Assembly: GCF_900112025.1 (NCBI RefSeq)
Contig: NZ_FOKL01000010.1
Location: forward strand, 124,001 to 188,000
Origin: Janthinobacterium sp. 344
Lineage (GTDB): Bacteria; Pseudomonadota; Gammaproteobacteria; Burkholderiales; Burkholderiaceae_D
Reading direction: 5' to 3'
DNA length: 64,000 bases
Of this stretch, positions 1-64,000 are shown in pieces; the stretch's first letter is position 1; the number at the start of each line of letters is the position of its first letter. The notes beneath the pieces were generated by a model, which did not search any database, had not been told where the DNA came from, and saw only the letters and a list, made by a program, of their open reading frames with translations. The position numbers and the translations under genes were made by a program.

Positions 1-528
1 GACATAGCTGCGGTAGATGCGCGCCGCGTTCGCTTCGTCCTCATCCTTGGCCTGCGCCAGCGCCATGTCCGGATCGATCAGGCCATTCTTCCACAGCGAC
101 ATGGCGTTCTGGATGCCGCGGATCACCTGTTTATCGGTGGTAATGGCCAGGTCTTGCACCAGCGAAAAACAGTCGTCGCTGTCCATGATGGAAAAACGGT
201 CCTTCAGCCCAACGCCATTGGCTTCCTGGCGCAGGATTTTCACGCCCAGCGAGTGGAAGGTCGACACCGTCAGCTGCTTGGCCTGGCGCGGCTGTTTCAA
301 CAGCTTGGCAATGCGCTCCTGCATCTCCAGCGCCGCCTTGTTGGTGAAGGTCAGGGCGGCGATGGTGCGCGGGTCGTAGCCCCGGTCTTCGATCAGGTGG
401 GCGATCTTTTGCGTGATCACGCGCGTCTTGCCCGAGCCGGCGCCCGCCAGCACCAGGCAGGGGCCGTCGAGGTAGGTAACCGCTTCGCTTTGGGGAACGT
501 TGAGACCGAATTGTGGCGCTTTGGACAT
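1..528 (-). CDS. rep: ATP-dependent DNA helicase Rep (UvrD family), N-terminal 176 residues
   Basis: This is the start of a superfamily 1A 3'-5' DNA helicase; the rest lies beyond position 1. The ATG at 526-528 opens a frame without stops to the edge. Visible are a Q-motif-like VPQSEAV (residues 11-17), the Walker A motif AGAGSGKT (28-35), motif Ia LTFTNKAA and the following STFHSLG. The stretch GPCLVLAGAGSGKTRVIT followed by KIAHLI matches E. coli Rep more closely than UvrD, hence the symbol. Rep removes protein roadblocks ahead of replication forks and acts in PriA-dependent restart; priA lies about 4.6 kb away. The C-terminal motifs cannot be seen, so Rep versus UvrD is inference. Confidence 0.82.
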   Translation of the reverse strand, partial: MSKAPQFGLNVPQSEAVTYLDGPCLVLAGAGSGKTRVITQKIAHLIEDRGYDPRTIAALTFTNKAALEMQERIAKLLKQPRQAKQLTVSTFHSLGVKILRQEANGVGLKDRFSIMDSDDCFSLVQDLAITTDKQVIRGIQNAMSLWKNGLIDPDMALAQAKDEDEANAARIYRSYV

Positions 529-737
529 CAGGGTATTTCCGGAGGGAACAGCAGCCCATTGTAACAGCGTCGCGTGCGCATTTTGCGCGCGGGCGCATGC
601 CTGAAAAACAGGCAACGGCATTGATATATCGCCATATGCCGCCATCTTGAGCGCTGCAATGCGTGCGGCCAGGCCACGCCTGGAGTACCATTCCGCCTAT
701 CTCGCCCGTGCGCACTCTCTTACCGAATGGCAGTCCT

Positions 738-1223
738 ATGAAATTTGAACACCTGATTGAAATTAACGATCCGCTCAACCCGCTGATCGATACCCTGACC
801 CTGGAGCAAGTGTGGCGCGGCCTGGTCTTGCGCGCCGAATCGCCGAAACTGTTCGTGCCGCACCTGGACGAGTGCCGGATCAGCGAACACAGCGACACCG
901 GCTTCGCCCGCAGCCTGCGCTATGGCGAGCTGGTCATCAATGACAAGGTGGTGCTGGTGCCGCAATTGCAAGTGCGTTACGAAGTGCCGGCGCAGCAAGA
1001 CATCAGCGCCTCGTCGCTGGTGATGACCATCGAGATGCCCGACGAAGCCAGCCTGTGGGTGCGCTTCCAGTACGACGACGGCCATGACGCGGCCACCGAC
1101 GAGGCCAACGCCCTGTACGACGACTTCCGCCGCTCCGCCTACAAGGAGTCCGACATCGACACCGTGCGCATCATGCGCGAGCTGGCCCTCGAAGGACGGC
1201 TGGACGCGGGCTTGCTGAATTAA
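738..1223 (+). CDS. AtaL-like / DUF1857 SRPBCC-fold protein
   Basis: A 161-residue soluble protein starting MKFEHLIEINDP. The opening, with PLIDTLTLEQVWRGL and LRAESPKLFVP, matches the DUF1857 (AtaL-like) family of the START/SRPBCC fold, whose members are thought to bind small hydrophobic ligands; no precise reaction is established. The frame is open 25 codons upstream to 663, but the family begins at this methionine, so 738 is chosen. It is divergent from the helicase gene to its left and stands alone on its strand. Confidence 0.75.
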   Translation: MKFEHLIEINDPLNPLIDTLTLEQVWRGLVLRAESPKLFVPHLDECRISEHSDTGFARSLRYGELVINDKVVLVPQLQVRYEVPAQQDISASSLVMTIEMPDEASLWVRFQYDDGHDAATDEANALYDDFRRSAYKESDIDTVRIMRELALEGRLDAGLLN

Positions 1224-1241
1224 GCGATGCATGCAGAGCGT

Positions 1242-1266
1242 GCCTGGCAGACGTTCAGGGCCAGGC
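1242..1266 (+). terminator. Weak hairpin after the DUF1857 gene
   Basis: GCCTGGC (1242-1248) and GCCAGGC (1260-1266) form a 7-bp stem with an 11-base loop between two convergent genes. There is no T tract, so it may be a weak or Rho-assisted terminator. Nothing else is seen in the 113-bp gap. Confidence 0.3.
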
Positions 1267-1336
1267 GCCTTGCCGAAGGCAGTACGCAAGTACGACGAGG
1301 CAATGCAACAACGCCATGGGCGTCTTTCCAGCCGCG

Positions 1337-2458
1337 CTACACTCTTGCGCTGCGGCCCCACAGCTGGTCGGGGCGAAACTGCAGCCCCGCCTGCTCCGCG
1401 CTGAGCACTTCGCGGATGGCGTGCAAATCCACGCGCGTGTCGCGCCGCAAGGGCACGTCCAGGCGCGCGCCGCGCGGGCCGATCAGCGACTGCACGTGCG
1501 GCGTGGCCGCGCTGAGTCCCTTGCGCGTGACGACGCCGATCTCCCCATTGAGCAGCCTGACGAAAGTGCCGACCGGGTAAATGCCCAGCTCGCGCACCAG
1601 CAGGGAGGCCAGCGGCGCATCGAGCGTCGCCTTGTCGGCCATCAGCATTTCACGCAGGGCCGCGTTCGGCAACAGGGGCTTGCGGTAGCTGCGCGCCGAG
1701 ATACGCGCGCAGTAGCGGTCGGCCAGCATGATCAGCCGGGCGCCGACGCCGATCTCCGCCCCCTGGATGCCCAGCGGATAGCCGCTGCCATCGACATTTT
1801 CATGGTGCTGCAGCACGGCTTGCAGCCACACGGCATCGCCCACGCCGGCCGCGCGCAGCAGGTTGACGCCCGCCTGCGGATGGGCGCGGATGTAGGCCCG
1901 CTCGGCCTCGTCCAGCGGGCCTTCCTTGTGCTGGAACTGCGCGTGGCGCGCCAGCATGCCCACGTTCATGCTCAGCGCGGCCAGCACCACGCTGCGGATC
2001 ACCGCGTCGTCGAGTTTCAGGGCGCGCGCCAGCAGGGCCGTGATGACGGCCGTGTCGACGCTGTGGCGCACGGCAAAATCGCCCGCGCCCTGGTTGTGCA
2101 GGATGCAGGCCAGGGCCACGTCGGCGTCCAGCGCGATGGCCTCGTCCACCAGTTGCGCCAGCGGCAGCAAGGGCGCGTGGCTGCCCGCCTGCCCGGCGGC
2201 AATGGCCGGCAAGACCAGCGCCAGGCCCGCAGTGACCAGGTTCAGCATGCGCAGGGCCGACGGCGCCTCGCTTGCCGCGCGCGGCGCATCCTCGCTGGTA
2301 TCGGCGATGACGCCGCGCGCCAGCAACAGTTCGATCTGCGTCTCGCTGCTGATCACATGGCCCTGCCTGGCCAGCAAGCCGCCCGTCTCGCCATGCACGT
2401 CCCAGGGCAGGGCCAGGCCCAGGGCCAGTTCCCCCGCGTAAATGCGCCGAATCTTCAC
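1337..2458 (-). CDS. HD-GYP-type protein with a degenerate HD metal site
   Basis: A 373-residue protein with an N-terminal region starting MKIRRIYAGELALG, resembling the DUF3391-type segment before many HD-GYP domains, then an HD-GYP domain (about 130-300). HD-GYP proteins are cyclic-di-GMP phosphodiesterases. Seen here: the early histidine in RHSVDTA (131-137), HPQAG (193-197), and HHENVDGSGYP (218-228), which keeps the GYP signature. The HDxGK metal motif expected near 164 reads MNVGM, and the later ADxFDA motif reads ADRYCA. Catalysis is therefore doubtful; it may be a c-di-GMP-binding or scaffolding pseudo-enzyme. It lacks a receiver domain and stands alone. Confidence 0.75.
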   Translation of the reverse strand: MKIRRIYAGELALGLALPWDVHGETGGLLARQGHVISSETQIELLLARGVIADTSEDAPRAASEAPSALRMLNLVTAGLALVLPAIAAGQAGSHAPLLPLAQLVDEAIALDADVALACILHNQGAGDFAVRHSVDTAVITALLARALKLDDAVIRSVVLAALSMNVGMLARHAQFQHKEGPLDEAERAYIRAHPQAGVNLLRAAGVGDAVWLQAVLQHHENVDGSGYPLGIQGAEIGVGARLIMLADRYCARISARSYRKPLLPNAALREMLMADKATLDAPLASLLVRELGIYPVGTFVRLLNGEIGVVTRKGLSAATPHVQSLIGPRGARLDVPLRRDTRVDLHAIREVLSAEQAGLQFRPDQLWGRSARV

Positions 2459-2523
2459 ATCGTCTCCGTGTCATCGCTTGCATCCGCTTATGTTTACCAT
2501 CCTGGCATCAGCGGCATGTGCCA

Positions 2524-2609
2524 ATTGAAATGTTTTTTGCTTTTAATCAATATTTCAATGTGGCAGCGATAATCGCGCAATCGTGTGAGCTTGTCTACAT
2601 AATTATGTA
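2524..2609 (-). promoter_or_regulatory. AT-rich upstream region of the HD-GYP gene with palindromes
   Basis: The 189-bp gap between the flavoprotein stop and the HD-GYP start is much more AT-rich than its surroundings. It holds a perfect 14-bp palindrome TACATAATTATGTA (2596-2609) and an inverted repeat ATTGAAAT (2524-2531) / ATTTCAAT (2552-2559). These look like protein-binding sites or a hairpin in the promoter region of the HD-GYP gene. No confident -10/-35 pair was assigned. Confidence 0.4.
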
Positions 2610-2647
2610 AATCGCAAAGTTGCAACAAATTCTCATGCTCTTTTGCA

Positions 2648-4108
2648 TCAGACGCCGGGTGAACAATCGGCGCAGCCGGGCGCATGTTCCGGATCTTTTT
2701 CCAGGTGCAGCGCCAGTTCGCGCAAGGCCGTGCGCACGCCTTCCTCGATGACGGGGTGGTAGAACGGCATGTCGAGCATGGCCGGCACCGTCAGCTGGGC
2801 CTGGCACGCCCAGGCCAGCAGATGGCCCAGGTGTTCCGCCCGTGGGCCGATCAGCTCGGCACCGAGAAAGCGCTTGCTGCCGAACTCCGCGTACACGCGC
2901 AGCAAGCCCTGGTTTTGCAGCATCACGCGGCTGCGGCCCTGGTTGCCGAACGACACGGCGCCGACGGCAAAGCGGCCCGCGTGGCTCACGCACAATTGCT
3001 GGTAGGTGGCGCCCAGGGTGGCGATCTGCGGCTCCGTGAAGGCGATGGCCAGCGGCGTGCGGCGCAATCCCGCTTGCACGTCGGGAAAGCGCGCCGCGTT
3101 CTCGCCGGCGATGCGGCCTTCGTCGGCCGCCTCGGGCAGCAGCGGCAAGACGTTGTCGGCGTCGCCCGCGATGAAGATGGCGCTCTTGCCGCACTGCATG
3201 GTGCGCTGGTCGTGCAGGGGAATGCCGTGACGGTCGAGTTCGATTTGCGCCGTCTCCAGGCCGATCTGGTCCACGTTGGGACGGCGGCCGATGGCGGCCA
3301 GCACATACTCGAACTGCTCGGTCTTTTCCACGCCCGCGCCATCGCGGCTGGTCAGCGCGATGCCGCTGCCGTCCGGCGTTTTTGCCACGTGCGCCACCGT
3401 GGTCTGGAAGCGCAGGTCGAGTTCGCGCGCCAGCACCAGTCCCGCTTCCTGCAGCACCAGCGGATCGGTCAGCTGCGCCACCTTATTGCCGCGTGCAAAC
3501 ACCGTCACGCGCACGCCCAGGCGCGCCAGCGCCTGGCCCAGCTCCAGGCCGATGACGCCGCCGCCCACCACGGCGACTGACTCGGGCAAATCCGTCCATT
3601 CGAACACGGCGTCGCTGCTGATGACCCGCTCGCCCGCCGCCTGCCACTCGGGCGGCACGATGGGCGTGGACCCGGTGGCGATGACCACGCTGCTGGCCTC
3701 GACGATGGTGTGCTGATCCACCTGCAATGTGCCGGGGGAAATAAAACGCGCATGGCCGCGCAGCTTTTCCTCGTCGGGGATGGCGTTGACGCCGTCGAGC
3801 ACGAAGCCGACAAAACGGTCGCGCTCGCTGCGCACCCTGGCCATGACTTGCTGGCCGTCGATGCGCACGGGGCCCGGATGCACGCCAAAGCCGGGCGCGG
3901 CGGCCACCGCATGGGCCGCCTCGGCCGCCGCGATCAGGAGCTTGCTGGGCATGCAGCCCACGCGCGCGCAGGTCGTGCCGTAGGGCCCGCTTTCGATCAT
4001 CAGCACGCGCTTGCCCTGCATGCGCGCCGCCTTGTGCGCCGTCATGCCGGCCGTGCCGCTGCCGATCACGGCCACATCCACTCGTATCGTCTTCATGGTG
4101 CTGTCCAT
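2648..4108 (-). CDS. FAD/NAD(P)-dependent disulfide reductase, dihydrolipoyl dehydrogenase-like
   Basis: A 486-residue class I pyridine nucleotide-disulfide oxidoreductase. Visible are the FAD motif GSGTAG (16-21), the redox pair TTCARVGCMPSKLL (C47 and C52), a second Rossmann motif VVGGGVIGLELG for NAD(P)H, the AGDAD FAD motif, and a C-terminal HPVIEEG corresponding to the His-Glu base of the dimer interface. It resembles dihydrolipoyl dehydrogenase, but no 2-oxo-acid dehydrogenase genes are nearby, so a stand-alone dithiol/disulfide reductase is likely. An extra cysteine pair, CADC, sits six residues before the end. The start is either the ATG at 4108 or the one at 4096, which has a better-spaced GGATGG. 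It is divergent from a LysR-type regulator 118 bp away, its likely controller. Confidence 0.82.
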   Translation of the reverse strand: MDSTMKTIRVDVAVIGSGTAGMTAHKAARMQGKRVLMIESGPYGTTCARVGCMPSKLLIAAAEAAHAVAAAPGFGVHPGPVRIDGQQVMARVRSERDRFVGFVLDGVNAIPDEEKLRGHARFISPGTLQVDQHTIVEASSVVIATGSTPIVPPEWQAAGERVISSDAVFEWTDLPESVAVVGGGVIGLELGQALARLGVRVTVFARGNKVAQLTDPLVLQEAGLVLARELDLRFQTTVAHVAKTPDGSGIALTSRDGAGVEKTEQFEYVLAAIGRRPNVDQIGLETAQIELDRHGIPLHDQRTMQCGKSAIFIAGDADNVLPLLPEAADEGRIAGENAARFPDVQAGLRRTPLAIAFTEPQIATLGATYQQLCVSHAGRFAVGAVSFGNQGRSRVMLQNQGLLRVYAEFGSKRFLGAELIGPRAEHLGHLLAWACQAQLTVPAMLDMPFYHPVIEEGVRTALRELALHLEKDPEHAPGCADCSPGV

Positions 4109-4172
4109 CCCGTTTCAGATTGATTACAGCCTTCGATACTACCCGTTTGCCGAAAATAAGGTTTTACTTTGC

Positions 4173-4199
4173 TGCAATATATGCATTAGTATAACTAAT
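4173..4199. promoter_or_regulatory. Palindromes between the flavoprotein and lysR genes
   Basis: The AT-rich divergent intergenic region carries a perfect 15-bp inverted repeat ATTAGTATAACTAAT (4185-4199) directly beside TGCAATATATGCA (4173-4185). LysR-type regulators usually bind such interrupted dyads and control both themselves and the divergent gene. The site ends 27 bp before the regulator start, fitting autoregulation. Confidence 0.5.
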
Positions 4200-4226
4200 C
4201 ATTTTTAAAGTTTATAAGCTGAGCTA

Positions 4227-5117
4227 ATGGGATCACTCGATTATCGCGCGCTGGCCGTGCTGGACGCCGTGGCCAGCCATGGCAGTTTCGACAAGGCCGC
4301 CCTGGCCCTGGGCATCACCCAGTCGGCCGTCTCGCAGCGCATCAAGGCGCTGGAAGACGCCAGCGGGCGCCTGCTGATCATCCGTGGCCAGCCCGCCGTG
4401 CCGACGGGACTGGGCCAGCGCCTGATCGTGCATCACCGCAACGTCAAGCTGATGGAAGCGTCGCTCGACATCGACCTGGGCAACAGCGTCAGCATGCCGG
4501 AGATCGCCATCGCCATCGATGCCGACAGCCTGGCCACCTGGTTCCCCGACACTTTATTCGCCCTGCTGGCGCCGCCGCGCTGCCAGCTCGACGTGCGCCT
4601 GGCCGACAGCGATGCCGCCTTGCAAATGGTGCGCGACGGTACGGTATTTGGCTGCGTGGCGGGCCCCGCCAGCGTGGCAAGCGAGGCGGCGGCCGCCCCC
4701 AGCGTGACGCCGCTGGGCAGCCTGCGCTATGTCTGCGTGGCAACGCCCACTTTTGCCGGGCACTGGTTCGGCGATGGTTTTATTGCCGAGGCGGTACAAC
4801 TGGCGCCAGCCGTGGTGGGCCAGCACGCCTTGCTGGCGCGTTTCCTCGCGGAACAGTTGAATGTGCGCGAAGCGTTTCCGCACCACACGTTACCGGTCGA
4901 AGCGGCGCGCCGCGGCTGCGTCCAGGATGGCCTGGCCTACGGCCTGCTGCCGCAGCGCCTGGCCGCGCCCGCGCTGGCGACGGACCGTCTCGTGGATCTG
5001 CTGCCGGGCCGCACCCTGGACGTGCCGCTGAGCTGGCATGCGTGGACCCTGGACACGCCATTTACCAAGCTATTGTCGGAACAGATCGTCCAATCGGCGC
5101 GCGACTACCTGCAATAA
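4227..5117 (+). CDS. LysR-family transcriptional regulator, ArgP-like
   Basis: A 296-residue LysR-type regulator. The N-terminal winged helix-turn-helix is clear (DYRALAVLDAVASHGSFDKAA, then LGITQSAVSQRIKALE, about residues 4-45), followed by the effector-binding domain. DYRALAVLDAV and the conserved spacing match the ArgP/IciA subfamily, which senses lysine or arginine and often controls an amino-acid exporter. No lysE/argO exporter lies beside it; the divergent neighbour is a disulfide reductase, so the target and ligand may differ. Its stop lies one base from the priA stop on the other strand. Confidence 0.85.
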   Translation: MGSLDYRALAVLDAVASHGSFDKAALALGITQSAVSQRIKALEDASGRLLIIRGQPAVPTGLGQRLIVHHRNVKLMEASLDIDLGNSVSMPEIAIAIDADSLATWFPDTLFALLAPPRCQLDVRLADSDAALQMVRDGTVFGCVAGPASVASEAAAAPSVTPLGSLRYVCVATPTFAGHWFGDGFIAEAVQLAPAVVGQHALLARFLAEQLNVREAFPHHTLPVEAARRGCVQDGLAYGLLPQRLAAPALATDRLVDLLPGRTLDVPLSWHAWTLDTPFTKLLSEQIVQSARDYLQ

Positions 5118-5118
5118 G

Positions 5119-7191
5119 TTAAATATCCAGCGGGTCCACTTCCAGCGACCATTTCACGCGCGTCTTCATGGCGCGCAACTCCGTTAACCATTCCTTCAAA
5201 AACGCCTGCAGGGCCGGCCGCGAAGGCGATTCCAGCAGCAGCTGGGCGCGGTCCACGTTGTAGACGCGCGTCATGCTCATGGGAATCGGATCGTTGATGG
5301 TCACCTGCGGGTGTTGCATGCATTCCTTGGCCGCCTGCAGGAATTCGATGGCCGTCGCCAGCTCGGGCGCCTCGGCGCGCAGCAGGGCCTGGAACAGATA
5401 GGGCGGCAGCGCCGCCTGCTTGCGCTCTTCCAGCAAGGTGGTGGCGAAATGGTCGTAGTCATGGTTGACGACGGCGTCATACAGCGGATGGCGCGCATAG
5501 CGCGTCTGGATCAGCACTTCACTGACGCTGCCGCCTTCCGTCTGCGCGGCCCGCCCGGCGCGGCCCGCCACCTGCATCAGCTGGGCGAACAGCCGTTCGC
5601 TGGCGCGGTAATCCTGGGAAAACAGGGCCGTGTCCGGATTCAGGATGCCCACTAAAGTCAGCTTTTTGAAGTCGTGGCCCTTGGCCACCATCTGCGTGCC
5701 GATCAGGATATCCACGTCGCCGCGGTGCACGGTATCGAAGGCCTCTTGCGCGCTGCCCTTCTTGCGCGTGGAATCGGCATCGATGCGCAAAATCCGCGCC
5801 TCGGGAAACAATTGCTGCAAGCCCTCTTCCACGCGCTGCGTGCCGCGTCCCAGCGGCTGCAGGTCGACGTTGCCGCAGGTGGGGCAGTGACGGGGGATGC
5901 GCAATTCCAGGCTGCAATGATGGCAGCGCAGGCGGTGCTCGGGCTTGTGCAGCACCATGAACGAGGTGCAGCGCGTGCAATTGCTGATCCAGCCGCACGA
6001 TTCGCAGCAGATCACGGGCGAATAGCCGCGCCGGTTCAGGAACAGCAGCGACTGCTCACCGCGCTCCATGCGCAGTTTCAAGGCGGCGACCAGGTGCGAA
6101 GTCAGTCCATCCTTCGGCCGGTCGCGCTCCATATCCAGCAGTTTCACGCGCGGCAACACGGCATTTTTCACGGCCCGTTCGCGCAACTCCAGCTTGCGGT
6201 AGCGTCCCGTCTGCGCGTGGTGCCAGCTCTCCAGCGACGGCGTGGCCGAGCCCAGCACGATGGGAATCTGCAATTGCCAGGCGCGCCACACGGCCAGGTC
6301 GCGCGCGGAATAGCGCAAGCCTTCCTGCTGCTTGTAGGAAGGATCGTGCTCCTCGTCGATGACGATCAATTTGAGTTTCGGCAAGGACGCCAGGATGGCC
6401 AGCCGCGTGCCGAGCACGATGCGCGCCTGGCCCTGGTGCGCGGCCAGCCAGTGCAGCATGCGCTCGCCTTCGGACAGGCTGCTGTGCAGGGTGGCCAGCA
6501 TGACGCCGGGAAAGCGCGCGCGGATATTGCCTTCCAGCTGGGGGGTCAGGTTGATTTCCGGCACCAGGATCAGGATTTGCGCATCGTCCTCGCGCGCCAG
6601 CACCTGGGCGCACGCTTGCAGATACACTTCCGTCTTGCCGCTGCCCGTCACGCCGTAGAGCAACGTCGGCTGGAAACCCTGCGCCCCGCCGATGGCATCC
6701 GCCGCTTCCTGCTGGGCCGGGTTGAGGGCCGGCATGTTCAGCGGCGTGCCGTCATGCACATCGGCCAGCTTGGCCAGCTTCTTGATGGCGCGGTCCAGCG
6801 CCACGGTGGTCAGCACGCGCAGGTTCTTCGGCAGTCCCGGCAGGGCCACCTCGCCCAGCGGACGCTGGTAGTAATCGGCGGCGAAGGCGGCCAGCGCCAG
6901 CCACTGTTCCGACAGGGGCGCCAGCTGGCTGCGCACGGCCAGCACGTCCTTCAATTTCGCATCGGGCACATCGGTGCTGTCGGCTACGCCGACGATCAGC
7001 CCCATCACTTCGCGCCGGCCAAACGGCACCAGCGCCAGCTGTCCCACCTGCGGCAGCGGTGCAACGGTGCCTTCGGCGCCCGCCTCCCGCGCCGCGTTGC
7101 CGCCGCCGTTCCAGCGGTAGTCGAACAGGGCATTGAGGGGCGTGTCGAGCGCGACTTTCAGGATGCACGGCGTCGGGATGCACTGCGGCAT
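5119..7191 (-). CDS. priA: Primosomal protein N' (PriA helicase)
   Basis: A 690-residue superfamily 2 DNA helicase that reloads the replisome at stalled forks. Seen in order: the N-terminal 3'-end-binding domain (LKVALDTPLNALFDYRW), Walker A GVTGSGKTEVYL, the DEEH box, motif III LGSATPSLES, and the zinc-binding cysteine cluster (CCESCGW, CTRC, CHHC, CPTCG) that PriA needs for primosome assembly, then helicase motifs GTQMVAKGHDF and QVAGRAGR. Slightly shorter than the E. coli protein (732) but complete. No good Shine-Dalgarno precedes the ATG. Its upstream region is the DnaA-box cluster described separately. Confidence 0.96.
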   Translation of the reverse strand: MPQCIPTPCILKVALDTPLNALFDYRWNGGGNAAREAGAEGTVAPLPQVGQLALVPFGRREVMGLIVGVADSTDVPDAKLKDVLAVRSQLAPLSEQWLALAAFAADYYQRPLGEVALPGLPKNLRVLTTVALDRAIKKLAKLADVHDGTPLNMPALNPAQQEAADAIGGAQGFQPTLLYGVTGSGKTEVYLQACAQVLAREDDAQILILVPEINLTPQLEGNIRARFPGVMLATLHSSLSEGERMLHWLAAHQGQARIVLGTRLAILASLPKLKLIVIDEEHDPSYKQQEGLRYSARDLAVWRAWQLQIPIVLGSATPSLESWHHAQTGRYRKLELRERAVKNAVLPRVKLLDMERDRPKDGLTSHLVAALKLRMERGEQSLLFLNRRGYSPVICCESCGWISNCTRCTSFMVLHKPEHRLRCHHCSLELRIPRHCPTCGNVDLQPLGRGTQRVEEGLQQLFPEARILRIDADSTRKKGSAQEAFDTVHRGDVDILIGTQMVAKGHDFKKLTLVGILNPDTALFSQDYRASERLFAQLMQVAGRAGRAAQTEGGSVSEVLIQTRYARHPLYDAVVNHDYDHFATTLLEERKQAALPPYLFQALLRAEAPELATAIEFLQAAKECMQHPQVTINDPIPMSMTRVYNVDRAQLLLESPSRPALQAFLKEWLTELRAMKTRVKWSLEVDPLDI

Positions 7192-7369
7192 GGGTGGTGT
7201 GGCCTATCTATCTCAATAAAAAGCGTCAAAAACGCGCCTGGGGGGACATGGCGCTGCGGGGGTGTCAGGCATCGAGCCAGCCGGCCATGATACTTGTTCC
7301 GCCCCTTGAATGCCTAACGGCGGGCGCGTCGGCGCGTCAAAAGGGCGCTGGCCGCCCTGAAGAAAATTC

Positions 7370-7964
7370 TGTGGATAACTTTGTGGACAAAGCAAAATTA
7401 ACTTTCAGAAAAATGTGGATAGAATATTTTGACCGCCGTCAAGAGGGGCACACAAGAAAAAATAAACGTTTAAAATCAATGAGTTAAAAATTACCGCCCG
7501 GGAGGCGTAAAAACGGGAGGACTTTTTCGCTGCTGTGCATAACTGAACCATTCGTGAATTTTTTATCCAGAAATAAGACCATTTTCCATGACTTGAATCA
7601 ACCTCAGCATTAGAAAAATGAGGCAAAGTTGACAATTGCCGGGCAAACGCTCTGTTGCACCAGCAGGGCCGTGAAACATTGTTCAAATATCATGCGCTGC
7701 AACATGGACTTCAGGTGAAACCTGAACATCTGCGCTAAGTCTCGGTTAACACATTACTTTTCAATTTTATCCACAGAATCTGTTGATAACTTTGTGGACA
7801 ATGCGCTGACAAGCCTGGCAAGGGGAGGAATAACCTGCTTCTTTGCCATAAAGTGCGTCCAAGCGTGGGGTTTTTATTTCTTAATAATCAAATACTTGCA
7901 ATGCCTCTCCGGGCATGGCCTTTGCACTGCCTCTTATTTCCGCAGCAAAAAAAATTGTGCATAA
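7370..7964. other. DnaA-box cluster in a gene-free AT-rich region (candidate oriC or DnaA-titration site)
   Basis: The stretch 7192-8059 between priA and hemE has no credible gene. Perfect TTATNCACA boxes: 7370-7378 (reverse), 7534-7542 (reverse), 7767-7775 (forward), 7956-7964 (reverse). One-mismatch boxes: 7382-7390, 7414-7422, 7563-7571, 7781-7789 and 7793-7801. Positions 7369-7390 and 7780-7801 are direct repeats of 22 bases with one difference, each carrying two boxes. AT-rich runs at 7391-7425, 7455-7495 and 7555-7620 could serve as an unwinding element. A perfect 7-bp hairpin (TTCAGGT/ACCTGAA) lies at 7710-7726. This arrangement is typical of bacterial origins; dnaA itself is not in the window, so a datA-like site or DnaA control of priA are alternatives. 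Confidence 0.6.
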
Positions 7965-7994
7965 GTCGGTATTCCTTGCTACCACGCAGCAAAG

Positions 7995-8030
7995 AAAAAA
8001 GGCAGGCTCCCGCTGGAAAGCCTGCCTTTT
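7995..8030 (-). terminator. Rho-independent terminator of hemE
   Basis: Read on the minus strand, AAAAGGCAGGC pairs with GCCTGCCTTTTTT across a 12-base loop, ending in a T run, 30 bp after the hemE stop. Confidence 0.85.
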
Positions 8031-8059
8031 CGTCCCCGGCCTGGGGAATACAGCGGAGG

Positions 8060-9145
8060 TTACTGACCGCTGCGCATGGCGCGGCTCATGCTGTGCACGG
8101 CTTCCACCATCGCTGCCACGGATTCCGGCGGCGTGAACTGGGAAATGCCATGGCCCAGGTTGAACACGTGGCCCGTGCCTGCCGACGGCGCGCCGAAGGC
8201 GTTGAGCACTTTTGCCACTTCGGCGCGGATCTGCTCGGGGCTGGCGAACAGGATGGCCGGGTCGAGGTTGCCCTGCAAGCCCACTTTATGCCCCACCAGC
8301 TGGCGCGCGCGCGTCAGGTTCACGGTCCAGTCCAGGCCCACGGCATCGGCGCCGATGTCGGCGATCTGCTCGATCCACTGGCCGCCGCCCTTGGTAAACA
8401 CGATGGCGGGAATCTTGACGCCATCCTTGTCGCGTTTCAGCTGCGCCACCACTTGCTGCATGTAGGCCAGCGAGAATTCCTGGTAGGCGCCATCGGCCAG
8501 CGCACCGCCCCAGGAATCGAAAATCATCACGGCTTGCGCGCCGGCATCGATTTGCGCATTCAGGTACTGTGCCACGGAGGTGGCGTTGATCGCCAGGATG
8601 TGATGCATCAGGTCCGGGCGGTTGTACAGCATCTTCTTGATGGTATGGAACTCTTTCGAGCCGCCGCCTTCCACCATGTAGCACGCCAGGGTCCACGGGC
8701 TGCCGGAAAAGCCGATCAGCGGCACGCGGCCGTTGAGTTCCGTGCGGATTTGCGTGACGGCCTTGAAGACGTAGTCGAGCGACGCCAGGTCCGGCACCTG
8801 CAATGCCTGCACGTCCTGCTCCGTGCGCAGCGGGCGCTCGAACTTCGGGCCTTCGCCATCGGCGAAATACAGGCCCAGGCCCATGGCGTCCGGCACCGTC
8901 AGGATGTCGGAAAACAAAATCGCCGCATCGAGCGGGAAACGCTCCAGGGGCTGCAAGGTGACTTCCGTGGCGTAATCGGGATTCTTTGCCAGGCCCAGGA
9001 AGGAGCCGGCCCGCTCGCGCGTGGCGCGGTATTCGGGCAGGTAGCGGCCCGCCTGGCGCATCAGCCAGACAGGCGTATGCTCGGTCGGCTGGCGCAGCAG
9101 GGCGCGCAGGAAAGTGTCGTTCTGGAGCGGAGCAAATTGTGGCAT
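8060..9145 (-). CDS. hemE: Uroporphyrinogen decarboxylase
   Basis: A 361-residue enzyme that decarboxylates the four acetate side chains of uroporphyrinogen III to give coproporphyrinogen III in haem synthesis. The signature [16 protein letters not shown] near the N-terminus holds the substrate-binding arginines, and [12 protein letters not shown] carries the catalytic aspartate region; [10 protein letters not shown] and the late FNLGHGI are also conserved. The ATG at 9145 (MPQFAPLQ) is preferred over an in-frame TTG at 9154. It is a single gene with its own terminator. Confidence 0.97.
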
Positions 9146-9343
9146 GGAAGGCAATCAATAGCTTGGAGAAGCGGTATTATCGCATCCAATCGCCGCCATT
9201 TCATTGATTCCAGTGCCGCTTTGCAGCATTTGCCGTGCGCGCCATGGCTTTCGTTGCGCACGCCCTTCCATTATGATGATGCACGCTGCCACGCGCCCTG
9301 ACCCTGCCTGGCGGCCATTGATCCCCCACTACACGGAGCCCGC

Positions 9344-11302
9344 ATGACATCGACCGCATCCAGCCCATCCCCCTTGACCGCCCCCTGCGGCACCTGGCCT
9401 TCGCCGATCAGCGCGGCCATCGTTGCCGCCGGCGCCTCGCCACTGACGCAGCTGGCCCTGGGCGGGGCCGATGGCGGCGATGTCTTCTGGCTGGCCGGGC
9501 GCGCCAGCGAGGCGGGCCGCAACACCCTGCTGCGCCAGCGCGGCGCGCGCGTCGATGAACTGACGCCGGCGCCCTTCAATGTGCGCACCCGCGTGCACGA
9601 ATACGGTGGCGGCGCGTACGCCATCGACGGCGACGACGTGATCTTTTCGCATTTCGCCGACAACCGCCTGTACCGCATCGCCGGCGACGGCGCGCCGCAA
9701 GCCTTCAGCGCCGGCGGCAACACGCGCTACGCGGACTTCGTCGTCGATGCGGCGCGCGCGCGCCTGATCGCCGTGCGCGAACAGCATCCGCAAGAAGGCC
9801 ATGCGCATCCGGAAAACAGCCTGGCCGCCATCGGTTTCGACGGCCGCGAAACGGTGCTGGCACGGGGCCACGATTTTTATGCGGCGCCACGCCTGTCGCC
9901 GGACGGCAGCCAGCTGGCCTGGATCAGCTGGGACCACCCGCGCCTGCCATGGCAGGGCACGGAACTGTGGCTGGCCGACGTGCATCCGGACGGCAGCCTC
10001 GGTTCGCCGCGCCTGATCGCCGGCGGCGCGCGCGAGGCGATTTGCCAGCCGGAATGGTCGCCGAACGGCTTGCTGCACTTCGTTTCCGACAGCAGCGGCT
10101 GGTGGAATCTGTACCGCCTGCAAGGCGGCGAGATCGAGGCGCTGTGCCCGATGGAAGCGGAATTTGCCACGCCGCACTGGACCTTCGGCGGCAGCATGTA
10201 CGGTTTCCTGTCCGACGACGAGATCGTCTGCACGTATATCCAGGCGGGCATCAGCTATCTGGCGCAATTGAGCGTGGCGGCGGCCAAGCTGGAACCGATT
10301 CCCCACCCATACCAGGAAATCCGCGAACTGCGCGTGGGACCCGGCTTCGTGGCCTTGCTGGGCGGCAGCCCCACCATCGCGCTGGAACTGGCGCGCATCG
10401 ATCTGTCGAACCATGAGCTGGAAGTGCTGGCGCAGTCGATCGCCCAATTGCCCGCGCTCGCCTACCTGTCCGTGCCGCGCAGCTTGAGCTTTACCAGCAG
10501 CAATGGCCGTACGGCCTACGCCTTCTTTTATCCGCCGAAAAATGACGACGTGCAGGCGCCGGCGGGAACCTTGCCGCCCGTCATCGTCATCAGCCACGGC
10601 GGCCCCACCAGCATGGCCAGCAATACCTTGAAACTGGCGACGCAATACTGGACCAGCCGCGGCATCGGCGTGCTCGACGTCAATTACGGCGGCAGCAGCG
10701 GCTTCGGCCGCGAATACCGCGATGCGCTGCGCGGGCAGTGGGGCATCGTCGACGTGGAAGACTGCATCGCCGGCGCCCGTTACCTGGCCGCCAACGGCCT
10801 GGCCGACCCCGAGCGCCTGATCGTGCGCGGCGGCAGCGCGGGCGGCCTGACGACCCTGTGCGCGCTGACCTTCCACGACGTCTTCAAGGCCGGCGCCAGC
10901 TATTACGGCGTGTCCGACCTGCAAGGCCTGGACAACGATTCGCACAAGTTCGAATCGCGCTACACGGACTACCTGATCGCCTCGCAGCCCGAGGCCGAGG
11001 CGCTGTACCGCGAACGCTCGCCCATCCACCATACGGATAAACTGTCGCGCCCCATGATTTTCTTCCAGGGCCTCGACGACAAGGTGGTGCCGCCGCAGCA
11101 GTCGCAGCTGATGGTCGACGCCCTGCGCGCGCGCGGCGTGCCGGTGGCCTACGTGCCGCTCGAAGGCGAGGGACACGGCTTCCGCAAGGCGGAAAACATC
11201 GTGCGCACGCTGGAAGCGGAACTGTATTTCTATCAGCGCGTCTTTGGCCTGCCGGTGGCGGACGGCGAACCGCCCGTGCATATCGATAATCTGCCTGCAT
11301 GA
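9344..11302 (+). CDS. S9 family serine peptidase (acylaminoacyl/dipeptidyl peptidase-like)
   Basis: A 652-residue prolyl-oligopeptidase-family enzyme: an N-terminal beta-propeller with repeated WD-like strands (for example LSPDGSQLAWISWD and PEWSPNGLLHFVSD), then an alpha/beta-hydrolase domain. The catalytic triad is visible as S498 in RGGSAGGL, an aspartate in GLDDKVVPP (578/579) and H611 in EGEGHGF. No signal peptide is evident, so it is probably cytoplasmic and cleaves short peptides. GGAG lies just before the ATG. Its last four bases overlap the next gene (ATGA), so the two are translationally coupled. Confidence 0.9.
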   Translation: MTSTASSPSPLTAPCGTWPSPISAAIVAAGASPLTQLALGGADGGDVFWLAGRASEAGRNTLLRQRGARVDELTPAPFNVRTRVHEYGGGAYAIDGDDVIFSHFADNRLYRIAGDGAPQAFSAGGNTRYADFVVDAARARLIAVREQHPQEGHAHPENSLAAIGFDGRETVLARGHDFYAAPRLSPDGSQLAWISWDHPRLPWQGTELWLADVHPDGSLGSPRLIAGGAREAICQPEWSPNGLLHFVSDSSGWWNLYRLQGGEIEALCPMEAEFATPHWTFGGSMYGFLSDDEIVCTYIQAGISYLAQLSVAAAKLEPIPHPYQEIRELRVGPGFVALLGGSPTIALELARIDLSNHELEVLAQSIAQLPALAYLSVPRSLSFTSSNGRTAYAFFYPPKNDDVQAPAGTLPPVIVISHGGPTSMASNTLKLATQYWTSRGIGVLDVNYGGSSGFGREYRDALRGQWGIVDVEDCIAGARYLAANGLADPERLIVRGGSAGGLTTLCALTFHDVFKAGASYYGVSDLQGLDNDSHKFESRYTDYLIASQPEAEALYRERSPIHHTDKLSRPMIFFQGLDDKVVPPQQSQLMVDALRARGVPVAYVPLEGEGHGFRKAENIVRTLEAELYFYQRVFGLPVADGEPPVHIDNLPA

Positions 11303-14300
11303 CCGAGCAAAACGTCGACCAACATCTGCGGGACGAATTCGCCGCGCTGGAGCGGCACGAGCAGATGATCCTGGCCTTGCTGGCGATCACGGGCGAGCCG
11401 GTGGGCAAGCATGCCGTGTATGAACACTTGCAGCGCGCCAATGTGGTCGAGCCGGACGGCACGCCGTTTACCTTGCTGGTGGTCACGGGCATGCTGCAGC
11501 GCCTGACACGCCTGGCGCTGGCATCCGAGATCGTCGGGCGCGGCTTTGCCTGCGAAGCGAAGCTGCGCTGGCCCGCCATGCGCGCCGCCATCGAGCACCT
11601 GGTGTTCCGCGACCTGTGCCAGGCCATCGAGCTGATCAATCCCGTGCGCCGCAACTGGGATGGCTATGTGGAGCTGCGCAGCTATCGGCAAGGCGTGGCG
11701 CGCCTGCGCATCGCCCTGTTGCGCAATGACGAGGTACGCCACGTGGCCGCCATCCTGGCCGCCTGCATGGCCTGCTATGAAGCGCAGCAGCTGCATCCGC
11801 TGATCGAGATCTTCGGCCGTCCGTTCGAGCCGGAAATGTTGTCCTTCGTCATGCCGCAATTGCAGGATGACATACTCGCCGTGCTGCTGGGAAACGCCCC
11901 GCGCGAACCGGCCACGGCGCATGCCATCCGCGCCTATGCGCGTGCCCACCATGCGCGCCAGACGGCGGCCGGCGACCATATCGGCGCCGCCCTGCCGCTG
12001 GCCCTGGCCGAGGATGCCCTGCTGTGCGGCGAACTCGACGCGGCCGCGCGCTACCTGGCAGGCCAGCAGGGGCCGCAGGTGCTGTTTATCGACAGCAGCA
12101 TCGCCCTCTTGCGCGGCGAACATGCGCACGCCGTGGCGGGCTTTGAAACGGCCCTGAAGGGGCTGCGCAAGGAAGCGGGCAAGCGCAAGCTGTGCTTTAC
12201 GGGCATCGGCGGCCATTTATATGTGCTGGCCCTGCTGCGCGGCAACGACGCCAAGCTGCTGAAAAGCGCGGAAAGCTACCTGGACATCGCCCTGCACGCG
12301 CAGCCGAACCACGACAGCCTCGTCTACCAGCAGTTGAATACCCTGCGCCTGGTGCGCGCCGGCGTGCTGCAGGCGGACGCCATTCCCACGCGCAACTGGG
12401 AAACGGGCTTGCAGGCACAGCTGTTCCAGGGCTTGCTGTACTACTGGCTGGCCCTGCCGCAACTGGCCGAGCGCAAGCCGCAGCTGCGAGCGCTGGTGCA
12501 GCAGGCGGACGCGGCCGGCTACGACTTGCTGGCGGCTCAGGCGGCCGGCTTGCTGGGCCTGATGAGCGAGCCGGACCAGGAGCGCTATGCCACCGCAAAA
12601 CGGGCGCAGCACGGCTTGACGGACATGGCGCCGTGGTTCGAACGCCAGGAAGCGTGGCAGCGCCAGCTGAGCGCCCTGATCAACCTGCAGCAGAACGCGC
12701 CCGCCGAAGCGCTGGGCGGCGTCTCGCGCCTCGTGTGGCTGGTGGCGTTCGACCCGCGCTTCGGCTTGACGGCCGTGGAAGTGCGCGAGCAGAAACGCGA
12801 CGCGCGCGGCGGCTGGAGCAAGGGCCGCGCCATGGGCCTCAAGCGCCTGGCCGAAGAGGCGGGCGACATCGATTTCCTCACGCCGCAGGACGCGCGCGCG
12901 GCGGGCAGCATCGCGCCGTTCAAGCAATACTATTCGTCGGCGCCGCGCTACGAAGTCGAGCTGGACAAGGCCGCCGTGCTGCTGGTGGGCCACCCGCTCG
13001 TCTTCTGGCTCGACCACCCCGAGACGCGCGTGGAGCTGATCGCCGGCGCGCCCGAGCTGCTCATCAAGTCGCACGAGGGGCAGCTGTGGCTGGGCATGCA
13101 GCCGCCCTTGCCCGACAACGGCAGCAATGTGGTGGTGCAGCGCGAGACGCCGACGCGCCTGCGCGTGGTGCACATCCTCGACGAGCACCGGCGCATCGGC
13201 GCCATCGTGGGCCTGGGCCTGTCCGTGCCCCTGCACGCGGAAAAACAGGTGATGCAGGCCATCGGCGCCATCTCGTCCATGGTCACCGTGCAATCGGACA
13301 TCGGCGGCGGCGCGGGCGACGCGCACGCCATCACGGCCGACCACCGCCTGCACGTGCACCTGCTGCCCTACCAGCAGGGGTTAAAGATGCAGATTCTGGT
13401 GCGCCCGCTGCTCGACAACGGCGCCTATTACGCGCCAGGCAGCGGCGCCGAAAGCGTGTTTGCCGACGTGGCGGGCCGGGCCGTGCAAGCGCGGCGCGAC
13501 TTGAATGCCGAACGCGAAGCGCAGCGCCAGCTGATCGGAAAATGCCTGGTGCTGGAAGAGGCGGAAGAGGAGCATGGCGAGTGGCTGCTGGGCCAGCCCG
13601 CGCTGGGCCTGCAATTGCTGGTGGAATTGCAGGCGCTGGACCCTGCCGGCATGGTGCTGGCGTGGCCCGAAGGCGAAACCATGCGCGTGTCGAAACGCAT
13701 CGACAGCGGCCAGATGCGCCTGAATATCAAGAGTGAAAAAGACTGGTTTGCCGCCAGCGGCGAAGTGCAGATCGATGAAGACAAGGTGATGGATTTGCGC
13801 GCCCTGCTCGATTTGATGCAGAACAATAAAAGCCGCTTCGTGGCCCTGGGCGACAACCAGTTCCTCGCCCTCAGCGACGAATTGCACCGCCGCCTGTCGG
13901 AACTGGCCGCGTATGGCGAAGCGCATGCCGATGGCGTGCACATCCACCCGCTGGCCGCCTTTGCGCTGGAAGAACTGGCCAACGACGCGGGCGGCGTGAA
14001 GGCCGATAAATTGTGGCGCGAACATTTGCTGCGCCTGCGCGCCCTCGACGATTATCAACCGCAGTTGCCCAGCACCCTGCAGGCGGACTTGCGCGACTAC
14101 CAGCTGGCCGGCTACGAGTGGCTGGCGCGTCTGGCGCACTGGGGCGTGGGCGCCTGCCTGGCCGACGACATGGGGCTCGGCAAGACCTTGCAGGCGCTGG
14201 CCCTGATCCTGGCGCGCGCGCCGAACGGCCCCACCCTCGTCGTCGCGCCCACCTCCGTGTGCCTGAACTGGATCAGCGAAGCGCAGCGCTTCGCCCCCAC

Positions 14301-15480
14301 ATTAAAAATAAAGCTGTTCGGCGGCGGCGACCGCGCCGACATGCTCGACACCTTGCAGCCGTTCGACGTGGTGGTGGCCAGCTATGGCTTGCTGCAGCAG
14401 GAAGCGGCCATGTTTGCCGGCGTGCGCTGGCATACGATCGTGCTCGACGAGGCGCAGGCGATCAAGAATGGCGCCACCAAGCGCTCGCAAGCCGTGATGA
14501 GCCTGCAGGGCGATTTCCGCATGGTGGCCAGCGGCACGCCGCTGGAAAACCACCTGGGCGAGCTGTGGAACCTGTTCCGCTTCATCAACCCCGGTTTGCT
14601 GGGCACGCTGGACCAGTTCAATCTGCGTTTCGCGGGACCGATCGAGAAAGACCAGGACAAGCGGGCGGCGGCCGGCGCGCGCCTGCGGCTGCGCCGCCTG
14701 ATCGCGCCGTTCATCCTGCGCCGCACGAAAACGCAAGTGCTGTCGGAATTGCCGTCGCGCACGGAGATCGTGCTGGAAGTGCAGCTCTCGCCGCAGGAGA
14801 CGGCGCTGTACGAATCCTTGCGCCGCGAAGCGCTGGAAAAGCTGGCCATGGTGGAGGGGCCGGCGTCGAAAAAAGCCATCCAGATTCTGGCGGAGATCAT
14901 GAAGCTGCGCCGCGCCTGCTGCAATCCGCACCTGGTGGCGCCGGAACTGGGCCTGGCCAGCAGCAAGCTGGCGGCGTTCGCGCAATTGCTGTCGGGCTTG
15001 CTGGAAAACCGCCACAAGGTGCTCGTCTTCAGCCAGTTCGTCGACCATCTGAGCCTCATCCGCCAGCATCTGGAGCAGCATGGCGTGCGCTACCAGTATC
15101 TCGATGGCAGCACGCCCATGCAGGAGCGCAAGCGCCGCGTGGATGCCTTCCAGGCGGGCGAAGGCGATGTCTTCCTGATCAGCCTGAAAGCGGGCGGCAT
15201 GGGCATCAATTTGACGGCGGCCGATTACGTGATCCACATGGACCCGTGGTGGAATCCGGCCGTGGAAGACCAGGCCTCGGACCGCGCCCACCGCATGGGG
15301 CAGTTGCGCCCCGTCACCATTTACCGCCTGGTGGCGAAGCACACGATCGAGGAAGGCATCGTCGAATTGCACCAGCACAAGCGCGACCTGGCCGACAGTC
15401 TGCTGGAAGGCAGCGACGCGGCCGCGCGCATGTCGGCCAGTGACATGCTGGGCATGCTGCAGGACGGGTTGAAGCGATGA
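11299..15480 (+). CDS. Large SNF2-family ATPase with a long helical N-terminal region
   Basis: A 1393-residue protein. The C-terminal 500 residues form a Swi2/Snf2 double-stranded DNA translocase: ADDMGLGKTLQAL (about 955-967), DEAQAIKN (about 1050), SGTPLENHLGELWNL, then the helicase C lobe with LVFSQFVDHL, GGMGINLTAADYVIH and DRAHRMGQ. Bacterial members displace proteins from DNA or remodel RNA polymerase complexes (RapA is the known example). The first 450 or so residues are alanine- and leucine-rich helices resembling TPR-like repeats (for example LALAEDALLCGELDAAARYL), and the middle region is uncharacterised. It overlaps the S9 peptidase gene by 4 bp. The exact function is unknown. Confidence 0.88.
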   Translation: MTEQNVDQHLRDEFAALERHEQMILALLAITGEPVGKHAVYEHLQRANVVEPDGTPFTLLVVTGMLQRLTRLALASEIVGRGFACEAKLRWPAMRAAIEHLVFRDLCQAIELINPVRRNWDGYVELRSYRQGVARLRIALLRNDEVRHVAAILAACMACYEAQQLHPLIEIFGRPFEPEMLSFVMPQLQDDILAVLLGNAPREPATAHAIRAYARAHHARQTAAGDHIGAALPLALAEDALLCGELDAAARYLAGQQGPQVLFIDSSIALLRGEHAHAVAGFETALKGLRKEAGKRKLCFTGIGGHLYVLALLRGNDAKLLKSAESYLDIALHAQPNHDSLVYQQLNTLRLVRAGVLQADAIPTRNWETGLQAQLFQGLLYYWLALPQLAERKPQLRALVQQADAAGYDLLAAQAAGLLGLMSEPDQERYATAKRAQHGLTDMAPWFERQEAWQRQLSALINLQQNAPAEALGGVSRLVWLVAFDPRFGLTAVEVREQKRDARGGWSKGRAMGLKRLAEEAGDIDFLTPQDARAAGSIAPFKQYYSSAPRYEVELDKAAVLLVGHPLVFWLDHPETRVELIAGAPELLIKSHEGQLWLGMQPPLPDNGSNVVVQRETPTRLRVVHILDEHRRIGAIVGLGLSVPLHAEKQVMQAIGAISSMVTVQSDIGGGAGDAHAITADHRLHVHLLPYQQGLKMQILVRPLLDNGAYYAPGSGAESVFADVAGRAVQARRDLNAEREAQRQLIGKCLVLEEAEEEHGEWLLGQPALGLQLLVELQALDPAGMVLAWPEGETMRVSKRIDSGQMRLNIKSEKDWFAASGEVQIDEDKVMDLRALLDLMQNNKSRFVALGDNQFLALSDELHRRLSELAAYGEAHADGVHIHPLAAFALEELANDAGGVKADKLWREHLLRLRALDDYQPQLPSTLQADLRDYQLAGYEWLARLAHWGVGACLADDMGLGKTLQALALILARAPNGPTLVVAPTSVCLNWISEAQRFAPTLKIKLFGGGDRADMLDTLQPFDVVVASYGLLQQEAAMFAGVRWHTIVLDEAQAIKNGATKRSQAVMSLQGDFRMVASGTPLENHLGELWNLFRFINPGLLGTLDQFNLRFAGPIEKDQDKRAAAGARLRLRRLIAPFILRRTKTQVLSELPSRTEIVLEVQLSPQETALYESLRREALEKLAMVEGPASKKAIQILAEIMKLRRACCNPHLVAPELGLASSKLAAFAQLLSGLLENRHKVLVFSQFVDHLSLIRQHLEQHGVRYQYLDGSTPMQERKRRVDAFQAGEGDVFLISLKAGGMGINLTAADYVIHMDPWWNPAVEDQASDRAHRMGQLRPVTIYRLVAKHTIEEGIVELHQHKRDLADSLLEGSDAAARMSASDMLGMLQDGLKR

Positions 15481-15549
15481 GCTTGAAAAAATGCACGGGC
15501 AAGCCGCGTTCCATGCGATGATCGTTTTTCCCTGTTTATCCGCCACGCC

Positions 15550-16038
15550 ATGACCGACTATATCGCCACCAGCGCCGGCCAGCGCGCCACCTTTTTGTGC
15601 GGCAAATCCTGGACCGCGTATGTCAGCACCTTCATCATCGCCGTGCTGCTGTTTTTTGCCGCCCTGCCGCTGGCCTTCAAGTACAACACGCGCGCTGCCT
15701 TTGTCGTACTGATCGGCTCGGCGCTGATCGTTGGCTACCGCCTGCTGACCATCCGCAGCTATCAGCTGTACTACGATGAAACGGGCGTGTGGCTGGCGTC
15801 CGGCATCTTGCCGTGGAAGAAAAAACTGATGGGCGTCAAATGGCGCGACATGGACGAAGCCGTCTACGAGACCAACTTCTGGAGCTGGCTGTTCCAGTCC
15901 TATACGGTGCGCGTCAGCCAGCGCTACACGCAGGACATCGAAATCCACGCCACCGGCATGGCGCGCGGCAAGGATGCCGTGGCGGCCCTGAATGCGCGCC
16001 ACCAGGAGATGCTGCACGGTAGCGCCATCGTCGTCTAG
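15550..16038 (+). CDS. Small membrane protein, PH-domain-like
   Basis: A 162-residue protein with two hydrophobic segments (about 24-45, FIIAVLLFFAALPLAF, and 50-66, AFVVLIGSALIVGYRLL), followed by a soluble tail with alternating strands (SYQLYYDETGVWLASG, LMGVKWRDMDEAVYE, YTVRVSQRYTQDIEIHATG). This two-helix plus beta-rich layout resembles bacterial PH-like (YdbT/DUF304) membrane proteins, but the assignment is tentative. It lies 69 bp after the SNF2 gene on the same strand. An ACCCGC/GCGGGT hairpin directly after the stop (16039-16053) lacks a T tract. Confidence 0.6.
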   Translation: MTDYIATSAGQRATFLCGKSWTAYVSTFIIAVLLFFAALPLAFKYNTRAAFVVLIGSALIVGYRLLTIRSYQLYYDETGVWLASGILPWKKKLMGVKWRDMDEAVYETNFWSWLFQSYTVRVSQRYTQDIEIHATGMARGKDAVAALNARHQEMLHGSAIVV

Positions 16039-16153
16039 ACCCGCGGGGCGGGTGGCGCGAGCGCAAAAATCTGCGCAACGGCGGCAATTAATGCTAATCT
16101 TTGGGCCGCCCTGGCAAGCAGAGCCGACCTTTCAATAGTTGTTTGTTATCTAT

Positions 16154-16180
16154 ATTGTCAGTTTATTCTTTACTGATAAT
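16154..16180 (+). promoter_or_regulatory. Inverted repeat upstream of the DUF885 gene
   Basis: ATTGTCAGT (16154-16162) and ACTGATAAT (16172-16180) form an 8-of-9 inverted repeat in the AT-rich 173-bp region before the DUF885 start. It could be an operator or part of the promoter; no convincing -35/-10 pair with standard spacing was found. Confidence 0.3.
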
Positions 16181-16211
16181 GACAAATAACCAAATATTCA
16201 AGAGATAAACT

Positions 16212-18068
16212 ATGCTGACAAGAAATAAAGTTGCGCTCGCCGCATTGATGATGGCCTTTACCCTGACACCGGCCAGCGCCGCCAAGAAGCCGCACGGCAA
16301 GGCGTCCACCAGCAGCAAGAAAAAAACCGTCGCCAAGAAAGCCGTCGTCGCCGGCGCCGCCGCCACGGCAGCCACCGCCGCCGTGGCCGCCAACGAGACC
16401 AGCAGCGACCGCTCCATGAATAACCTCAGCGGCCAATTCCTGACGGCCCTGTGGCGCCTGGACCCGGAAAGCGCGATCGCCGCCGGCAAGTACGATGGCG
16501 CCGCCAACCTCACCATCCCGGACGCGGCCAGCCGCCAGAAACAGCTGGCCTTCATCGAGGAATGGCTGGGCAAGTTCGAGAAGCTGAATGCGAGCAAAAT
16601 GTCGGACAAGCAACGTACCGACCTGGCCTTGCTGACGAATAAATTGCAATCGGACCGCTGGTATCTGACCACCTTCCGCGAATTCGAATGGAATCCCGCC
16701 CAGTACAACGTGGCCGGCACCATCGACTTCATCCTGAATACGGAATACGCGGCGCAGCCGCAGCGCCTGCGTACCTTGCTCAAGCGCATCGCCACCGTGC
16801 CGCAATACTATGCGGCCGCGCGTGCCAGTATCAATCACCCCACGCGTGAACACACGCAGCTGGCCATCGCCCAGAGCGCTGGCGTGCTGAGCGTGCTCGA
16901 TGACCTGAACAAGACGGCACAAGGCTCCATCCTCACACCGGTGGAAAAACAGCTGTACAACGCGCGCATCGCCGCGGCGCGCACGGCCGTGCAAGGCTAT
17001 GCGGCCTGGCTGACGGAACAGGATGCCGCGCTGGCGCAGAACGGCAATGCGCGCTCCTTCCGCATCGGCAAGGAACTGTACGAACAGAAATTCGCCTACG
17101 ATATCCAGGCTGGCGTGAGCGCCGAGCAGATGTACCAGAAGGCCCTGGCCGCGCGCGAGAAGCTGCTCGAGCACATGGATAGCCTGTCCGATGAACTGTG
17201 GGTGAACACCATGGGCAACACGGCCAAGCCGGCGGACCGCACGGCGAAGATCGGCATGGTGATCGACAAGCTGTCGAGCAACCATGTGGCCGCCGCCGAC
17301 TTCGTGCCGGAAATTCGCCGCCAGATCCCGCAGCTGCAGGAATGGGTGACCAGCCACAACCTGCTGACCATGGACCCGAAAAAACCGCTCGTCGTGCGTG
17401 AAACGCCGCCCTACCAGCGCGGCGTGGCCGGTGCCAGCATCGAGGCGCCCGGTCCGTACCGTCCGCAGGACCGCACCTATTACAACGTGACGCCGCTCGA
17501 CGGCGAGACGCCGGAACAGGCGGAAAGCAGCTTGCGCGAATACAACCACTGGATCTTGCAGATCCTGAATATCCACGAAGCCATCCCCGGCCACTACACG
17601 CAGCTCGTGTACGCCAACAAGTCGCCGTCGCTGATCAAGTCGATCTTCGGCAATGGCGCCATGATCGAAGGCTGGGCCGTGTATGGCGAACGCATGATGC
17701 TCGAATCGGGCTATGGCAATAACGCGCCGGAAATGTGGCTGATGTACTCGAAATGGAACTTGCGCAGCGTCACCAACACGATCCTCGACTACAGCGTGCA
17801 CGTGCTGGGCATGACGCGGGAACAGGCGCTGGACTTGCTGACGCGCCAGGCCTTCCAGACGCAGCGCGAAGCGACGGAAAAATGGCGCCGCGTGCAGCTC
17901 AGTTCGGTTCAACTGACCAGCTATTTCAGCGGCTACAGCGAAATCATGGACTTGCGCGAACAGCGCAAGCAAGCCCTGGGCAACAAGTTCGTGCTGAAGG
18001 ATTTCCATGAGCAATTCCTCAGCTACGGCAGCGCCCCCGTGAAAGTCATCAAGGAATTGATGAATTAA
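16212..18068 (+). CDS. DUF885 family putative zinc metallopeptidase, exported
   Basis: A 618-residue DUF885 protein. The N-terminus MLTRNKVALAALMMAFTLTP followed by ASAA is a signal peptide with a likely cut near residue 23, so it acts in the periplasm. A lysine- and alanine-rich linker (about 24-62) follows. The family's metallopeptidase motif is present as HEAIPGH (455-461), with a downstream glutamate in EGWAVYGERM likely completing the zinc site. Many members resemble carboxypeptidase-like M32/M3 folds; the substrate is unknown. GAGA lies just before the start. A strong terminator follows. Confidence 0.88.
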   Translation: MLTRNKVALAALMMAFTLTPASAAKKPHGKASTSSKKKTVAKKAVVAGAAATAATAAVAANETSSDRSMNNLSGQFLTALWRLDPESAIAAGKYDGAANLTIPDAASRQKQLAFIEEWLGKFEKLNASKMSDKQRTDLALLTNKLQSDRWYLTTFREFEWNPAQYNVAGTIDFILNTEYAAQPQRLRTLLKRIATVPQYYAAARASINHPTREHTQLAIAQSAGVLSVLDDLNKTAQGSILTPVEKQLYNARIAAARTAVQGYAAWLTEQDAALAQNGNARSFRIGKELYEQKFAYDIQAGVSAEQMYQKALAAREKLLEHMDSLSDELWVNTMGNTAKPADRTAKIGMVIDKLSSNHVAAADFVPEIRRQIPQLQEWVTSHNLLTMDPKKPLVVRETPPYQRGVAGASIEAPGPYRPQDRTYYNVTPLDGETPEQAESSLREYNHWILQILNIHEAIPGHYTQLVYANKSPSLIKSIFGNGAMIEGWAVYGERMMLESGYGNNAPEMWLMYSKWNLRSVTNTILDYSVHVLGMTREQALDLLTRQAFQTQREATEKWRRVQLSSVQLTSYFSGYSEIMDLREQRKQALGNKFVLKDFHEQFLSYGSAPVKVIKELMN

Positions 18069-18090
18069 GCGGCGCTCGCCGTCTGCTTGC

Positions 18091-18115
18091 AAAGGGCGCT
18101 GCGGCGCCCTTTTTG
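18091..18115 (+). terminator. Rho-independent terminator of the DUF885 gene
   Basis: GGGCGC pairs with GCGCCC across a short loop and is followed by TTTTT, 22 bp after the stop. Confidence 0.85.
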
Positions 18116-18240
18116 CCTCCATTTGCGCCGCCGCAAAGCACCGCCTGCCCGCTCCATTACGCTGACGGGAAGGCAGGCGCCACCGCACTCCTCACTGGCA
18201 ATTGCCGATTTTCCTGCTAGGCTGGATATCAGGAGCGTCC

Positions 18241-18642
18241 ATGCATATGCCCATCCAGTTCGACACCCTCGATTACGCCAAACGCCTCGCCTCGGCCGGC
18301 GTGCCCACCCAGCAGGCGGAAGCCCATGCCATGGCCCTGGGCGAGGTACTGGGCTCGGCCGTCGTCGTGCATGGCGAACTGGCGGCGCTGGAGCGCACGC
18401 TGCTGGGGGAAATCAAGCTGCTGTCGCAGAACGTCGATACCAAGTTAGGCGCTCTGGAGGCGAAGATCGATGCGCTGGAGCTCAGGCTCGACACCAAAAT
18501 AGACGCCCTGGAGCAAAAATTCGACGCCCGCCTGGAACGCCTGGACTTGCGCCATGGCGCCGACATGAAGCACGTGTACTGGATGATGAGCACCTTGATC
18601 CTGCTCAACCTGGGCATCCTCAGCAAACTGATGCTGCAGTAA
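18241..18642 (+). CDS. Coiled-coil protein with a C-terminal membrane anchor (DUF1640/CCDC90-like)
   Basis: A 133-residue protein. The N-terminal part FDTLDYAKRLASAGVPTQQA followed by EA resembles DUF1640 (CCDC90) proteins. A heptad-repeat coiled coil spans about 45-105 with repeated LxxKIDALE units, and a hydrophobic helix (111-131, VYWMMSTLILLNLGILSKL) anchors the C-terminus. The frame is open upstream to 18202, but an AGGAG 6 bases before the ATG at 18241 sets the start. DUF1640 genes are often close to mobile or stress loci; the role is unknown. Confidence 0.75.
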   Translation: MHMPIQFDTLDYAKRLASAGVPTQQAEAHAMALGEVLGSAVVVHGELAALERTLLGEIKLLSQNVDTKLGALEAKIDALELRLDTKIDALEQKFDARLERLDLRHGADMKHVYWMMSTLILLNLGILSKLMLQ

Positions 18643-18667
18643 GCACTCACCAACTTTCCTGGCAATC

Positions 18668-18705
18668 AAAAAGCCGCTGCTCCCGGGGGAGGTCAGCGGC
18701 TTTTG
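18668..18705. terminator. Bidirectional terminator between the coiled-coil gene and tatC
   Basis: AAAAAGCCGCTG and CAGCGGCTTTTG form a 12-bp near-perfect stem with A and T runs on both sides, placed between two convergent genes, so it can end transcripts from either side. Confidence 0.9.
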
Positions 18706-18726
18706 CTTGTGAGTATTGTCGAGCCT

Positions 18727-19482
18727 CTAGGACGCCTCTTCCGGCGCCTGCGTGGCCCTGACGAAGACGGGCGCCACCAGCAGGCCCAGCTCGAACAGCA
18801 GCCACATGGGGACGGCCAGCGAGAACTGGCTGACCACGTCCGGCGGCGTGACGATGGCGGCAATGACGAAGGCGCCGACGATGACGTAGGGACGCACTTC
18901 CTTGAGCTTGGCAACGGTAACGAGGCCCATGCGCACCAGGATCACCACCACCACGGGGACCTCGAAGGTGGCGCCAAAGGCCAGGCACATCGACATGACG
19001 AAATCGAGATAATTTTCGATATCGGGCGTGACGGCGATCGAGGAGGGCGCGAAATTGCTGATGAAGTGAAACACGCGGCCAAAGACAAAGAAATAGCAGA
19101 AGGCCACGCCGGCCATGAACAGCAGGGACGACGAGATGACCAGCGGCGCGATCAGGCGCTTTTCATGCGTGTACAGGCCGGGCGCGATGAACGCCCACAT
19201 CTGGTACAGCACCCACGGCAGCGAGACGATAAAGCCCAGCAGCAATGTCACCTTCATGGGAATCAGGAACGGCGACACCACGCCAGTGGCGATCAGTTTC
19301 GAGCCGACAGGCAGCGACGCCAGCATGGGGGCGGCGATGAAGTCATAGATGTGCGAGGCACCCGGCCAGTAAAACAGGATGCCGCAGACGATGGCGAAGC
19401 CGATCGAGGCCTTGACCAGGCGGTTGCGCAGCTCGACCAGATGCGAGATAAAGGTTTCTTCCACCGGGGATTTGCTACTCAT
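18727..19482 (-). CDS. tatC: Sec-independent protein translocase subunit TatC
   Basis: A 251-residue integral membrane protein with six transmembrane segments. FISHLVELRNRLVKA at the N-terminus is the conserved cytoplasmic segment that recognises twin-arginine signal peptides, and LYTHEKR and FGATFEVPVVVV are family hallmarks. With TatB it forms the receptor complex for folded proteins. It overlaps tatB by 4 bp and ends the long minus-strand gene run at a bidirectional terminator. Confidence 0.97.
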   Translation of the reverse strand: MSSKSPVEETFISHLVELRNRLVKASIGFAIVCGILFYWPGASHIYDFIAAPMLASLPVGSKLIATGVVSPFLIPMKVTLLLGFIVSLPWVLYQMWAFIAPGLYTHEKRLIAPLVISSSLLFMAGVAFCYFFVFGRVFHFISNFAPSSIAVTPDIENYLDFVMSMCLAFGATFEVPVVVVILVRMGLVTVAKLKEVRPYVIVGAFVIAAIVTPPDVVSQFSLAVPMWLLFELGLLVAPVFVRATQAPEEAS

Positions 19483-20021
19483 GAGTAAAAGGAGGACGCG
19501 CTGGCGCGGGGACGGAAGCGGGCCACGCGGGCGGCCGCCGACTGCACGTGCAGCTTGCCGCCGTGGCGCTGCTTGTACCAGCCGGGAATGGCGGAATTGC
19601 GCACCAGTTTCTTGCGGCGGAATTCGCGCGCCTTGCGGGCCAGGTCATCGTTGGTGGCGCGCAGCATGGCTTCGTGGGCATCATGCCCGTCGTCATGGCC
19701 TGCAGAGGACGTGGCATCGCCGCGCCAGGCGTCTTCCACCGCGGCCAGGTTGCCGGAAATCGAGTTTTCCACGCCATGCATGGATTTCTCCACGCTTTGC
19801 TTGACGGAATGGGCCGCTTCCTGCACTTCCTTCTGCAGGTTTTTCAGCTCTTCCATCTCGATTTCGCGCGAGACTTCGGACTTCACCTGGTTCAGATAGC
19901 GTTGCGCGCGGCCATACAGGGTACCGGCCATGCGCGCCACTCTCGGCAACTTTTCAGGGCCGATGACTATCAATGCAACCACGCCGATGATGGCGATTTT
20001 AGAGAGACCGAGATCGATCAT
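19479..20021 (-). CDS. tatB: Sec-independent protein translocase subunit TatB
   Basis: A 180-residue protein with one N-terminal membrane helix (LSKIAIIGVVALIVIGPEKLP, about 5-25) carrying the conserved GPEKLP hinge and an amphipathic helix after it, then a charged, partly coiled-coil cytoplasmic tail. The GPEKLP form and the length distinguish it from TatA. It sits between tatA (48 bp upstream) and tatC (4-bp overlap). Confidence 0.95.
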   Translation of the reverse strand: MIDLGLSKIAIIGVVALIVIGPEKLPRVARMAGTLYGRAQRYLNQVKSEVSREIEMEELKNLQKEVQEAAHSVKQSVEKSMHGVENSISGNLAAVEDAWRGDATSSAGHDDGHDAHEAMLRATNDDLARKAREFRRKKLVRNSAIPGWYKQRHGGKLHVQSAAARVARFRPRASASSFYS

Positions 20022-20069
20022 AAGCGGACAAGGGCTGTTACCGGACGAGGCAAGCGCCCCGCCACGCTA

Positions 20070-20309
20070 TCAGAACTTGGTTTTCTCTTTCGTCTCGACG
20101 TCGATGGTGCTTTTGTCGGCCACTTGCGATGGCGCAGCAGCAGGAGTGTTGGCTGGAGGAGGGACTTCCTCGTCGCCCTTGACGCCATCCTTGAAGCCTT
20201 TGACGGCCTTGCCGATATCACCGCCGATATTGCCCAGTTTTTTGGTGCCGAAGACCAGCATCACAATGACCAGAACGATCAGCCAGTGCCAAATACTCAA
20301 TGAACCCAT
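20070..20309 (-). CDS. tatA: Sec-independent protein translocase subunit TatA
   Basis: A 79-residue pore-forming Tat subunit. One membrane helix ([19 protein letters not shown]) is followed by the conserved [14 protein letters not shown] amphipathic helix and a proline/alanine-rich tail. The frame continues upstream, but AGGAGAATGTG directly before the ATG at 20309 and the family's N-terminus (MGSLSIWHW) fix the start. Confidence 0.96.
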
Positions 20310-20389
20310 CACATTCTCCTTGCGGGACGGTGCCCGAATAGCGTCAACCAATGCCGGTAGTATACACGCGAACCCGGCGCGCGGCGAAA

Positions 20390-20761
20390 TCAGTGCTGGC
20401 CGCGCCAGGGACGCGGGCCGCCATACACATGCATGTGCAGGTGGTACACCTCTTGCCCGCCATTCGGGCCGCTGTTGATCATGGTCTTGAAGCCGCCCGA
20501 CGGCACGCCATCGGCGTCATAGCTGACGGCGCAGCCGAACTCGGCAGCGAGCTTTGGCGCCAGGCGCAGCAGCTTGCCCAGCATTTGCGTATGGCTGTCG
20601 TCGCAGTCGGACAGGCTGGCCACGTGGCGCTTCGGGATCAGCAGCAGATGCACGGGGGCGGCCGGGTTGATGTCCTTGAAGGCCAGCAAATCGTCGTCCT
20701 CATACACGATGGACGCAGGAATTTGTTTTGCAGCAATCTTGCAGAAAATACAGTTATCCAC
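20390..20761 (-). CDS. hinT: HIT-family nucleotide-binding protein (HinT-like)
   Basis: A 123-residue histidine-triad hydrolase. [13 protein letters not shown] at the N-terminus with its cysteine pair, and HLHMHVYGG (107-115), which contains the His-x-His-x-His triad, identify it. HinT enzymes hydrolyse purine nucleoside phosphoramidates. It follows hisE by 15 bp in the same transcription unit and precedes tatA. Confidence 0.93.
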
Positions 20762-20776
20762 GCACGCTCCAGTAGG

Positions 20777-21148
20777 TCAGTGTTTGTCTGTTTCGCCAGC
20801 GTCGCGCAGCGCATCCTTGCGCGCGGCTTTTTCTTCCAGGCCGGACAGGCCTTCGCGGCGCGCCAGCTCGTCGAGCACCTGCTGCGGCGTCAGGTCGAAC
20901 TGCGCCAGCATCACGAGTGAATGAAACCACAGGTCGGCGCACTCGTACAAGACCTTCGACGGGTCGTTGTCGCGGCGCGCATCCTTGGCGGCCATTACCG
21001 TTTCCGTCGCCTCTTCGCCGATCTTTTTCAGGATGGCATCGTCGCCCTTGGCAAACAGGCGCGCCACGTACGAGGTGGCGGGATCGCCGCCATTGGCCAG
21101 CTTGCGTGATTCGATCACGGCGGCCAGGCGTTTTAAAGTTTCGCTCAT
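20777..21148 (-). CDS. hisE: Phosphoribosyl-ATP pyrophosphatase
   Basis: A 123-residue MazG-like protein that removes pyrophosphate from phosphoribosyl-ATP (second histidine step). The acidic metal-binding helices [15 protein letters not shown] and [14 protein letters not shown] are seen. It is a separate gene, unlike the HisIE fusion of enterics, and overlaps hisI by 4 bp. Confidence 0.95.
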
Positions 21149-21582
21149 TTGTTCTTGGTTTCCGCGTAAATCGTCTCAGGGTCTTTCAGCACGGGATCGG
21201 TGACTTGCCATTCCCCCGTTTTTTCGTCGCCTTCGAACTTCTGGAAGAAGCACGAATGGCGGCCCGTATGGCAGGCGATGCCGCCGGCTTGCTCGATTTT
21301 CAGCAAGACCACGTCCTCGTCGCAATCGAGGCGGATTTCCAGCACCTTTTGCGTGTGGCCCGACTCTTCGCCCTTGTGCCACAGTTTCTTGCGCGAGCGG
21401 CTCCAGTACACGGCTTCGCCCAGCTCCACCGTGCGCGCCAGCGCGTCGCGGTTCATCCAGGCAAACATCAGCACGTCATTGCTGCCCGCTTCCTGCGCGA
21501 TCACGGGCACGAGGCCGTGCTCGTCCCACTTGACCTTTTTCAGCCACTTGGCATTGCTCGATACAATTGTTGCGTTTTGCAT
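21145..21582 (-). CDS. hisI: Phosphoribosyl-AMP cyclohydrolase
   Basis: A 145-residue zinc enzyme opening the purine ring of phosphoribosyl-AMP (third histidine step). [31 protein letters not shown], the cysteine in RLDCDED and the pair in [11 protein letters not shown] (zinc ligands) are conserved. It is mono-functional, with hisE as a separate overlapping gene. Confidence 0.96.
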
Positions 21583-21601
21583 AATCTTCTATCCTGCTGG
21601 T

Positions 21602-22363
21602 TTACGCCAGGCGCATGGGAATGCCCTGCTGCGCCATGAAACGCTTGGCTTCCTGCACCGTGTGCTGGCCGTAGTGGAAGATGCTGGCGGCCAGCACGGC
21701 GTCCGCGCGGCCCACCTTGATGCCATCGACCAGGTCCTGCAAGCCGCCCACGCCGCCCGAGGCGATCACGGGAATGCTGACGGCATCGGACACGCCGCGC
21801 GTCAGGCCCAGGTCAAAGCCCACTTTCGTGCCATCGCGGTCCATGCTGGTGAGCAAGATCTCGCCGGCCCCCAGGCTTTCCATTTTACGCGCCCAGTCGA
21901 ACGCGTCCAGACCCGTGGCATTGCGTCCGCCGTGGGTAAACACTTCCCACTTGCCGGGCGACACCTGCTTGGCGTCGATGGCGACGACGATGCATTGCGA
22001 ACCGTGCTTTTGCGACGCTTCATACACGAGTTGCGGGTTCGTCACGGCCGAGGTGTTGATGCTGACCTTGTCGGCGCCCGCGTTGAGCAGGCGGCGCACG
22101 TCTTCCACCACGCGCACGCCGCCGCCCACCGTCAGCGGAATGAACACTTGCGAAGCCACCGCTTCGATGATGTCGAAGATCAGGCCGCGGTTGTCGCTCG
22201 AAGCGGTGATGTCGAGGAAAGTGATTTCATCGGCGCCCTGCTCGTCATAGCGGCGGGCGATTTCCACCGGGTCGCCGGCGTCGCGCAATTGCGTGAAATT
22301 GACGCCTTTGACGACGCGGCCATTGGTCACGTCGAGGCAGGGGATGATACGTTTTGCAAGCAT
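21602..22363 (-). CDS. hisF: Imidazole glycerol phosphate synthase, cyclase subunit
   Basis: A 253-residue (beta/alpha)8 barrel that, with HisH, makes imidazole glycerol phosphate and AICAR. The catalytic aspartates are in [14 protein letters not shown] (D11) and TSMDRDGTK; both phosphate-binding halves are seen. The frame runs on upstream, but the family starts at [11 protein letters not shown], so 22363 is used. It lies 59 bp after hisA. Confidence 0.97.
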
Positions 22364-22422
22364 GATGAGTTCCAGATTGTCGCCAGGCCCGGACATGCCT
22401 GCGCATGCCGGGCCGGGCAGGC

Positions 22423-23196
22423 TTAGACGGCGGCGTCGGTCAGTTCGTCGGCGCGTTCCTGCGCCTGCGCCAGGTCGATCGTGCCTTCATAGATGGAACG
22501 GCCGCAGATCACGCCTTCGATGCCTTCCGCCTGGACGGCGCACAGCGCTTCGACGTCGCCGATATTGTGCAGGCCGCCCGAGGCGATGACGGGAATCTTG
22601 ACGGCTTGCGCCAGCTTGACGGTGGCCTCGATATTGATGCCGCCCATCATGCCGTCGCGGCCGATGTCCGTGTAGATGATCGATTCGACGCCGTAGGCTT
22701 CGAATTTTTTCGCCAGGTCGATCACTTCGTGGCCCGACATCTTGCTCCAGCCATCGGTGGCCACCTTGCCATCCTTGGCATCGAGGCCGACGATGATGTG
22801 GCCGGGAAAGGCGCTGCAGGCGTCATGCAGGAAGCCGGGGCTTTTCACGGCCGCCGTGCCGATGATGACGTAGCTGATGCCCGCATCCAGGTAGCGCTCG
22901 ATGGTGTCGAGGTCGCGGATGCCGCCGCCCAGCTGCACGGGGATTTCCTCGATGTCGTTTTCCACGGCGAAATCCTGCACGGCTTGCAGGATGGCTTTCA
23001 CGGCGCCCTCGTTCTTCGGCTTGCCGGCAAAGGCGCCGTTCAGGTCGACCAGGTGCAGCCGGCGCGCGCCCTGCATCAGCCAATGGCGGGCCATCTCGGC
23101 CGGGTCTTCGGAAAATACGGTGGCAAGTTCCATATCGCCTTGTTTCAGGCGTACGCAGTGACCGTCTTTCAGGTCGATGGCGGGAATAAGCAGCAT
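22423..23196 (-). CDS. hisA: ProFAR isomerase (phosphoribosylformimino-AICAR-P isomerase)
   Basis: A 257-residue barrel enzyme isomerising ProFAR to PRFAR, the HisF substrate. [20 protein letters not shown] carries the first catalytic aspartate (D8) and [10 protein letters not shown] the second; GGGIRD and ASGGL are the phosphate-binding loops. It lies between hisH and hisF. Confidence 0.97.
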
Positions 23197-23260
23197 GGTC
23201 AGTGTGGTTTAGAGTAAGAGTGAAGAGCGAAAAAAAGCCGGAAAAGTCACGTAGGGAGCG

Positions 23261-23899
23261 TCAAGGTTGCCAGTGAACGAAGTTCTTGTACAGCTGCAAG
23301 CCAGCGGCAGCGCTTTTTTCAGGGTGGAACTGTGTCGCGAAAATATTATCACGGGCGACGGCGCAGGCGAACGGCGCGCCATAGACAGTCTCGCCCACCG
23401 TGTGCGCCGCCTCTTGAGGTTGAGCAAAATAGCTGTGCACAAAGTAAAAATACGCGTTGTCGGCGATGCCATCCCACATGGCATGGGACGCCGTTTGCCG
23501 CACTTGGTTCCAGCCCATTTGCGGCACCTTGAAGCGCGAGCCGTCTTCCTGCACCTGGCCGTCGAGCTGGAAGCGCACGACTTTGCCTGGCAGCAAGCCC
23601 AAGCCGGCCGCGTCGCCCTCTTCGCTGCTGTCGAACAGCATCTGTTCGCCGATGCACACGCCCAGCACGGGCCTGCTGTCGGCCGCGCGCAGCACCGCCT
23701 CCAGCACGCCCGATTCGCGCAGGCTGCGCATGCAGTCGGGCATGGCGCCCTGGCCCGGCAGGACGATGCGGTCGGCGCCGTCGATGTCGGCCGGCTCGCC
23801 GGAGATGCGCACATCGGCTTCCGGCGCCACGGCGCGCAGGGCCTGCGCCACCGAGCGCAGGTTGCCCATGCCGTAATCCACCACCACAATTTTATTCAT
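23261..23899 (-). CDS. hisH: Imidazole glycerol phosphate synthase, glutaminase subunit
   Basis: A 212-residue class I glutamine amidotransferase supplying ammonia to HisF. The nucleophile cysteine is in GVCIGEQML, and the His-Glu pair in [18 protein letters not shown] opens the domain and [10 protein letters not shown] forms the oxyanion strand. It lies 37 bp after hisB. Confidence 0.97.
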
Positions 23900-23936
23900 G
23901 TTTAATCTCGGAATCTACAGGTAGCGCGGGCGGCGC

Positions 23937-24527
23937 TTACAGGCTGCCCTTGGTCGATGGAATGATGCCGGCCGCGCGCTCGTCGAGCTCGGCAGCCATG
24001 CGCAGCGCGCGGCCAAAGGCCTTGAACACGGTTTCGCACTGGTGGTGGGCATTCGTGCCGCGCAAGTTATCGATATGCAAGGTCACGCCCGCATGGTTGA
24101 CGAAGCCGCGGAAAAATTCCAGGGTCAGGTCGACGTCGAAGCCGGCGATCATGGCGCGCGTAAACGGGATGTGGTATTCGATGCCCGGGCGGCCCGAGAA
24201 ATCGAGCACCACGCGCGACAGCGCCTCGTCCAGCGGCACGTAGGCATGGCCGTAGCGGCGGATGCCTTTCTTGTCGCCGATGGCCTTGGCCACGGCCATG
24301 CCCAGGGTGATGCCCACGTCTTCCACCGTATGGTGGTTGTCGATATGCACGTCGCCCGTCGCTTCGATATCCAGGTCGATCAAGCCGTGGCGGGCGATCT
24401 GGTCCAGCATATGGTCGAGGAAGGGCACGCCCGTATTGAGCTTTTGCTGGCCGGTGCCGTCCAGGTTGAGGGCGACGCGAACTTGCGTCTCGTTGGTGTT
24501 ACGCGTGATTTCTGCGGTGCGGGTCAT
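23937..24527 (-). CDS. hisB: Imidazoleglycerol-phosphate dehydratase
   Basis: A 196-residue mono-functional dehydratase (sixth histidine step); the phosphatase domain of the enteric bifunctional HisB is absent. The two Mn-binding histidine motifs are [10 protein letters not shown] and [11 protein letters not shown]. It lies 19 bp after hisC. Confidence 0.97.
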
Positions 24528-24546
24528 GGGAGGCTCTGGCGATTAG

Positions 24547-25641
24547 CTAAACGAGGGATGCCTTGAAGGCATCGTAAAAAAGGGAATTCTCTTCCGGGGT
24601 GCTGACGCTGATGCGCAGGCAATTGGCCAGCGCAGCATGCATTTTACTCATATTTTTAATTAAAACCCTGCGGGCAAGCAGTTTTGCGCAAACATCGTCG
24701 GCATCAGCCACACGAATCAGAAGAAAATTTGCCTTCGAGGGGAACACGGTCACGCCGGGCAGTTCCGCCAGGCGCAGCGCCAGCGCGTCGCGCGCGCTGT
24801 TGAGCAATGTCGCCTGGGCGTTGAGCACATCGAGGTGCGCGAGCGCGAATTCGGCCGCCGCCTGCGTCAGCACATTGACGTTGTACGGCGGGCGCACTTT
24901 TTCAAACTGCGCCAGCAGGGCCGGCGCGGCCGACATGTAGCCCAGGCGGATGCCGGCCAGGCCCAGTTTCGACACGGTGCGCATCACCACCAGGTTCTCG
25001 AACTCGGGCAGGCGGCCCATGAAGCTGTGCTGCGCGAACGGCTCGTAGGCTTCGTCGACGACGGCGATGCCCGTGTCGCCCAGGGCCGCGAGGATGCGCT
25101 CGATATCGGCGCTGGCGAACAGGTTGCCCGTCGGGTTGTTCGGATACGCGAGGAAGACCAGCGCCGGGCGGTGTTCGGCGATGGCCGCCAGCATGGCCGG
25201 CAGGTCCAGGCTGAAGTCCGCCTGCAGGGGCACGCCGACGAAATCCATGCCGGCGAACTGCGCCGAACGCGCATACATGACGAAGGCCGGCACGGGCGCC
25301 AGCAGCACGGCGCGCTGGCCCGGCTCCTGGGTGGCGCACGCCATGGCCAGGATCGAGATCAGTTCATCGGAGCCATTGCCCAGCAAGACATCGTAGCCGG
25401 CGGGCACGCCAAGCTTTTCGCAGATGGCCGCCTGCAGGCTGGCGTAGGAAGGGGGGTAGCGGTTCAGCACGGCGCCGGCCAGGCGCGCGCCCAGTTCCTC
25501 GCGCAGCTGCGGCGGCAGCGGATACGGGTTTTCCATCGCATCGAGTTTGATGTAACCGCTGGCATCGGCAACCTGGTAGCTTTTCACGGCCCGCACATCG
25601 GGCCGCACGGTGTTGCTGATTAACTGCTCGAGGAAAGACAT
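24547..25641 (-). CDS. hisC: Histidinol-phosphate aminotransferase
   Basis: A 364-residue fold-type I PLP enzyme transaminating imidazole acetol phosphate. [12 protein letters not shown] at the N-terminus, the NPTG motif in [19 protein letters not shown], the PLP lysine in [14 protein letters not shown] and the C-terminal arginine in CLRISV are conserved. It begins 22 bp after the DNA methyltransferase gene inserted between it and hisD. Confidence 0.96.
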
Positions 25642-25663
25642 GCTGCAAACACTCCTGATGGAA

Positions 25664-26626
25664 TTAGATGGATACGTCTTCCGGCACGCCGGCGCTGCGC
25701 GCCTTGCGGGCCGGGTTTTTTTTCACGGCGGACGTCTTTTTCGCCGCCGCCGGTTTCTTCGCGGCCGCCTTGGCCGCCGTGGGCGCGGCGCTCCTGCGCT
25801 TGGCCGGCGCCTTCTTCTTGTCCGCCTGCGGCGCGGCCGGTTCGGCCTGCTCCTGGGCGAGCGCCGCCAATCGCTGTTCGATGATGGCGCAGTAATCGGG
25901 ATTCAATTCAAAGCCGACGAAGTCGCGCCCGCAGCGCTTGGCCGCCAGCGCCGTGGTGCCGCTGCCCATGAACAGGTCGAGCACCACGCCGCCAGGCGGG
26001 CACGAGGCCTTGAGCATGCGCTCGATGATTTCCAGCGGCTTTTGCGTCGGGTGGTCGGCCCGTTCCGGGTGTTCCTTGTGCAGGCGCGAGACGCTCCACA
26101 AGTCTTTCGGGTTGTAGCCCACTTCCAGCCATTTGGCGCCGATGAAAATCGAGCGCGAGCGGGCTTTTTTGGTGGCCGCGTCGTAGGCGATGCGCACCGC
26201 GTCAAGATCGAAGTAGTAATCCTTGCGCTTGACGAAGAAGCCGATGGTGTCGTGCACCGATGAAAAGCTGCGCACGCTGCCGCCCATGGACGGCACGCGG
26301 CGGTCCCAGATGATTTCATTCATCATCGCCATGCGCTGTTTCAGCATGACGAAGATCTCCGGCGAATAGCGCCAGGTGAGAAAGATATACAGGCTGCCGT
26401 TGGCTTTCAGCTTGGGCAGCGCCGCGTCGATCCACTGCTCCGTCCAGCGCAGGTAGTCGGCCACCGACTGCTGGTCCGAGGCGTTGCCGTAATCCTTGCC
26501 CAGGTTGTACGGCGGATCCGTCAGGATCAGGTCCACCGAGCCATCGGGAATGCGCGCCAGCCCCGCCAGCGCGTCCTCGCAATAGACCCGGTTGACCCAG
26601 TCCGGCTGATCCGCCATCGCCGTCAT
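25664..26626 (-). CDS. Beta-class adenine-type DNA methyltransferase with a lysine-rich tail, inside the his operon
   Basis: A 320-residue S-adenosylmethionine-dependent DNA methyltransferase. The catalytic [12 protein letters not shown] (DPPY at 37-40) comes before HPTQKP (192-197) and the SAM-binding [18 protein letters not shown] (219-224 core), which is the beta-class order of N6-adenine or N4-cytosine enzymes. Residues 268-312 form a low-complexity Lys/Ala/Pro tail ([19 protein letters not shown]) like histone H1-type DNA-binding tails. The ATG at 26626 overlaps the hisD stop (ATGA), so it is translationally coupled; the frame is open further upstream inside hisD but without family similarity. 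No restriction endonuclease is adjacent, so it is an orphan methylase of unknown target. Confidence 0.9.
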
Positions 26627-27948
26627 GGCTGCGGCTTCAGGCGCAGTTCGGCGCTGCGCGCGTGCGCCTGCAAGCCTTCGCCATACGCCAGGGTGGCGGC
26701 GACACGGCCCAGGGTTTGCGCGCCCGCCTCGCTGACGTGAATGATGGAAGAACGCTTCTGGAAGTCGTACACGCCCAGCGGCGACGAAAAACGCGCCGTG
26801 CGCGACGTCGGCAGCACGTGGTTGGGACCGCAGCAATAGTCGCCCAGCGATTCGGACGAAAAACGGCCCAGGAACATGGCGCCCGCGTGGCGGATTTTAT
26901 CTGCCCACTGCTGCGGATGCTCCGCCGAGATTTCCAGGTGCTCGGCGGCGATGGCATTGGCGATCTCGCACGCCTCGTCCATGCTGCGCACCTTGATCAG
27001 CGCGCCCCGGTCGGCCAGCGAGGTGCTGATGGTGGCCTGGCGCGGCATCGTCGGCAGCAGCTTGGCGATGCTCTCCTCGACTTTCGCGATGTAGGCGGCG
27101 TCAGGGCACAGCAAAATGGCTTGCGCCAGTTCGTCGTGCTCGGCCTGCGAAAACAGGTCCATCGCCACCCAGTCCGGGTCCGTCGTGCCGTCGCACAGCA
27201 CCAGGATTTCCGACGGCCCGGCGATCATGTCGATGCCGACGATGCCGAACACGCGGCGCTTGGCGGCCGCCACATAGGCGTTGCCGGGGCCGACGATTTT
27301 ATCCACGGCGGCGATCGTCTGCGTGCCGTAGGCCAGCGCGCCGACGGCTTGCGCGCCGCCGATGGTGATCACGCGCGTCACGCCGGCGATGGCGGCGGCG
27401 GCCAGCACCATCTGGTTTTTCACGCCGTCCGGCGTCGGCACCACCATGATGATTTCGCCCACGCCCGCCACGTGCGCGGGAATGGCGTTCATCAGCACGG
27501 ACGACGGATACGCCGCCTTGCCGCCCGGGACGTAGATGCCGACCCGGTCCAGCGGCGTGATCTTTTGCCCCAGCAGCGTGCCATCAGGCTCGGTGTAGGT
27601 GAAGCCGCGCAATTCCTCGCGCTGGCGTTCGTGGAAGGCGCGGATGCGCTGGGCGGCGACCTGCAGCGCTTCGCGCTGGGCCGACGGCAAGCCGTTCAGG
27701 GCCGCCTGCAATTCGGCCTGCGAAATATCAAACGCCGCCATTTCCGCCGCGCCGCCGTGCGGGATGCGGTCGAAGCGGTTGGTGTATTCCAGGACGGCGG
27801 CATCGCCGCGCGCTTTCACGTCGGCGAGGATTTTTGCGACCGACGTTTCAATCGCTGCGTCGGTGCCCGCCTCGAACGCCAGCAGCGTATCGAGCGATTG
27901 TTGGAAACCTTCCTGGCTTGAATCGAGCTTGCGTATCTGTATCGGCAT
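26623..27948 (-). CDS. hisD: Histidinol dehydrogenase
   Basis: A 441-residue zinc, NAD-dependent enzyme catalysing the last two oxidations to histidine. [40 protein letters not shown] and [13 protein letters not shown] (zinc/catalytic region), plus AEHLEI, are conserved. It lies 26 bp after hisG and overlaps the methyltransferase gene by 4 bp. Confidence 0.97.
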
Positions 27949-27974
27949 AATCGGCTTTCTGCTACTGAATGTGT

Positions 27975-28643
27975 CTAGGCTTGCGAGGCGCGTTCAAACG
28001 CCTCGATAATCGGCTGCAAGCGCTCGCGCTTGAGCTTTAATGCCGCCTGGTTGACCACCAGGCGCGACGAAATTTCCATGATGTGCTCGACCTCGACGAG
28101 GTTGTTCGCGCGCAGGGTGCTGCCCGTGCTGACCAGGTCGACGATGGCGTCGGACAGGCCGACCAGCGGGGCCAGTTCCATCGAGCCATACAGCTTGATC
28201 AGGTCGACGTGCACGCCCTTGGCGGCGAAGTGCTCGCGCGCCGTGTGCACGAACTTGGTGGCCACGCGCAGGCGCGCGCCCTGGTGCACGGCCTTTTCGT
28301 AATCAAAGCCGGCCTGCACCGCCACCGACATGCGGCAGGAGGCGATATTCAGGTCGATCGGCTGGTACAGGCCTTCGCCGCCGTGTTCCAGCAGCACGTC
28401 CTTGCCCGCCACGCCGAAATCGGCCGCGCCGTACTGCACATAGGTCGGCACGTCGCTGGCGCGCACGATGATGACGCGCACGTTCGGATCGTTGGTGGCC
28501 AAAATCAGCTTGCGCGAGGTCTCCGGGTTTTCCAGCACCTGGATGCCGGCCGCTTCCAGCAGCGGCATGGTGTCCTCAAAAATGCGGCCCTTCGACAGCG
28601 CCAAAATCAGCTGGGAGCTGTCGCCCGTATTCGATCCGTTCAT
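27975..28643 (-). CDS. hisG: ATP phosphoribosyltransferase, short form
   Basis: A 222-residue HisG, the first and rate-setting histidine step. [36 protein letters not shown] and [15 protein letters not shown] (PRPP loop) are seen. It ends before the C-terminal regulatory domain of the 300-residue long form, so it belongs to the short form that needs the HisZ subunit for activity and feedback control. No hisZ lies in this window. Confidence 0.96.
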
Positions 28644-28675
28644 GCTCGTTCCTTACTCATTTATGATTTACAACA

Positions 28676-28787
28676 CCTGACAAAACCGTAGCGAGCGAAA
28701 GTGATTTGTGGTCGAGAAGCGCAACTGTACGAAGGTACAGTGAGCATCGCAGGCCGCAAAGCACGACGCGCAGTAGGTTTTGACAGG
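28676..28787 (+). repeat. 112-bp structured repeat element, copy A
   Basis: Lies between the murA stop and the hisG start. Nested helices: P1 28676-28687 CCTGACAAAACC with 28776-28787 GGTTTTGACAGG (one A-A mismatch); P2 28701-28713 GTGATTTGTGGTC with 28752-28764 GGCCGCAAAGCAC (one mismatch); P3 28724-28730 ACTGTAC with 28735-28741 GTACAGT, loop GAAG. The P2-P3 internal loop is identical in copy B. Wobble pairs favour a plus-strand transcript, antisense to the flanking genes. It may be a small RNA, a transcript-processing element or a dispersed repeat. Confidence 0.75.
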
Positions 28788-28789
28788 CG

Positions 28790-30281
<1,492 letters not shown>

Positions 30282-30339
30282 GATAAGTCCTTGATATTGA
30301 AGAATTGGGTAATTGAGCTTGCCGCCATCGGTGGCGCAG

Positions 30340-31097
30340 TTAGTGACGCAAACGATAGCCGCTTTTCAGCAGGCGGATCGATGCCAGCGCCAGGATCACG
30401 AGGAAGCCGGCGACGATGGAAAGGCTGAGCCACGGGCTGACGTCGGACACGCCGAAGAAGCCGTAGCGGAAGCCGTCGATCATGTAAAAGAAGGGGTTCA
30501 GGTGCGATACCGTCTGCCAGAAGGCGGGCAGCGAGTGGATCGAATAGAACACGCCCGACAGGAAGGTGGCCGGCATGATCAGGAAGTTCTGGAAGGCGGC
30601 CAGCTGGTCGAATTTCTCGGCCCAGATGCCGGCGATCAGGCCCATGGTGCCCAGCATGGCGGCGCCCAGGAAGGCGAAGACGACGATCCACAGGGGCGCG
30701 ACAAACGACAGGTCGGCGAACCAGCAGGTGATGGCAAACACGCCAAAGCCCACGGCCAGGCCGCGCGCGACGGAAGCGAGTACATACGCCGAGAAGATTT
30801 CCCAGTGCGACAGGGGCGTGAGCAGCACGAACACCAGGTTGCCCGTGATCTTCGACTGGATCAGCGAGGACGAGGAATTGGCGAAGGCGTTTTGCAGCAC
30901 GCTCATCATCACCAGGCCGGGAATCAGGAAGGCCGTGTAGCTGACGCCGGGGCTCGGTTCGACGCGGCCGTCGAGCACGTGGCCAAAGACCAGCAGGTAC
31001 AGCATGGACGTGAGCACGGGCGCGGCCACGGTTTGCGTCGCCACCTTCCAGAAGCGCAGCGTCTCTTTGTAGACGAGGGTGCGAAATCCTGTCGAAA

Positions 31098-31101
<4 letters not shown>
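30340..31101 (-). CDS. ABC-2 type transporter permease
   Basis: A 253-residue membrane protein with six predicted helices and the ABC-2 family segments VLTSMLYLLVFGHVL, FLIPGLVMMSVLQNAF and ATFLSGVFYSIHSLP. With the ATPase gene it overlaps by 4 bp, it forms an exporter of the YadGH type. The substrate is unknown. Confidence 0.92.
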
Positions 31102-32015
<914 letters not shown>

Positions 32016-32225
32016 GTGCTTGTTTCAAGTGTAATGCGTCTGGTGTGATGCGCCAGTGCCGGCGGTGATGCAGGCCGACCGGCCGGTGCAGGGCGCCACC
32101 TTCAGGCGAGGTAGCGCAACAGTCAATTATAGTTGGAAAATTCGTGGAACACTTGGAGTTCAATCCGGCGGCGCTGCTGGCCTGCCGGCTTGAAAGCTAC
32201 TGCTGATGCGGGGAGTGGGACAGGA

Positions 32226-32573
32226 TCAATGATGATGCAGGTCGGACGGGCTGCGTTCGGCGTGGCCGCCGGCGCTGCCGCAGTCCTCGGCCGTCAACGT
32301 GCTCGAGACGAGCGAGCAGACGCCATACAGCTTGGTGAGGTTTTTCAGGTTCGTCGGCAGGTTCTTCAGCTCCAGCACGGCGCCCGCGTCCTGCGCGGCG
32401 CGTTGCCACGTCAGCATGACGGAGACGGCGGCCGAATCGACGGCCTTGACGTTGCGCAGGTCGAACTTGGTCTGACCCGAGCGGATGGCGTCCAGACCCT
32501 GCTCCAATGCCGAGGTGGCATTGTGCACGGTCAGGGAAGTCAGGGACTGCAAGGTGTCGAGAGAGTCGGGCAT
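32226..32573 (-). CDS. mlaB: MlaB, STAS-domain subunit of the lipid asymmetry ABC transporter
   Basis: A 115-residue STAS-domain protein. The core FDLRNVKAVDSAAVSVMLTW carries the conserved aspartate-serine of the STAS loop, and the helix LKNLTKLYGV is typical of MlaB, which stabilises and regulates the MlaFE ATPase. The identification rests on these motifs and on its place as the last mla gene. A short histidine-rich end (SPSDLHHH) is unusual. Confidence 0.85.
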   Translation of the reverse strand: MPDSLDTLQSLTSLTVHNATSALEQGLDAIRSGQTKFDLRNVKAVDSAAVSVMLTWQRAAQDAGAVLELKNLPTNLKNLTKLYGVCSLVSSTLTAEDCGSAGGHAERSPSDLHHH

Positions 32574-32625
32574 GGCGTCGGGCTGCGCTGGTCTGGAGCT
32601 GGGTCAGGAGCTATATGATAGCCGA

Positions 32626-33261
32626 TTATTTGGCTTTGGCAGCGGGACGGCTGGCCAGGGCCTTGTTTTTCGCCTGCAAGGTCTTGATCAGGCCATCGAT
32701 GCCGCCCTTGCTGATCTCGCTGGCGAAGCTGCTTTTGTAGGTTTCCACCAGCCACGCGCCCAGCACGTTGATGTCATAGATCTTCCAGCCGCTCGGGGTT
32801 TTCGCCACGCGGTAGTTCAGGGGCACGGGTTCGCCGCGCGCCATGTTCACCTGCGAGCGCACTTCCACTTCCGTATCGCTCGGATCGGCGCGCAAGGGCT
32901 TGAATTCCACGGTTTCATTCTTGATCTGCGACAGGGCGCCCGAATACGTGTAGATCAGCAGGGTGCGGAATTCCGCGGCCAGCTGCTTTTGCTGCTCCGG
33001 CGTGGCATCGCGCCAGTAGCGGCCGGCTGCCAGCGACGTCATGCGCTGGAAATCCACATACGGCAGGATCTTGCTTTCCACCAGTTCGGTGACGCGCTTG
33101 ATGTCGCCAGCCTGGATGGCCTTGTCGGACTTGGCCGTGTCGATCACGTCCTGGCTGATGCGTTTTACCAACACATCAGGCGCTTCCACGGCAGGCGCGG
33201 CCTGGGCGGCGGTGGCAAAGGCGATGGTCGCCATCGCGAGCAATTGTTTCATCAATTTCAT
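32626..33261 (-). CDS. mlaC: MlaC, periplasmic phospholipid-binding protein
   Basis: A 211-residue exported protein carrying phospholipid between the outer-membrane MlaA complex and the inner-membrane MlaFEDB pump. The signal peptide (MKLMKQLLAMATIAFATAAQA) ends near residue 21; VDFQRMTSLAAGRYWRDATP, FRTLLIYTYSGAL and WKIYDINVLGAWLVETYKS are MlaC hallmarks. An AAAGG 7 bases upstream supports the ATG at 33261 over earlier in-frame starts. Confidence 0.95.
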   Translation of the reverse strand: MKLMKQLLAMATIAFATAAQAAPAVEAPDVLVKRISQDVIDTAKSDKAIQAGDIKRVTELVESKILPYVDFQRMTSLAAGRYWRDATPEQQKQLAAEFRTLLIYTYSGALSQIKNETVEFKPLRADPSDTEVEVRSQVNMARGEPVPLNYRVAKTPSGWKIYDINVLGAWLVETYKSSFASEISKGGIDGLIKTLQAKNKALASRPAAKAK

Positions 33262-33333
33262 GGTTCTACCTTTCATGGTGTTGCTATGCACCGGCTGGCG
33301 CTGATCGCAGCCGTGGTGTTCTTGTACCGTAGT

Positions 33334-34224
33334 TTACTCCTGAGGCTTGGCCTCGGAAGCAACGGTATTGCTACCAGATGTTACGAGGTCGGCGGACACG
33401 GCATCGGCGGCGGGCACGGCTTGCGCCGCCACTTTCGGCTCTTGCGGCGCCTGCTTCACGTCCTCTTCCGGCTCATAATCGCTGCTATCGTTCTTTTTCG
33501 GCGACAGGCGGTCGCGGCGGCTGGTATCGCCATCGAAGACCTTGCTTTCACGCGCCTGCAGGAAACCGTCGCGGATGAATTCATAGCGGTCCAGCGCGGC
33601 CGCTTCCATCAGGTTCGTCGCGTCGAGCAGCGCGGCGCGCTTGTCGACCACGCGCGTCACCGTGCCGATATTGCGCACCGAGACAGGGTCCTTGTAGCGC
33701 CATGGGTCGCCCGTGATGTCGAGCGGCAGGGCCACCGTGTCGCGCACGGTCGATGGGCCCAGCAGCGGCAGCATCACGTACGGACCAGGCTGTACGCCAT
33801 ACCAGCCCAGGGTCTGGCCGAAGTCTTCGCTGTGCTTTGGAATGCCCGCCTGCGACGCGATGTCGATCAGGCCGAAGATACCGAAGGTCGAGTTCATGCT
33901 GACGCGCACGACGTCCTGCAAGCCCGCCTCGCCTTTGCCTTGCAGCAAGTTGTTCACGGCGCTCCAGACGTCGGCCAGGTTGCCGAAGAAGTTGCCCACG
34001 CCCGTTTGCACGAACGACGGCGTGACCTTCTTGTAGGCCGTGGCGACGGGCTTGAGGGCCACCTGGTCGACCGTATCGTTGAATTTGAACATGGCGCGGT
34101 TGTACCCTTCCAGCGGGTCGCGCGGATTGGTGCCGGTGGCGCAGGCGCTCAGGGTGGCGGCGATGGCCAGGGCCAGGCCGATACGCGCCAGGCTGCCTTG
34201 GGATTTCTTGGTCGACTCGCTCAT
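33334..34224 (-). CDS. mlaA: MlaA (VacJ) outer-membrane lipoprotein
   Basis: A 296-residue lipoprotein that removes misplaced phospholipid from the outer leaflet of the outer membrane. The lipobox LSAC puts the acylated cysteine at C28. DPLEGYNRAMFKFNDTVD, FFGNLADVW, LGWYGVQPGPYVMLPLLGPS and RDTVALPLD are family motifs. A long acidic, alanine/proline-rich tail follows residue 235. It overlaps mlaD by 4 bp; mlaA inside the mla operon is usual in beta- but not gammaproteobacteria. Confidence 0.96.
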   Translation of the reverse strand: MSESTKKSQGSLARIGLALAIAATLSACATGTNPRDPLEGYNRAMFKFNDTVDQVALKPVATAYKKVTPSFVQTGVGNFFGNLADVWSAVNNLLQGKGEAGLQDVVRVSMNSTFGIFGLIDIASQAGIPKHSEDFGQTLGWYGVQPGPYVMLPLLGPSTVRDTVALPLDITGDPWRYKDPVSVRNIGTVTRVVDKRAALLDATNLMEAAALDRYEFIRDGFLQARESKVFDGDTSRRDRLSPKKNDSSDYEPEEDVKQAPQEPKVAAQAVPAADAVSADLVTSGSNTVASEAKPQE

Positions 34225-34691
34225 TTGCTGTCCTTTCCTTCTGCTGCCTTGCTGTAGATGAACTGATTGATCAGGTCTTCCAGCACTGTGGCCGATTGAG
34301 TGCGGGCAATCTTGTCGCCCTCCGCCAGATTGGCCAAATCACCGCCCGCTTCCAGGCCGATGTATTGCTCACCCAGCAGACCAGCCGTCAGAATCTTGGC
34401 CGAGCTGTCTTTCGGGAATTTGTAGCCATCTTCGATATCGAGTTTCACCAGCGCCTGGTAAGTCTTGTCGTCAAACGTGATTTCGGCCACGCGTCCGACC
34501 ACCACGCCGGCGCCCTTGACGGGTGCCTGCGGCTTGAGACCGCCAATATTGTCGAACTTGGCGCTAATGGTATACGTCTTGCTGAATGACAGCGAGCTCA
34601 TATTGCCGGCCTTGAGCGCCAGAAACATCAACGCCGCCACGCCCAGCAAGACGAACAAGCCAACCCAGACATCCAAAGATTTACGTTGCAT
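34221..34691 (-). CDS. mlaD: MlaD, MCE-domain substrate-binding subunit
   Basis: A 156-residue protein with one N-terminal membrane helix (VWVGLFVLLGVAALMFLAL) and a single MCE domain (FDNIGGLKPQAPVKGAGVVV followed by G). MlaD forms the periplasmic hexameric ring on the MlaFE pump. The start at 34691 (MQRKSLDVWVG) matches the family; the frame continues upstream without similarity. Confidence 0.95.
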   Translation of the reverse strand: MQRKSLDVWVGLFVLLGVAALMFLALKAGNMSSLSFSKTYTISAKFDNIGGLKPQAPVKGAGVVVGRVAEITFDDKTYQALVKLDIEDGYKFPKDSSAKILTAGLLGEQYIGLEAGGDLANLAEGDKIARTQSATVLEDLINQFIYSKAAEGKDSK

Positions 34692-34771
34692 AAACAATCC
34701 TAAATAATTTTTACTTGCCGCCACCTGCGCAGAACACCACCCAGGCCGCTGATTTTGTCGCCTATTGGCAA

Positions 34772-35554
34772 TTACTTGCTAAACATCAACGCCGTCATCA
34801 TGAAATCCAGCCACCACACCATCAGTGACGAAATCACCACGGTGCGCGTGGTGGCACCGGAGACATCCTCCGGCGTCGGCTGTGCCTGGTAACCCTGGAA
34901 CAGGGCGATGAAGGTCACCGCGATGCCGAAGACCAGGCTCTTGATGGTGCCGTTACCGACTTCTTTCCAGACATCCACGCCGCTTTGCATCTGCGACCAG
35001 AACGAGCCTTCATCGACGCCGATCAGCACCACGCCGACCAGGTAGCTGCCGATGATGCCGACGGCCGTAAACAGGGCGCCGAGCACCGGCATGGCGATCA
35101 CGCCGGCCCAGAAACGGGGGGCCAGCACGCGCTGGATCGGATTGACGGCCATCATTTCCATGGCCGACAACTGCTCGCCCGCCTTCATCAGGCCGATTTC
35201 CGCCGTCAGCGACGTGCCGGCGCGGCCCGCAAACAGCAGCGCCGTGACGACCGGGCCCAGTTCGCGCGTCAAGGACAGCGCCACCAGCAAGCCCAGCGAC
35301 TGCTCGGCGCCATACGTGGTCAGGGTGTAATAGCCCTGCAGGCCCAGCACCATGCCGACGAACAGGCCGGACACGACAGTAATCACCAGCGAGCGGTTAC
35401 CGATAAAAAACAGTTGTTCCGTCACCAGGCGTGGACGGCGCCACAGGCCGCCCGACGAGGCGATGATGATAAAGAACGAACGCACGGCAAAGCCGAGATC
35501 TTGTACCGAACGACGCAACCATGCTCCGATAGCCGCCAGGAAACGCGCGATCAT
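34772..35554 (-). CDS. mlaE: MlaE, permease of the lipid asymmetry ABC transporter
   Basis: A 260-residue integral membrane protein of the MlaE/YrbE family. VTALLFAGRAGTSLTAEIG and QLSAMEMMAVNPIQRVLAPR are the conserved cytoplasmic coupling segments, and several membrane helices follow. It overlaps mlaF by 4 bp. Confidence 0.96.
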   Translation of the reverse strand: MIARFLAAIGAWLRRSVQDLGFAVRSFFIIIASSGGLWRRPRLVTEQLFFIGNRSLVITVVSGLFVGMVLGLQGYYTLTTYGAEQSLGLLVALSLTRELGPVVTALLFAGRAGTSLTAEIGLMKAGEQLSAMEMMAVNPIQRVLAPRFWAGVIAMPVLGALFTAVGIIGSYLVGVVLIGVDEGSFWSQMQSGVDVWKEVGNGTIKSLVFGIAVTFIALFQGYQAQPTPEDVSGATTRTVVISSLMVWWLDFMMTALMFSK

Positions 35555-36372
35555 CGGCCCACTCCCGTGTGCAAGCCCAGGTCGTCGGCCAGCGACTTGC
35601 CCGGATAATGGAAGGGCACGGGGCCATCGGCCTCGGCATTGACGAACTGCTTGACGTACGGATGCGTCGACACGGCCATTTCGGCCGGTGTGCCGTGCGC
35701 CACGATCTTGCCCGATGATAGAAAATAGACATAATCAGCGATGGCGAAACACTCCTTCACATCGTGCGATACCAGGATAGACGTGGAGCCCAGCGCATCG
35801 TTCAAATTGCGGATCAAATTGGCCGTCACGCCCATGGAAATCGGGTCCAGGCCGGCGAACGGCTCGTCATACATGATCAATTCGGGGTCGAGGGCGATGG
35901 CGCGCGCCAGGGCGACGCGACGGCCCATGCCGCCGGAAATCTCCGCTGGCTTCAACTGCGCCGCGTTGCGCAAGCCCACGGCATGCAGCTTCATCAGCAC
36001 CAGGGTGCGGATCAGCTCTTCATTCAAATCCGTGTGTTCGCGCAGCGGAAAGGCCACGTTCTCAAACGCCGTCAGGTCCGTAAACAGGGCGCCATGCTGG
36101 AACAGCATGCCCATTTTGCGGCGCAACTGATATAACTGGTCGGTCCCCAGCGTATGCACGATCTGGCCGTCGACATTCACGGAACCCGAACTGGGACGCA
36201 ACTGTCCGCCGATCAGGCGCAATACGGTCGTCTTGCCACTCCCGGAACCACCCATGACAGCCACAACTTTTCCACGTGGGAAATCCATTTGAAGGCCCGA
36301 TAAAATCGAACGTTCTCCATAGGCAAAGTGTAAATCACGGATTTCAACAAGATTTGGCACGACGAGGCTCAC
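35551..36372 (-). CDS. mlaF: MlaF, ATPase of the lipid asymmetry ABC transporter
   Basis: A 273-residue ABC ATPase: Walker A GGSGSGKT, signature ISGGMGRRVALARAI, Walker B LIMYDEPFAGLD and H-loop SHDVKE. It powers MlaE for phospholipid movement across the envelope. It heads the mlaFEDACB unit. The start is a GTG at 36372, with a second GTG at 36360; neither has a strong ribosome site. Confidence 0.95.
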   Translation of the reverse strand: MSLVVPNLVEIRDLHFAYGERSILSGLQMDFPRGKVVAVMGGSGSGKTTVLRLIGGQLRPSSGSVNVDGQIVHTLGTDQLYQLRRKMGMLFQHGALFTDLTAFENVAFPLREHTDLNEELIRTLVLMKLHAVGLRNAAQLKPAEISGGMGRRVALARAIALDPELIMYDEPFAGLDPISMGVTANLIRNLNDALGSTSILVSHDVKECFAIADYVYFLSSGKIVAHGTPAEMAVSTHPYVKQFVNAEADGPVPFHYPGKSLADDLGLHTGVGR

Positions 36373-36440
36373 TATTTTAATGGCGTATTGTAGTGCAGAA
36401 ACGCCAATCTCTGCTGAGACACCCCCTTGGACGGCCCGGG

Positions 36441-36470
36441 ACAGGGGGAGAATACAACACTAATGAATCA
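36441..36470 (-). promoter_or_regulatory. Possible promoter of the mla unit
   Basis: On the minus strand a -35-like CTGACT is followed 18 bases later by a -10-like TATTCT, in the AT-rich part of the mlaF upstream gap. Each hexamer matches the consensus at four of six positions, so this is tentative. Confidence 0.25.
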
Positions 36471-36544
36471 AAAGTCAGATATTTTATTGTAAAAAACCCG
36501 CGCCTGCACGGTGGCCGCCCATGCCGCTGGCGGCGTGAGCAAAA

Positions 36545-36580
36545 TAACAAGGGCCACGACGCATCGCGCGCCGTGGCCCT
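36545..36580 (-). terminator. Terminator of gltBD
   Basis: Read on the minus strand, GGGCCACG pairs with CGTGGCCC and is followed by the T-rich TTGTTATTTT, 24 bp after the gltD stop. Confidence 0.75.
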
Positions 36581-36603
36581 GGCCTTGCCAATCGCGCGAT
36601 GGA

Positions 36604-38067
36604 TTAGCGTGGCAGCAAGGAAACACCCATCAGGAACTCATCGACGGCACGCGCGCACTGGCGTCCTTCGCGGATGGCCCACACCACCAGCGACTGGCCA
36701 CGGCGCATGTCGCCGGCGGCAAACACCTTGGCCACCGAGGTCTGGTAGCAGCCGGCGCCATCCGTTGTCGCCTTGACATTGCCGCGCGCATCCGTGTCGA
36801 CGCCAAACGCTTCCAGAACTTGTTGCACGGGGGAAACAAAACCCATGGCCAGGAAGACCAGGTCGGCCTTCATCTCGAATTCCGAGTTTGGCACTTCGCT
36901 CATCTTGCCGTCTTTCCATTCGACACGGCAGGCGATCAGCTTTTCCACCTTGCCGCCCTTGCCTTCGAAACGCTTGGTGGCCACGGCCCAGTCGCGCTCG
37001 CAGCCTTCCTCGTGCGAGGACGAGGTGCGCAGCTTGGTCGGCCAGTACGGCCAGACCAGCGGCTTGTTTTCCTGTTCCGGCGGCTGCGGCATCAGTTCGA
37101 ACTGGGCCACCGAGGCGGCGCCATGGCGGTTCGAGGTGCCGACGCAGTCGGAACCCGTGTCGCCGCCGCCGATCACCACCACGTGCTTGCCCGTCGCCTT
37201 GATCTGGTCCTTGAGCTTGTCGCCCGCGTTGACCTTGTTTTGCAGCGGCAGGAAATCCATGGCGAAATGCACGCCTTTCAGTTCGCGGCCCGGCACAGGC
37301 AAGTCGCGCGGCTGCTCGGCGCCGCCGGCCATGATGACGGCGTCGAATTCTTTTTCCAGGTCTTCCGGGAAAATGGTTTCCTTGGCCCAGTTGTTCACGT
37401 TGGCAGGGAAATCCTTGCCCACCAGCACGCTGGTGCGGAACACGACGCCTTCCGCTTCCATCTGTTTCACGCGCAGGTCGATGTGCGACTTTTCCATCTT
37501 GAAGTCAGGGATGCCATACCGCAGCAAACCACCGACCCGGTCGCTCTTTTCGAAGACGGTGACGGCATGGCCGGCGCGCGCCAGTTGCTGCGCCGCCGCC
37601 AGGCCGGCGGGACCGGAGCCGACGATGGCCACTTTCTTGCCGGTGCTGAAGCCGGCCGGCTGCGGCGTGACCCAGCCGTGCTCCCAGCCCATGTCGATGA
37701 TCTTGTGTTCGATCGACTTGATGCCGACCGGATCTTCGTGGATGCCCAGGGTGCAAGCCGATTCGCACGGCGCCGGGCAGATGCGGCCCGTAAATTCCGG
37801 GAAGTTATTCGTCGAATGCAAGATATCGAGCGCTTCGCGGTAGGCGCCGCGGTACACCAGGTCATTCCAGTCGGGAATGATGTTATTCACGGGACAGCCC
37901 GTGGTGCAGAAAGGGATGCCGCAATCCATGCAGCGCGCGCCCTGCACGGTCGCCTGGGCGTCCGACAGGTGCAAGACGAATTCCTTGTAGTTCTTCAGAC
38001 GCGCGGCAGGCTCCAGATAGTGCTCGTCCTGGCGCTTGAATTCCATGAAGCCGGTAATTTTACCCAC
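36604..38067 (-). CDS. gltD: Glutamate synthase small subunit
   Basis: A 487-residue FAD/NADPH subunit passing electrons to GltB. The N-terminal cysteine clusters [14 protein letters not shown] and CPAPCESAC bind iron-sulfur centres; [11 protein letters not shown] binds FAD and GGGDTGSDC the NADPH; the C-terminal [16 protein letters not shown] is conserved. The frame is open far upstream, but the family starts at [12 protein letters not shown]; a GTG at 38067 with AAAGGAAA before it is the likely start. Confidence 0.95.
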
Positions 38068-38147
38068 GATGTTTCCTTTGTATTTGGCTGGCGGGGAGCG
38101 GCCGGGCCGCTCCCTGGTCAATTCATTTGGCAATGAGCTTGGCTGGC

Positions 38148-41100
38148 TCAGGCGGCGACGGCTTGCACTTCCATGGCGGCATCGGCCGCCATTTCGATCA
38201 GCGCGCGCTTGTATTCGTTCGGGAAGACCTTCACGAACTTGCCGCGCGCCGCGGCCCAGTCGTCCAGCAAGACGCGGGCGCGGGTGCTGCCCGTGTGCTT
38301 GAAGTGACGCTCGATCAATCGCTTGAGGATCACCTCGTCCGCTTCCGGCGCGCCATCGCGGTGCTGCGTATGCCAGGCGTCGCGGTCGACCTGCTGTTCG
38401 CTGGCTGACACGACCTTGTCGAGGCTGACCATGGCCGTGTTGCACTTGCTGGCAAAGTCGCCGGCCGGGTCATACACATAGGCTATGCCGCCCGACATGC
38501 CGGCCGCGAAGTTGCGGCCCGTGTTGCCCAGCACCACGACCGTGCCGCCCGTCATGTATTCGCAGCCATGGTCGCCCAGGCCCTCGACCACCGTGGTGGC
38601 GCCCGAGTTGCGCACGGCAAAGCGTTCGCCGGCCACGCCATTGAAGAAGGCTTCGCCGGCGATGGCGCCGTACAGCACCGTGTTGCCGATGATGATGTTG
38701 TCCACGGCCCAGCCGCGGAACTCCGTATTGGGCCGCACGATGATGCGCCCGCCGGACAGACCCTTGCCCACGTAATCGTTGCCCTCGCCCACCAGGTCGA
38801 TGGTGATGCCGTGCGCCAGGAAGGCGCAGGCCGACTGGCCCGCCGTGCCTTGCAGCTGGATGTGGATGGTGTCGTCCGGCAAGCCGGCATGGCCGTATTT
38901 CTTCGCCACTTCGCCGGACAGCATGGTGCCCACCGTGCGGTTGACGTTGCGCACAGGCGAGATGAACGAGACGCGCTCGCCCTTTTCCAGCGCCGCGCGC
39001 GCTTGCGCGATCAGCTTGTGGTCGAGCGCCTTTTCCAGCGCATGGTCCTGGTTTTCCACGTGGCGGCAGGCTTGCTCGCCCGTCGTTTCCGGCTTGTGGA
39101 AGATGGCCGAGAAGTCCAGGCCCTGCGCCTTCCAGTGCGTGATCGCCTTGGACTTGTCCAGCAAGTCGACCCGGCCGATCAGTTCGTCATACGTGCGGAT
39201 GCCCAGCTGCGCCATCAATTGACGGGCTTCCTCGGCAACGAAGAAGAAGTAATTGACGACATATTCGGGCTTGCCCGAGAACTTGGCGCGCAGCACCGGA
39301 TCCTGCGTGGCCACGCCCACCGGGCACGTATTCAAATGGCACTTGCGCATCATGATGCAGCCTTCGACCACCAGCGGCGCCGTGGCGAAGCCGATCTCGT
39401 CGGCGCCCAGCAGGGCGGCGATGACCACGTCGCGGCCCGTCTTCATCTGGCCATCGGCCTGCACGCGGATGCGGCTGCGCAAGCCGTTCAAGACCAGCGT
39501 TTGTTGCGTTTCAGCCAGACCCAACTCCCACGGCGTGCCCGCATGTTTCACGGACGACAGCGGCGAGGCACCCGTGCCGCCATCGTGGCCGGCGACGACC
39601 ACGTGATCGGCCTTGGCCTTGGTGACGCCGGCGGCCACCGTGCCGATACCCACTTCCGACACCAGTTTCACGGAAATCGAGGCGCGCGGGTTGGCGTTCT
39701 TCAAGTCATGGATCAGCTGCGCCAGGTCTTCGATCGAATAGATGTCGTGGTGCGGCGGCGGCGAGATCAAGCCCACGCCCGGCACGGAAAAGCGCAGGCT
39801 GGCGATGTATTCGGACACCTTATGGCCCGGCAACTGACCGCCTTCGCCCGGCTTCGCGCCCTGCGCCATCTTGATCTGGATCTGGTCGGCCGAGTTCAGG
39901 TAGGCGGCCGTGACGCCGAAACGTCCCGACGCCACCTGCTTGATGCGCGAGCGCATGGAATCGCCTTCCTGCAGGGGAATATCGACGACGATCTGCTCGC
40001 TGCCCACGACGGAAGCCATGGTGTCGCCCTGGCGGATCGGGATGCCCTTCAATTCCTGCGTGTAGCGGTTCGGATCTTCGCCGCCCTCGCCCGTGTTCGA
40101 CTTGCCGCCGATGCGGTTCATGGCGACCGCAAGCGTTGCGTGCGCTTCCGTGCTGATGGAGCCGAGCGACATGGCGCCCGTGGCGAAACGCTTGACGATT
40201 TCCTTGGCCGGTTCCACTTCATCGAGCGCGATGGCCTTGGTCGGGTCGAGCTTGAATTCGAACAGGCCGCGCAGAGTCAGGTGGCGACGGCTCTGGTCGT
40301 TGATGATTTGCGCGTACTCCTTATAGCTGGAGAAATTGTTGCTGCGCGTGGAATGCTGCAATTTCGCAATCGCGTCCGGCGTCCACATGTGGTCTTCGCC
40401 GCGCACGCGGAACGCGTATTCGCCGCCCGCGTCGAGCTTGTCCGCCAGCACGGGATCGTTGCCGAAGGCCAGCGCGTGCAGGCGCAGCGCTTCTTCCGCC
40501 ACTTCAAACACGCCGATGCCTTCCACGTTCGAGGCCGTGCCCTTGAAGTATTTGTCGACCAGCGACTTGTTCAGGCCGATGGCTTCGAAAATCTGCGCGC
40601 CGCAGTAGGACATGTACGTGGAAATGCCCATCTTCGACATGACCTTCATCAAGCCCTTGCCGACCGCTTTCGTGTAGTTGTAGATGGCTTTGTCGGCCGA
40701 CAAATCGCCCGGCAAGCCATGCGCCAGCTCGGCCAGGGTTTCCATGGCCAGGTACGGGTGGACGGCTTCCGCGCCATAGCCCGCCAGCAGGGCGAAGTGG
40801 TGCGTTTCGCGGGCCGAGCCCGTTTCCACGACGAGGCCGGTGGACGCGCGCAAGCCCTTGCTCACCAGGTGCTGGTGCACGGTGGAGGTGGCCAGCAACG
40901 CGGGGATCGCCACCTGGTCGGCGCAAATGGCGCGGTCCGAGACGATCAGGATGTTGTGGCCGGATTTCACGGCGTCGACGGCTTCCGCGCACAGCGAGGC
41001 CAGGCACGCTTCCACGCCTTCCTTGCCCCAGGCCAGCGGGTAGCAGATGTCCAGCTCATACGACTTGAACTTGCCGCCCGTGTGGGCGCTGATGTTGCGC

Positions 41101-42848
41101 AGCCGCGCCATGTCGTCAAAGCCCAGCACGGGCTGCGCCACTTCCAGGCGCATCGGCGGGTTGACGTTGTTGGTATCGAGCAAGTTCGGTTTCGGGCCGA
41201 TGAAGGACACGAGCGACATCACCATCGCTTCGCGGATCGGGTCGATCGGCGGGTTCGTCACTTGCGCGAATAGTTGCTTGAAGTAGTTATACAGCGGCTT
41301 CAATTTGTTCGACATGACGGCCAGCGGCGAGTCATTGCCCATCGAGCCCGTCGCCTCTTCGCCGGCCAGCGCCATCGGCGCCATGAGGAATTTGAGGTCT
41401 TCCTGCGTATAGCCGAACGCCTGCTGGCGGTCCAGCAGCGATGGCTGGGCTTTTTCGCCCTGGGCGCGGTCCTGCTTGGCTTGGCCTTCGGCCAGCTTGA
41501 TCTCGTCGAGCTTGATGCGCACCGAGTTGATCCACGCTTTATACGGCTTGGCGTTGGCGTAGGTGTTTTTCAGTTCCTGGTCGTCGATGATGCGGCCCGC
41601 TTCCAGGTCGATCAGGAACATTTTGCCGGGCTGCAAGCGCCATTTCTGGATGATCTTCGATTCCGGGATCGGCAGCACGCCCGATTCCGACGCCATCACC
41701 ACCAGGTCGTCGTCCGTGACGATGTAGCGGGCTGGACGCAAGCCGTTGCGGTCCAGGGTGCCGCCGATGTGGCGGCCATCCGTGAAGGCCATGGCGGCGG
41801 GGCCGTCCCACGGTTCCATCATGGCCGCATGGTACTCATAGAAGGCGCGGCGGTTGTCATCCATCGTCGTGTGGTTTTCCCACGCTTCCGGAATCATCAT
41901 CATCATCGCCTGGGCGATCGGGTAGCCGGCCATCAGCAGCAGTTCCAGCGCATTGTCGAAGCAGGCCGTGTCGGACTGGCCTTCATAGATCAGCGGAAAG
42001 AGTTTCTGCAGGTCGTCGCCCAGCACGGCCGACTTCATCACGCCTTCGCGCGCGCGCATCCAGTTGAAATTGCCTTTCACCGTGTTGATCTCGCCATTGT
42101 GCGCGATCAAACGGTAGGGGTGGGCCAGCGGCCATTCCGGGAAGGTATTCGTCGAGAAACGCTGGTGCACCAGGGCCAGGGCCGAGATGCAGCGCGCGTC
42201 CTGCAAGTCCTTGTAGTACACGCCCACCTGGTCGGCCAGCAGCAAGCCTTTATACACGATGGTACGGGCCGACATCGATGGCACGAAGAATTCCTTGCCG
42301 TGCAACAGTTTCAAGGCCTGGATGGCGTGGCCCGACGATTTGCGGATCACATACAGTTTGCGCTCGAGCGCGTCGGTGACCATGATGTCCGGGCCGCGGC
42401 CGATGAAGATCTGGCGGATCACGGGTTCCTTGGCGCGCACGGTGGGCGACATCGGCATGTCCGTATCGATGGGCACGTTGCGCCAGCCCAGAATGACTTG
42501 TCCTTCGATGCGCACGGCGCGTTCGATTTCCTGTTCGCACGCGATGCGCGACGCGTGTTCCTTCGGCAGGAAGACCATGCCCACGCCGTATTCGCCAGGC
42601 GGCGGCAATTCCACGCCCTGCTTGGCCATTTCTTCGCGGTAGTACTGGTCGGGAATCTGGATCAATATGCCGGCGCCATCGCCCATCAGCGCATCGGCGC
42701 CCACGGCGCCCCGGTGATCGAGGTTTTTCAGAATCAGCAAACCCTGTTCGACGATCGAATGGGTCTTGTTGCCCTTGATATGGGCGACGAAACCGACGCC
42801 GCAGGCATCGTGTTCATTGGCTGGGTCGTACAGGCCTTGCGCTTTCAT
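38148..42848 (-). CDS. gltB: Glutamate synthase large subunit
   Basis: A 1566-residue enzyme making two glutamates from glutamine and 2-oxoglutarate. The glutaminase nucleophile is C16 in [10 protein letters not shown], exposed after removal of a 15-residue propeptide, as known for this family. Seen after it: the central domain, the FMN-binding synthase domain ([18 protein letters not shown], the Fe-S loop [17 protein letters not shown]) and the C-terminal beta-helix ([20 protein letters not shown]). GGAGAAG precedes the ATG. gltD follows 80 bp downstream. Confidence 0.97.
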
Positions 42849-42922
42849 GGGCTTCTCCGCTGCATATGACTATCGAAAAACTAGAGTAGTGCAACGCAAC
42901 AAAAAACTCAACCAGAACAATT

Positions 42923-42982
42923 AGGGTCGGAGTCGAATTAAATTCGATTCCGTCGCTCTAAAAATTTAATAGGGACATAGTC
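42923..42982 (+). repeat. REP-like repeat, left flank of the RAYT gene
   Basis: AGGGTCGGAGTCG (42923-42935) and AGGGACATAGTC (42971-42982) recur in inverted form on the other side of the gene. Positions 42928-42952 form a nearly perfect palindrome, able to fold as a hairpin. It lies in the gltB upstream region, about 75 bp from the gltB start. Confidence 0.65.
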
Positions 42983-43042
42983 AAAGGAATTTCAATAAAC
43001 GATGAGAAAGAAGCCATTTTTTCTTTTAAATGCGAATGCTTG

Positions 43043-43750
43043 TCAATTGGGGCCGGACTCGGCCACGGTTTTGCGGGGACGGCCCCGCTTGGCAGGCAGC
43101 ACTTGCCGCTGCATTTTCTGCTCCAGCGCCTGCTTGAACGCCTCGGAACCGAGCGGCCAGCCCTTCAACACGGCCTGTTCCACGACCTTGACCTGGCTGC
43201 TGCCCAGGCCCTGCTCGAACAGGCGCAGATACGCCGCCTCGCGGTCGAACGGCGTGTTGCCCAGCGCCCAGTACAGCGCATGGTCGGTGATGACGGGATC
43301 GGGCCGCACGCCAGCATGGTGGGCATAGCTGGACCAGGCGTGGTCCAGCACCTGGCCCGCCAGCCCCGCCTGCACGGGCACGGATTCCAGATAACGGCAG
43401 CAGGTAAGGAAGAAATTGTCGGGATCGATGACGGCCGTTTTGTAGCGTCCCTGCCACAGTGCGCCTTCGCGGCCGTATTTCTGGTTGAAATACGGCACGT
43501 AATAGCGTCCCAGCCACTGCATCAGCTGTCCCAGGCCCGTCGCATCGGCTGGCGTCGCCAATAAATGTAACTGATCTGGCAATAAAACATAGGCGTGGAT
43601 GGCCACCTTGAACATTTTCGCGCCCGTTTTCAGCCAGGACAAAAATTGCGTGTAGTCAAGCGCGTCCTGGAACACAGGCTGGCGGTTGCTGCCGCGCTGG
43701 ATCACGTAATGGGGCAGTGCGGGAATGATGAGGCGGGGCAAACGGGCCAT
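43043..43750 (-). CDS. REP-associated tyrosine transposase (Y1-type), degenerate catalytic motif
   Basis: A 235-residue Y1_Tnp-family protein. MARLPRLIIPALPHYVIQRG and the LMQWLGRYYVPYFNQKYG helix with its tyrosines are typical, as is ALWQGRYK. The HUH metal-binding motif, usually NHVHLL, reads DQLHLL (residues 59-64), so the first histidine is a glutamine (Q60). Nicking activity may be lost or altered. The C-terminus is lysine/arginine-rich (PAKRGRPRK, an AT-hook-like motif). Confidence 0.88.
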   Translation of the reverse strand: MARLPRLIIPALPHYVIQRGSNRQPVFQDALDYTQFLSWLKTGAKMFKVAIHAYVLLPDQLHLLATPADATGLGQLMQWLGRYYVPYFNQKYGREGALWQGRYKTAVIDPDNFFLTCCRYLESVPVQAGLAGQVLDHAWSSYAHHAGVRPDPVITDHALYWALGNTPFDREAAYLRLFEQGLGSSQVKVVEQAVLKGWPLGSEAFKQALEQKMQRQVLPAKRGRPRKTVAESGPN

Positions 43751-43810
43751 GGAAAAAGTCGCAAAATGAAGGCTAAGGCCTTGATTTTACACACTTGTGA
43801 GCGCAGGACG

Positions 43811-43865
43811 CGACTCTGACCCTGTTTAATTTGAAAATCTGGAAAAAGCGCTGGACTCTGTCCCT
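43811..43865 (+). repeat. REP-like repeat, right flank of the RAYT gene
   Basis: CGACTCTGACCCT (43811-43823) is the reverse complement of the left AGGGTCGGAGTCG with one change, and GACTCTGTCCCT (43854-43865) that of AGGGACATAGTC with one change. The two motifs are about 30 bp apart here, against 35 bp on the left. Confidence 0.65.
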
Positions 43866-43905
43866 CTTATGCAGTCGCCCGCTTCCGGGTGACTGGCATC
43901 ACGGA

Positions 43906-44586
43906 TCAGGACAGGTTGAAACTGGCCGACAGGCTGTAGCCCTCGCCATACGCGCTGCGCAGCGGCAAGTCCTGGCCCAGGCCCGTCTTGGCTTTCTTGC
44001 GCAGGCGGTACACGAGCATGTCGACGCGGCGGCCCGCATCGGGGTCTTCGCCGCCCATGCCGGCCACGATGACGTCGCGCGGCACGGGGCGGGTGTTGAT
44101 GGTCAGCAGGTGCAGGAAGTTGAATTCTTTTTCCGTCAAGGCGATGACGGCGCCCATCAACTCAAGTTGGCGAGCGCTTACTTTCAAGGTCCACTTGCCC
44201 GGCTCGGGCACGGGGTCTTGCGGCCCGACGCGGCGGTCGAGCGCCTCGATGTGGGCCGCCAGTTCCGGGAACTTGATCGGCTTGGTCAGGTAATGATCGG
44301 CGCCCAGGCGCAGGCCCAGGATGCGGCTGTCGAAAGCGACCCGTCCCGTCAGCACCAGCACGCCGATCTGCGGATACAGCTGGCGCATGCGGGGGATGAC
44401 ATTAAAACCGTCCTCATCGGGCAAGCCCAGGTCCAGTACCACCACGCCGACATTGCCATGGCTGAGCGCAGTCCACATGCCGCCAGCGGAGCTGGTGATA
44501 TGTACCTCATGCTCGAGCTCTACGAGGAACTCCGCCATGTCTTCGGCGTAGTCGAGATTGTCTTCGACGATCAGTATTTTCGTCAT
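43906..44586 (-). CDS. OmpR-family response regulator
   Basis: A 226-residue two-component regulator. Receiver domain: acidic pocket VEDN, phosphorylated D52 (VLDLGLPDEDG), T80 and K102 (LTKPIKF). The C-terminal winged helix (LTEKEFNFLHLL, RRVDMLVYRLRKK) binds DNA. It lies 137 bp after the histidine kinase gene on the same strand, so they likely form a pair, although the gap may hold a separate promoter. Input and target genes are unknown. Confidence 0.93.
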   Translation of the reverse strand: MTKILIVEDNLDYAEDMAEFLVELEHEVHITSSAGGMWTALSHGNVGVVVLDLGLPDEDGFNVIPRMRQLYPQIGVLVLTGRVAFDSRILGLRLGADHYLTKPIKFPELAAHIEALDRRVGPQDPVPEPGKWTLKVSARQLELMGAVIALTEKEFNFLHLLTINTRPVPRDVIVAGMGGEDPDAGRRVDMLVYRLRKKAKTGLGQDLPLRSAYGEGYSLSASFNLS

Positions 44587-44681
44587 TGCTACGCCATTCT
44601 TCCGTTAGTGAGCTGCCGTGGGCAAACCGTGCCAGTGACTTCTGCACCATGATGGACGGCACAATAGGTTTACGTCAAGGA

Positions 44682-44710
44682 ATTATCACGTTTGCCTTCA
44701 GCGGAAGCAA
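44682..44710 (-). promoter_or_regulatory. Possible promoter of the response regulator gene
   Basis: On the minus strand TTGCTT (44705-44710) and GATAAT (44682-44687) are separated by 17 bp. The -10 matches five of six consensus bases; the -35 is weak. Confidence 0.3.
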
Positions 44711-44723
44711 GGCTTTTCCTAGT

Positions 44724-45851
44724 CTAGACGGGAAGCGGCAGCCAAATGCGGAAAAGTGCCCCGCCTTCGGGCAGATTATGCCCGTGCAAAGTCCCGCCAT
44801 GCACCTCGACGACGGCGCGCGCCATATACAGTCCCAGCCCCGCGCCCGGATGCGTGGCATCGCTTCCACGGCGTCCTTTTTCGAACAGCTGCGCCAGCTC
44901 TTCTTCCCGCAGGCCAAGCCCCGCGTCGCGCACGCACAGCGCCACGCCCCCCTCGGGCGCCAGGCTGGCCGACAAGGTGATCGTGCTGCCCGGCGGGCTG
45001 AACTTGACGGCGTTATCGAGCAGGATTTTCAGGCACAGCGCCATGCCGGGCACGTCGCAGCGCAGCTTGACGGGCAAGTCCTCGTCCAGTTGCAGTTGCA
45101 CCGGGTGGCTGGCCGGCACGGTGGCCCCCGCCTGCTGCAGCAGGGCCAGCGGCGCGATGCCGTCGGCGGCCCGCTCGCGGCCGATCGCGGCCATGCGTTC
45201 GGGCGACAGGTAATCGTCTATCATGGCCAGCAGGCGGTCGACGGCCGTCTGGATTTTCACGTAGCGCTTGCGCGTGGCCTCGTCCGCCTGCGAGGAGGTC
45301 GAGACGAGGCGCTGGATGGCGCCATCGATGGTGGCCAGCGGCGTGCGAAATTCATGCGACAGCATCGAGGCGAAACGCTTCTGCTCCTGTTCCCGTTCCG
45401 CCTCCTGCGCCTGGGCCGCGCTGACGTCGCGCACGGTGCCCGCCAATGTCACGCCCCGCCCCGCCGCCGCGGGCACGATGGTGGAATGGATTTCCAGCGC
45501 CAATATTTGCCCATCGGCATGCGGCAAGGCCACGTCGCGCAGCAGGGTCAAACGGCTGGTATCGCCATCGCGCCAGCGCTGCAGGCGGGCCGGCACGTCG
45601 GCCGCCAGGCGCGCCGCGTGCTCGCGCAGGGCGGCCAGGTCGTGCCCCGTCAGGCGCTGCGCGGCCGGGCTGATATAGATCAATTCGAGGGTGGCGGCGT
45701 CGAGCAGGAAGGCGGCGTCGCGGCTGTGTTCAAGCAGCAGGCGACACTGCTGTTCGCCGGCGCGCGCGCGCAACAGGGCGCGGCGCAACTGGATGAAACG
45801 CAGCGCCATCAGGATGACGCCGGCAAGCAGCAAGAGGAAAAAGGGCAGCAT
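44724..45851 (-). CDS. PAS-domain sensor histidine kinase
   Basis: A 375-residue kinase: one N-terminal membrane helix (LPFFLLLLAGVILMALRFI), no periplasmic loop, a PAS domain (about 33-145), the dimerisation domain with the phosphorylated H166 in SHEFRTPLA, then the ATPase domain with N280 (DNAVKFSP), DAGLGL and GAGLGLYMA. The signal is probably sensed in the cytoplasm by PAS. It lies upstream of the response regulator on the same strand. Confidence 0.92.
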   Translation of the reverse strand: MLPFFLLLLAGVILMALRFIQLRRALLRARAGEQQCRLLLEHSRDAAFLLDAATLELIYISPAAQRLTGHDLAALREHAARLAADVPARLQRWRDGDTSRLTLLRDVALPHADGQILALEIHSTIVPAAAGRGVTLAGTVRDVSAAQAQEAEREQEQKRFASMLSHEFRTPLATIDGAIQRLVSTSSQADEATRKRYVKIQTAVDRLLAMIDDYLSPERMAAIGRERAADGIAPLALLQQAGATVPASHPVQLQLDEDLPVKLRCDVPGMALCLKILLDNAVKFSPPGSTITLSASLAPEGGVALCVRDAGLGLREEELAQLFEKGRRGSDATHPGAGLGLYMARAVVEVHGGTLHGHNLPEGGALFRIWLPLPV

Positions 45852-45901
45852 GCTTTACACCTGGCAAGAAATAATCGCCAAGTATAGGGCCAGCTGCCGT
45901 G

Positions 45902-48900
45902 TTAATCCTCGAGCGGCGCGAAAATCTGCTGCAAGTCTTCCTGCGTGAGGGCCATCTTTTGCGATTCGCCTTCCGCCAGGATCGATTGCGCCAGTTCCGA
46001 TTTCTTTTGCTGCAGCAGCTGGATTTTTTCTTCCAGCGTGCCCTTGGCGATCAGCTTGTAGACGAACACGGGCTTGTCCTGGCCGATGCGCCAGGCGCGG
46101 TCCGTGGCCTGGTTTTCCGCCGCCGGGTTCCACCACGGATCGTAGTGGATGACCGTGTCGGCCGCCGTCAGGTTCAGGCCCACGCCGCCCGCCTTCAGGC
46201 TGATCAGGAAGATCGGCACGGCGCCCTGCTGGAAGGCGGCCACTTGCGCGCCCCGGTCCTTCGTCTCGCCCGTCAGCAAGGCGTAGGGAATGTCGCGCGA
46301 TTCCAGTTCTTCCTCGATCAATTCCAGCATGCTGGTAAATTGCGAGAAGACGAGGATCTTGCGCCCTTCGTCGAGCAAGTCTTCCACCATCTGCATCAGG
46401 TCGAGCAGCTTGGCCGAACCGGCCGACTGTTTTTTGGCCGGCAGGGATTTCACCAGGCGGGGATCGCAGCACACCTGCCGCAGTTTCAGCAGCGCTTCGA
46501 GGATGACGATCTGGCTGCGCGCCACGCCCTTCTTGTCGATTTCCTCGCGCACCTTCTGGTCCATCGCCAGGCGCACGGTTTCGTACAGGTCGCGCTGCGG
46601 TCCCGTCAATTCCACCTTGCGCACCATTTCCGTCTTCGGCGGCAGCTCCTTGGCCACATTGTCCTTCGTGCGGCGCAGCAGGAAGGGCTTGATGCGGCGG
46701 TTCAGCAGCATGCGGCGCAGCGGATCGTCCTGGCGCTCGATCGGATGGCGGAACTGGGTGTTGAACGTCTTCTCGTCGCCCAGCAGGCCCGGCAGCAGGA
46801 AGTGGAATTGCGACCACAGTTCGCCCAAATGGTTTTCCAGCGGCGTGCCGGACAGGCACAGGCGGTGGCGCGCGCGCAGCAGGCCCGCGCTTTGCGCCGC
46901 CTTGCTGCGCGTATTCTTGATGTAGTGCGACTCGTCGAGAATGACCAGGTGGAAATCGTGCTCGCGCAAGGTTTCCTCGTCGCGCGGCAACAGGGCGTAG
47001 GTCGTCAGCACCAGGTCGCACTGATCGATCTGGTCGAATTGCTGGGCGCGGTCCTTGCCTTGCAACAGCAGCACTTTCAGGCTGGGCGCGAACTTGGCCG
47101 CCTCGTCCTGCCAGTTGCCCATCAGGCTGGTCGGCGCGATGACGAGGGCCGGATGCGTCAAACGGCCCGCTTCCTTTTCCACCAGGATATGCGCCAGCGT
47201 TTGCACGGTCTTGCCCAGGCCCATGTCATCGGCGAGGATGCCCGCCAGGTCATGGTCGCGCAGGAATTGCATCCACGCCAGGCCATCGGCCTGGTAATCG
47301 CGCAGGGTGGCTTGCAAACCGTTTGGTGCCGCCACTTTTTGCACGGAACCGAACTGGCTCAGCTTGCGGCCCATGGCGCGCAGCTGCTCGCCGCCCGTCC
47401 ACTGCATCTCCAGGCCCCGCGCCAGCTCTTCCAGGCGCGCCGCGTCCAGCGTCGACATGCGCACGGTACGTTTGATCTTGTCGCTGAAATACAGTTCCCC
47501 CAGCGTGTTCAGGATCGGGCGCACGCGGCCCCACGGCAGGGCCACGCGCGTGCCGTCAGGCAAGGTCGCCAGCATCTGGTCATCGTCGGCATGCGCCTCG
47601 ATGACTTTCGGATTGAAATCGTTGGGCGCGTTGCGGATCAGCTGCACCAGCACGGGCAGCAGCGGCACGCGCGCGTGGTTGACGACGATGCCCAGCTCCA
47701 GCTCGAACCAGGCGTTGCCGCTGTCCGGGTCCTGGTCGTCGATGTCGGCATACCAGTCGTCCACGTCGCTCACGTCGTAGCGGTACTTGGCCGTCTTTTC
47801 CACGATCCAGCCCTGCTCCAGCAAGGTGTCAATGCCCGACTCGGCAAAGCGCAGCCATTCCGCCTGGGACGGCAGCAGCAAGGCGCCCTTCAAGCCACTC
47901 AAGGGGGCCGAGCCCGGCTTCTTGAATTGCAGCTCGGCCAGGGTGGCCAGCGCGCGCGCTTCATCGACCGTATTTCTCTGGATGATTTCCGTCACGTCGC
48001 CCACTTGCCGCACCACGCGCTGCGACGGGTCGAACGAGACGCGCTCGCCATCGTAGTCGTAGGACAGCACGGCGAAGTCGTGCCAGCGCTGGATGCTGCC
48101 GTCGGCCAGCATGGCGCTGTCGAGCAGCAAGACCGGCTTCGCCGGCACATCCTTGCGCAAGCGCTGCGGCAATGGTTGCGGCAGCGGCATCAGATGCTGC
48201 AAGCCTTGCGCCAGCAGCAGCTGCGATACGCGCACCTTGTCGTTGGCGTTCAAGGGCGGCGCCTGCGCCACCAGCGCCTGCAGGTCGGCCAGGGAAATGT
48301 CGGAGCCGCCCTGGTTCAGTTCCAGCACGCCGCACGACAGGTTATCGATATACCACGGCGGATCGGTGGGCAGCATGTAGTCAATCTGGTCGGCGCCATG
48401 GTGCTTGGCGCCTTCCGGCGGATCGACCTGCCAGCCCAGGCGCATGGTCTTGCCCTCGTCGCGCCAGAACAGGCGTGCCGGACGCACGGGCCCTTCCTTC
48501 AAGGGATACACGAGACCGTTGCCCACGTCGGCCCAGGAATTGGCCCATAACAGCTTGTCCTGCTCGGCCAGCATTTTCAGCAGGGCCGCGCCCACCTTGC
48601 CCTTCGGCTCCGTGGCGCTGCCCGTCTGCGAATTCTGTCCGCTGCGCATGGCCACGAAGAAACGCACGAGGTCTTCGTCGGCCGGCGTCAGGAAGCTGGG
48701 CGGGGCCGACAGCAGCGAGAAAATTTCGCTGATGGGCGACGCCGCCGCCACGTCGCCGTTCGGCCGCAGGCGCGCCTTGTACAGGCACAGGGCCACGTGG
48801 CGGCCGCCGCTGGTGGGCGCCAGCACATAGATCAGGCGATGCGCGTTGAGCTTGGGGTCGGGTTCGGCAATGCTCAGCACGGCCTTCGGGTGGGCGGCTG

Positions 48901-49015
48901 CCTCCACCCGCTGCAGCCAGGTGGCGACGGCATACGGCAAAGGCGCTCCCGGGCTACTTGCCGGGGCAACTGGGGTTTCACTGGTTTCGTCGCGGGTAAA
49001 ATCCATGGGGCGCAT
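45902..49015 (-). CDS. SNF2-family ATPase (DEAD/DEAH-box-like), second copy in the window
   Basis: A protein of about 1037 residues. The first half is uncharacterised, with a region resembling the SNF2-associated N-terminal domain (LELGIVVNHARVPLLPVLVQ) before the motor. Motor motifs: ADDMGLGKTVQTLAHIL, LDESHYIKN, SGTPLENHLGELWSQ, LVFSQFTSML, GGVGLNLTAADTVIHYDPWW and DRAWRIGQ. It is probably a double-stranded DNA translocase. The frame is open to a GTG at 49090 with a weak AAGAG; ATGs at 49015 and 49006 give the more protein-like N-terminus, so the start is uncertain. Confidence 0.88.
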   Translation of the reverse strand: MRPMDFTRDETSETPVAPASSPGAPLPYAVATWLQRVEAAAHPKAVLSIAEPDPKLNAHRLIYVLAPTSGGRHVALCLYKARLRPNGDVAAASPISEIFSLLSAPPSFLTPADEDLVRFFVAMRSGQNSQTGSATEPKGKVGAALLKMLAEQDKLLWANSWADVGNGLVYPLKEGPVRPARLFWRDEGKTMRLGWQVDPPEGAKHHGADQIDYMLPTDPPWYIDNLSCGVLELNQGGSDISLADLQALVAQAPPLNANDKVRVSQLLLAQGLQHLMPLPQPLPQRLRKDVPAKPVLLLDSAMLADGSIQRWHDFAVLSYDYDGERVSFDPSQRVVRQVGDVTEIIQRNTVDEARALATLAELQFKKPGSAPLSGLKGALLLPSQAEWLRFAESGIDTLLEQGWIVEKTAKYRYDVSDVDDWYADIDDQDPDSGNAWFELELGIVVNHARVPLLPVLVQLIRNAPNDFNPKVIEAHADDDQMLATLPDGTRVALPWGRVRPILNTLGELYFSDKIKRTVRMSTLDAARLEELARGLEMQWTGGEQLRAMGRKLSQFGSVQKVAAPNGLQATLRDYQADGLAWMQFLRDHDLAGILADDMGLGKTVQTLAHILVEKEAGRLTHPALVIAPTSLMGNWQDEAAKFAPSLKVLLLQGKDRAQQFDQIDQCDLVLTTYALLPRDEETLREHDFHLVILDESHYIKNTRSKAAQSAGLLRARHRLCLSGTPLENHLGELWSQFHFLLPGLLGDEKTFNTQFRHPIERQDDPLRRMLLNRRIKPFLLRRTKDNVAKELPPKTEMVRKVELTGPQRDLYETVRLAMDQKVREEIDKKGVARSQIVILEALLKLRQVCCDPRLVKSLPAKKQSAGSAKLLDLMQMVEDLLDEGRKILVFSQFTSMLELIEEELESRDIPYALLTGETKDRGAQVAAFQQGAVPIFLISLKAGGVGLNLTAADTVIHYDPWWNPAAENQATDRAWRIGQDKPVFVYKLIAKGTLEEKIQLLQQKKSELAQSILAEGESQKMALTQEDLQQIFAPLED

Positions 49016-49168
49016 GAGTGTGTAAAGGTCGTATCCAAATCGGCAACAGGCAATATTATCCGCCATACGGCCGTTGCTGGCTTGATTCACACACGCTCTT
49101 TGAGCAGTTTTAATGCGCGATGCCTAAAAAATAAGTATTTAATACGACACTTGGACCATGCGGACGGC

Positions 49169-49193
49169 AAAAATGGCCCGCAAACGGCCATTT
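49169..49193 (-). terminator. Terminator of the adhesin/TonB cluster
   Basis: On the minus strand AAATGGCC and GGCCATTT form an 8-bp perfect stem with a 7-base loop followed by TTTG, 22 bp after the YbjN-type gene. Confidence 0.7.
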
Positions 49194-49214
49194 CCGCCGC
49201 TTGCGGACGACTTA

Positions 49215-49706
49215 TCAGGCCGGCACGCTTTCTTCTTCGGCCACGGCCGGCGCCTCGGCGGCCGCTGCAACACTGTCATTGGCCGGCGTAAAGTTGCGTA
49301 AAAACAAGAAAAACTGGCCCATCATCTGCGTCCACAATTGCAGATTGATATTCAGGTGCATCGCGCTGACGCCGCCGGCGACCAGCACATCCATTTCCAG
49401 CACGACAAAATCGCCATGCTGGGCCACGCGGGCAAAGCGCTTGCTGCGGTGCCATTCGGCCAGCAAGCCGGCCGGCAAATCGCCGCCCTGCACGCGCAGC
49501 GGGCAGCTCAGGGTCAGGTCGGCGTACTGGCCAGGCGCCGCCTCATTGCCCCACAGCACCTGGAAGCCGATGCCGTGGCTGGCGCTGTGCAGGCGCACCA
49601 CGCCGTCGTGTTCGATGCTGGTGACGGCGCAGCCGGCCGCCTTGATGGCGTCGGCCATCTGCTCGGCGTTCAGGGTGGTCAGCAAGTTGTTGGTGGTATT
49701 TTCCAT
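49215..49706 (-). CDS. YbjN-domain protein
   Basis: A 163-residue protein of the YbjN type (LTTLNAEQMADAIKAAGCAV, then a conserved strand GIGFQVLWGNEAA and NLQLWTQMMGQF), a type III chaperone-like fold often found as an accessory. GGA six bases before the ATG at 49706 supports that start over in-frame ATGs at 49712 and 49721. It is the last gene of the adhesin/TonB cluster. Confidence 0.7.
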   Translation of the reverse strand: MENTTNNLLTTLNAEQMADAIKAAGCAVTSIEHDGVVRLHSASHGIGFQVLWGNEAAPGQYADLTLSCPLRVQGGDLPAGLLAEWHRSKRFARVAQHGDFVVLEMDVLVAGGVSAMHLNINLQLWTQMMGQFFLFLRNFTPANDSVAAAAEAPAVAEEESVPA

Positions 49707-49735
49707 CGTCATTCCATTCATTTCAGAAAGTAAAA

Positions 49736-50437
49736 TTATTGGGAGGCCGGCGCGGTCGCGGCCGGCGTTGCTGCCGCTTCGCTTTGACGCGCATCAAAGC
49801 GGCCCTGGTACAGCTGGTCGCCATACTGCTGGGCGACTTGCTCGAGTTTCACCCGGCTTTGCGCGGCGAACGGCTGGCGCGCCCGCATGACGCCCAGCAC
49901 GTCGAGGCCTTCATACGCTTGCAGGATTTCCTGCCCCGTCGCATACAGCTGGGCATTCTTGCTTTCGCAACGGGCCAGCGCCCCGCGCTGCGCCGTCACT
50001 TCGCCGTCCAGGCGCGCGCGTTCCGCTTCCAGCTGCTTGCCGGTGGCCGTCAGCTGCGCGCTGGCCTGGCGGTACTGCGCCAGATTGGCCGCCAGCTCCT
50101 GCGCGGCGGCCGTGCCGCGCTGCTGCTCGTCGGCCAGTTTTTCCCGCTGCGCGCGTTCCTGCGCCAGCTGTGCCTGGCTGCGCGCCAGGTCTTTCTTCAA
50201 GGCGTCGCCGGCCGGCGCGGCGGCGGGCGCCGCCTTGGCGACGGGAGCGCCCTTGGCTTTGAGCAGTTCCAGTTCACCGCGCGTCTGCTGCAGCTGCGCC
50301 GTGACATTGCGCAACTCGGCCCGCAGGCGCTCTTCCATGCTCTGGCCTTTTTGTCCCTGCGCCTGGGCGGCGTTCGCCGCCAGCAGCAAGAGCAGGACAG
50401 CGGACAGGCGCGCCGTATTGGCGTTCAAAATCGGCAT
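49736..50437 (-). CDS. Exported coiled-coil protein
   Basis: A 233-residue protein with a signal peptide (ARLSAVLLLLLAANAAQAQG) and long alpha-helical heptads (MEERLRAELRNVTAQLQQTR and later KLADEQQRGTAAAQELAANL), so it is probably a periplasmic coiled coil. A conserved C-terminal globular part (ILQAYEGLDVLGVMRARQPF) follows. AAGGAG lies five bases before the second of two adjacent ATGs (50437). It lies 9 bp after the porin gene, same strand. No family function is known. Confidence 0.65.
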   Translation of the reverse strand: MPILNANTARLSAVLLLLLAANAAQAQGQKGQSMEERLRAELRNVTAQLQQTRGELELLKAKGAPVAKAAPAAAPAGDALKKDLARSQAQLAQERAQREKLADEQQRGTAAAQELAANLAQYRQASAQLTATGKQLEAERARLDGEVTAQRGALARCESKNAQLYATGQEILQAYEGLDVLGVMRARQPFAAQSRVKLEQVAQQYGDQLYQGRFDARQSEAAATPAATAPASQ

Positions 50438-50446
50438 CATGGCTCC

Positions 50447-52186
50447 TTAAAAACGCGCGTTCAATTCGATCTGCAGGGTGTCGATCGACAGCGCCGAACC
50501 GAACACTTCGCGGCTCGACGTCCAGCGGCCGCTGAACCAGGTGTTCTTGTCGATCGCATACGCGCCACCCAGGTAATACCCGCGCGCATTCGTGCCGCCC
50601 AGGTGGAAGGTGGAATCGTTGTAGGCGTCAGGCAAGGCATCCGGTTCGATGCGCTTATAGCCCAGCAACACGTTCCAGTCGCCGCGCGCCTGCGTGTTCG
50701 CCTTGCCCAGGGTCGCCTGCAGCATGTAGGCATTGCCGCCGCTCCTGAAATCGGCTTGCGACACGCCGCCCGTGCCGCCGAAGTTGTTCATGATGCCGCC
50801 CTTGGCGCGCGCCCACATTTCATTCTTGTCGTAGGCCATGTTGCGCACATAGTCGCCTTCGATGCGCAAATCCGTGCCGCCCGCCACCTTGCTGTCCCAG
50901 CGCGCGTTCAGGTTGGCCAGGCGGAACTTGGAGGCCAGGCCCACGTATTGCGGCTGCGGCGTATTCGCCGGATCGAGCGGATTGAGCGCGATATTGCGCA
51001 GCAACATCAAGCTGTTGCCTTTTTGCATGCTCGATGGACGCGACCAGTCCGTGCTGCAGCCATCGGCGCCCGCGTACAGCGCGCACGGCTGCGAGTATTC
51101 GCCGCTGATATTGCGGAAGTTGTAGTAGGCCAGCGCGCCGCGCAATTGATGGTCGCTGTTGACCTTCCACGAGGCGCCCACTTGCGCGCCCAGCAGCCAC
51201 TTGTTTTCGCTGGACATTTTTGCCTGGCTGCGGCTCGGCGCATTGTCGGACGAATACTCGAGCGGAATCAGGCCCAGGGTGCCGAACACGGTGACGTCCT
51301 TGCTGGCGCCCACCGGCTGCTGCACCTTGGCGGCGATGCCGTCGAAATTGAGTTCGCTGGAAAACAGTTCATCGCCGGAAATAAACGGGTTGTCGAAGCG
51401 GCCCGCCGTCAGTTTCAGCCAGGAAGCGGGCTGGTACGACAGCCAGGCCTGGTCCAGCCAGATGTTTTTCTTGCCCAGGCCGCCGCCGAGGGTCTGCGTG
51501 GTCGACACCGGGCTGTCATCGTTGCCGCTGGCCAGGCGGATGCCCGCTTGCGTGTTCTCGGAAATATCGGCCAGGATGCCCAGGCGGGCACGCGCGCGCA
51601 GCAAGTGCTTGCGGTCCTGGCGCGTGTTCAGCAGCGATGGCAGTGCCAGGTTGGTGTTCGCATTGACGTCGTAGCCGCTGCCGCTGTTGAGCGAGCGCCA
51701 GTCGATCTCGATATTGCTGTTGGCCATGTCGTAATAGCGCGATTCATAGCGGGCGCGCACATCGCCTTCCACGCGGATGCGCTTGGTCCATGCCGGCACT
51801 TCATTCGGCGCCGCCCAGCCACCCGCCTGCGCTTCGGCCATGACCTGTCCCTTGATCTCGTCACGGATCTGCTCGCGCACGGTTTGCGAAATGTACGGCA
51901 CGCGCACGTCGCCCGGCTGCACTTGCGCCAGGGCGACAGGGGCGGCCGCCGGACGGGCTTGCGCGGCGGCCAGCGCCTCGCTCTGCGCCTGCGCCAGCAG
52001 CGCTTCGCCGGCATCCTTGTTCAGGGCGCCGCTCTGGATCAGGCCACGGATCAGCTTGACCATGGTGCTGTCGGCCGGTGCGGCAACCTGCGCTTGCACC
52101 GCGCCCGCCGCCATGCTCAGGGCGAAAGCGGCCAGCGCCAGCGGAAGGCGGCGCACACGCTGTGAGGGAGAAAATAAGGAATTCAT
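50447..52186 (-). CDS. Large outer-membrane porin (putative porin family)
   Basis: A 579-residue beta-barrel protein. A signal peptide (about 1-32, LALAAFALSMAAGAVQAQ) precedes a helical N-terminal segment, then strands with aromatic ends such as RVEGDVRARYESRYYDMANS, and the C-terminal strand LQIELNARF ends in phenylalanine, as BAM substrates do. It fits the 'putative porin' family seen beside TonB/ExbBD clusters. No TonB box or plug domain is visible, so it is not a TonB-dependent receptor by sequence. Confidence 0.8.
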   Translation of the reverse strand: MNSLFSPSQRVRRLPLALAAFALSMAAGAVQAQVAAPADSTMVKLIRGLIQSGALNKDAGEALLAQAQSEALAAAQARPAAAPVALAQVQPGDVRVPYISQTVREQIRDEIKGQVMAEAQAGGWAAPNEVPAWTKRIRVEGDVRARYESRYYDMANSNIEIDWRSLNSGSGYDVNANTNLALPSLLNTRQDRKHLLRARARLGILADISENTQAGIRLASGNDDSPVSTTQTLGGGLGKKNIWLDQAWLSYQPASWLKLTAGRFDNPFISGDELFSSELNFDGIAAKVQQPVGASKDVTVFGTLGLIPLEYSSDNAPSRSQAKMSSENKWLLGAQVGASWKVNSDHQLRGALAYYNFRNISGEYSQPCALYAGADGCSTDWSRPSSMQKGNSLMLLRNIALNPLDPANTPQPQYVGLASKFRLANLNARWDSKVAGGTDLRIEGDYVRNMAYDKNEMWARAKGGIMNNFGGTGGVSQADFRSGGNAYMLQATLGKANTQARGDWNVLLGYKRIEPDALPDAYNDSTFHLGGTNARGYYLGGAYAIDKNTWFSGRWTSSREVFGSALSIDTLQIELNARF

Positions 52187-52228
52187 TGTTTCTTTCGGTA
52201 AAAATTAAAATGAATGTCGTAAAGAACG

Positions 52229-52340
52229 CCTGACCAAACCGTCGCGAGCGGCAGTGAGTTGTGGCTGAGAAGCGCAGCTGTGCGCATGCACAGTGAGCAT
52301 CGCAGGCCGCAAATCACAACGCGCAGCAGGTTTGGTCGGG
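52229..52340 (+). repeat. 112-bp structured repeat element, copy B
   Basis: Lies between the tonB stop and the porin start. The same helices as copy A: P1 CCTGACCAAACC with GGTTTGGTCGGG (all 12 pairs, one a T-G), P2 GTGAGTTGTGGCT with GGCCGCAAATCAC (one mismatch), P3 GCTGTGC with GCACAGT. An A-T pair in P1 and one in P3 of copy A are replaced by C-G and G-C here. Identical length and internal loop. Orientation is antisense to the surrounding operon. Confidence 0.75.
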
Positions 52341-52343
52341 TGT

Positions 52344-53060
52344 TCACGGCCGGCGGCCTTTGATGGAAACGCGGGCCGGAAAACGCAACGCCGCCGGCGG
52401 CCGTTCATCGGCGCGGAAGTCGCGCACCATGGCCAGCACCTGCTCATCCGTCTGCGCATTGCCCGTGCCTTGCACCAGCTGCACCTTCGTCGTCCTGCCT
52501 TCCGTATCGAGCCACAGGTCGACGCGGATATCGTTGAACGCCAGCTGGCGCGTGCGCGGGTCGCGGGCAAAGGCCAGCTGCAGCGCGTTGGCGACATAGC
52601 GGCCATACGATCCCGCGCCGAGTCCGCCGCCACCGCCGCTACCGCTCATGCCGCCGCCGCGTCCGGCCTGGATGCCGAAGGCATCGCTGCCGGCCTGCGC
52701 CGCGCCGTCGATGGTGACGGGGTCGCCCTTGTCCGGCGACGGGCTTTCCGGCGCGTCATCCATGGGCTTGTCGGCCGGCGTCGGTTCCGGCTCCGACACT
52801 TCCGGCACCACCTTGTCGGGCGTCGGTTCCGGCAGTTTTTCCGGTTCCGGCGGCGGCGGCGGTGGCGGCGGCAGCATCAGCATCGGCGTGGCCGCCACTT
52901 CGCGCTTGGTGGCCGCCGTGTCGGACAGCAGATACCAGACCAGCGCGGCCAGCGCAGCGGCCAGCAGCGCGCCGCCGGCCACGCCGCCCCAGCCGCGCCA
53001 CCACTGCGCGGCGCCCGACGGTTCCGAGGCCGCCATCTTCATCATGTCGTCACGCTTCAC
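52344..53060 (-). CDS. tonB: TonB energy transducer
   Basis: A 238-residue protein with one N-terminal membrane helix (VAGGALLAAALAALVWYLL), a proline-rich periplasmic spacer (eight prolines then repeated EP/EPTP) and a C-terminal TonB-like domain (VANALQLAFARDPRTR, VDLWLDTEGRTTKVQLVQG). A glycine-rich stretch joins the two. The GTG at 53060 is supported by GAGGAG six bases upstream. It follows exbD by 10 bp. Confidence 0.9.
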   Translation of the reverse strand: MKRDDMMKMAASEPSGAAQWWRGWGGVAGGALLAAALAALVWYLLSDTAATKREVAATPMLMLPPPPPPPPEPEKLPEPTPDKVVPEVSEPEPTPADKPMDDAPESPSPDKGDPVTIDGAAQAGSDAFGIQAGRGGGMSGSGGGGGLGAGSYGRYVANALQLAFARDPRTRQLAFNDIRVDLWLDTEGRTTKVQLVQGTGNAQTDEQVLAMVRDFRADERPPAALRFPARVSIKGRRP

Positions 53061-53070
53061 CTTGCGCTCC

Positions 53071-53481
53071 TCATGCGGGCTTGCCGGTCACCAGACCCAC
53101 CTGGTTCAGGTCGATGCGGCGCAGCAAGTCGAGCACTTCGACCACCTTCGCGTATTGCACGGCGGCATCGCCGCGCACGATCACGGGGAAGTCGGGCGTG
53201 AGCGCCTTTTCCGTGCGCAGGCGCTCTTCCAGCTCGGGCAGGGTGACGGGATACGCGTCGAGGAAGACCTGGCCCGCGTTATCGATGGTGATGGCCTTGG
53301 TCTTCGGCTTCTCCAGCGCCATGGCCGAACTGGCCTTGGGCAGGTCGACCTTGATGCCGGGAATGCTGGCGTTGCTGGTCAGAATAAAAATCACCAGCAC
53401 CACCAGCAGCACGTCGACGAAGGGCGTGATATTGATGCCGCCGCTACGCTTGCGGGGGGTAAACTTGGCGGAGGTGGCCAT
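53071..53481 (-). CDS. exbD: ExbD, biopolymer transport subunit
   Basis: A 136-residue inner-membrane protein. INITPFVDVLLVVLVIFIL carries the conserved aspartate of the proton path inside the single membrane helix; the C-terminal periplasmic domain ends LRRIDLNQVGLVTG. The start at 53481 (MATSAKF) is preceded by GAGGGG; the upstream extension of the frame has no similarity. It lies 13 bp after the ExbB-fusion gene. Confidence 0.94.
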   Translation of the reverse strand: MATSAKFTPRKRSGGINITPFVDVLLVVLVIFILTSNASIPGIKVDLPKASSAMALEKPKTKAITIDNAGQVFLDAYPVTLPELEERLRTEKALTPDFPVIVRGDAAVQYAKVVEVLDLLRRIDLNQVGLVTGKPA

Positions 53482-53494
53482 GGTTATGCGCCCC

Positions 53495-55264
53495 TCACGC
53501 CTGTTGCAGCACGGGACGCATCTGGCGTCCGTCGCCCTGCTCTTCGGCCAGGCGCGTGGCGAATTCGTCGACGAAGACGGCCATGTCGGCAACGATGGCG
53601 TCCGAACGCGAGGACAGCCAGTTGTAGCCGAACAGGGCGGGAATCGCCACGCCCAGGCCCGCAGCCGTACACAGCAGCGCTGCGGCCATGCCGGGCGCCA
53701 CCGAGTTGATGTCCACGGCGCCGGCCATGGCGGCCACGACGAACACCAGCATGATGCCGATCACGGTGCCGAACAGGCCGACATACGGCGCGCCTTCGAT
53801 GGTCGTCGAGAGCCAGATCATGCGTTTCGACATGCGCTCGCTTTCGCGCACCATCACGCCATCCATGGCGGCGCGGATGGCGCCGATGGTCGCGTTCGAG
53901 ACGGCGTTCAAATCGTAGCCACGGTCGTGGCGGCGGCGCATCTCGTCGATGGCCACGTCATACAGGCGCCACAGCGAGGAATCCGTCTTCACGGCAGTGC
54001 TCAGCTTGCCATTGCGCGCCAGGTGGTCCAGCGGCGCGCCGGCCGCTTCGTGGAACGACTGCATGAATTGCGCATTGGCGCGCGAGATGGCGCCATAGCT
54101 GCGGCCCTTGCCGATCATGATGATCCACGACAAGACCATCATCAGTCCCAGCACGCCGACGACGATCCACGCGTCGAGCGGCATGGCGGCGATGATGAAG
54201 CCGAAATGGCTCTTGCCGGCCTGCTGTTCGTCGGCGCCAAACACGGCCAGGCGCGATTCGGAACCTTGCGAAACGGCGTCGGCCAGCAGCAGGGCGTCGG
54301 GACGGGCCGTGCGCGACAGGCGCAGCTCGTCGATGGCGCCCGTGAAGTTGGCCAGGCCGGCGCTGGCGTTGACGTCGGCGCCCACGGCGGCGGCGGTCGC
54401 GAATGCCGGCAGGGCGGTGGCCAGCGAGACGGCCGGACGGCCGCCCACGTACAGGGCCACGTTGGTATTGTCGGCTTTCAGTGCCAGGTGCGACCATTGA
54501 CCGGCCTGGATCGGCTGGCCCGGCTTGCTGCGCTGGCCGTTGACTTGCACGAAGGGCACGCCCTGGTCCACGCCGACCAGCAATTCACTGGCGCCGTCGC
54601 GGCGCGCATACAGGATCTGCTGCGCGCCCAGGCTGTCCGGGCGGACCCAGGCCGAGAAGGTGAATGGCGCACCGGCGGCCAGCGCCAGCGACGGCGAGGC
54701 GGGCAGCGTCAAAGGTGCCGTGCCCAGGCGGGCGCCCGCGCCGATGACGGCACCGTCGAGTGCCGGCACGGCTGTCTGGGCATGGTTGCCATAGGCGGTG
54801 CTGTCGCGCGACGGCACGCCAGGTTCGGCGAAGTGGTACACCAGGCTGTAGTCGGGGTCGAAAGTGCGCTGGCCATTGCCGGAGGCGGGCGCCTTCGGAT
54901 TGCCGTAGTACATCCACAGTTGCTGCGGCGTGCCGGCCGTCAGCGCCGGCACGTCGACCCAGATCAGGGCGATGCCCAGCAGCGGGTTGAATTGCTCGAT
55001 CTGGTGGTTCAGGACGGTCTTGTCATCGCCGGCCACGAAGCGCAGGTCGGCGCCATTGTCGCTGACGCCCTCGAAGTTGAAATTGCCCGAATGCAGGCGC
55101 AGCAGGACGGGAATGCGGCCGGGATCGCCGCCCACGGCGCCCGCCTTCGGGCCGGCATCGACGGTGACGGGTTTGCGGTAAGCCCAGTCGGGCTGCCACC
55201 AGGCATGCGCCAGGCCGGGTACGAGCGTGCCCAGGATCGTGAGCAGAAAAAGAAAACGTTGCAT
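53495..55264 (-). CDS. ExbB/MotA/TolQ proton channel fused to a DUF2341-LamG-like extracytoplasmic module
   Basis: A 589-residue fusion. Signal peptide (1-21), then a DUF2341 domain (WWQPDWAYRKPVTV, about 22-130), a LamG/concanavalin-like jelly-roll (about 150-315, FTFSAWVRPDSLGAQ, WSHLALKADNTN), then a membrane helix (DAWIVVGVLGLMMVLSWIIM, about 362-382) and a full MotA/TolQ/ExbB domain (YVGLFGTVIGIMLVF, APGMAAALLCTAAGLGVAIP). The sensor-like half lies in the periplasm. ExbD and TonB genes follow at once, so it probably drives that TonB. GGAG lies ten bases before the ATG. Confidence 0.9.
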   Translation of the reverse strand: MQRFLFLLTILGTLVPGLAHAWWQPDWAYRKPVTVDAGPKAGAVGGDPGRIPVLLRLHSGNFNFEGVSDNGADLRFVAGDDKTVLNHQIEQFNPLLGIALIWVDVPALTAGTPQQLWMYYGNPKAPASGNGQRTFDPDYSLVYHFAEPGVPSRDSTAYGNHAQTAVPALDGAVIGAGARLGTAPLTLPASPSLALAAGAPFTFSAWVRPDSLGAQQILYARRDGASELLVGVDQGVPFVQVNGQRSKPGQPIQAGQWSHLALKADNTNVALYVGGRPAVSLATALPAFATAAAVGADVNASAGLANFTGAIDELRLSRTARPDALLLADAVSQGSESRLAVFGADEQQAGKSHFGFIIAAMPLDAWIVVGVLGLMMVLSWIIMIGKGRSYGAISRANAQFMQSFHEAAGAPLDHLARNGKLSTAVKTDSSLWRLYDVAIDEMRRRHDRGYDLNAVSNATIGAIRAAMDGVMVRESERMSKRMIWLSTTIEGAPYVGLFGTVIGIMLVFVVAAMAGAVDINSVAPGMAAALLCTAAGLGVAIPALFGYNWLSSRSDAIVADMAVFVDEFATRLAEEQGDGRQMRPVLQQA

Positions 55265-55320
55265 GACAGTGATTCTCCGAAGAAAAGTCTAGAAAAGTGC
55301 AGTGCTGGTGAGCTGGGCCG

Positions 55321-56958
55321 TCAGTAGCTGGCCGACAGGTTGAAATTGATGCGCCGCACGTGCTTGTGCGTGCGCGGCCCCTCGCGCAGCGGGTAGGAAA
55401 AATCCACGCGGCCCGTCAGGTAGCGCAGGAACTGGAAGCTGCTGCCGACGCCCACCGAGGCCAGGCCGAACAGGTCTTTCTGCTCGAGCATCGGATCGCG
55501 CAGGCGCAGGCGCGCGCCATCGGCGAAGGCGAACAAACGCCAGTTTTCCAGCTGGCTGAAATACGTCAGCTGCGGCGTGCGCCATTCGACGGTGCCCGAG
55601 ATGCCGTAGTCGCCCGTCGCCTCGGCCGACAGGTAGCCGCGCACGGAATTGGCGCCGCCGGCGGCCATCTGTTCGCCCGACACCAGCGCCGCGTCGGCCA
55701 GCTGGCCCGACATGCGCCCGTGCAGCTGCGCGCCGCTGTCCAGGTTGTAGGTGGCGTTGGCGTCGCCCTTCAGCACGAGGAAGCTGGGCGAGGCCTTGTA
55801 GCGCTTGTTGTCATACGCGGCGCTGTCGCTGCCATAGCCGAACGCGGCGCGCGTGCCGGCCACCAGCGACAGGCCCAGGCCATACGTCGCCGATTCCGTC
55901 TGCGCGAAGCCGTTGTAGGCCACGTTGAGCGGCACATACTTCAATGGGATGGTGGAACCGGTGCCATTCAGTGTCAGCGCTTCCTGGTTATCCTTGAAGT
56001 CGATGCCGCCGCTAAAGCTGTGCCACCAGATGCCGCTGTTGGGCACCGTGTAATTGACTTTCATGCCCAGCGCGTGGCCCTTGCCCAGCACGCTGGTGCC
56101 GCCCGTGCTGGCCACGTTGCTGTTCGACTGGTAGCCCGTCGCTTCCACGCTCCAGCCCTGCGTGCCGATGGGCGCCACGTACGAGGCGGACCACACCTTG
56201 GTCTGGTTCAGGTCGCCCGGCGTGCCGAAAAAGCTGATGGTGGCGCTATGCCCCAGCTGCCACAGATTGTCGTGGCCGACCGACAGGCTGGTGCGCAATT
56301 TTTTCGTGTCGGCGCTGTAATCATTGTTCAAGCCCACGCTGGCGCGCCACGGGCTGCTGTCCTCGACTTTCAGGTCCACGTCCATGGTGCCGGGCAGCGT
56401 GCCCTGGCGCACCAGCGGCATCACCTGGCGCTTGGGACCGCGGTTCAGGGCCGTCAGTTCCACTTGCGCCTGCGTAAAGTCGGGCACCGTGCCTTCCGTC
56501 AGGGCCGGCACTTGCTGGCGCACGTCGAGCGGCGAGTTGTATTGCGCGCCGACCACGCGCAAGCGTCCCACCTTCGTTTCGCTCACCTGCAGCACCACCA
56601 CGCCCTGCTCCACCTGCTGCTCCGGCAAGTCGACATAGACGGACTGGTAGCCCCGGGATTGATATGCAGCAACGAGGGCGTCGCGCGCCCCTTCCACGTC
56701 CTTCAAAGTGCGGCCCGGCCCCAGGAAAGGCGTGACCGCCGCTTCGATGGCGCGGGCGTCGAGCACGGTATTGCCGCGCACCAGGTATTCCTCGATCGTC
56801 ACTTGCCGTTCCGGCGCGGCCACGGGGGCCGCCGCCGGCACCGCATCCTGCGCGCGCGCCATGCCGGGCAGCGCCAGCATGGCCAGGCACAGCATCGTCA
56901 GGGCGGTCGCGGGTGCCGCGGGCGGCATGCCCCTGCCCTTGCTTGTCATTTCACGCAT
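55321..56958 (-). CDS. TpsB-type two-partner secretion transporter (ShlB/FhaC/HecB family)
   Basis: A 545-residue outer-membrane exporter. Signal peptide (LTMLCLAMLALPGMARAQ), a POTRA domain (VTIEEYLVRGNTVLDARAIE and RGYQSVYVDLPEQQVEQGVV), then a 16-strand barrel with the conserved VRGY of the L6 loop (SVRGYLSAEATGDYG) and a final strand RINFNLSASY. It secretes the TpsA adhesin encoded just upstream (146 bp). AAGGTG upstream supports 56958; the ATG at 56949 is possible. Confidence 0.93.
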   Translation of the reverse strand: MREMTSKGRGMPPAAPATALTMLCLAMLALPGMARAQDAVPAAAPVAAPERQVTIEEYLVRGNTVLDARAIEAAVTPFLGPGRTLKDVEGARDALVAAYQSRGYQSVYVDLPEQQVEQGVVVLQVSETKVGRLRVVGAQYNSPLDVRQQVPALTEGTVPDFTQAQVELTALNRGPKRQVMPLVRQGTLPGTMDVDLKVEDSSPWRASVGLNNDYSADTKKLRTSLSVGHDNLWQLGHSATISFFGTPGDLNQTKVWSASYVAPIGTQGWSVEATGYQSNSNVASTGGTSVLGKGHALGMKVNYTVPNSGIWWHSFSGGIDFKDNQEALTLNGTGSTIPLKYVPLNVAYNGFAQTESATYGLGLSLVAGTRAAFGYGSDSAAYDNKRYKASPSFLVLKGDANATYNLDSGAQLHGRMSGQLADAALVSGEQMAAGGANSVRGYLSAEATGDYGISGTVEWRTPQLTYFSQLENWRLFAFADGARLRLRDPMLEQKDLFGLASVGVGSSFQFLRYLTGRVDFSYPLREGPRTHKHVRRINFNLSASY

Positions 56959-57050
56959 CTTCCATTCACCTTCATATCAAACGGTTGCCCTGTGTTGCGG
57001 CGCTGGGCCGGCGTTTTGTTGTTGCCAATGCTGATCTACTGATGCCTAGA

Positions 57051-57072
57051 CAGTCGCCGCGCGCGGCGACTG
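57051..57072. repeat. Perfect 22-bp palindrome between tpsA and tpsB
   Basis: CAGTCGCCGCG is followed directly by its exact reverse complement, forming an 11-bp hairpin in the 146-bp gap after the adhesin stop. There is no T tract. It may stabilise or trim the mRNA, or attenuate transcription so that exporter is made at a different rate from adhesin. Confidence 0.6.
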
Positions 57073-57104
57073 CCGAATGTCATCAAATGTTCATAAAACT
57101 CCGC

Positions 57105-60100
57105 TCACGGCTGCAAGCCGCGCCGCTCGCCCGGTGTCAGCGCCTGCAGCTGGGGCGCCGTCAATGGCCCCGCGCCCAGCACTTGCACCACGCCGGCGGG
57201 CTGGTACAGCGACGCCTGCGGATCGCTCCCCTTGCCGGCGCCGCCCTCGTCCACCGTCTCGTTGCCAAAGCCCAGCACCTTCACGGTGAACAGCGATGGC
57301 TGCGCCTGGCGCGTGGCGGCCCGTTCGCGCTGCAGCACGTCCTGCGCCGCCGTCACGGCCTGCGAGGCGGCCGCGCTGGCATTGCTGAGCGCGCCCACGT
57401 TGACGGAAACGATGGCCGGCATGCCGGTCGACTTGCCCTGCACCTGGATGTTTTCCGCATTCACCACCTGCAGCGCCGCCAGGTTGACGTTGCCCGAGAC
57501 GCGGATACCCGCCTCGCCCGCATCGATGGTGCCCAGCGGGGCGATCAGGTCGATGTCGCCGGGCGGCACCTCCGGGATCGGATTCAGCGTGGCGATGCCG
57601 GCGCCCGTCGTCGGCGTGCTCGGCGACAGGCTGACGAGGCCGATGCTGTCGTAGGTGCGGCGCTGCGGCGTGTAGACCACGGTGGACTTGGTGCCGCGGC
57701 CGGCGTTGATGTCGCCCGTGGCCGACCAGGCCAGGATGTTGCCGCCGAACGTAGTAAAGATGCGGCTCTGCCCCAGCAGGATGCTGTCTTTCGCATACAT
57801 CTGGATGTCGCCCTGTCCCTGCGTCAGCACGCCCGAGCCTTCGCCCGGCGCATAGCCGCCATCGACGCCGATCAGCGCGCGGCCGCCCGGCACGGTGATG
57901 CCGATGTCGCCGCCGAAATCCGTGTGGATGCCGGCATCGTTGACGGTCACGTAAGGCACGTTGTAGTCGGGACGGCCCGCCTCGGCCCATTCCTGCGGAC
58001 TCAGGTAGCGCACGCCCGCGACGGGCCGCTTGGTGAACACGCCGCCGTAGCCGTTGACGGTGTACAGCGCGCTGCTGAACATCGTCAGGTCGCCCTGGTA
58101 CTCGATCTTCTTGCCCGCCTTGTCCTGCGCCGGGAAGAGGGTGGCGATGGCTACACGGCCGCGCAGGTAGCTGCCGCGGCGCACGCCGTCCGGATCGTTG
58201 TACTCGCGTCCGGCCGCCTTCAGCTCGGCAAAGTAGACGTTGCTCAGGTACACCTGCTGCTGTTCCTTCGGCAAGGCGGCAAAGAAGCTGCGCGCATCGG
58301 TGGCCGGGTCATAGCGGATGCCCAGGCCGCTGTCGCCGCCAAAGCGCGTCGTCAGCCAGTTCACCAGGTGCAACTGGCTGACCTGCGCGTATTCGCGCGC
58401 CAGGTCGCGCCGCACGGCGCCCGTTTGCTGGCCGGCCTTTTCCAGTTCGGCCTGCTTCGTGCCGAGGAAGGCGGCAGCGCCCGCCTCGTCGCCGCTGTAG
58501 GCGAACTGGCCGCGCAGCCAGTCGGCCAGGGTCAGCTTGCCGCCATAGACATACACGGCGCTGCCGGCCTGGTCGGCCAGCGGCTTGCTTGGGTCGGCCA
58601 GCTTGGCCGGGTCCAGGTAGCGCGCCGCGAAGGCCGCATAGTCGGGACCGTTGCGGCCCACGCCGGCGGCCACGCTGATGCCGGCGCCATCGCCGCGCTT
58701 GTCCTGGCCGACATGGACGATGGAGCCGAGGCTGCGCAATTCCGCCTTGTCGGCCATGTACAGGTCGCGCCCGGCGCTCACGTTCAGCTGGCCCGGCCCC
58801 GCCACATAGAAGGTGCTGTAGCGGATGTCGCGCCCGGCGCTGACGACGGAAACGTCATCGGCATGGCGGTGCACGAACAGGTTGCCGCGCGCCGACGAGC
58901 TGCCGAAGACGACCGGCTTTTCCGGCAACTCGGGACTGTTGGCAAAGGGCTGGCCGGTCCATCCCGCCGCGCCGTCCGGCACGCTCTCGACGTTGCCGAG
59001 CGGGGTGCCGGAATTGACGATGTCGCGTCCGGCACGCACGGCCACGGGGCCGCTGCCTTCATACCAGAGGCCCAGGGCGCCGCTGACGCCCTTCAGGTTG
59101 CCCCGGTACACGATGCCGCCCGTGCGCAGGCCGACGATGTCGCCGCTGTTGGCATAAAAGTGCGCAGGCAACTGGCTTGCCGGCACATAGTCGGACACCG
59201 TCGGCGGCGTCATGCTGAACAGCGGATACACTTGCTGATTGGCATCGCTGGCGCCATTCGACGTCGTACCAAACCATTTCAATGCCCCCGGCGCCAGCGC
59301 ATCGGCGCTGACGTTATGCAGCGGCAGCAGGCCGAACCAGACCTTGTCCAGTGCGCCGACGAAGCCCGGATTGAACGGATTCGGCAGCATGCGCGGGTCG
59401 GCGCCCGATGGCGTGATCGGATAACCGGCCGCATGGATGGAGTCGGCGGCCAGCATTTCCAGCTGGCCCGTGCCGGTCCTGACAAATTGCGGCGCCACCG
59501 GCGACGGCGCCAGGATCACGCCGTTTTGCGGCATGTCCACCTTGCCGCCATCACCACCCAGCCTGCCCAGGCTGGCATTGCCGTAGTACAAGCTGCCGCT
59601 GGCGGCCACGGCGCGCAGCACGGACGGCATGACGAAGCGCCCGTCCGTCGGCGCGTGGTTGTCGCCGGGCGTCGCATTGATCCAGGACGAGGTGGGCGTC
59701 AGGTTGCCGCCCGCGCTGAACAGGTCGATGGCCGTGGCCGGCGTCCACAGCGAGAACCAGCTCCAGCCTTCGCCGGTGCGCTCCACGCCCTGGTAGCTGA
59801 ACGGCGAACCATAGCCCAGTTGCTTCACGCGGCCCGCATCGGCCACGCCGCCCAGCACCACGTCGCCGCGCGCATCGATGCGCACGCCGCTGTCGCCCGG
59901 CACCAGGATCGGTCCGCCGCTGGCGATCGCCGTGCCCGCCGTGTAGGTTTCGTACGGCCGCGATTCCGTCGGATCGGCGCGGTCGAAGCGCAATTCGATG
60001 CCGCCCACGGCGCCCGCCTCCAGGCGCAGCGCGCCGCGCAGGTTGGTGAGCGTGCTGTTCAGGCTTGGCAGCTGGCGTTCGAAACGCGTGTTCGGGTTCG

Positions 60101-63100
60101 GCCGGTCGCTATTGCTGTCGAAACTGCGCACCTCGGCCACGGGGTTCAGCCCGCCGCCGATGCGGATATCGAGGTCGCCGCCGCCCGTCAGCAGGAGCTT
60201 GCCGTCCGGCGTCACCCTGCCCGTGCTGCCCACGGCCACGTTCAGGCCCTGGCTGCGCGGCGCGAACTCGCCGCCCGCATCGGCGCGCGAGGCCAGCATG
60301 CCGGCGTCGCCGCCCGCCTGCAGCAGCAGATTGCCGCCACCCAGGGTGCCGATGCCCGTAAAGCCCGACAGCCCCGGCAAGCCCGAGAACAGGTCGACGC
60401 CTTCGGGACGCGCGACATAGGTGCCGAAATTGATCCACCATGCCGTCGGCACCCCCGCGCCCGTGCTGCCGCTGCCCTGGCGCCACAGCCAGGTGCCGAT
60501 GTCGCTGGTGTCCTGCTGCGCGCGCAGCCAGCCGATCGCATCCTCGCGGCGCTGGGTGAAGCTCGCCAGCGTATCGCCCTTGACGTCGCCCTGGGCGCGC
60601 AGCAGCAGGTTGCCGCCATGCTCGGGATACCAGGCGCGGTACAGGCTCTGGCTGCCGCCATCGACAAACGGCGTAAAGTCCTCGCCCAGCGCCCCCAGCA
60701 GCTGGCCCTTGGCGTTCAGGCCGCGCGGCAGGTTGAACAGATCCTTGCCGTCCACCAGCGGCGAGGCCGACTGCGTGCCCGCCGTGTAGACGCCATACAG
60801 CGAACGCATGTCGAAGTCGCCCGCGGCGAGCAAATCGAGGTCGCCCGTGCCCGTGCGCAGCACGCTGAACAGGGGCTGGCGCGCCGGCTCCACGCTGGTC
60901 ACCTTCTCAGGCGGCGTGCCGTCGGCCACCTTGACCACCAGATACGCGGCATACTCCAACATGGTCTCTTCATTACCAAAGTACATCTCGATATCGACCT
61001 CGCCTTCGGGATATCCTTCGAGGAGAGCCGCTTCGCTGAAGATATATTTGGCCGGCGAACCCGTGCCCGGCACGATGGAAGTCACCGCGTCCAGGCCGTA
61101 ATGCGTATCGGCCAGCATCAGATGGGCGTCCTTCGCATGCGGTTTCAACGCGCGCGTGTCGGCCGCCGCCGTATCGGCGCCGCCCACCAGGCGCAGCGAC
61201 CACGCTTGCGAACCCTGGGCCAGCATGGGCGCCAGCGCCAGGTTGCGGCCCTGGCTTCCGCTGCCATCCGCGCTGCGCAGCGACACCATGGTGACGTCGC
61301 CCGGCAGCCTGACCACGGTGCCGGCGGGCAGCACGCTGCCCTTGTCCAGCGCCAGCGCCGAGGCCAGCACCACGCCATTGACGGCATTCGTGCTATCGGC
61401 CACGTCCCACGGCCGGCCTTCCGGGAAAGGCAGGGCCACGTTGGCCGGCCACACCATGGCCGCCACCCGGGCCGCGCCAGGCAGGCGCAGGCCGGCATCG
61501 AGCTGCATGCCGCTCGATAAGGTCAGCGCCTTCGGCAAGACCGTGCCGGCCGCGTACAGCACGCTGCCATCGGCATTGCGCACGGCGCCGCCCAGCACGC
61601 TGCCTGCAGGCAAGTTCAACTCCGCCGTCAAGGTGGCGCGCGCCGCCAGCAAGGTGCCGCTGCGCAACTCCATGGCTTTCATCGGCACGGCGAAATTGAC
61701 GCTCGTGCCCGATTTGAAATACGTGTCCTCGGCCAGTGTCACCAGGCCCGCTTGCGGCACGACGACCTCGCCGCCCCACGGCAGCCGGCCTTTCACCAGC
61801 TGCCAGCCCTTGTCATCGATCGTGACGGGCAGGACGCTGGTATCGAAACCATCGGTGATGCTGCCAAAGACGCTGAGCTTGCCGCCGGCGCGCAGCACCA
61901 GCGCACCGGCCTCGCCCGAACCGTACACGCCGCTCAGGCGCGCCAGCGGATTGACGCCGTCGTAGCGGTGGCCGGACAGGTCGATGTCGCCATCGATATG
62001 CAGGTCGCCGCCCGGCGTGGCGCTGACGATCTCGACGCCAGGGCGCAAATGGAAAGCGTTGGCGTCGCCGCGCAAGCCGCGCAGCTTGTTATTCATCAAG
62101 TTACCGTTCGCCAGCGCCTTGGCCATGAAGACCTGGCTGTCGGCGTGCTTCTCGTCCAGGTAAGCCTGGTTGATGCCCTGGTAGCTGCGGCCGTCCGCAT
62201 CCTTGCCCGTGCCGGCCGGGGCATCCTTGTATTGCCAGAAGGCATTGACGTTGATCGTGCGCGCGCCGGCGATGTTCAGCGCGCCGGCCGCGTCGATGTC
62301 GATGTCGTCGCCCGTGGCGCCACCGAGGCGGCGCGCATTCAGGTCGATGCTGCCATAGTTGCCGCCCTTGTCACCGCTGCGCAGGTCGAAACGCGCGCCG
62401 CCTTCCAGGGTCAGGCGGCCGCCAGGCGACGCCAGTTCGATCACGGCGCGGTTCGGCGCCTCGATCACCTGGCCATAGCTGTCCGTGCGCAGCAGCGTGC
62501 CATGCGCGTCGAGCACGGCGCCGGATTGGATGGTGACGCCGTCGCGGCCAGCCAGGCGGATGCTGCCCACCTGTTCGCCGCTGGCGTCGATGCGGCCGTT
62601 CACCGTCAGGCTGCCGCCGTCGACGGAAACGCTCACCTCGCGCGCCTTGAGCTCGTCGCCGATGGCCAGATTGCCCTGCTTGAGCTGGAAGCTGCGGCTG
62701 CCGAATACCTTGCCCGTGGTCAGGCGCTGGTTCAGGCCGGCGAAATCGCCGACATGCTGGGCGCGCAGCTCCAGGCCGCCCGCCGCGTAGGCCACCTGAG
62801 TGCCGCCCGCGTCATAGCTGCCGCTGGCGCCGCCCAGCAGGCTGCCGCGCAAGTCGGCCGTACCGGCCGCCTCGCCCGTGGCGATTACGCTGAGCTTGCC
62901 GGCGCGGTTGTTCACGGCCGACACGTCGATCACGGAAGCGGCGGCCTGGCGCACGTCGCCTTCGCGGCTGTCGAGGATCACGTCGCCGCCCCAGCTGTAC
63001 TTGCTGGTGTCATAGAAATCGATCTTGCGGCCCGCCAGGTCCAGCTTGGCGTTGTCGCCCAGCAGCACATCGCGCTCGGCCGACAGCGTCAATTTACCGC

Positions 63101-64000
63101 TCGGCAAGACCACCGACGTGTCCAGGCTGATGCTATTGCCGCTCAGCGCCACTTCGGCGCCCAGGGCGCCAGCCAGGGCCGCATTCGTCGGCGTGGCGGC
63201 GGCACCGCCCGCTGCGCTGACCTTGACGGCACCGCCCGCCGTGAGGCGATTGACGGATCCGGCCGCGCCCGTCAACAGCGGCGTGTTGATCAGCAGATCG
63301 CCGCCGCTGTAGTGATAGCCATTCGTGGCCGTATCCCACGCGCTTTGCGACTGGTACACGGACAGGCTGCCCTTGTTGTTGGCCGTCAGCTGTTCGCTGG
63401 CATTCAGCGCCACCTGGCCAAAGCCCAGCACCAGGCGGTCCAGATTGTGGATGGTGTCGGGACGGCTGTCCGGCGTGAAGCCGAACTCGATGCGCCTGGC
63501 ATCGACCTGCAGCTTGCCGCTGCCCGTGCCGGGGCCATTGGCGACGACGGCGCCGGGCGCATTCGTCGCGCCCTGCCACACCAGCGTGTCCGTGTGGATG
63601 CGCGCCAGCGCGTCGGTGCCGCCATAGCCGTAGATAGCCGGCGTATTGAGCACCAGGCGCGACAGCGACGACTTGCCCGTGGCCGCATCGATGGTCGACA
63701 GCTGCGACGCATCATAGAAGTTGAAGGAATTGCGCGCCGTCAGGCCCAGATTTTCCAGCGCCGGTGCGCCCGTGCTGGTGTCGCCGCGCAGCAGGCGGTC
63801 GAGCACATCCTGGTTCAGCGCCAGGCCGTCCGGCAAGGCGCCGCGGGCGCTGGCGTCCGCCAGCGACGCTGCACTGCCCACATTGATCGACCCCATCGCC
63901 AGCACCAGGTTGCGCGTGCCGTAGCGCACGTTGTCGCGCAGGGTAAACGCGCGCTCCGTCACGGCGGCGATGGTGCCCTCGGAATACAGCGCGGTGCTGC
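57105..64000 (-). CDS. Filamentous haemagglutinin-family adhesin (TpsA), C-terminal ~2300 residues
   Basis: A very large secreted adhesin whose 5' part, with the signal peptide and TPS secretion domain, lies past position 64000; the frame is open to the edge. The visible part is built of beta-helix-type repeats with many Gly/Asn/Asp turns (RAGRDIVNSGTPLGNV, NVSAGRDLYMADKAELRSLG, DIQMYAKDSILLGQSRIF), then a C-terminal region (TLGGGNLLLQAGGDAG and onwards) resembling the DUF3739 segment of filamentous-haemagglutinin proteins. It ends GERRGLQP. The downstream TpsB gene is its probable exporter. An internal GTG at 63962 is not a start. Confidence 0.9.
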   Translation of the reverse strand, partial: STALYSEGTIAAVTERAFTLRDNVRYGTRNLVLAMGSINVGSAASLADASARGALPDGLALNQDVLDRLLRGDTSTGAPALENLGLTARNSFNFYDASQLSTIDAATGKSSLSRLVLNTPAIYGYGGTDALARIHTDTLVWQGATNAPGAVVANGPGTGSGKLQVDARRIEFGFTPDSRPDTIHNLDRLVLGFGQVALNASEQLTANNKGSLSVYQSQSAWDTATNGYHYSGGDLLINTPLLTGAAGSVNRLTAGGAVKVSAAGGAAATPTNAALAGALGAEVALSGNSISLDTSVVLPSGKLTLSAERDVLLGDNAKLDLAGRKIDFYDTSKYSWGGDVILDSREGDVRQAAASVIDVSAVNNRAGKLSVIATGEAAGTADLRGSLLGGASGSYDAGGTQVAYAAGGLELRAQHVGDFAGLNQRLTTGKVFGSRSFQLKQGNLAIGDELKAREVSVSVDGGSLTVNGRIDASGEQVGSIRLAGRDGVTIQSGAVLDAHGTLLRTDSYGQVIEAPNRAVIELASPGGRLTLEGGARFDLRSGDKGGNYGSIDLNARRLGGATGDDIDIDAAGALNIAGARTINVNAFWQYKDAPAGTGKDADGRSYQGINQAYLDEKHADSQVFMAKALANGNLMNNKLRGLRGDANAFHLRPGVEIVSATPGGDLHIDGDIDLSGHRYDGVNPLARLSGVYGSGEAGALVLRAGGKLSVFGSITDGFDTSVLPVTIDDKGWQLVKGRLPWGGEVVVPQAGLVTLAEDTYFKSGTSVNFAVPMKAMELRSGTLLAARATLTAELNLPAGSVLGGAVRNADGSVLYAAGTVLPKALTLSSGMQLDAGLRLPGAARVAAMVWPANVALPFPEGRPWDVADSTNAVNGVVLASALALDKGSVLPAGTVVRLPGDVTMVSLRSADGSGSQGRNLALAPMLAQGSQAWSLRLVGGADTAAADTRALKPHAKDAHLMLADTHYGLDAVTSIVPGTGSPAKYIFSEAALLEGYPEGEVDIEMYFGNEETMLEYAAYLVVKVADGTPPEKVTSVEPARQPLFSVLRTGTGDLDLLAAGDFDMRSLYGVYTAGTQSASPLVDGKDLFNLPRGLNAKGQLLGALGEDFTPFVDGGSQSLYRAWYPEHGGNLLLRAQGDVKGDTLASFTQRREDAIGWLRAQQDTSDIGTWLWRQGSGSTGAGVPTAWWINFGTYVARPEGVDLFSGLPGLSGFTGIGTLGGGNLLLQAGGDAGMLASRADAGGEFAPRSQGLNVAVGSTGRVTPDGKLLLTGGGDLDIRIGGGLNPVAEVRSFDSNSDRPNPNTRFERQLPSLNSTLTNLRGALRLEAGAVGGIELRFDRADPTESRPYETYTAGTAIASGGPILVPGDSGVRIDARGDVVLGGVADAGRVKQLGYGSPFSYQGVERTGEGWSWFSLWTPATAIDLFSAGGNLTPTSSWINATPGDNHAPTDGRFVMPSVLRAVAASGSLYYGNASLGRLGGDGGKVDMPQNGVILAPSPVAPQFVRTGTGQLEMLAADSIHAAGYPITPSGADPRMLPNPFNPGFVGALDKVWFGLLPLHNVSADALAPGALKWFGTTSNGASDANQQVYPLFSMTPPTVSDYVPASQLPAHFYANSGDIVGLRTGGIVYRGNLKGVSGALGLWYEGSGPVAVRAGRDIVNSGTPLGNVESVPDGAAGWTGQPFANSPELPEKPVVFGSSSARGNLFVHRHADDVSVVSAGRDIRYSTFYVAGPGQLNVSAGRDLYMADKAELRSLGSIVHVGQDKRGDGAGISVAAGVGRNGPDYAAFAARYLDPAKLADPSKPLADQAGSAVYVYGGKLTLADWLRGQFAYSGDEAGAAAFLGTKQAELEKAGQQTGAVRRDLAREYAQVSQLHLVNWLTTRFGGDSGLGIRYDPATDARSFFAALPKEQQQVYLSNVYFAELKAAGREYNDPDGVRRGSYLRGRVAIATLFPAQDKAGKKIEYQGDLTMFSSALYTVNGYGGVFTKRPVAGVRYLSPQEWAEAGRPDYNVPYVTVNDAGIHTDFGGDIGITVPGGRALIGVDGGYAPGEGSGVLTQGQGDIQMYAKDSILLGQSRIFTTFGGNILAWSATGDINAGRGTKSTVVYTPQRRTYDSIGLVSLSPSTPTTGAGIATLNPIPEVPPGDIDLIAPLGTIDAGEAGIRVSGNVNLAALQVVNAENIQVQGKSTGMPAIVSVNVGALSNASAAASQAVTAAQDVLQRERAATRQAQPSLFTVKVLGFGNETVDEGGAGKGSDPQASLYQPAGVVQVLGAGPLTAPQLQALTPGERRGLQP

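Follow-up and report, generated by a model that had tools for sequence, protein, structure and literature searches.

A large mobile family of foldable repeats behind stop codons in Janthinobacterium and other Betaproteobacteria

Two intergenic stretches on contig NZ_FOKL01000010.1 of Janthinobacterium sp. 344 are copies of one another, and the question that they raise is what kind of element they represent. They were analyzed within a stretch of 64,000 nucleotides of that contig, hereafter the window. A first-pass annotation had located an element of 112 bases at 28676-28787 (copy A) and 52229-52340 (copy B); these coordinates are correct, and the copies align without gaps over the 112 bases. 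The unit is slightly longer, as a covariance model (R1) built from 30 copies of the same genome spans 28670-28793 and 52223-52346. Both copies lie, as had been pointed out, between minus-strand genes, their plus strand being antisense to the neighboring genes. The folding energy of the plus strand is of -50.6 and -62.4 kcal/mol for the two copies (z about -6), and none of 200 shuffled sequences was as stable. The corresponding features are listed below; naming the gene at 28790..30040 murA is our reading of its Pfam EPSP_synthase match.

27975..28643, minus strand: hisG, downstream of copy A (Pfam HisG)
28670..28793, plus strand: element copy A, between the MurA-type gene and hisG (R1 match of 135.8 bits; fold)
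28687..28697, plus strand: conserved block of the 5′ arm of copy A, CGTAGCGAGCG (alignments)
28714..28723, plus strand: conserved block of copy A, GAGAAGCGCA, including the 5′ side of GA/GCA internal loops two and three (alignments)
28724..28741, plus strand: terminal stem-loop of copy A, ACTGTAC-GAAG-GTACAGT (fold and covariation)
28742..28751, plus strand: conserved block of copy A, GAGCATCGCA, the 3′ side of loops two and three (alignments)
28767..28776, plus strand: conserved block of the 3′ arm of copy A, CGCGCAGTAG (alignments)
28790..28792, minus strand: TAA terminating the MurA-type gene; it overlaps the end of copy A and lies 16 nt beyond CGCGCAG
28790..30040, minus strand: murA-type gene, preceding copy A in the mRNA (Pfam EPSP_synthase)
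50447..52186, minus strand: porin gene, downstream of copy B (Pfam Porin_5)
52223..52346, plus strand: element copy B (R1 match of 133.7 bits; fold)
52344..52346, minus strand: TGA terminating the 238-aa gene; it overlaps the end of copy B and lies 17 nt beyond CGCGCAG
52344..53060, minus strand: gene for a 238-aa protein, upstream of copy B (no Pfam match; TonB-like by eye only)

The earlier proposal of a plus-strand structure holds, and its three helices around a single loop have to be replaced by eight short helices with several conserved internal loops. In copy A, the loop GA of CGTAGCGAGCG (28687..28697) lies opposite the GCA of 28767-28776, and the three loops can be read as one motif, 5′-YGAG/5′-CGCAR, present twice in one direction and once flipped. 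Kink-turn and bulged-G motifs, judged by eye only, were set aside. Between copies A and B, the exchanges of A-T for C-G in P1 and of A-T for G-C in P3 are present as reported, and pairing is kept as more copies are added. In an alignment of 71 matches (70 of them distinct; four from the same genome, the rest from elsewhere, mostly other genera), 96.3% of the paired cells are standard, and the value for the copies of the own genome is 95.0%. Changes affecting both sides occur at 33 of the 37 pairs across the 70 distinct copies, none of 500 shuffles reaches the pairing and covariation values of this alignment, and sliding the partners by 1–3 columns makes pairing drop to 28–42%. The outer and middle helices vary freely; the internal loops are near-invariant.

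That the plus strand is the better-folding and more wobble-tolerant one, as had been argued from two copies, was borne out in four sets of sequences. Leaving out fixed wobble columns, the ratio of G-U to A-C cells is 131:50 for the own-genome copies, 20:3 for the remaining genomes of the genus, 57:10 for other genera and 12:1 for the orthologues located between pstB and phoU. Nominal p-values overstate the effect, as the cells counted for wobbles and covariation are interdependent, but all four sets agree. For this count the one antisense row of alignment A3 was dropped and the antisense rows of A4 were left out; alignments A3–A6 were fitted to the R1 structure, and A3 includes two truncated duplicates. 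The plus strand also gives the more stable fold in 88/96 own copies, 33/33 in the rest of the genus, 27/29 in other genera and 15/15 pstB-phoU orthologues. The fold is kept by matched mutations on the strand complementary to the mRNA of the gene at which the element is anchored (see below).

The family of which copies A and B are members is large and mobile, and its foldable repeats measure about 112–124 bases (some about 137). At least 40 copies were found in the own genome by BLASTN; R1 gave 129 matches, at least 105 of them distinct copies of at least 52 bits, the remainder being mostly the same copies read on the opposite strand. As 150 of 7024 first-look candidates were scored, this count is a lower bound. 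The dispersed family with RNA-like covariation suspected in the first-pass annotation is supported, and the two copies of the window are far from being its only members. If this is right, at least 105 intergenic hairpins of this genome, none of them annotated, can be assigned to a single family. The covariance-model search that had been suggested yielded many further copies in related genomes: in the genus, 35 of 37 genomes were matched (39 of 61 when the rest of that sample is included). Within the GTDB family, 139 of 245 genomes and 32 of 44 genera have matches, of which no more than 14 were scored for any genome, and a second model, built from diverse copies, matches 20 of 369 genomes of the class, the own genome included. 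Scanning named genomes with an exact pattern resulted in at least 120 stretches, mainly from Betaproteobacteria; among the stretches listed are those of Ralstonia, Massilia, Herbaspirillum, Zoogloea, Thauera, Cupriavidus and Rubrivivax, and, as outliers, Solimonas and a metagenome bin labelled Eremiobacterota. Loci from L352 on were chosen by this exact pattern, which fixes the terminal stem and the nearby loops. For two queries, no plasmid copies were found. None of the 96 own copies examined is called inside a gene, and the element, short, multi-copy, intergenic, palindromic and devoid of an ORF of its own, resembles ERIC, REP and MITE-like repeats in all these traits. Among openly licensed papers, our search recognized none describing the family.

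The first-pass account lacked two features of the family, namely that its copies are mobile and that they are anchored at stop codons. With respect to the latter, context was called for 96 of the 105 own copies, and the genes to the left and right of the plus strand are oriented -/- in 48, +/- in 34, +/+ in 9 and -/+ in 4, one being unresolved. The right neighbor is head-on to the element in 82/95 copies; the other 13 adjoin plus-strand genes and are not anchored. Head-on genes end between -16 and +6 nt from the 3′ end of the element in 79/95 scorable copies, against 2.0% of 20,000 random intergenic insertions simulated on the contig of the window, the interval having been chosen after the distances were seen. 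From the conserved CGCGCAG to the stop codon there are 16–24 nt in 64 of the 82 copies, and all three stop codons occur among these 82 (TAA 40, TGA 30, TAG 12). The same arrangement is found elsewhere: among 62 other loci, 42 of the 56 scorable ones are anchored at -16 to +6. Among the 120 stretches from named genomes, of which 15 lie at an edge, 92 of 104 scorable ones have a head-on right neighbor, and in 80 of the 104 (all with such a neighbor) the stop codon is 9–27 nt past the conserved block; single genomes contribute several loci to this set, part of which coincides with the pstB-phoU set from Herbaspirillum. Genes were called throughout, other genera included, with a codon-usage caller trained on the 64-kb window. 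Across the Betaproteobacteria, copies lie mostly right behind stop codons, in one fixed direction.

Comparison of orthologous sites revealed filled and empty ones. The spacer between the murA-type gene and hisG measures 15–28 nt and lacks the element in all 23 relatives of the genus examined, and the site of copy B is empty in the three relatives compared. When about 840 kb of four genomes, including 16 elements, were compared, several sites were empty in relatives and one was filled in all four. One pair of empty and filled sites shows a clean junction. As regards target duplication, one pair has an apparent 8 bp and others none or 1–3 nt; few pairs are readable, and they have no common length. 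Evidence of turnover comes from Herbaspirillum, in which 15 of 17 genomes carry an element between pstB and phoU, the sole match of the genome in six of them. The element falls there into classes that cut across the relationships of the genes. Genomes G139 and G172 have 96.2% of the phoU DNA in common and 69.7% of the element; for G139 and G184 the values are 90.8% and 99.2%, respectively. The alleles of the element being out of step with the genes, they are either replaced independently of their flanks or strongly constrained, or both.

Deleted and exchanged forms were also encountered at such sites. At two of them (the G009 orthologue of G018:C1:72589, and the G000, G003 and G018 orthologues of the G009 copy in L317), internally deleted elements end in short GCG repeats and retain the outer stem and the 3′ block. 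At the sites orthologous to G003:C1:24528 and G018:C1:202291, other genomes carry palindromic repeats of the GGGTCAGACCC and GTCGGATTACG types, as if these sites attracted repeats.

Outside the family, relatives are mostly forms of about 145 nt that contain the end blocks of the element. Anchoring is weaker in them (5/15 scorable), and the plus strand is the more stable one in 11 of 17, 17 of 19 loci having been used (L472 and L479 were left out). The Rfam model of the Xanthomonas sRNA sX9 (RF02228) matches six of 12 such loci, two above the gathering threshold of 44 bits (L476, 51.6 bits; L473, 49.9 bits) and four below it (L169, L475, L474, L472); at E ≤ 1, it has no match in L477, L478, L479, L480, L170 and L175. 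All six matches lie on the strand opposite to that of the element model. The relatives share with sX9 a match of 76 nt; sX9 differs from the element in comprising one arm only, in its strand and in the fold drawn for it, and neither the own-genome elements nor the other genera of the family tested matched it. Judging from these sequences, sX9 looks like one arm, read on the opposite strand, of a hairpin repeat of about 145 nt, and its Rfam structure may have been drawn from half of an element. Passages of published reports place sX9 among the most prevalent annotated sRNAs (PMC9029176), record it in two Herbaspirillum strains by means of Infernal (PMC6337395) and describe its RNA as raised under copper stress in Xanthomonas campestris (PMC10924375). 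If our reading is right, a frequently annotated Rfam sRNA that seems to be half of a repeat needs a second look.

The dispersal, the private insertions facing empty sites, the strand-specific upkeep of the fold, the fixed orientation and register, and the turnover of alleles at one site have been documented above. We incline, by a little, to explain them by a non-autonomous mobile palindrome of the ERIC/REP/MITE kind, with an unusual targeting of stop codons and with a machinery that recognizes the folded strand. ERIC/RU and other small bacterial MITE-like repeats (abstracts of PMC2229807, PMC2759123 and PMC3049150) are likewise short, intergenic, imperfect palindromes that lack genes of their own, with many copies and with empty sites in relatives. 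The element departs from them in folding strand-specifically, with one internal loop that occurs three times, in its fixed orientation and register at stop codons and in its spread across the Betaproteobacteria.

One strand of such a palindrome would fold on its own into a long hairpin in which the same GA/GCA internal loop occurs three times; through these loops a putative trans-acting machinery would recognize the strand, either as ssDNA or as RNA. Insertion would take place immediately behind stop codons, because termination of translation may leave a strand or an end exposed there. The complement of the element would then be transcribed as the start of the 3′ untranslated region of the gene or as an operon spacer, and the long hairpin located there may shield or regulate the mRNA. 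Some results speak against this explanation: target duplication is not consistent, 13 of the 95 own copies are unanchored, the relatives of about 145 nt show weaker anchoring and a less marked preference for the plus strand, and the strong conservation in place at pstB-phoU would fit a resident functional element as well. Among the candidate enzymes considered (RAYT, reverse transcriptase and integron integrase), none was found to mobilize the element. The folded strand is the template of the lagging strand in 13 of 32 copies (the best-scoring rows of six genomes, with the origin inferred from hisG and the start of dnaA seen in two); there being no replication-strand bias, targeting of lagging-strand ssDNA is not favored. 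In its most specific form, the proposal would be that a widespread element of Beta- and Gammaproteobacteria spreads by way of its folded single strand, that the 3′ end of this strand is linked, immediately behind the stop codon of a gene (whichever stop codon is used), to the sense strand of that gene, that this step is coupled to the end of translation and that sX9 is one arm of such elements; this we put forward as a speculation, unlikely as a whole. If our main explanation is right, bacterial mobile DNA would gain a rule of targeting to stop codons that lends itself to a direct test.

An alternative that we deem unlikely, albeit worth serious attention, is that of a resident, cis-acting RNA element of 3′ untranslated regions and operon spacers, placed by selection, that makes the mRNA of the upstream gene more stable or conceals naked RNA from Rho. 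It would account for the anchoring at stop codons, for the conserved place in 15/17 Herbaspirillum genomes, for the gene-sense terminators located past the element in 10 of the 48 own copies in -/- context and for the transcription of relatives of the family as sX9, as described in passages of PMC10924375. Private insertions and empty sites, however, are common. The main tension is that selection on the mRNA strand would be expected if the element had a function in the mRNA, and the data favor the other strand, the better-folding, wobble-tolerant one being the complement of the mRNA. This paradox is a well-defined question for mobility assays and for strand-specific assays of RNA.

If the plus strand itself were the functional molecule, it would be a real antisense or trans-acting small RNA, in agreement with its fold, its G-U preference and the near-invariant loop sequences. 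We regard this as improbable: the sigma-70-like signal upstream is at the level of shuffled sequences (7.16 vs. 7.12 for own copies, 7.44 vs. 7.33 for others), which also led us to discard a promoter of this type carried by the element, a plus-strand terminator separates the left gene from the element in 8 of 34 convergent own pairs, and the Rfam relative sX9 lies on the other strand. Nor did the suggested kinship with the toxic small RNA of Betaproteobacteria (RF02278) survive. According to passages of PMC7011215 and PMC4603805, its published members are short transcripts of low GC content, and most have a terminator. The element is likewise multi-copy and betaproteobacterial, but the RF02278 model matches neither the window nor 10 loci at gathering, neither the region of copy A at E ≤ 10 nor 20 loci at E ≤ 1. 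For Rfam as a whole, nothing in the window matches at gathering, and one chance match only appears beside copy A at E ≤ 10.

Mobilization as a REPIN by a RAYT (IS200-like) transposase appears very improbable. Copy number, the palindromic hairpin, the intergenic place and the lack of a clear target duplication are reminiscent of REP/REPIN elements, REPs lie close behind stop codons in E. coli, and RAYT-type genes were present in 32 of the 38 genomes searched, one of them in the window. Nevertheless, two RAYTs of the own genome and others of the genus are flanked by repeats of the GGGTCAGACCC/GACTCTGACCC types and not by the element, no copy of which was found beside a RAYT; on this ground, mobilization by the RAYTs read was rejected. 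The third own RAYT (C11:82799) was judged by distance only, its nearest element match being about 300 kb away. Furthermore, genomes G014, G017 and G020 have a single Y1_Tnp match each, yet element matches numbering at least 58 in G014, 20 in G017 and 38 in G020, and the element shows no replichore bias. A resident reverse transcriptase was discarded as well, PF00078 being absent from the own genome; it is absent from 10 of 37 genus genomes in all, the own included, several of them with high copy numbers.

Integron attC-type sites, which also lie behind the stop codon of a gene and fold on its complementary (bottom) strand, have this geometry in common with the element and are hardly credible here, since no integron integrase exceeded the cut-off in any of 37 genus genomes (the own included), the elements are dispersed instead of forming cassette arrays, and their conserved letters are in the internal loops; the variable ends, to judge by eye from the end profiles, seem unlike attC core sites (RYYYAAC/GTTRRRY at the ends).

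Some minor observations concern the arrangement and the neighborhood of the copies. Some longer copies of about 137–150 nt contain complementary arms, GGCTCGGCGCCCCC and/or GGGGGCGCCGAGCC-like, in the stem or near the loop; those of L283, L282, L228 and L242 and of other own copies possibly represent a second module. Three element matches in a row, two of them weak, occupy G000:C13:70906-71374, and the period of a tandem array at G227:C1:3741641-3742385 is about 104 nt. The window itself contains, at 43043-43750 on the minus strand, a gene for a RAYT/IS200-like transposase (Pfam Y1_Tnp) with GACTCTGACCC-type repeats around it, and a RAYT matching this gene lies about 15 kb from hisG in many genomes of the genus.
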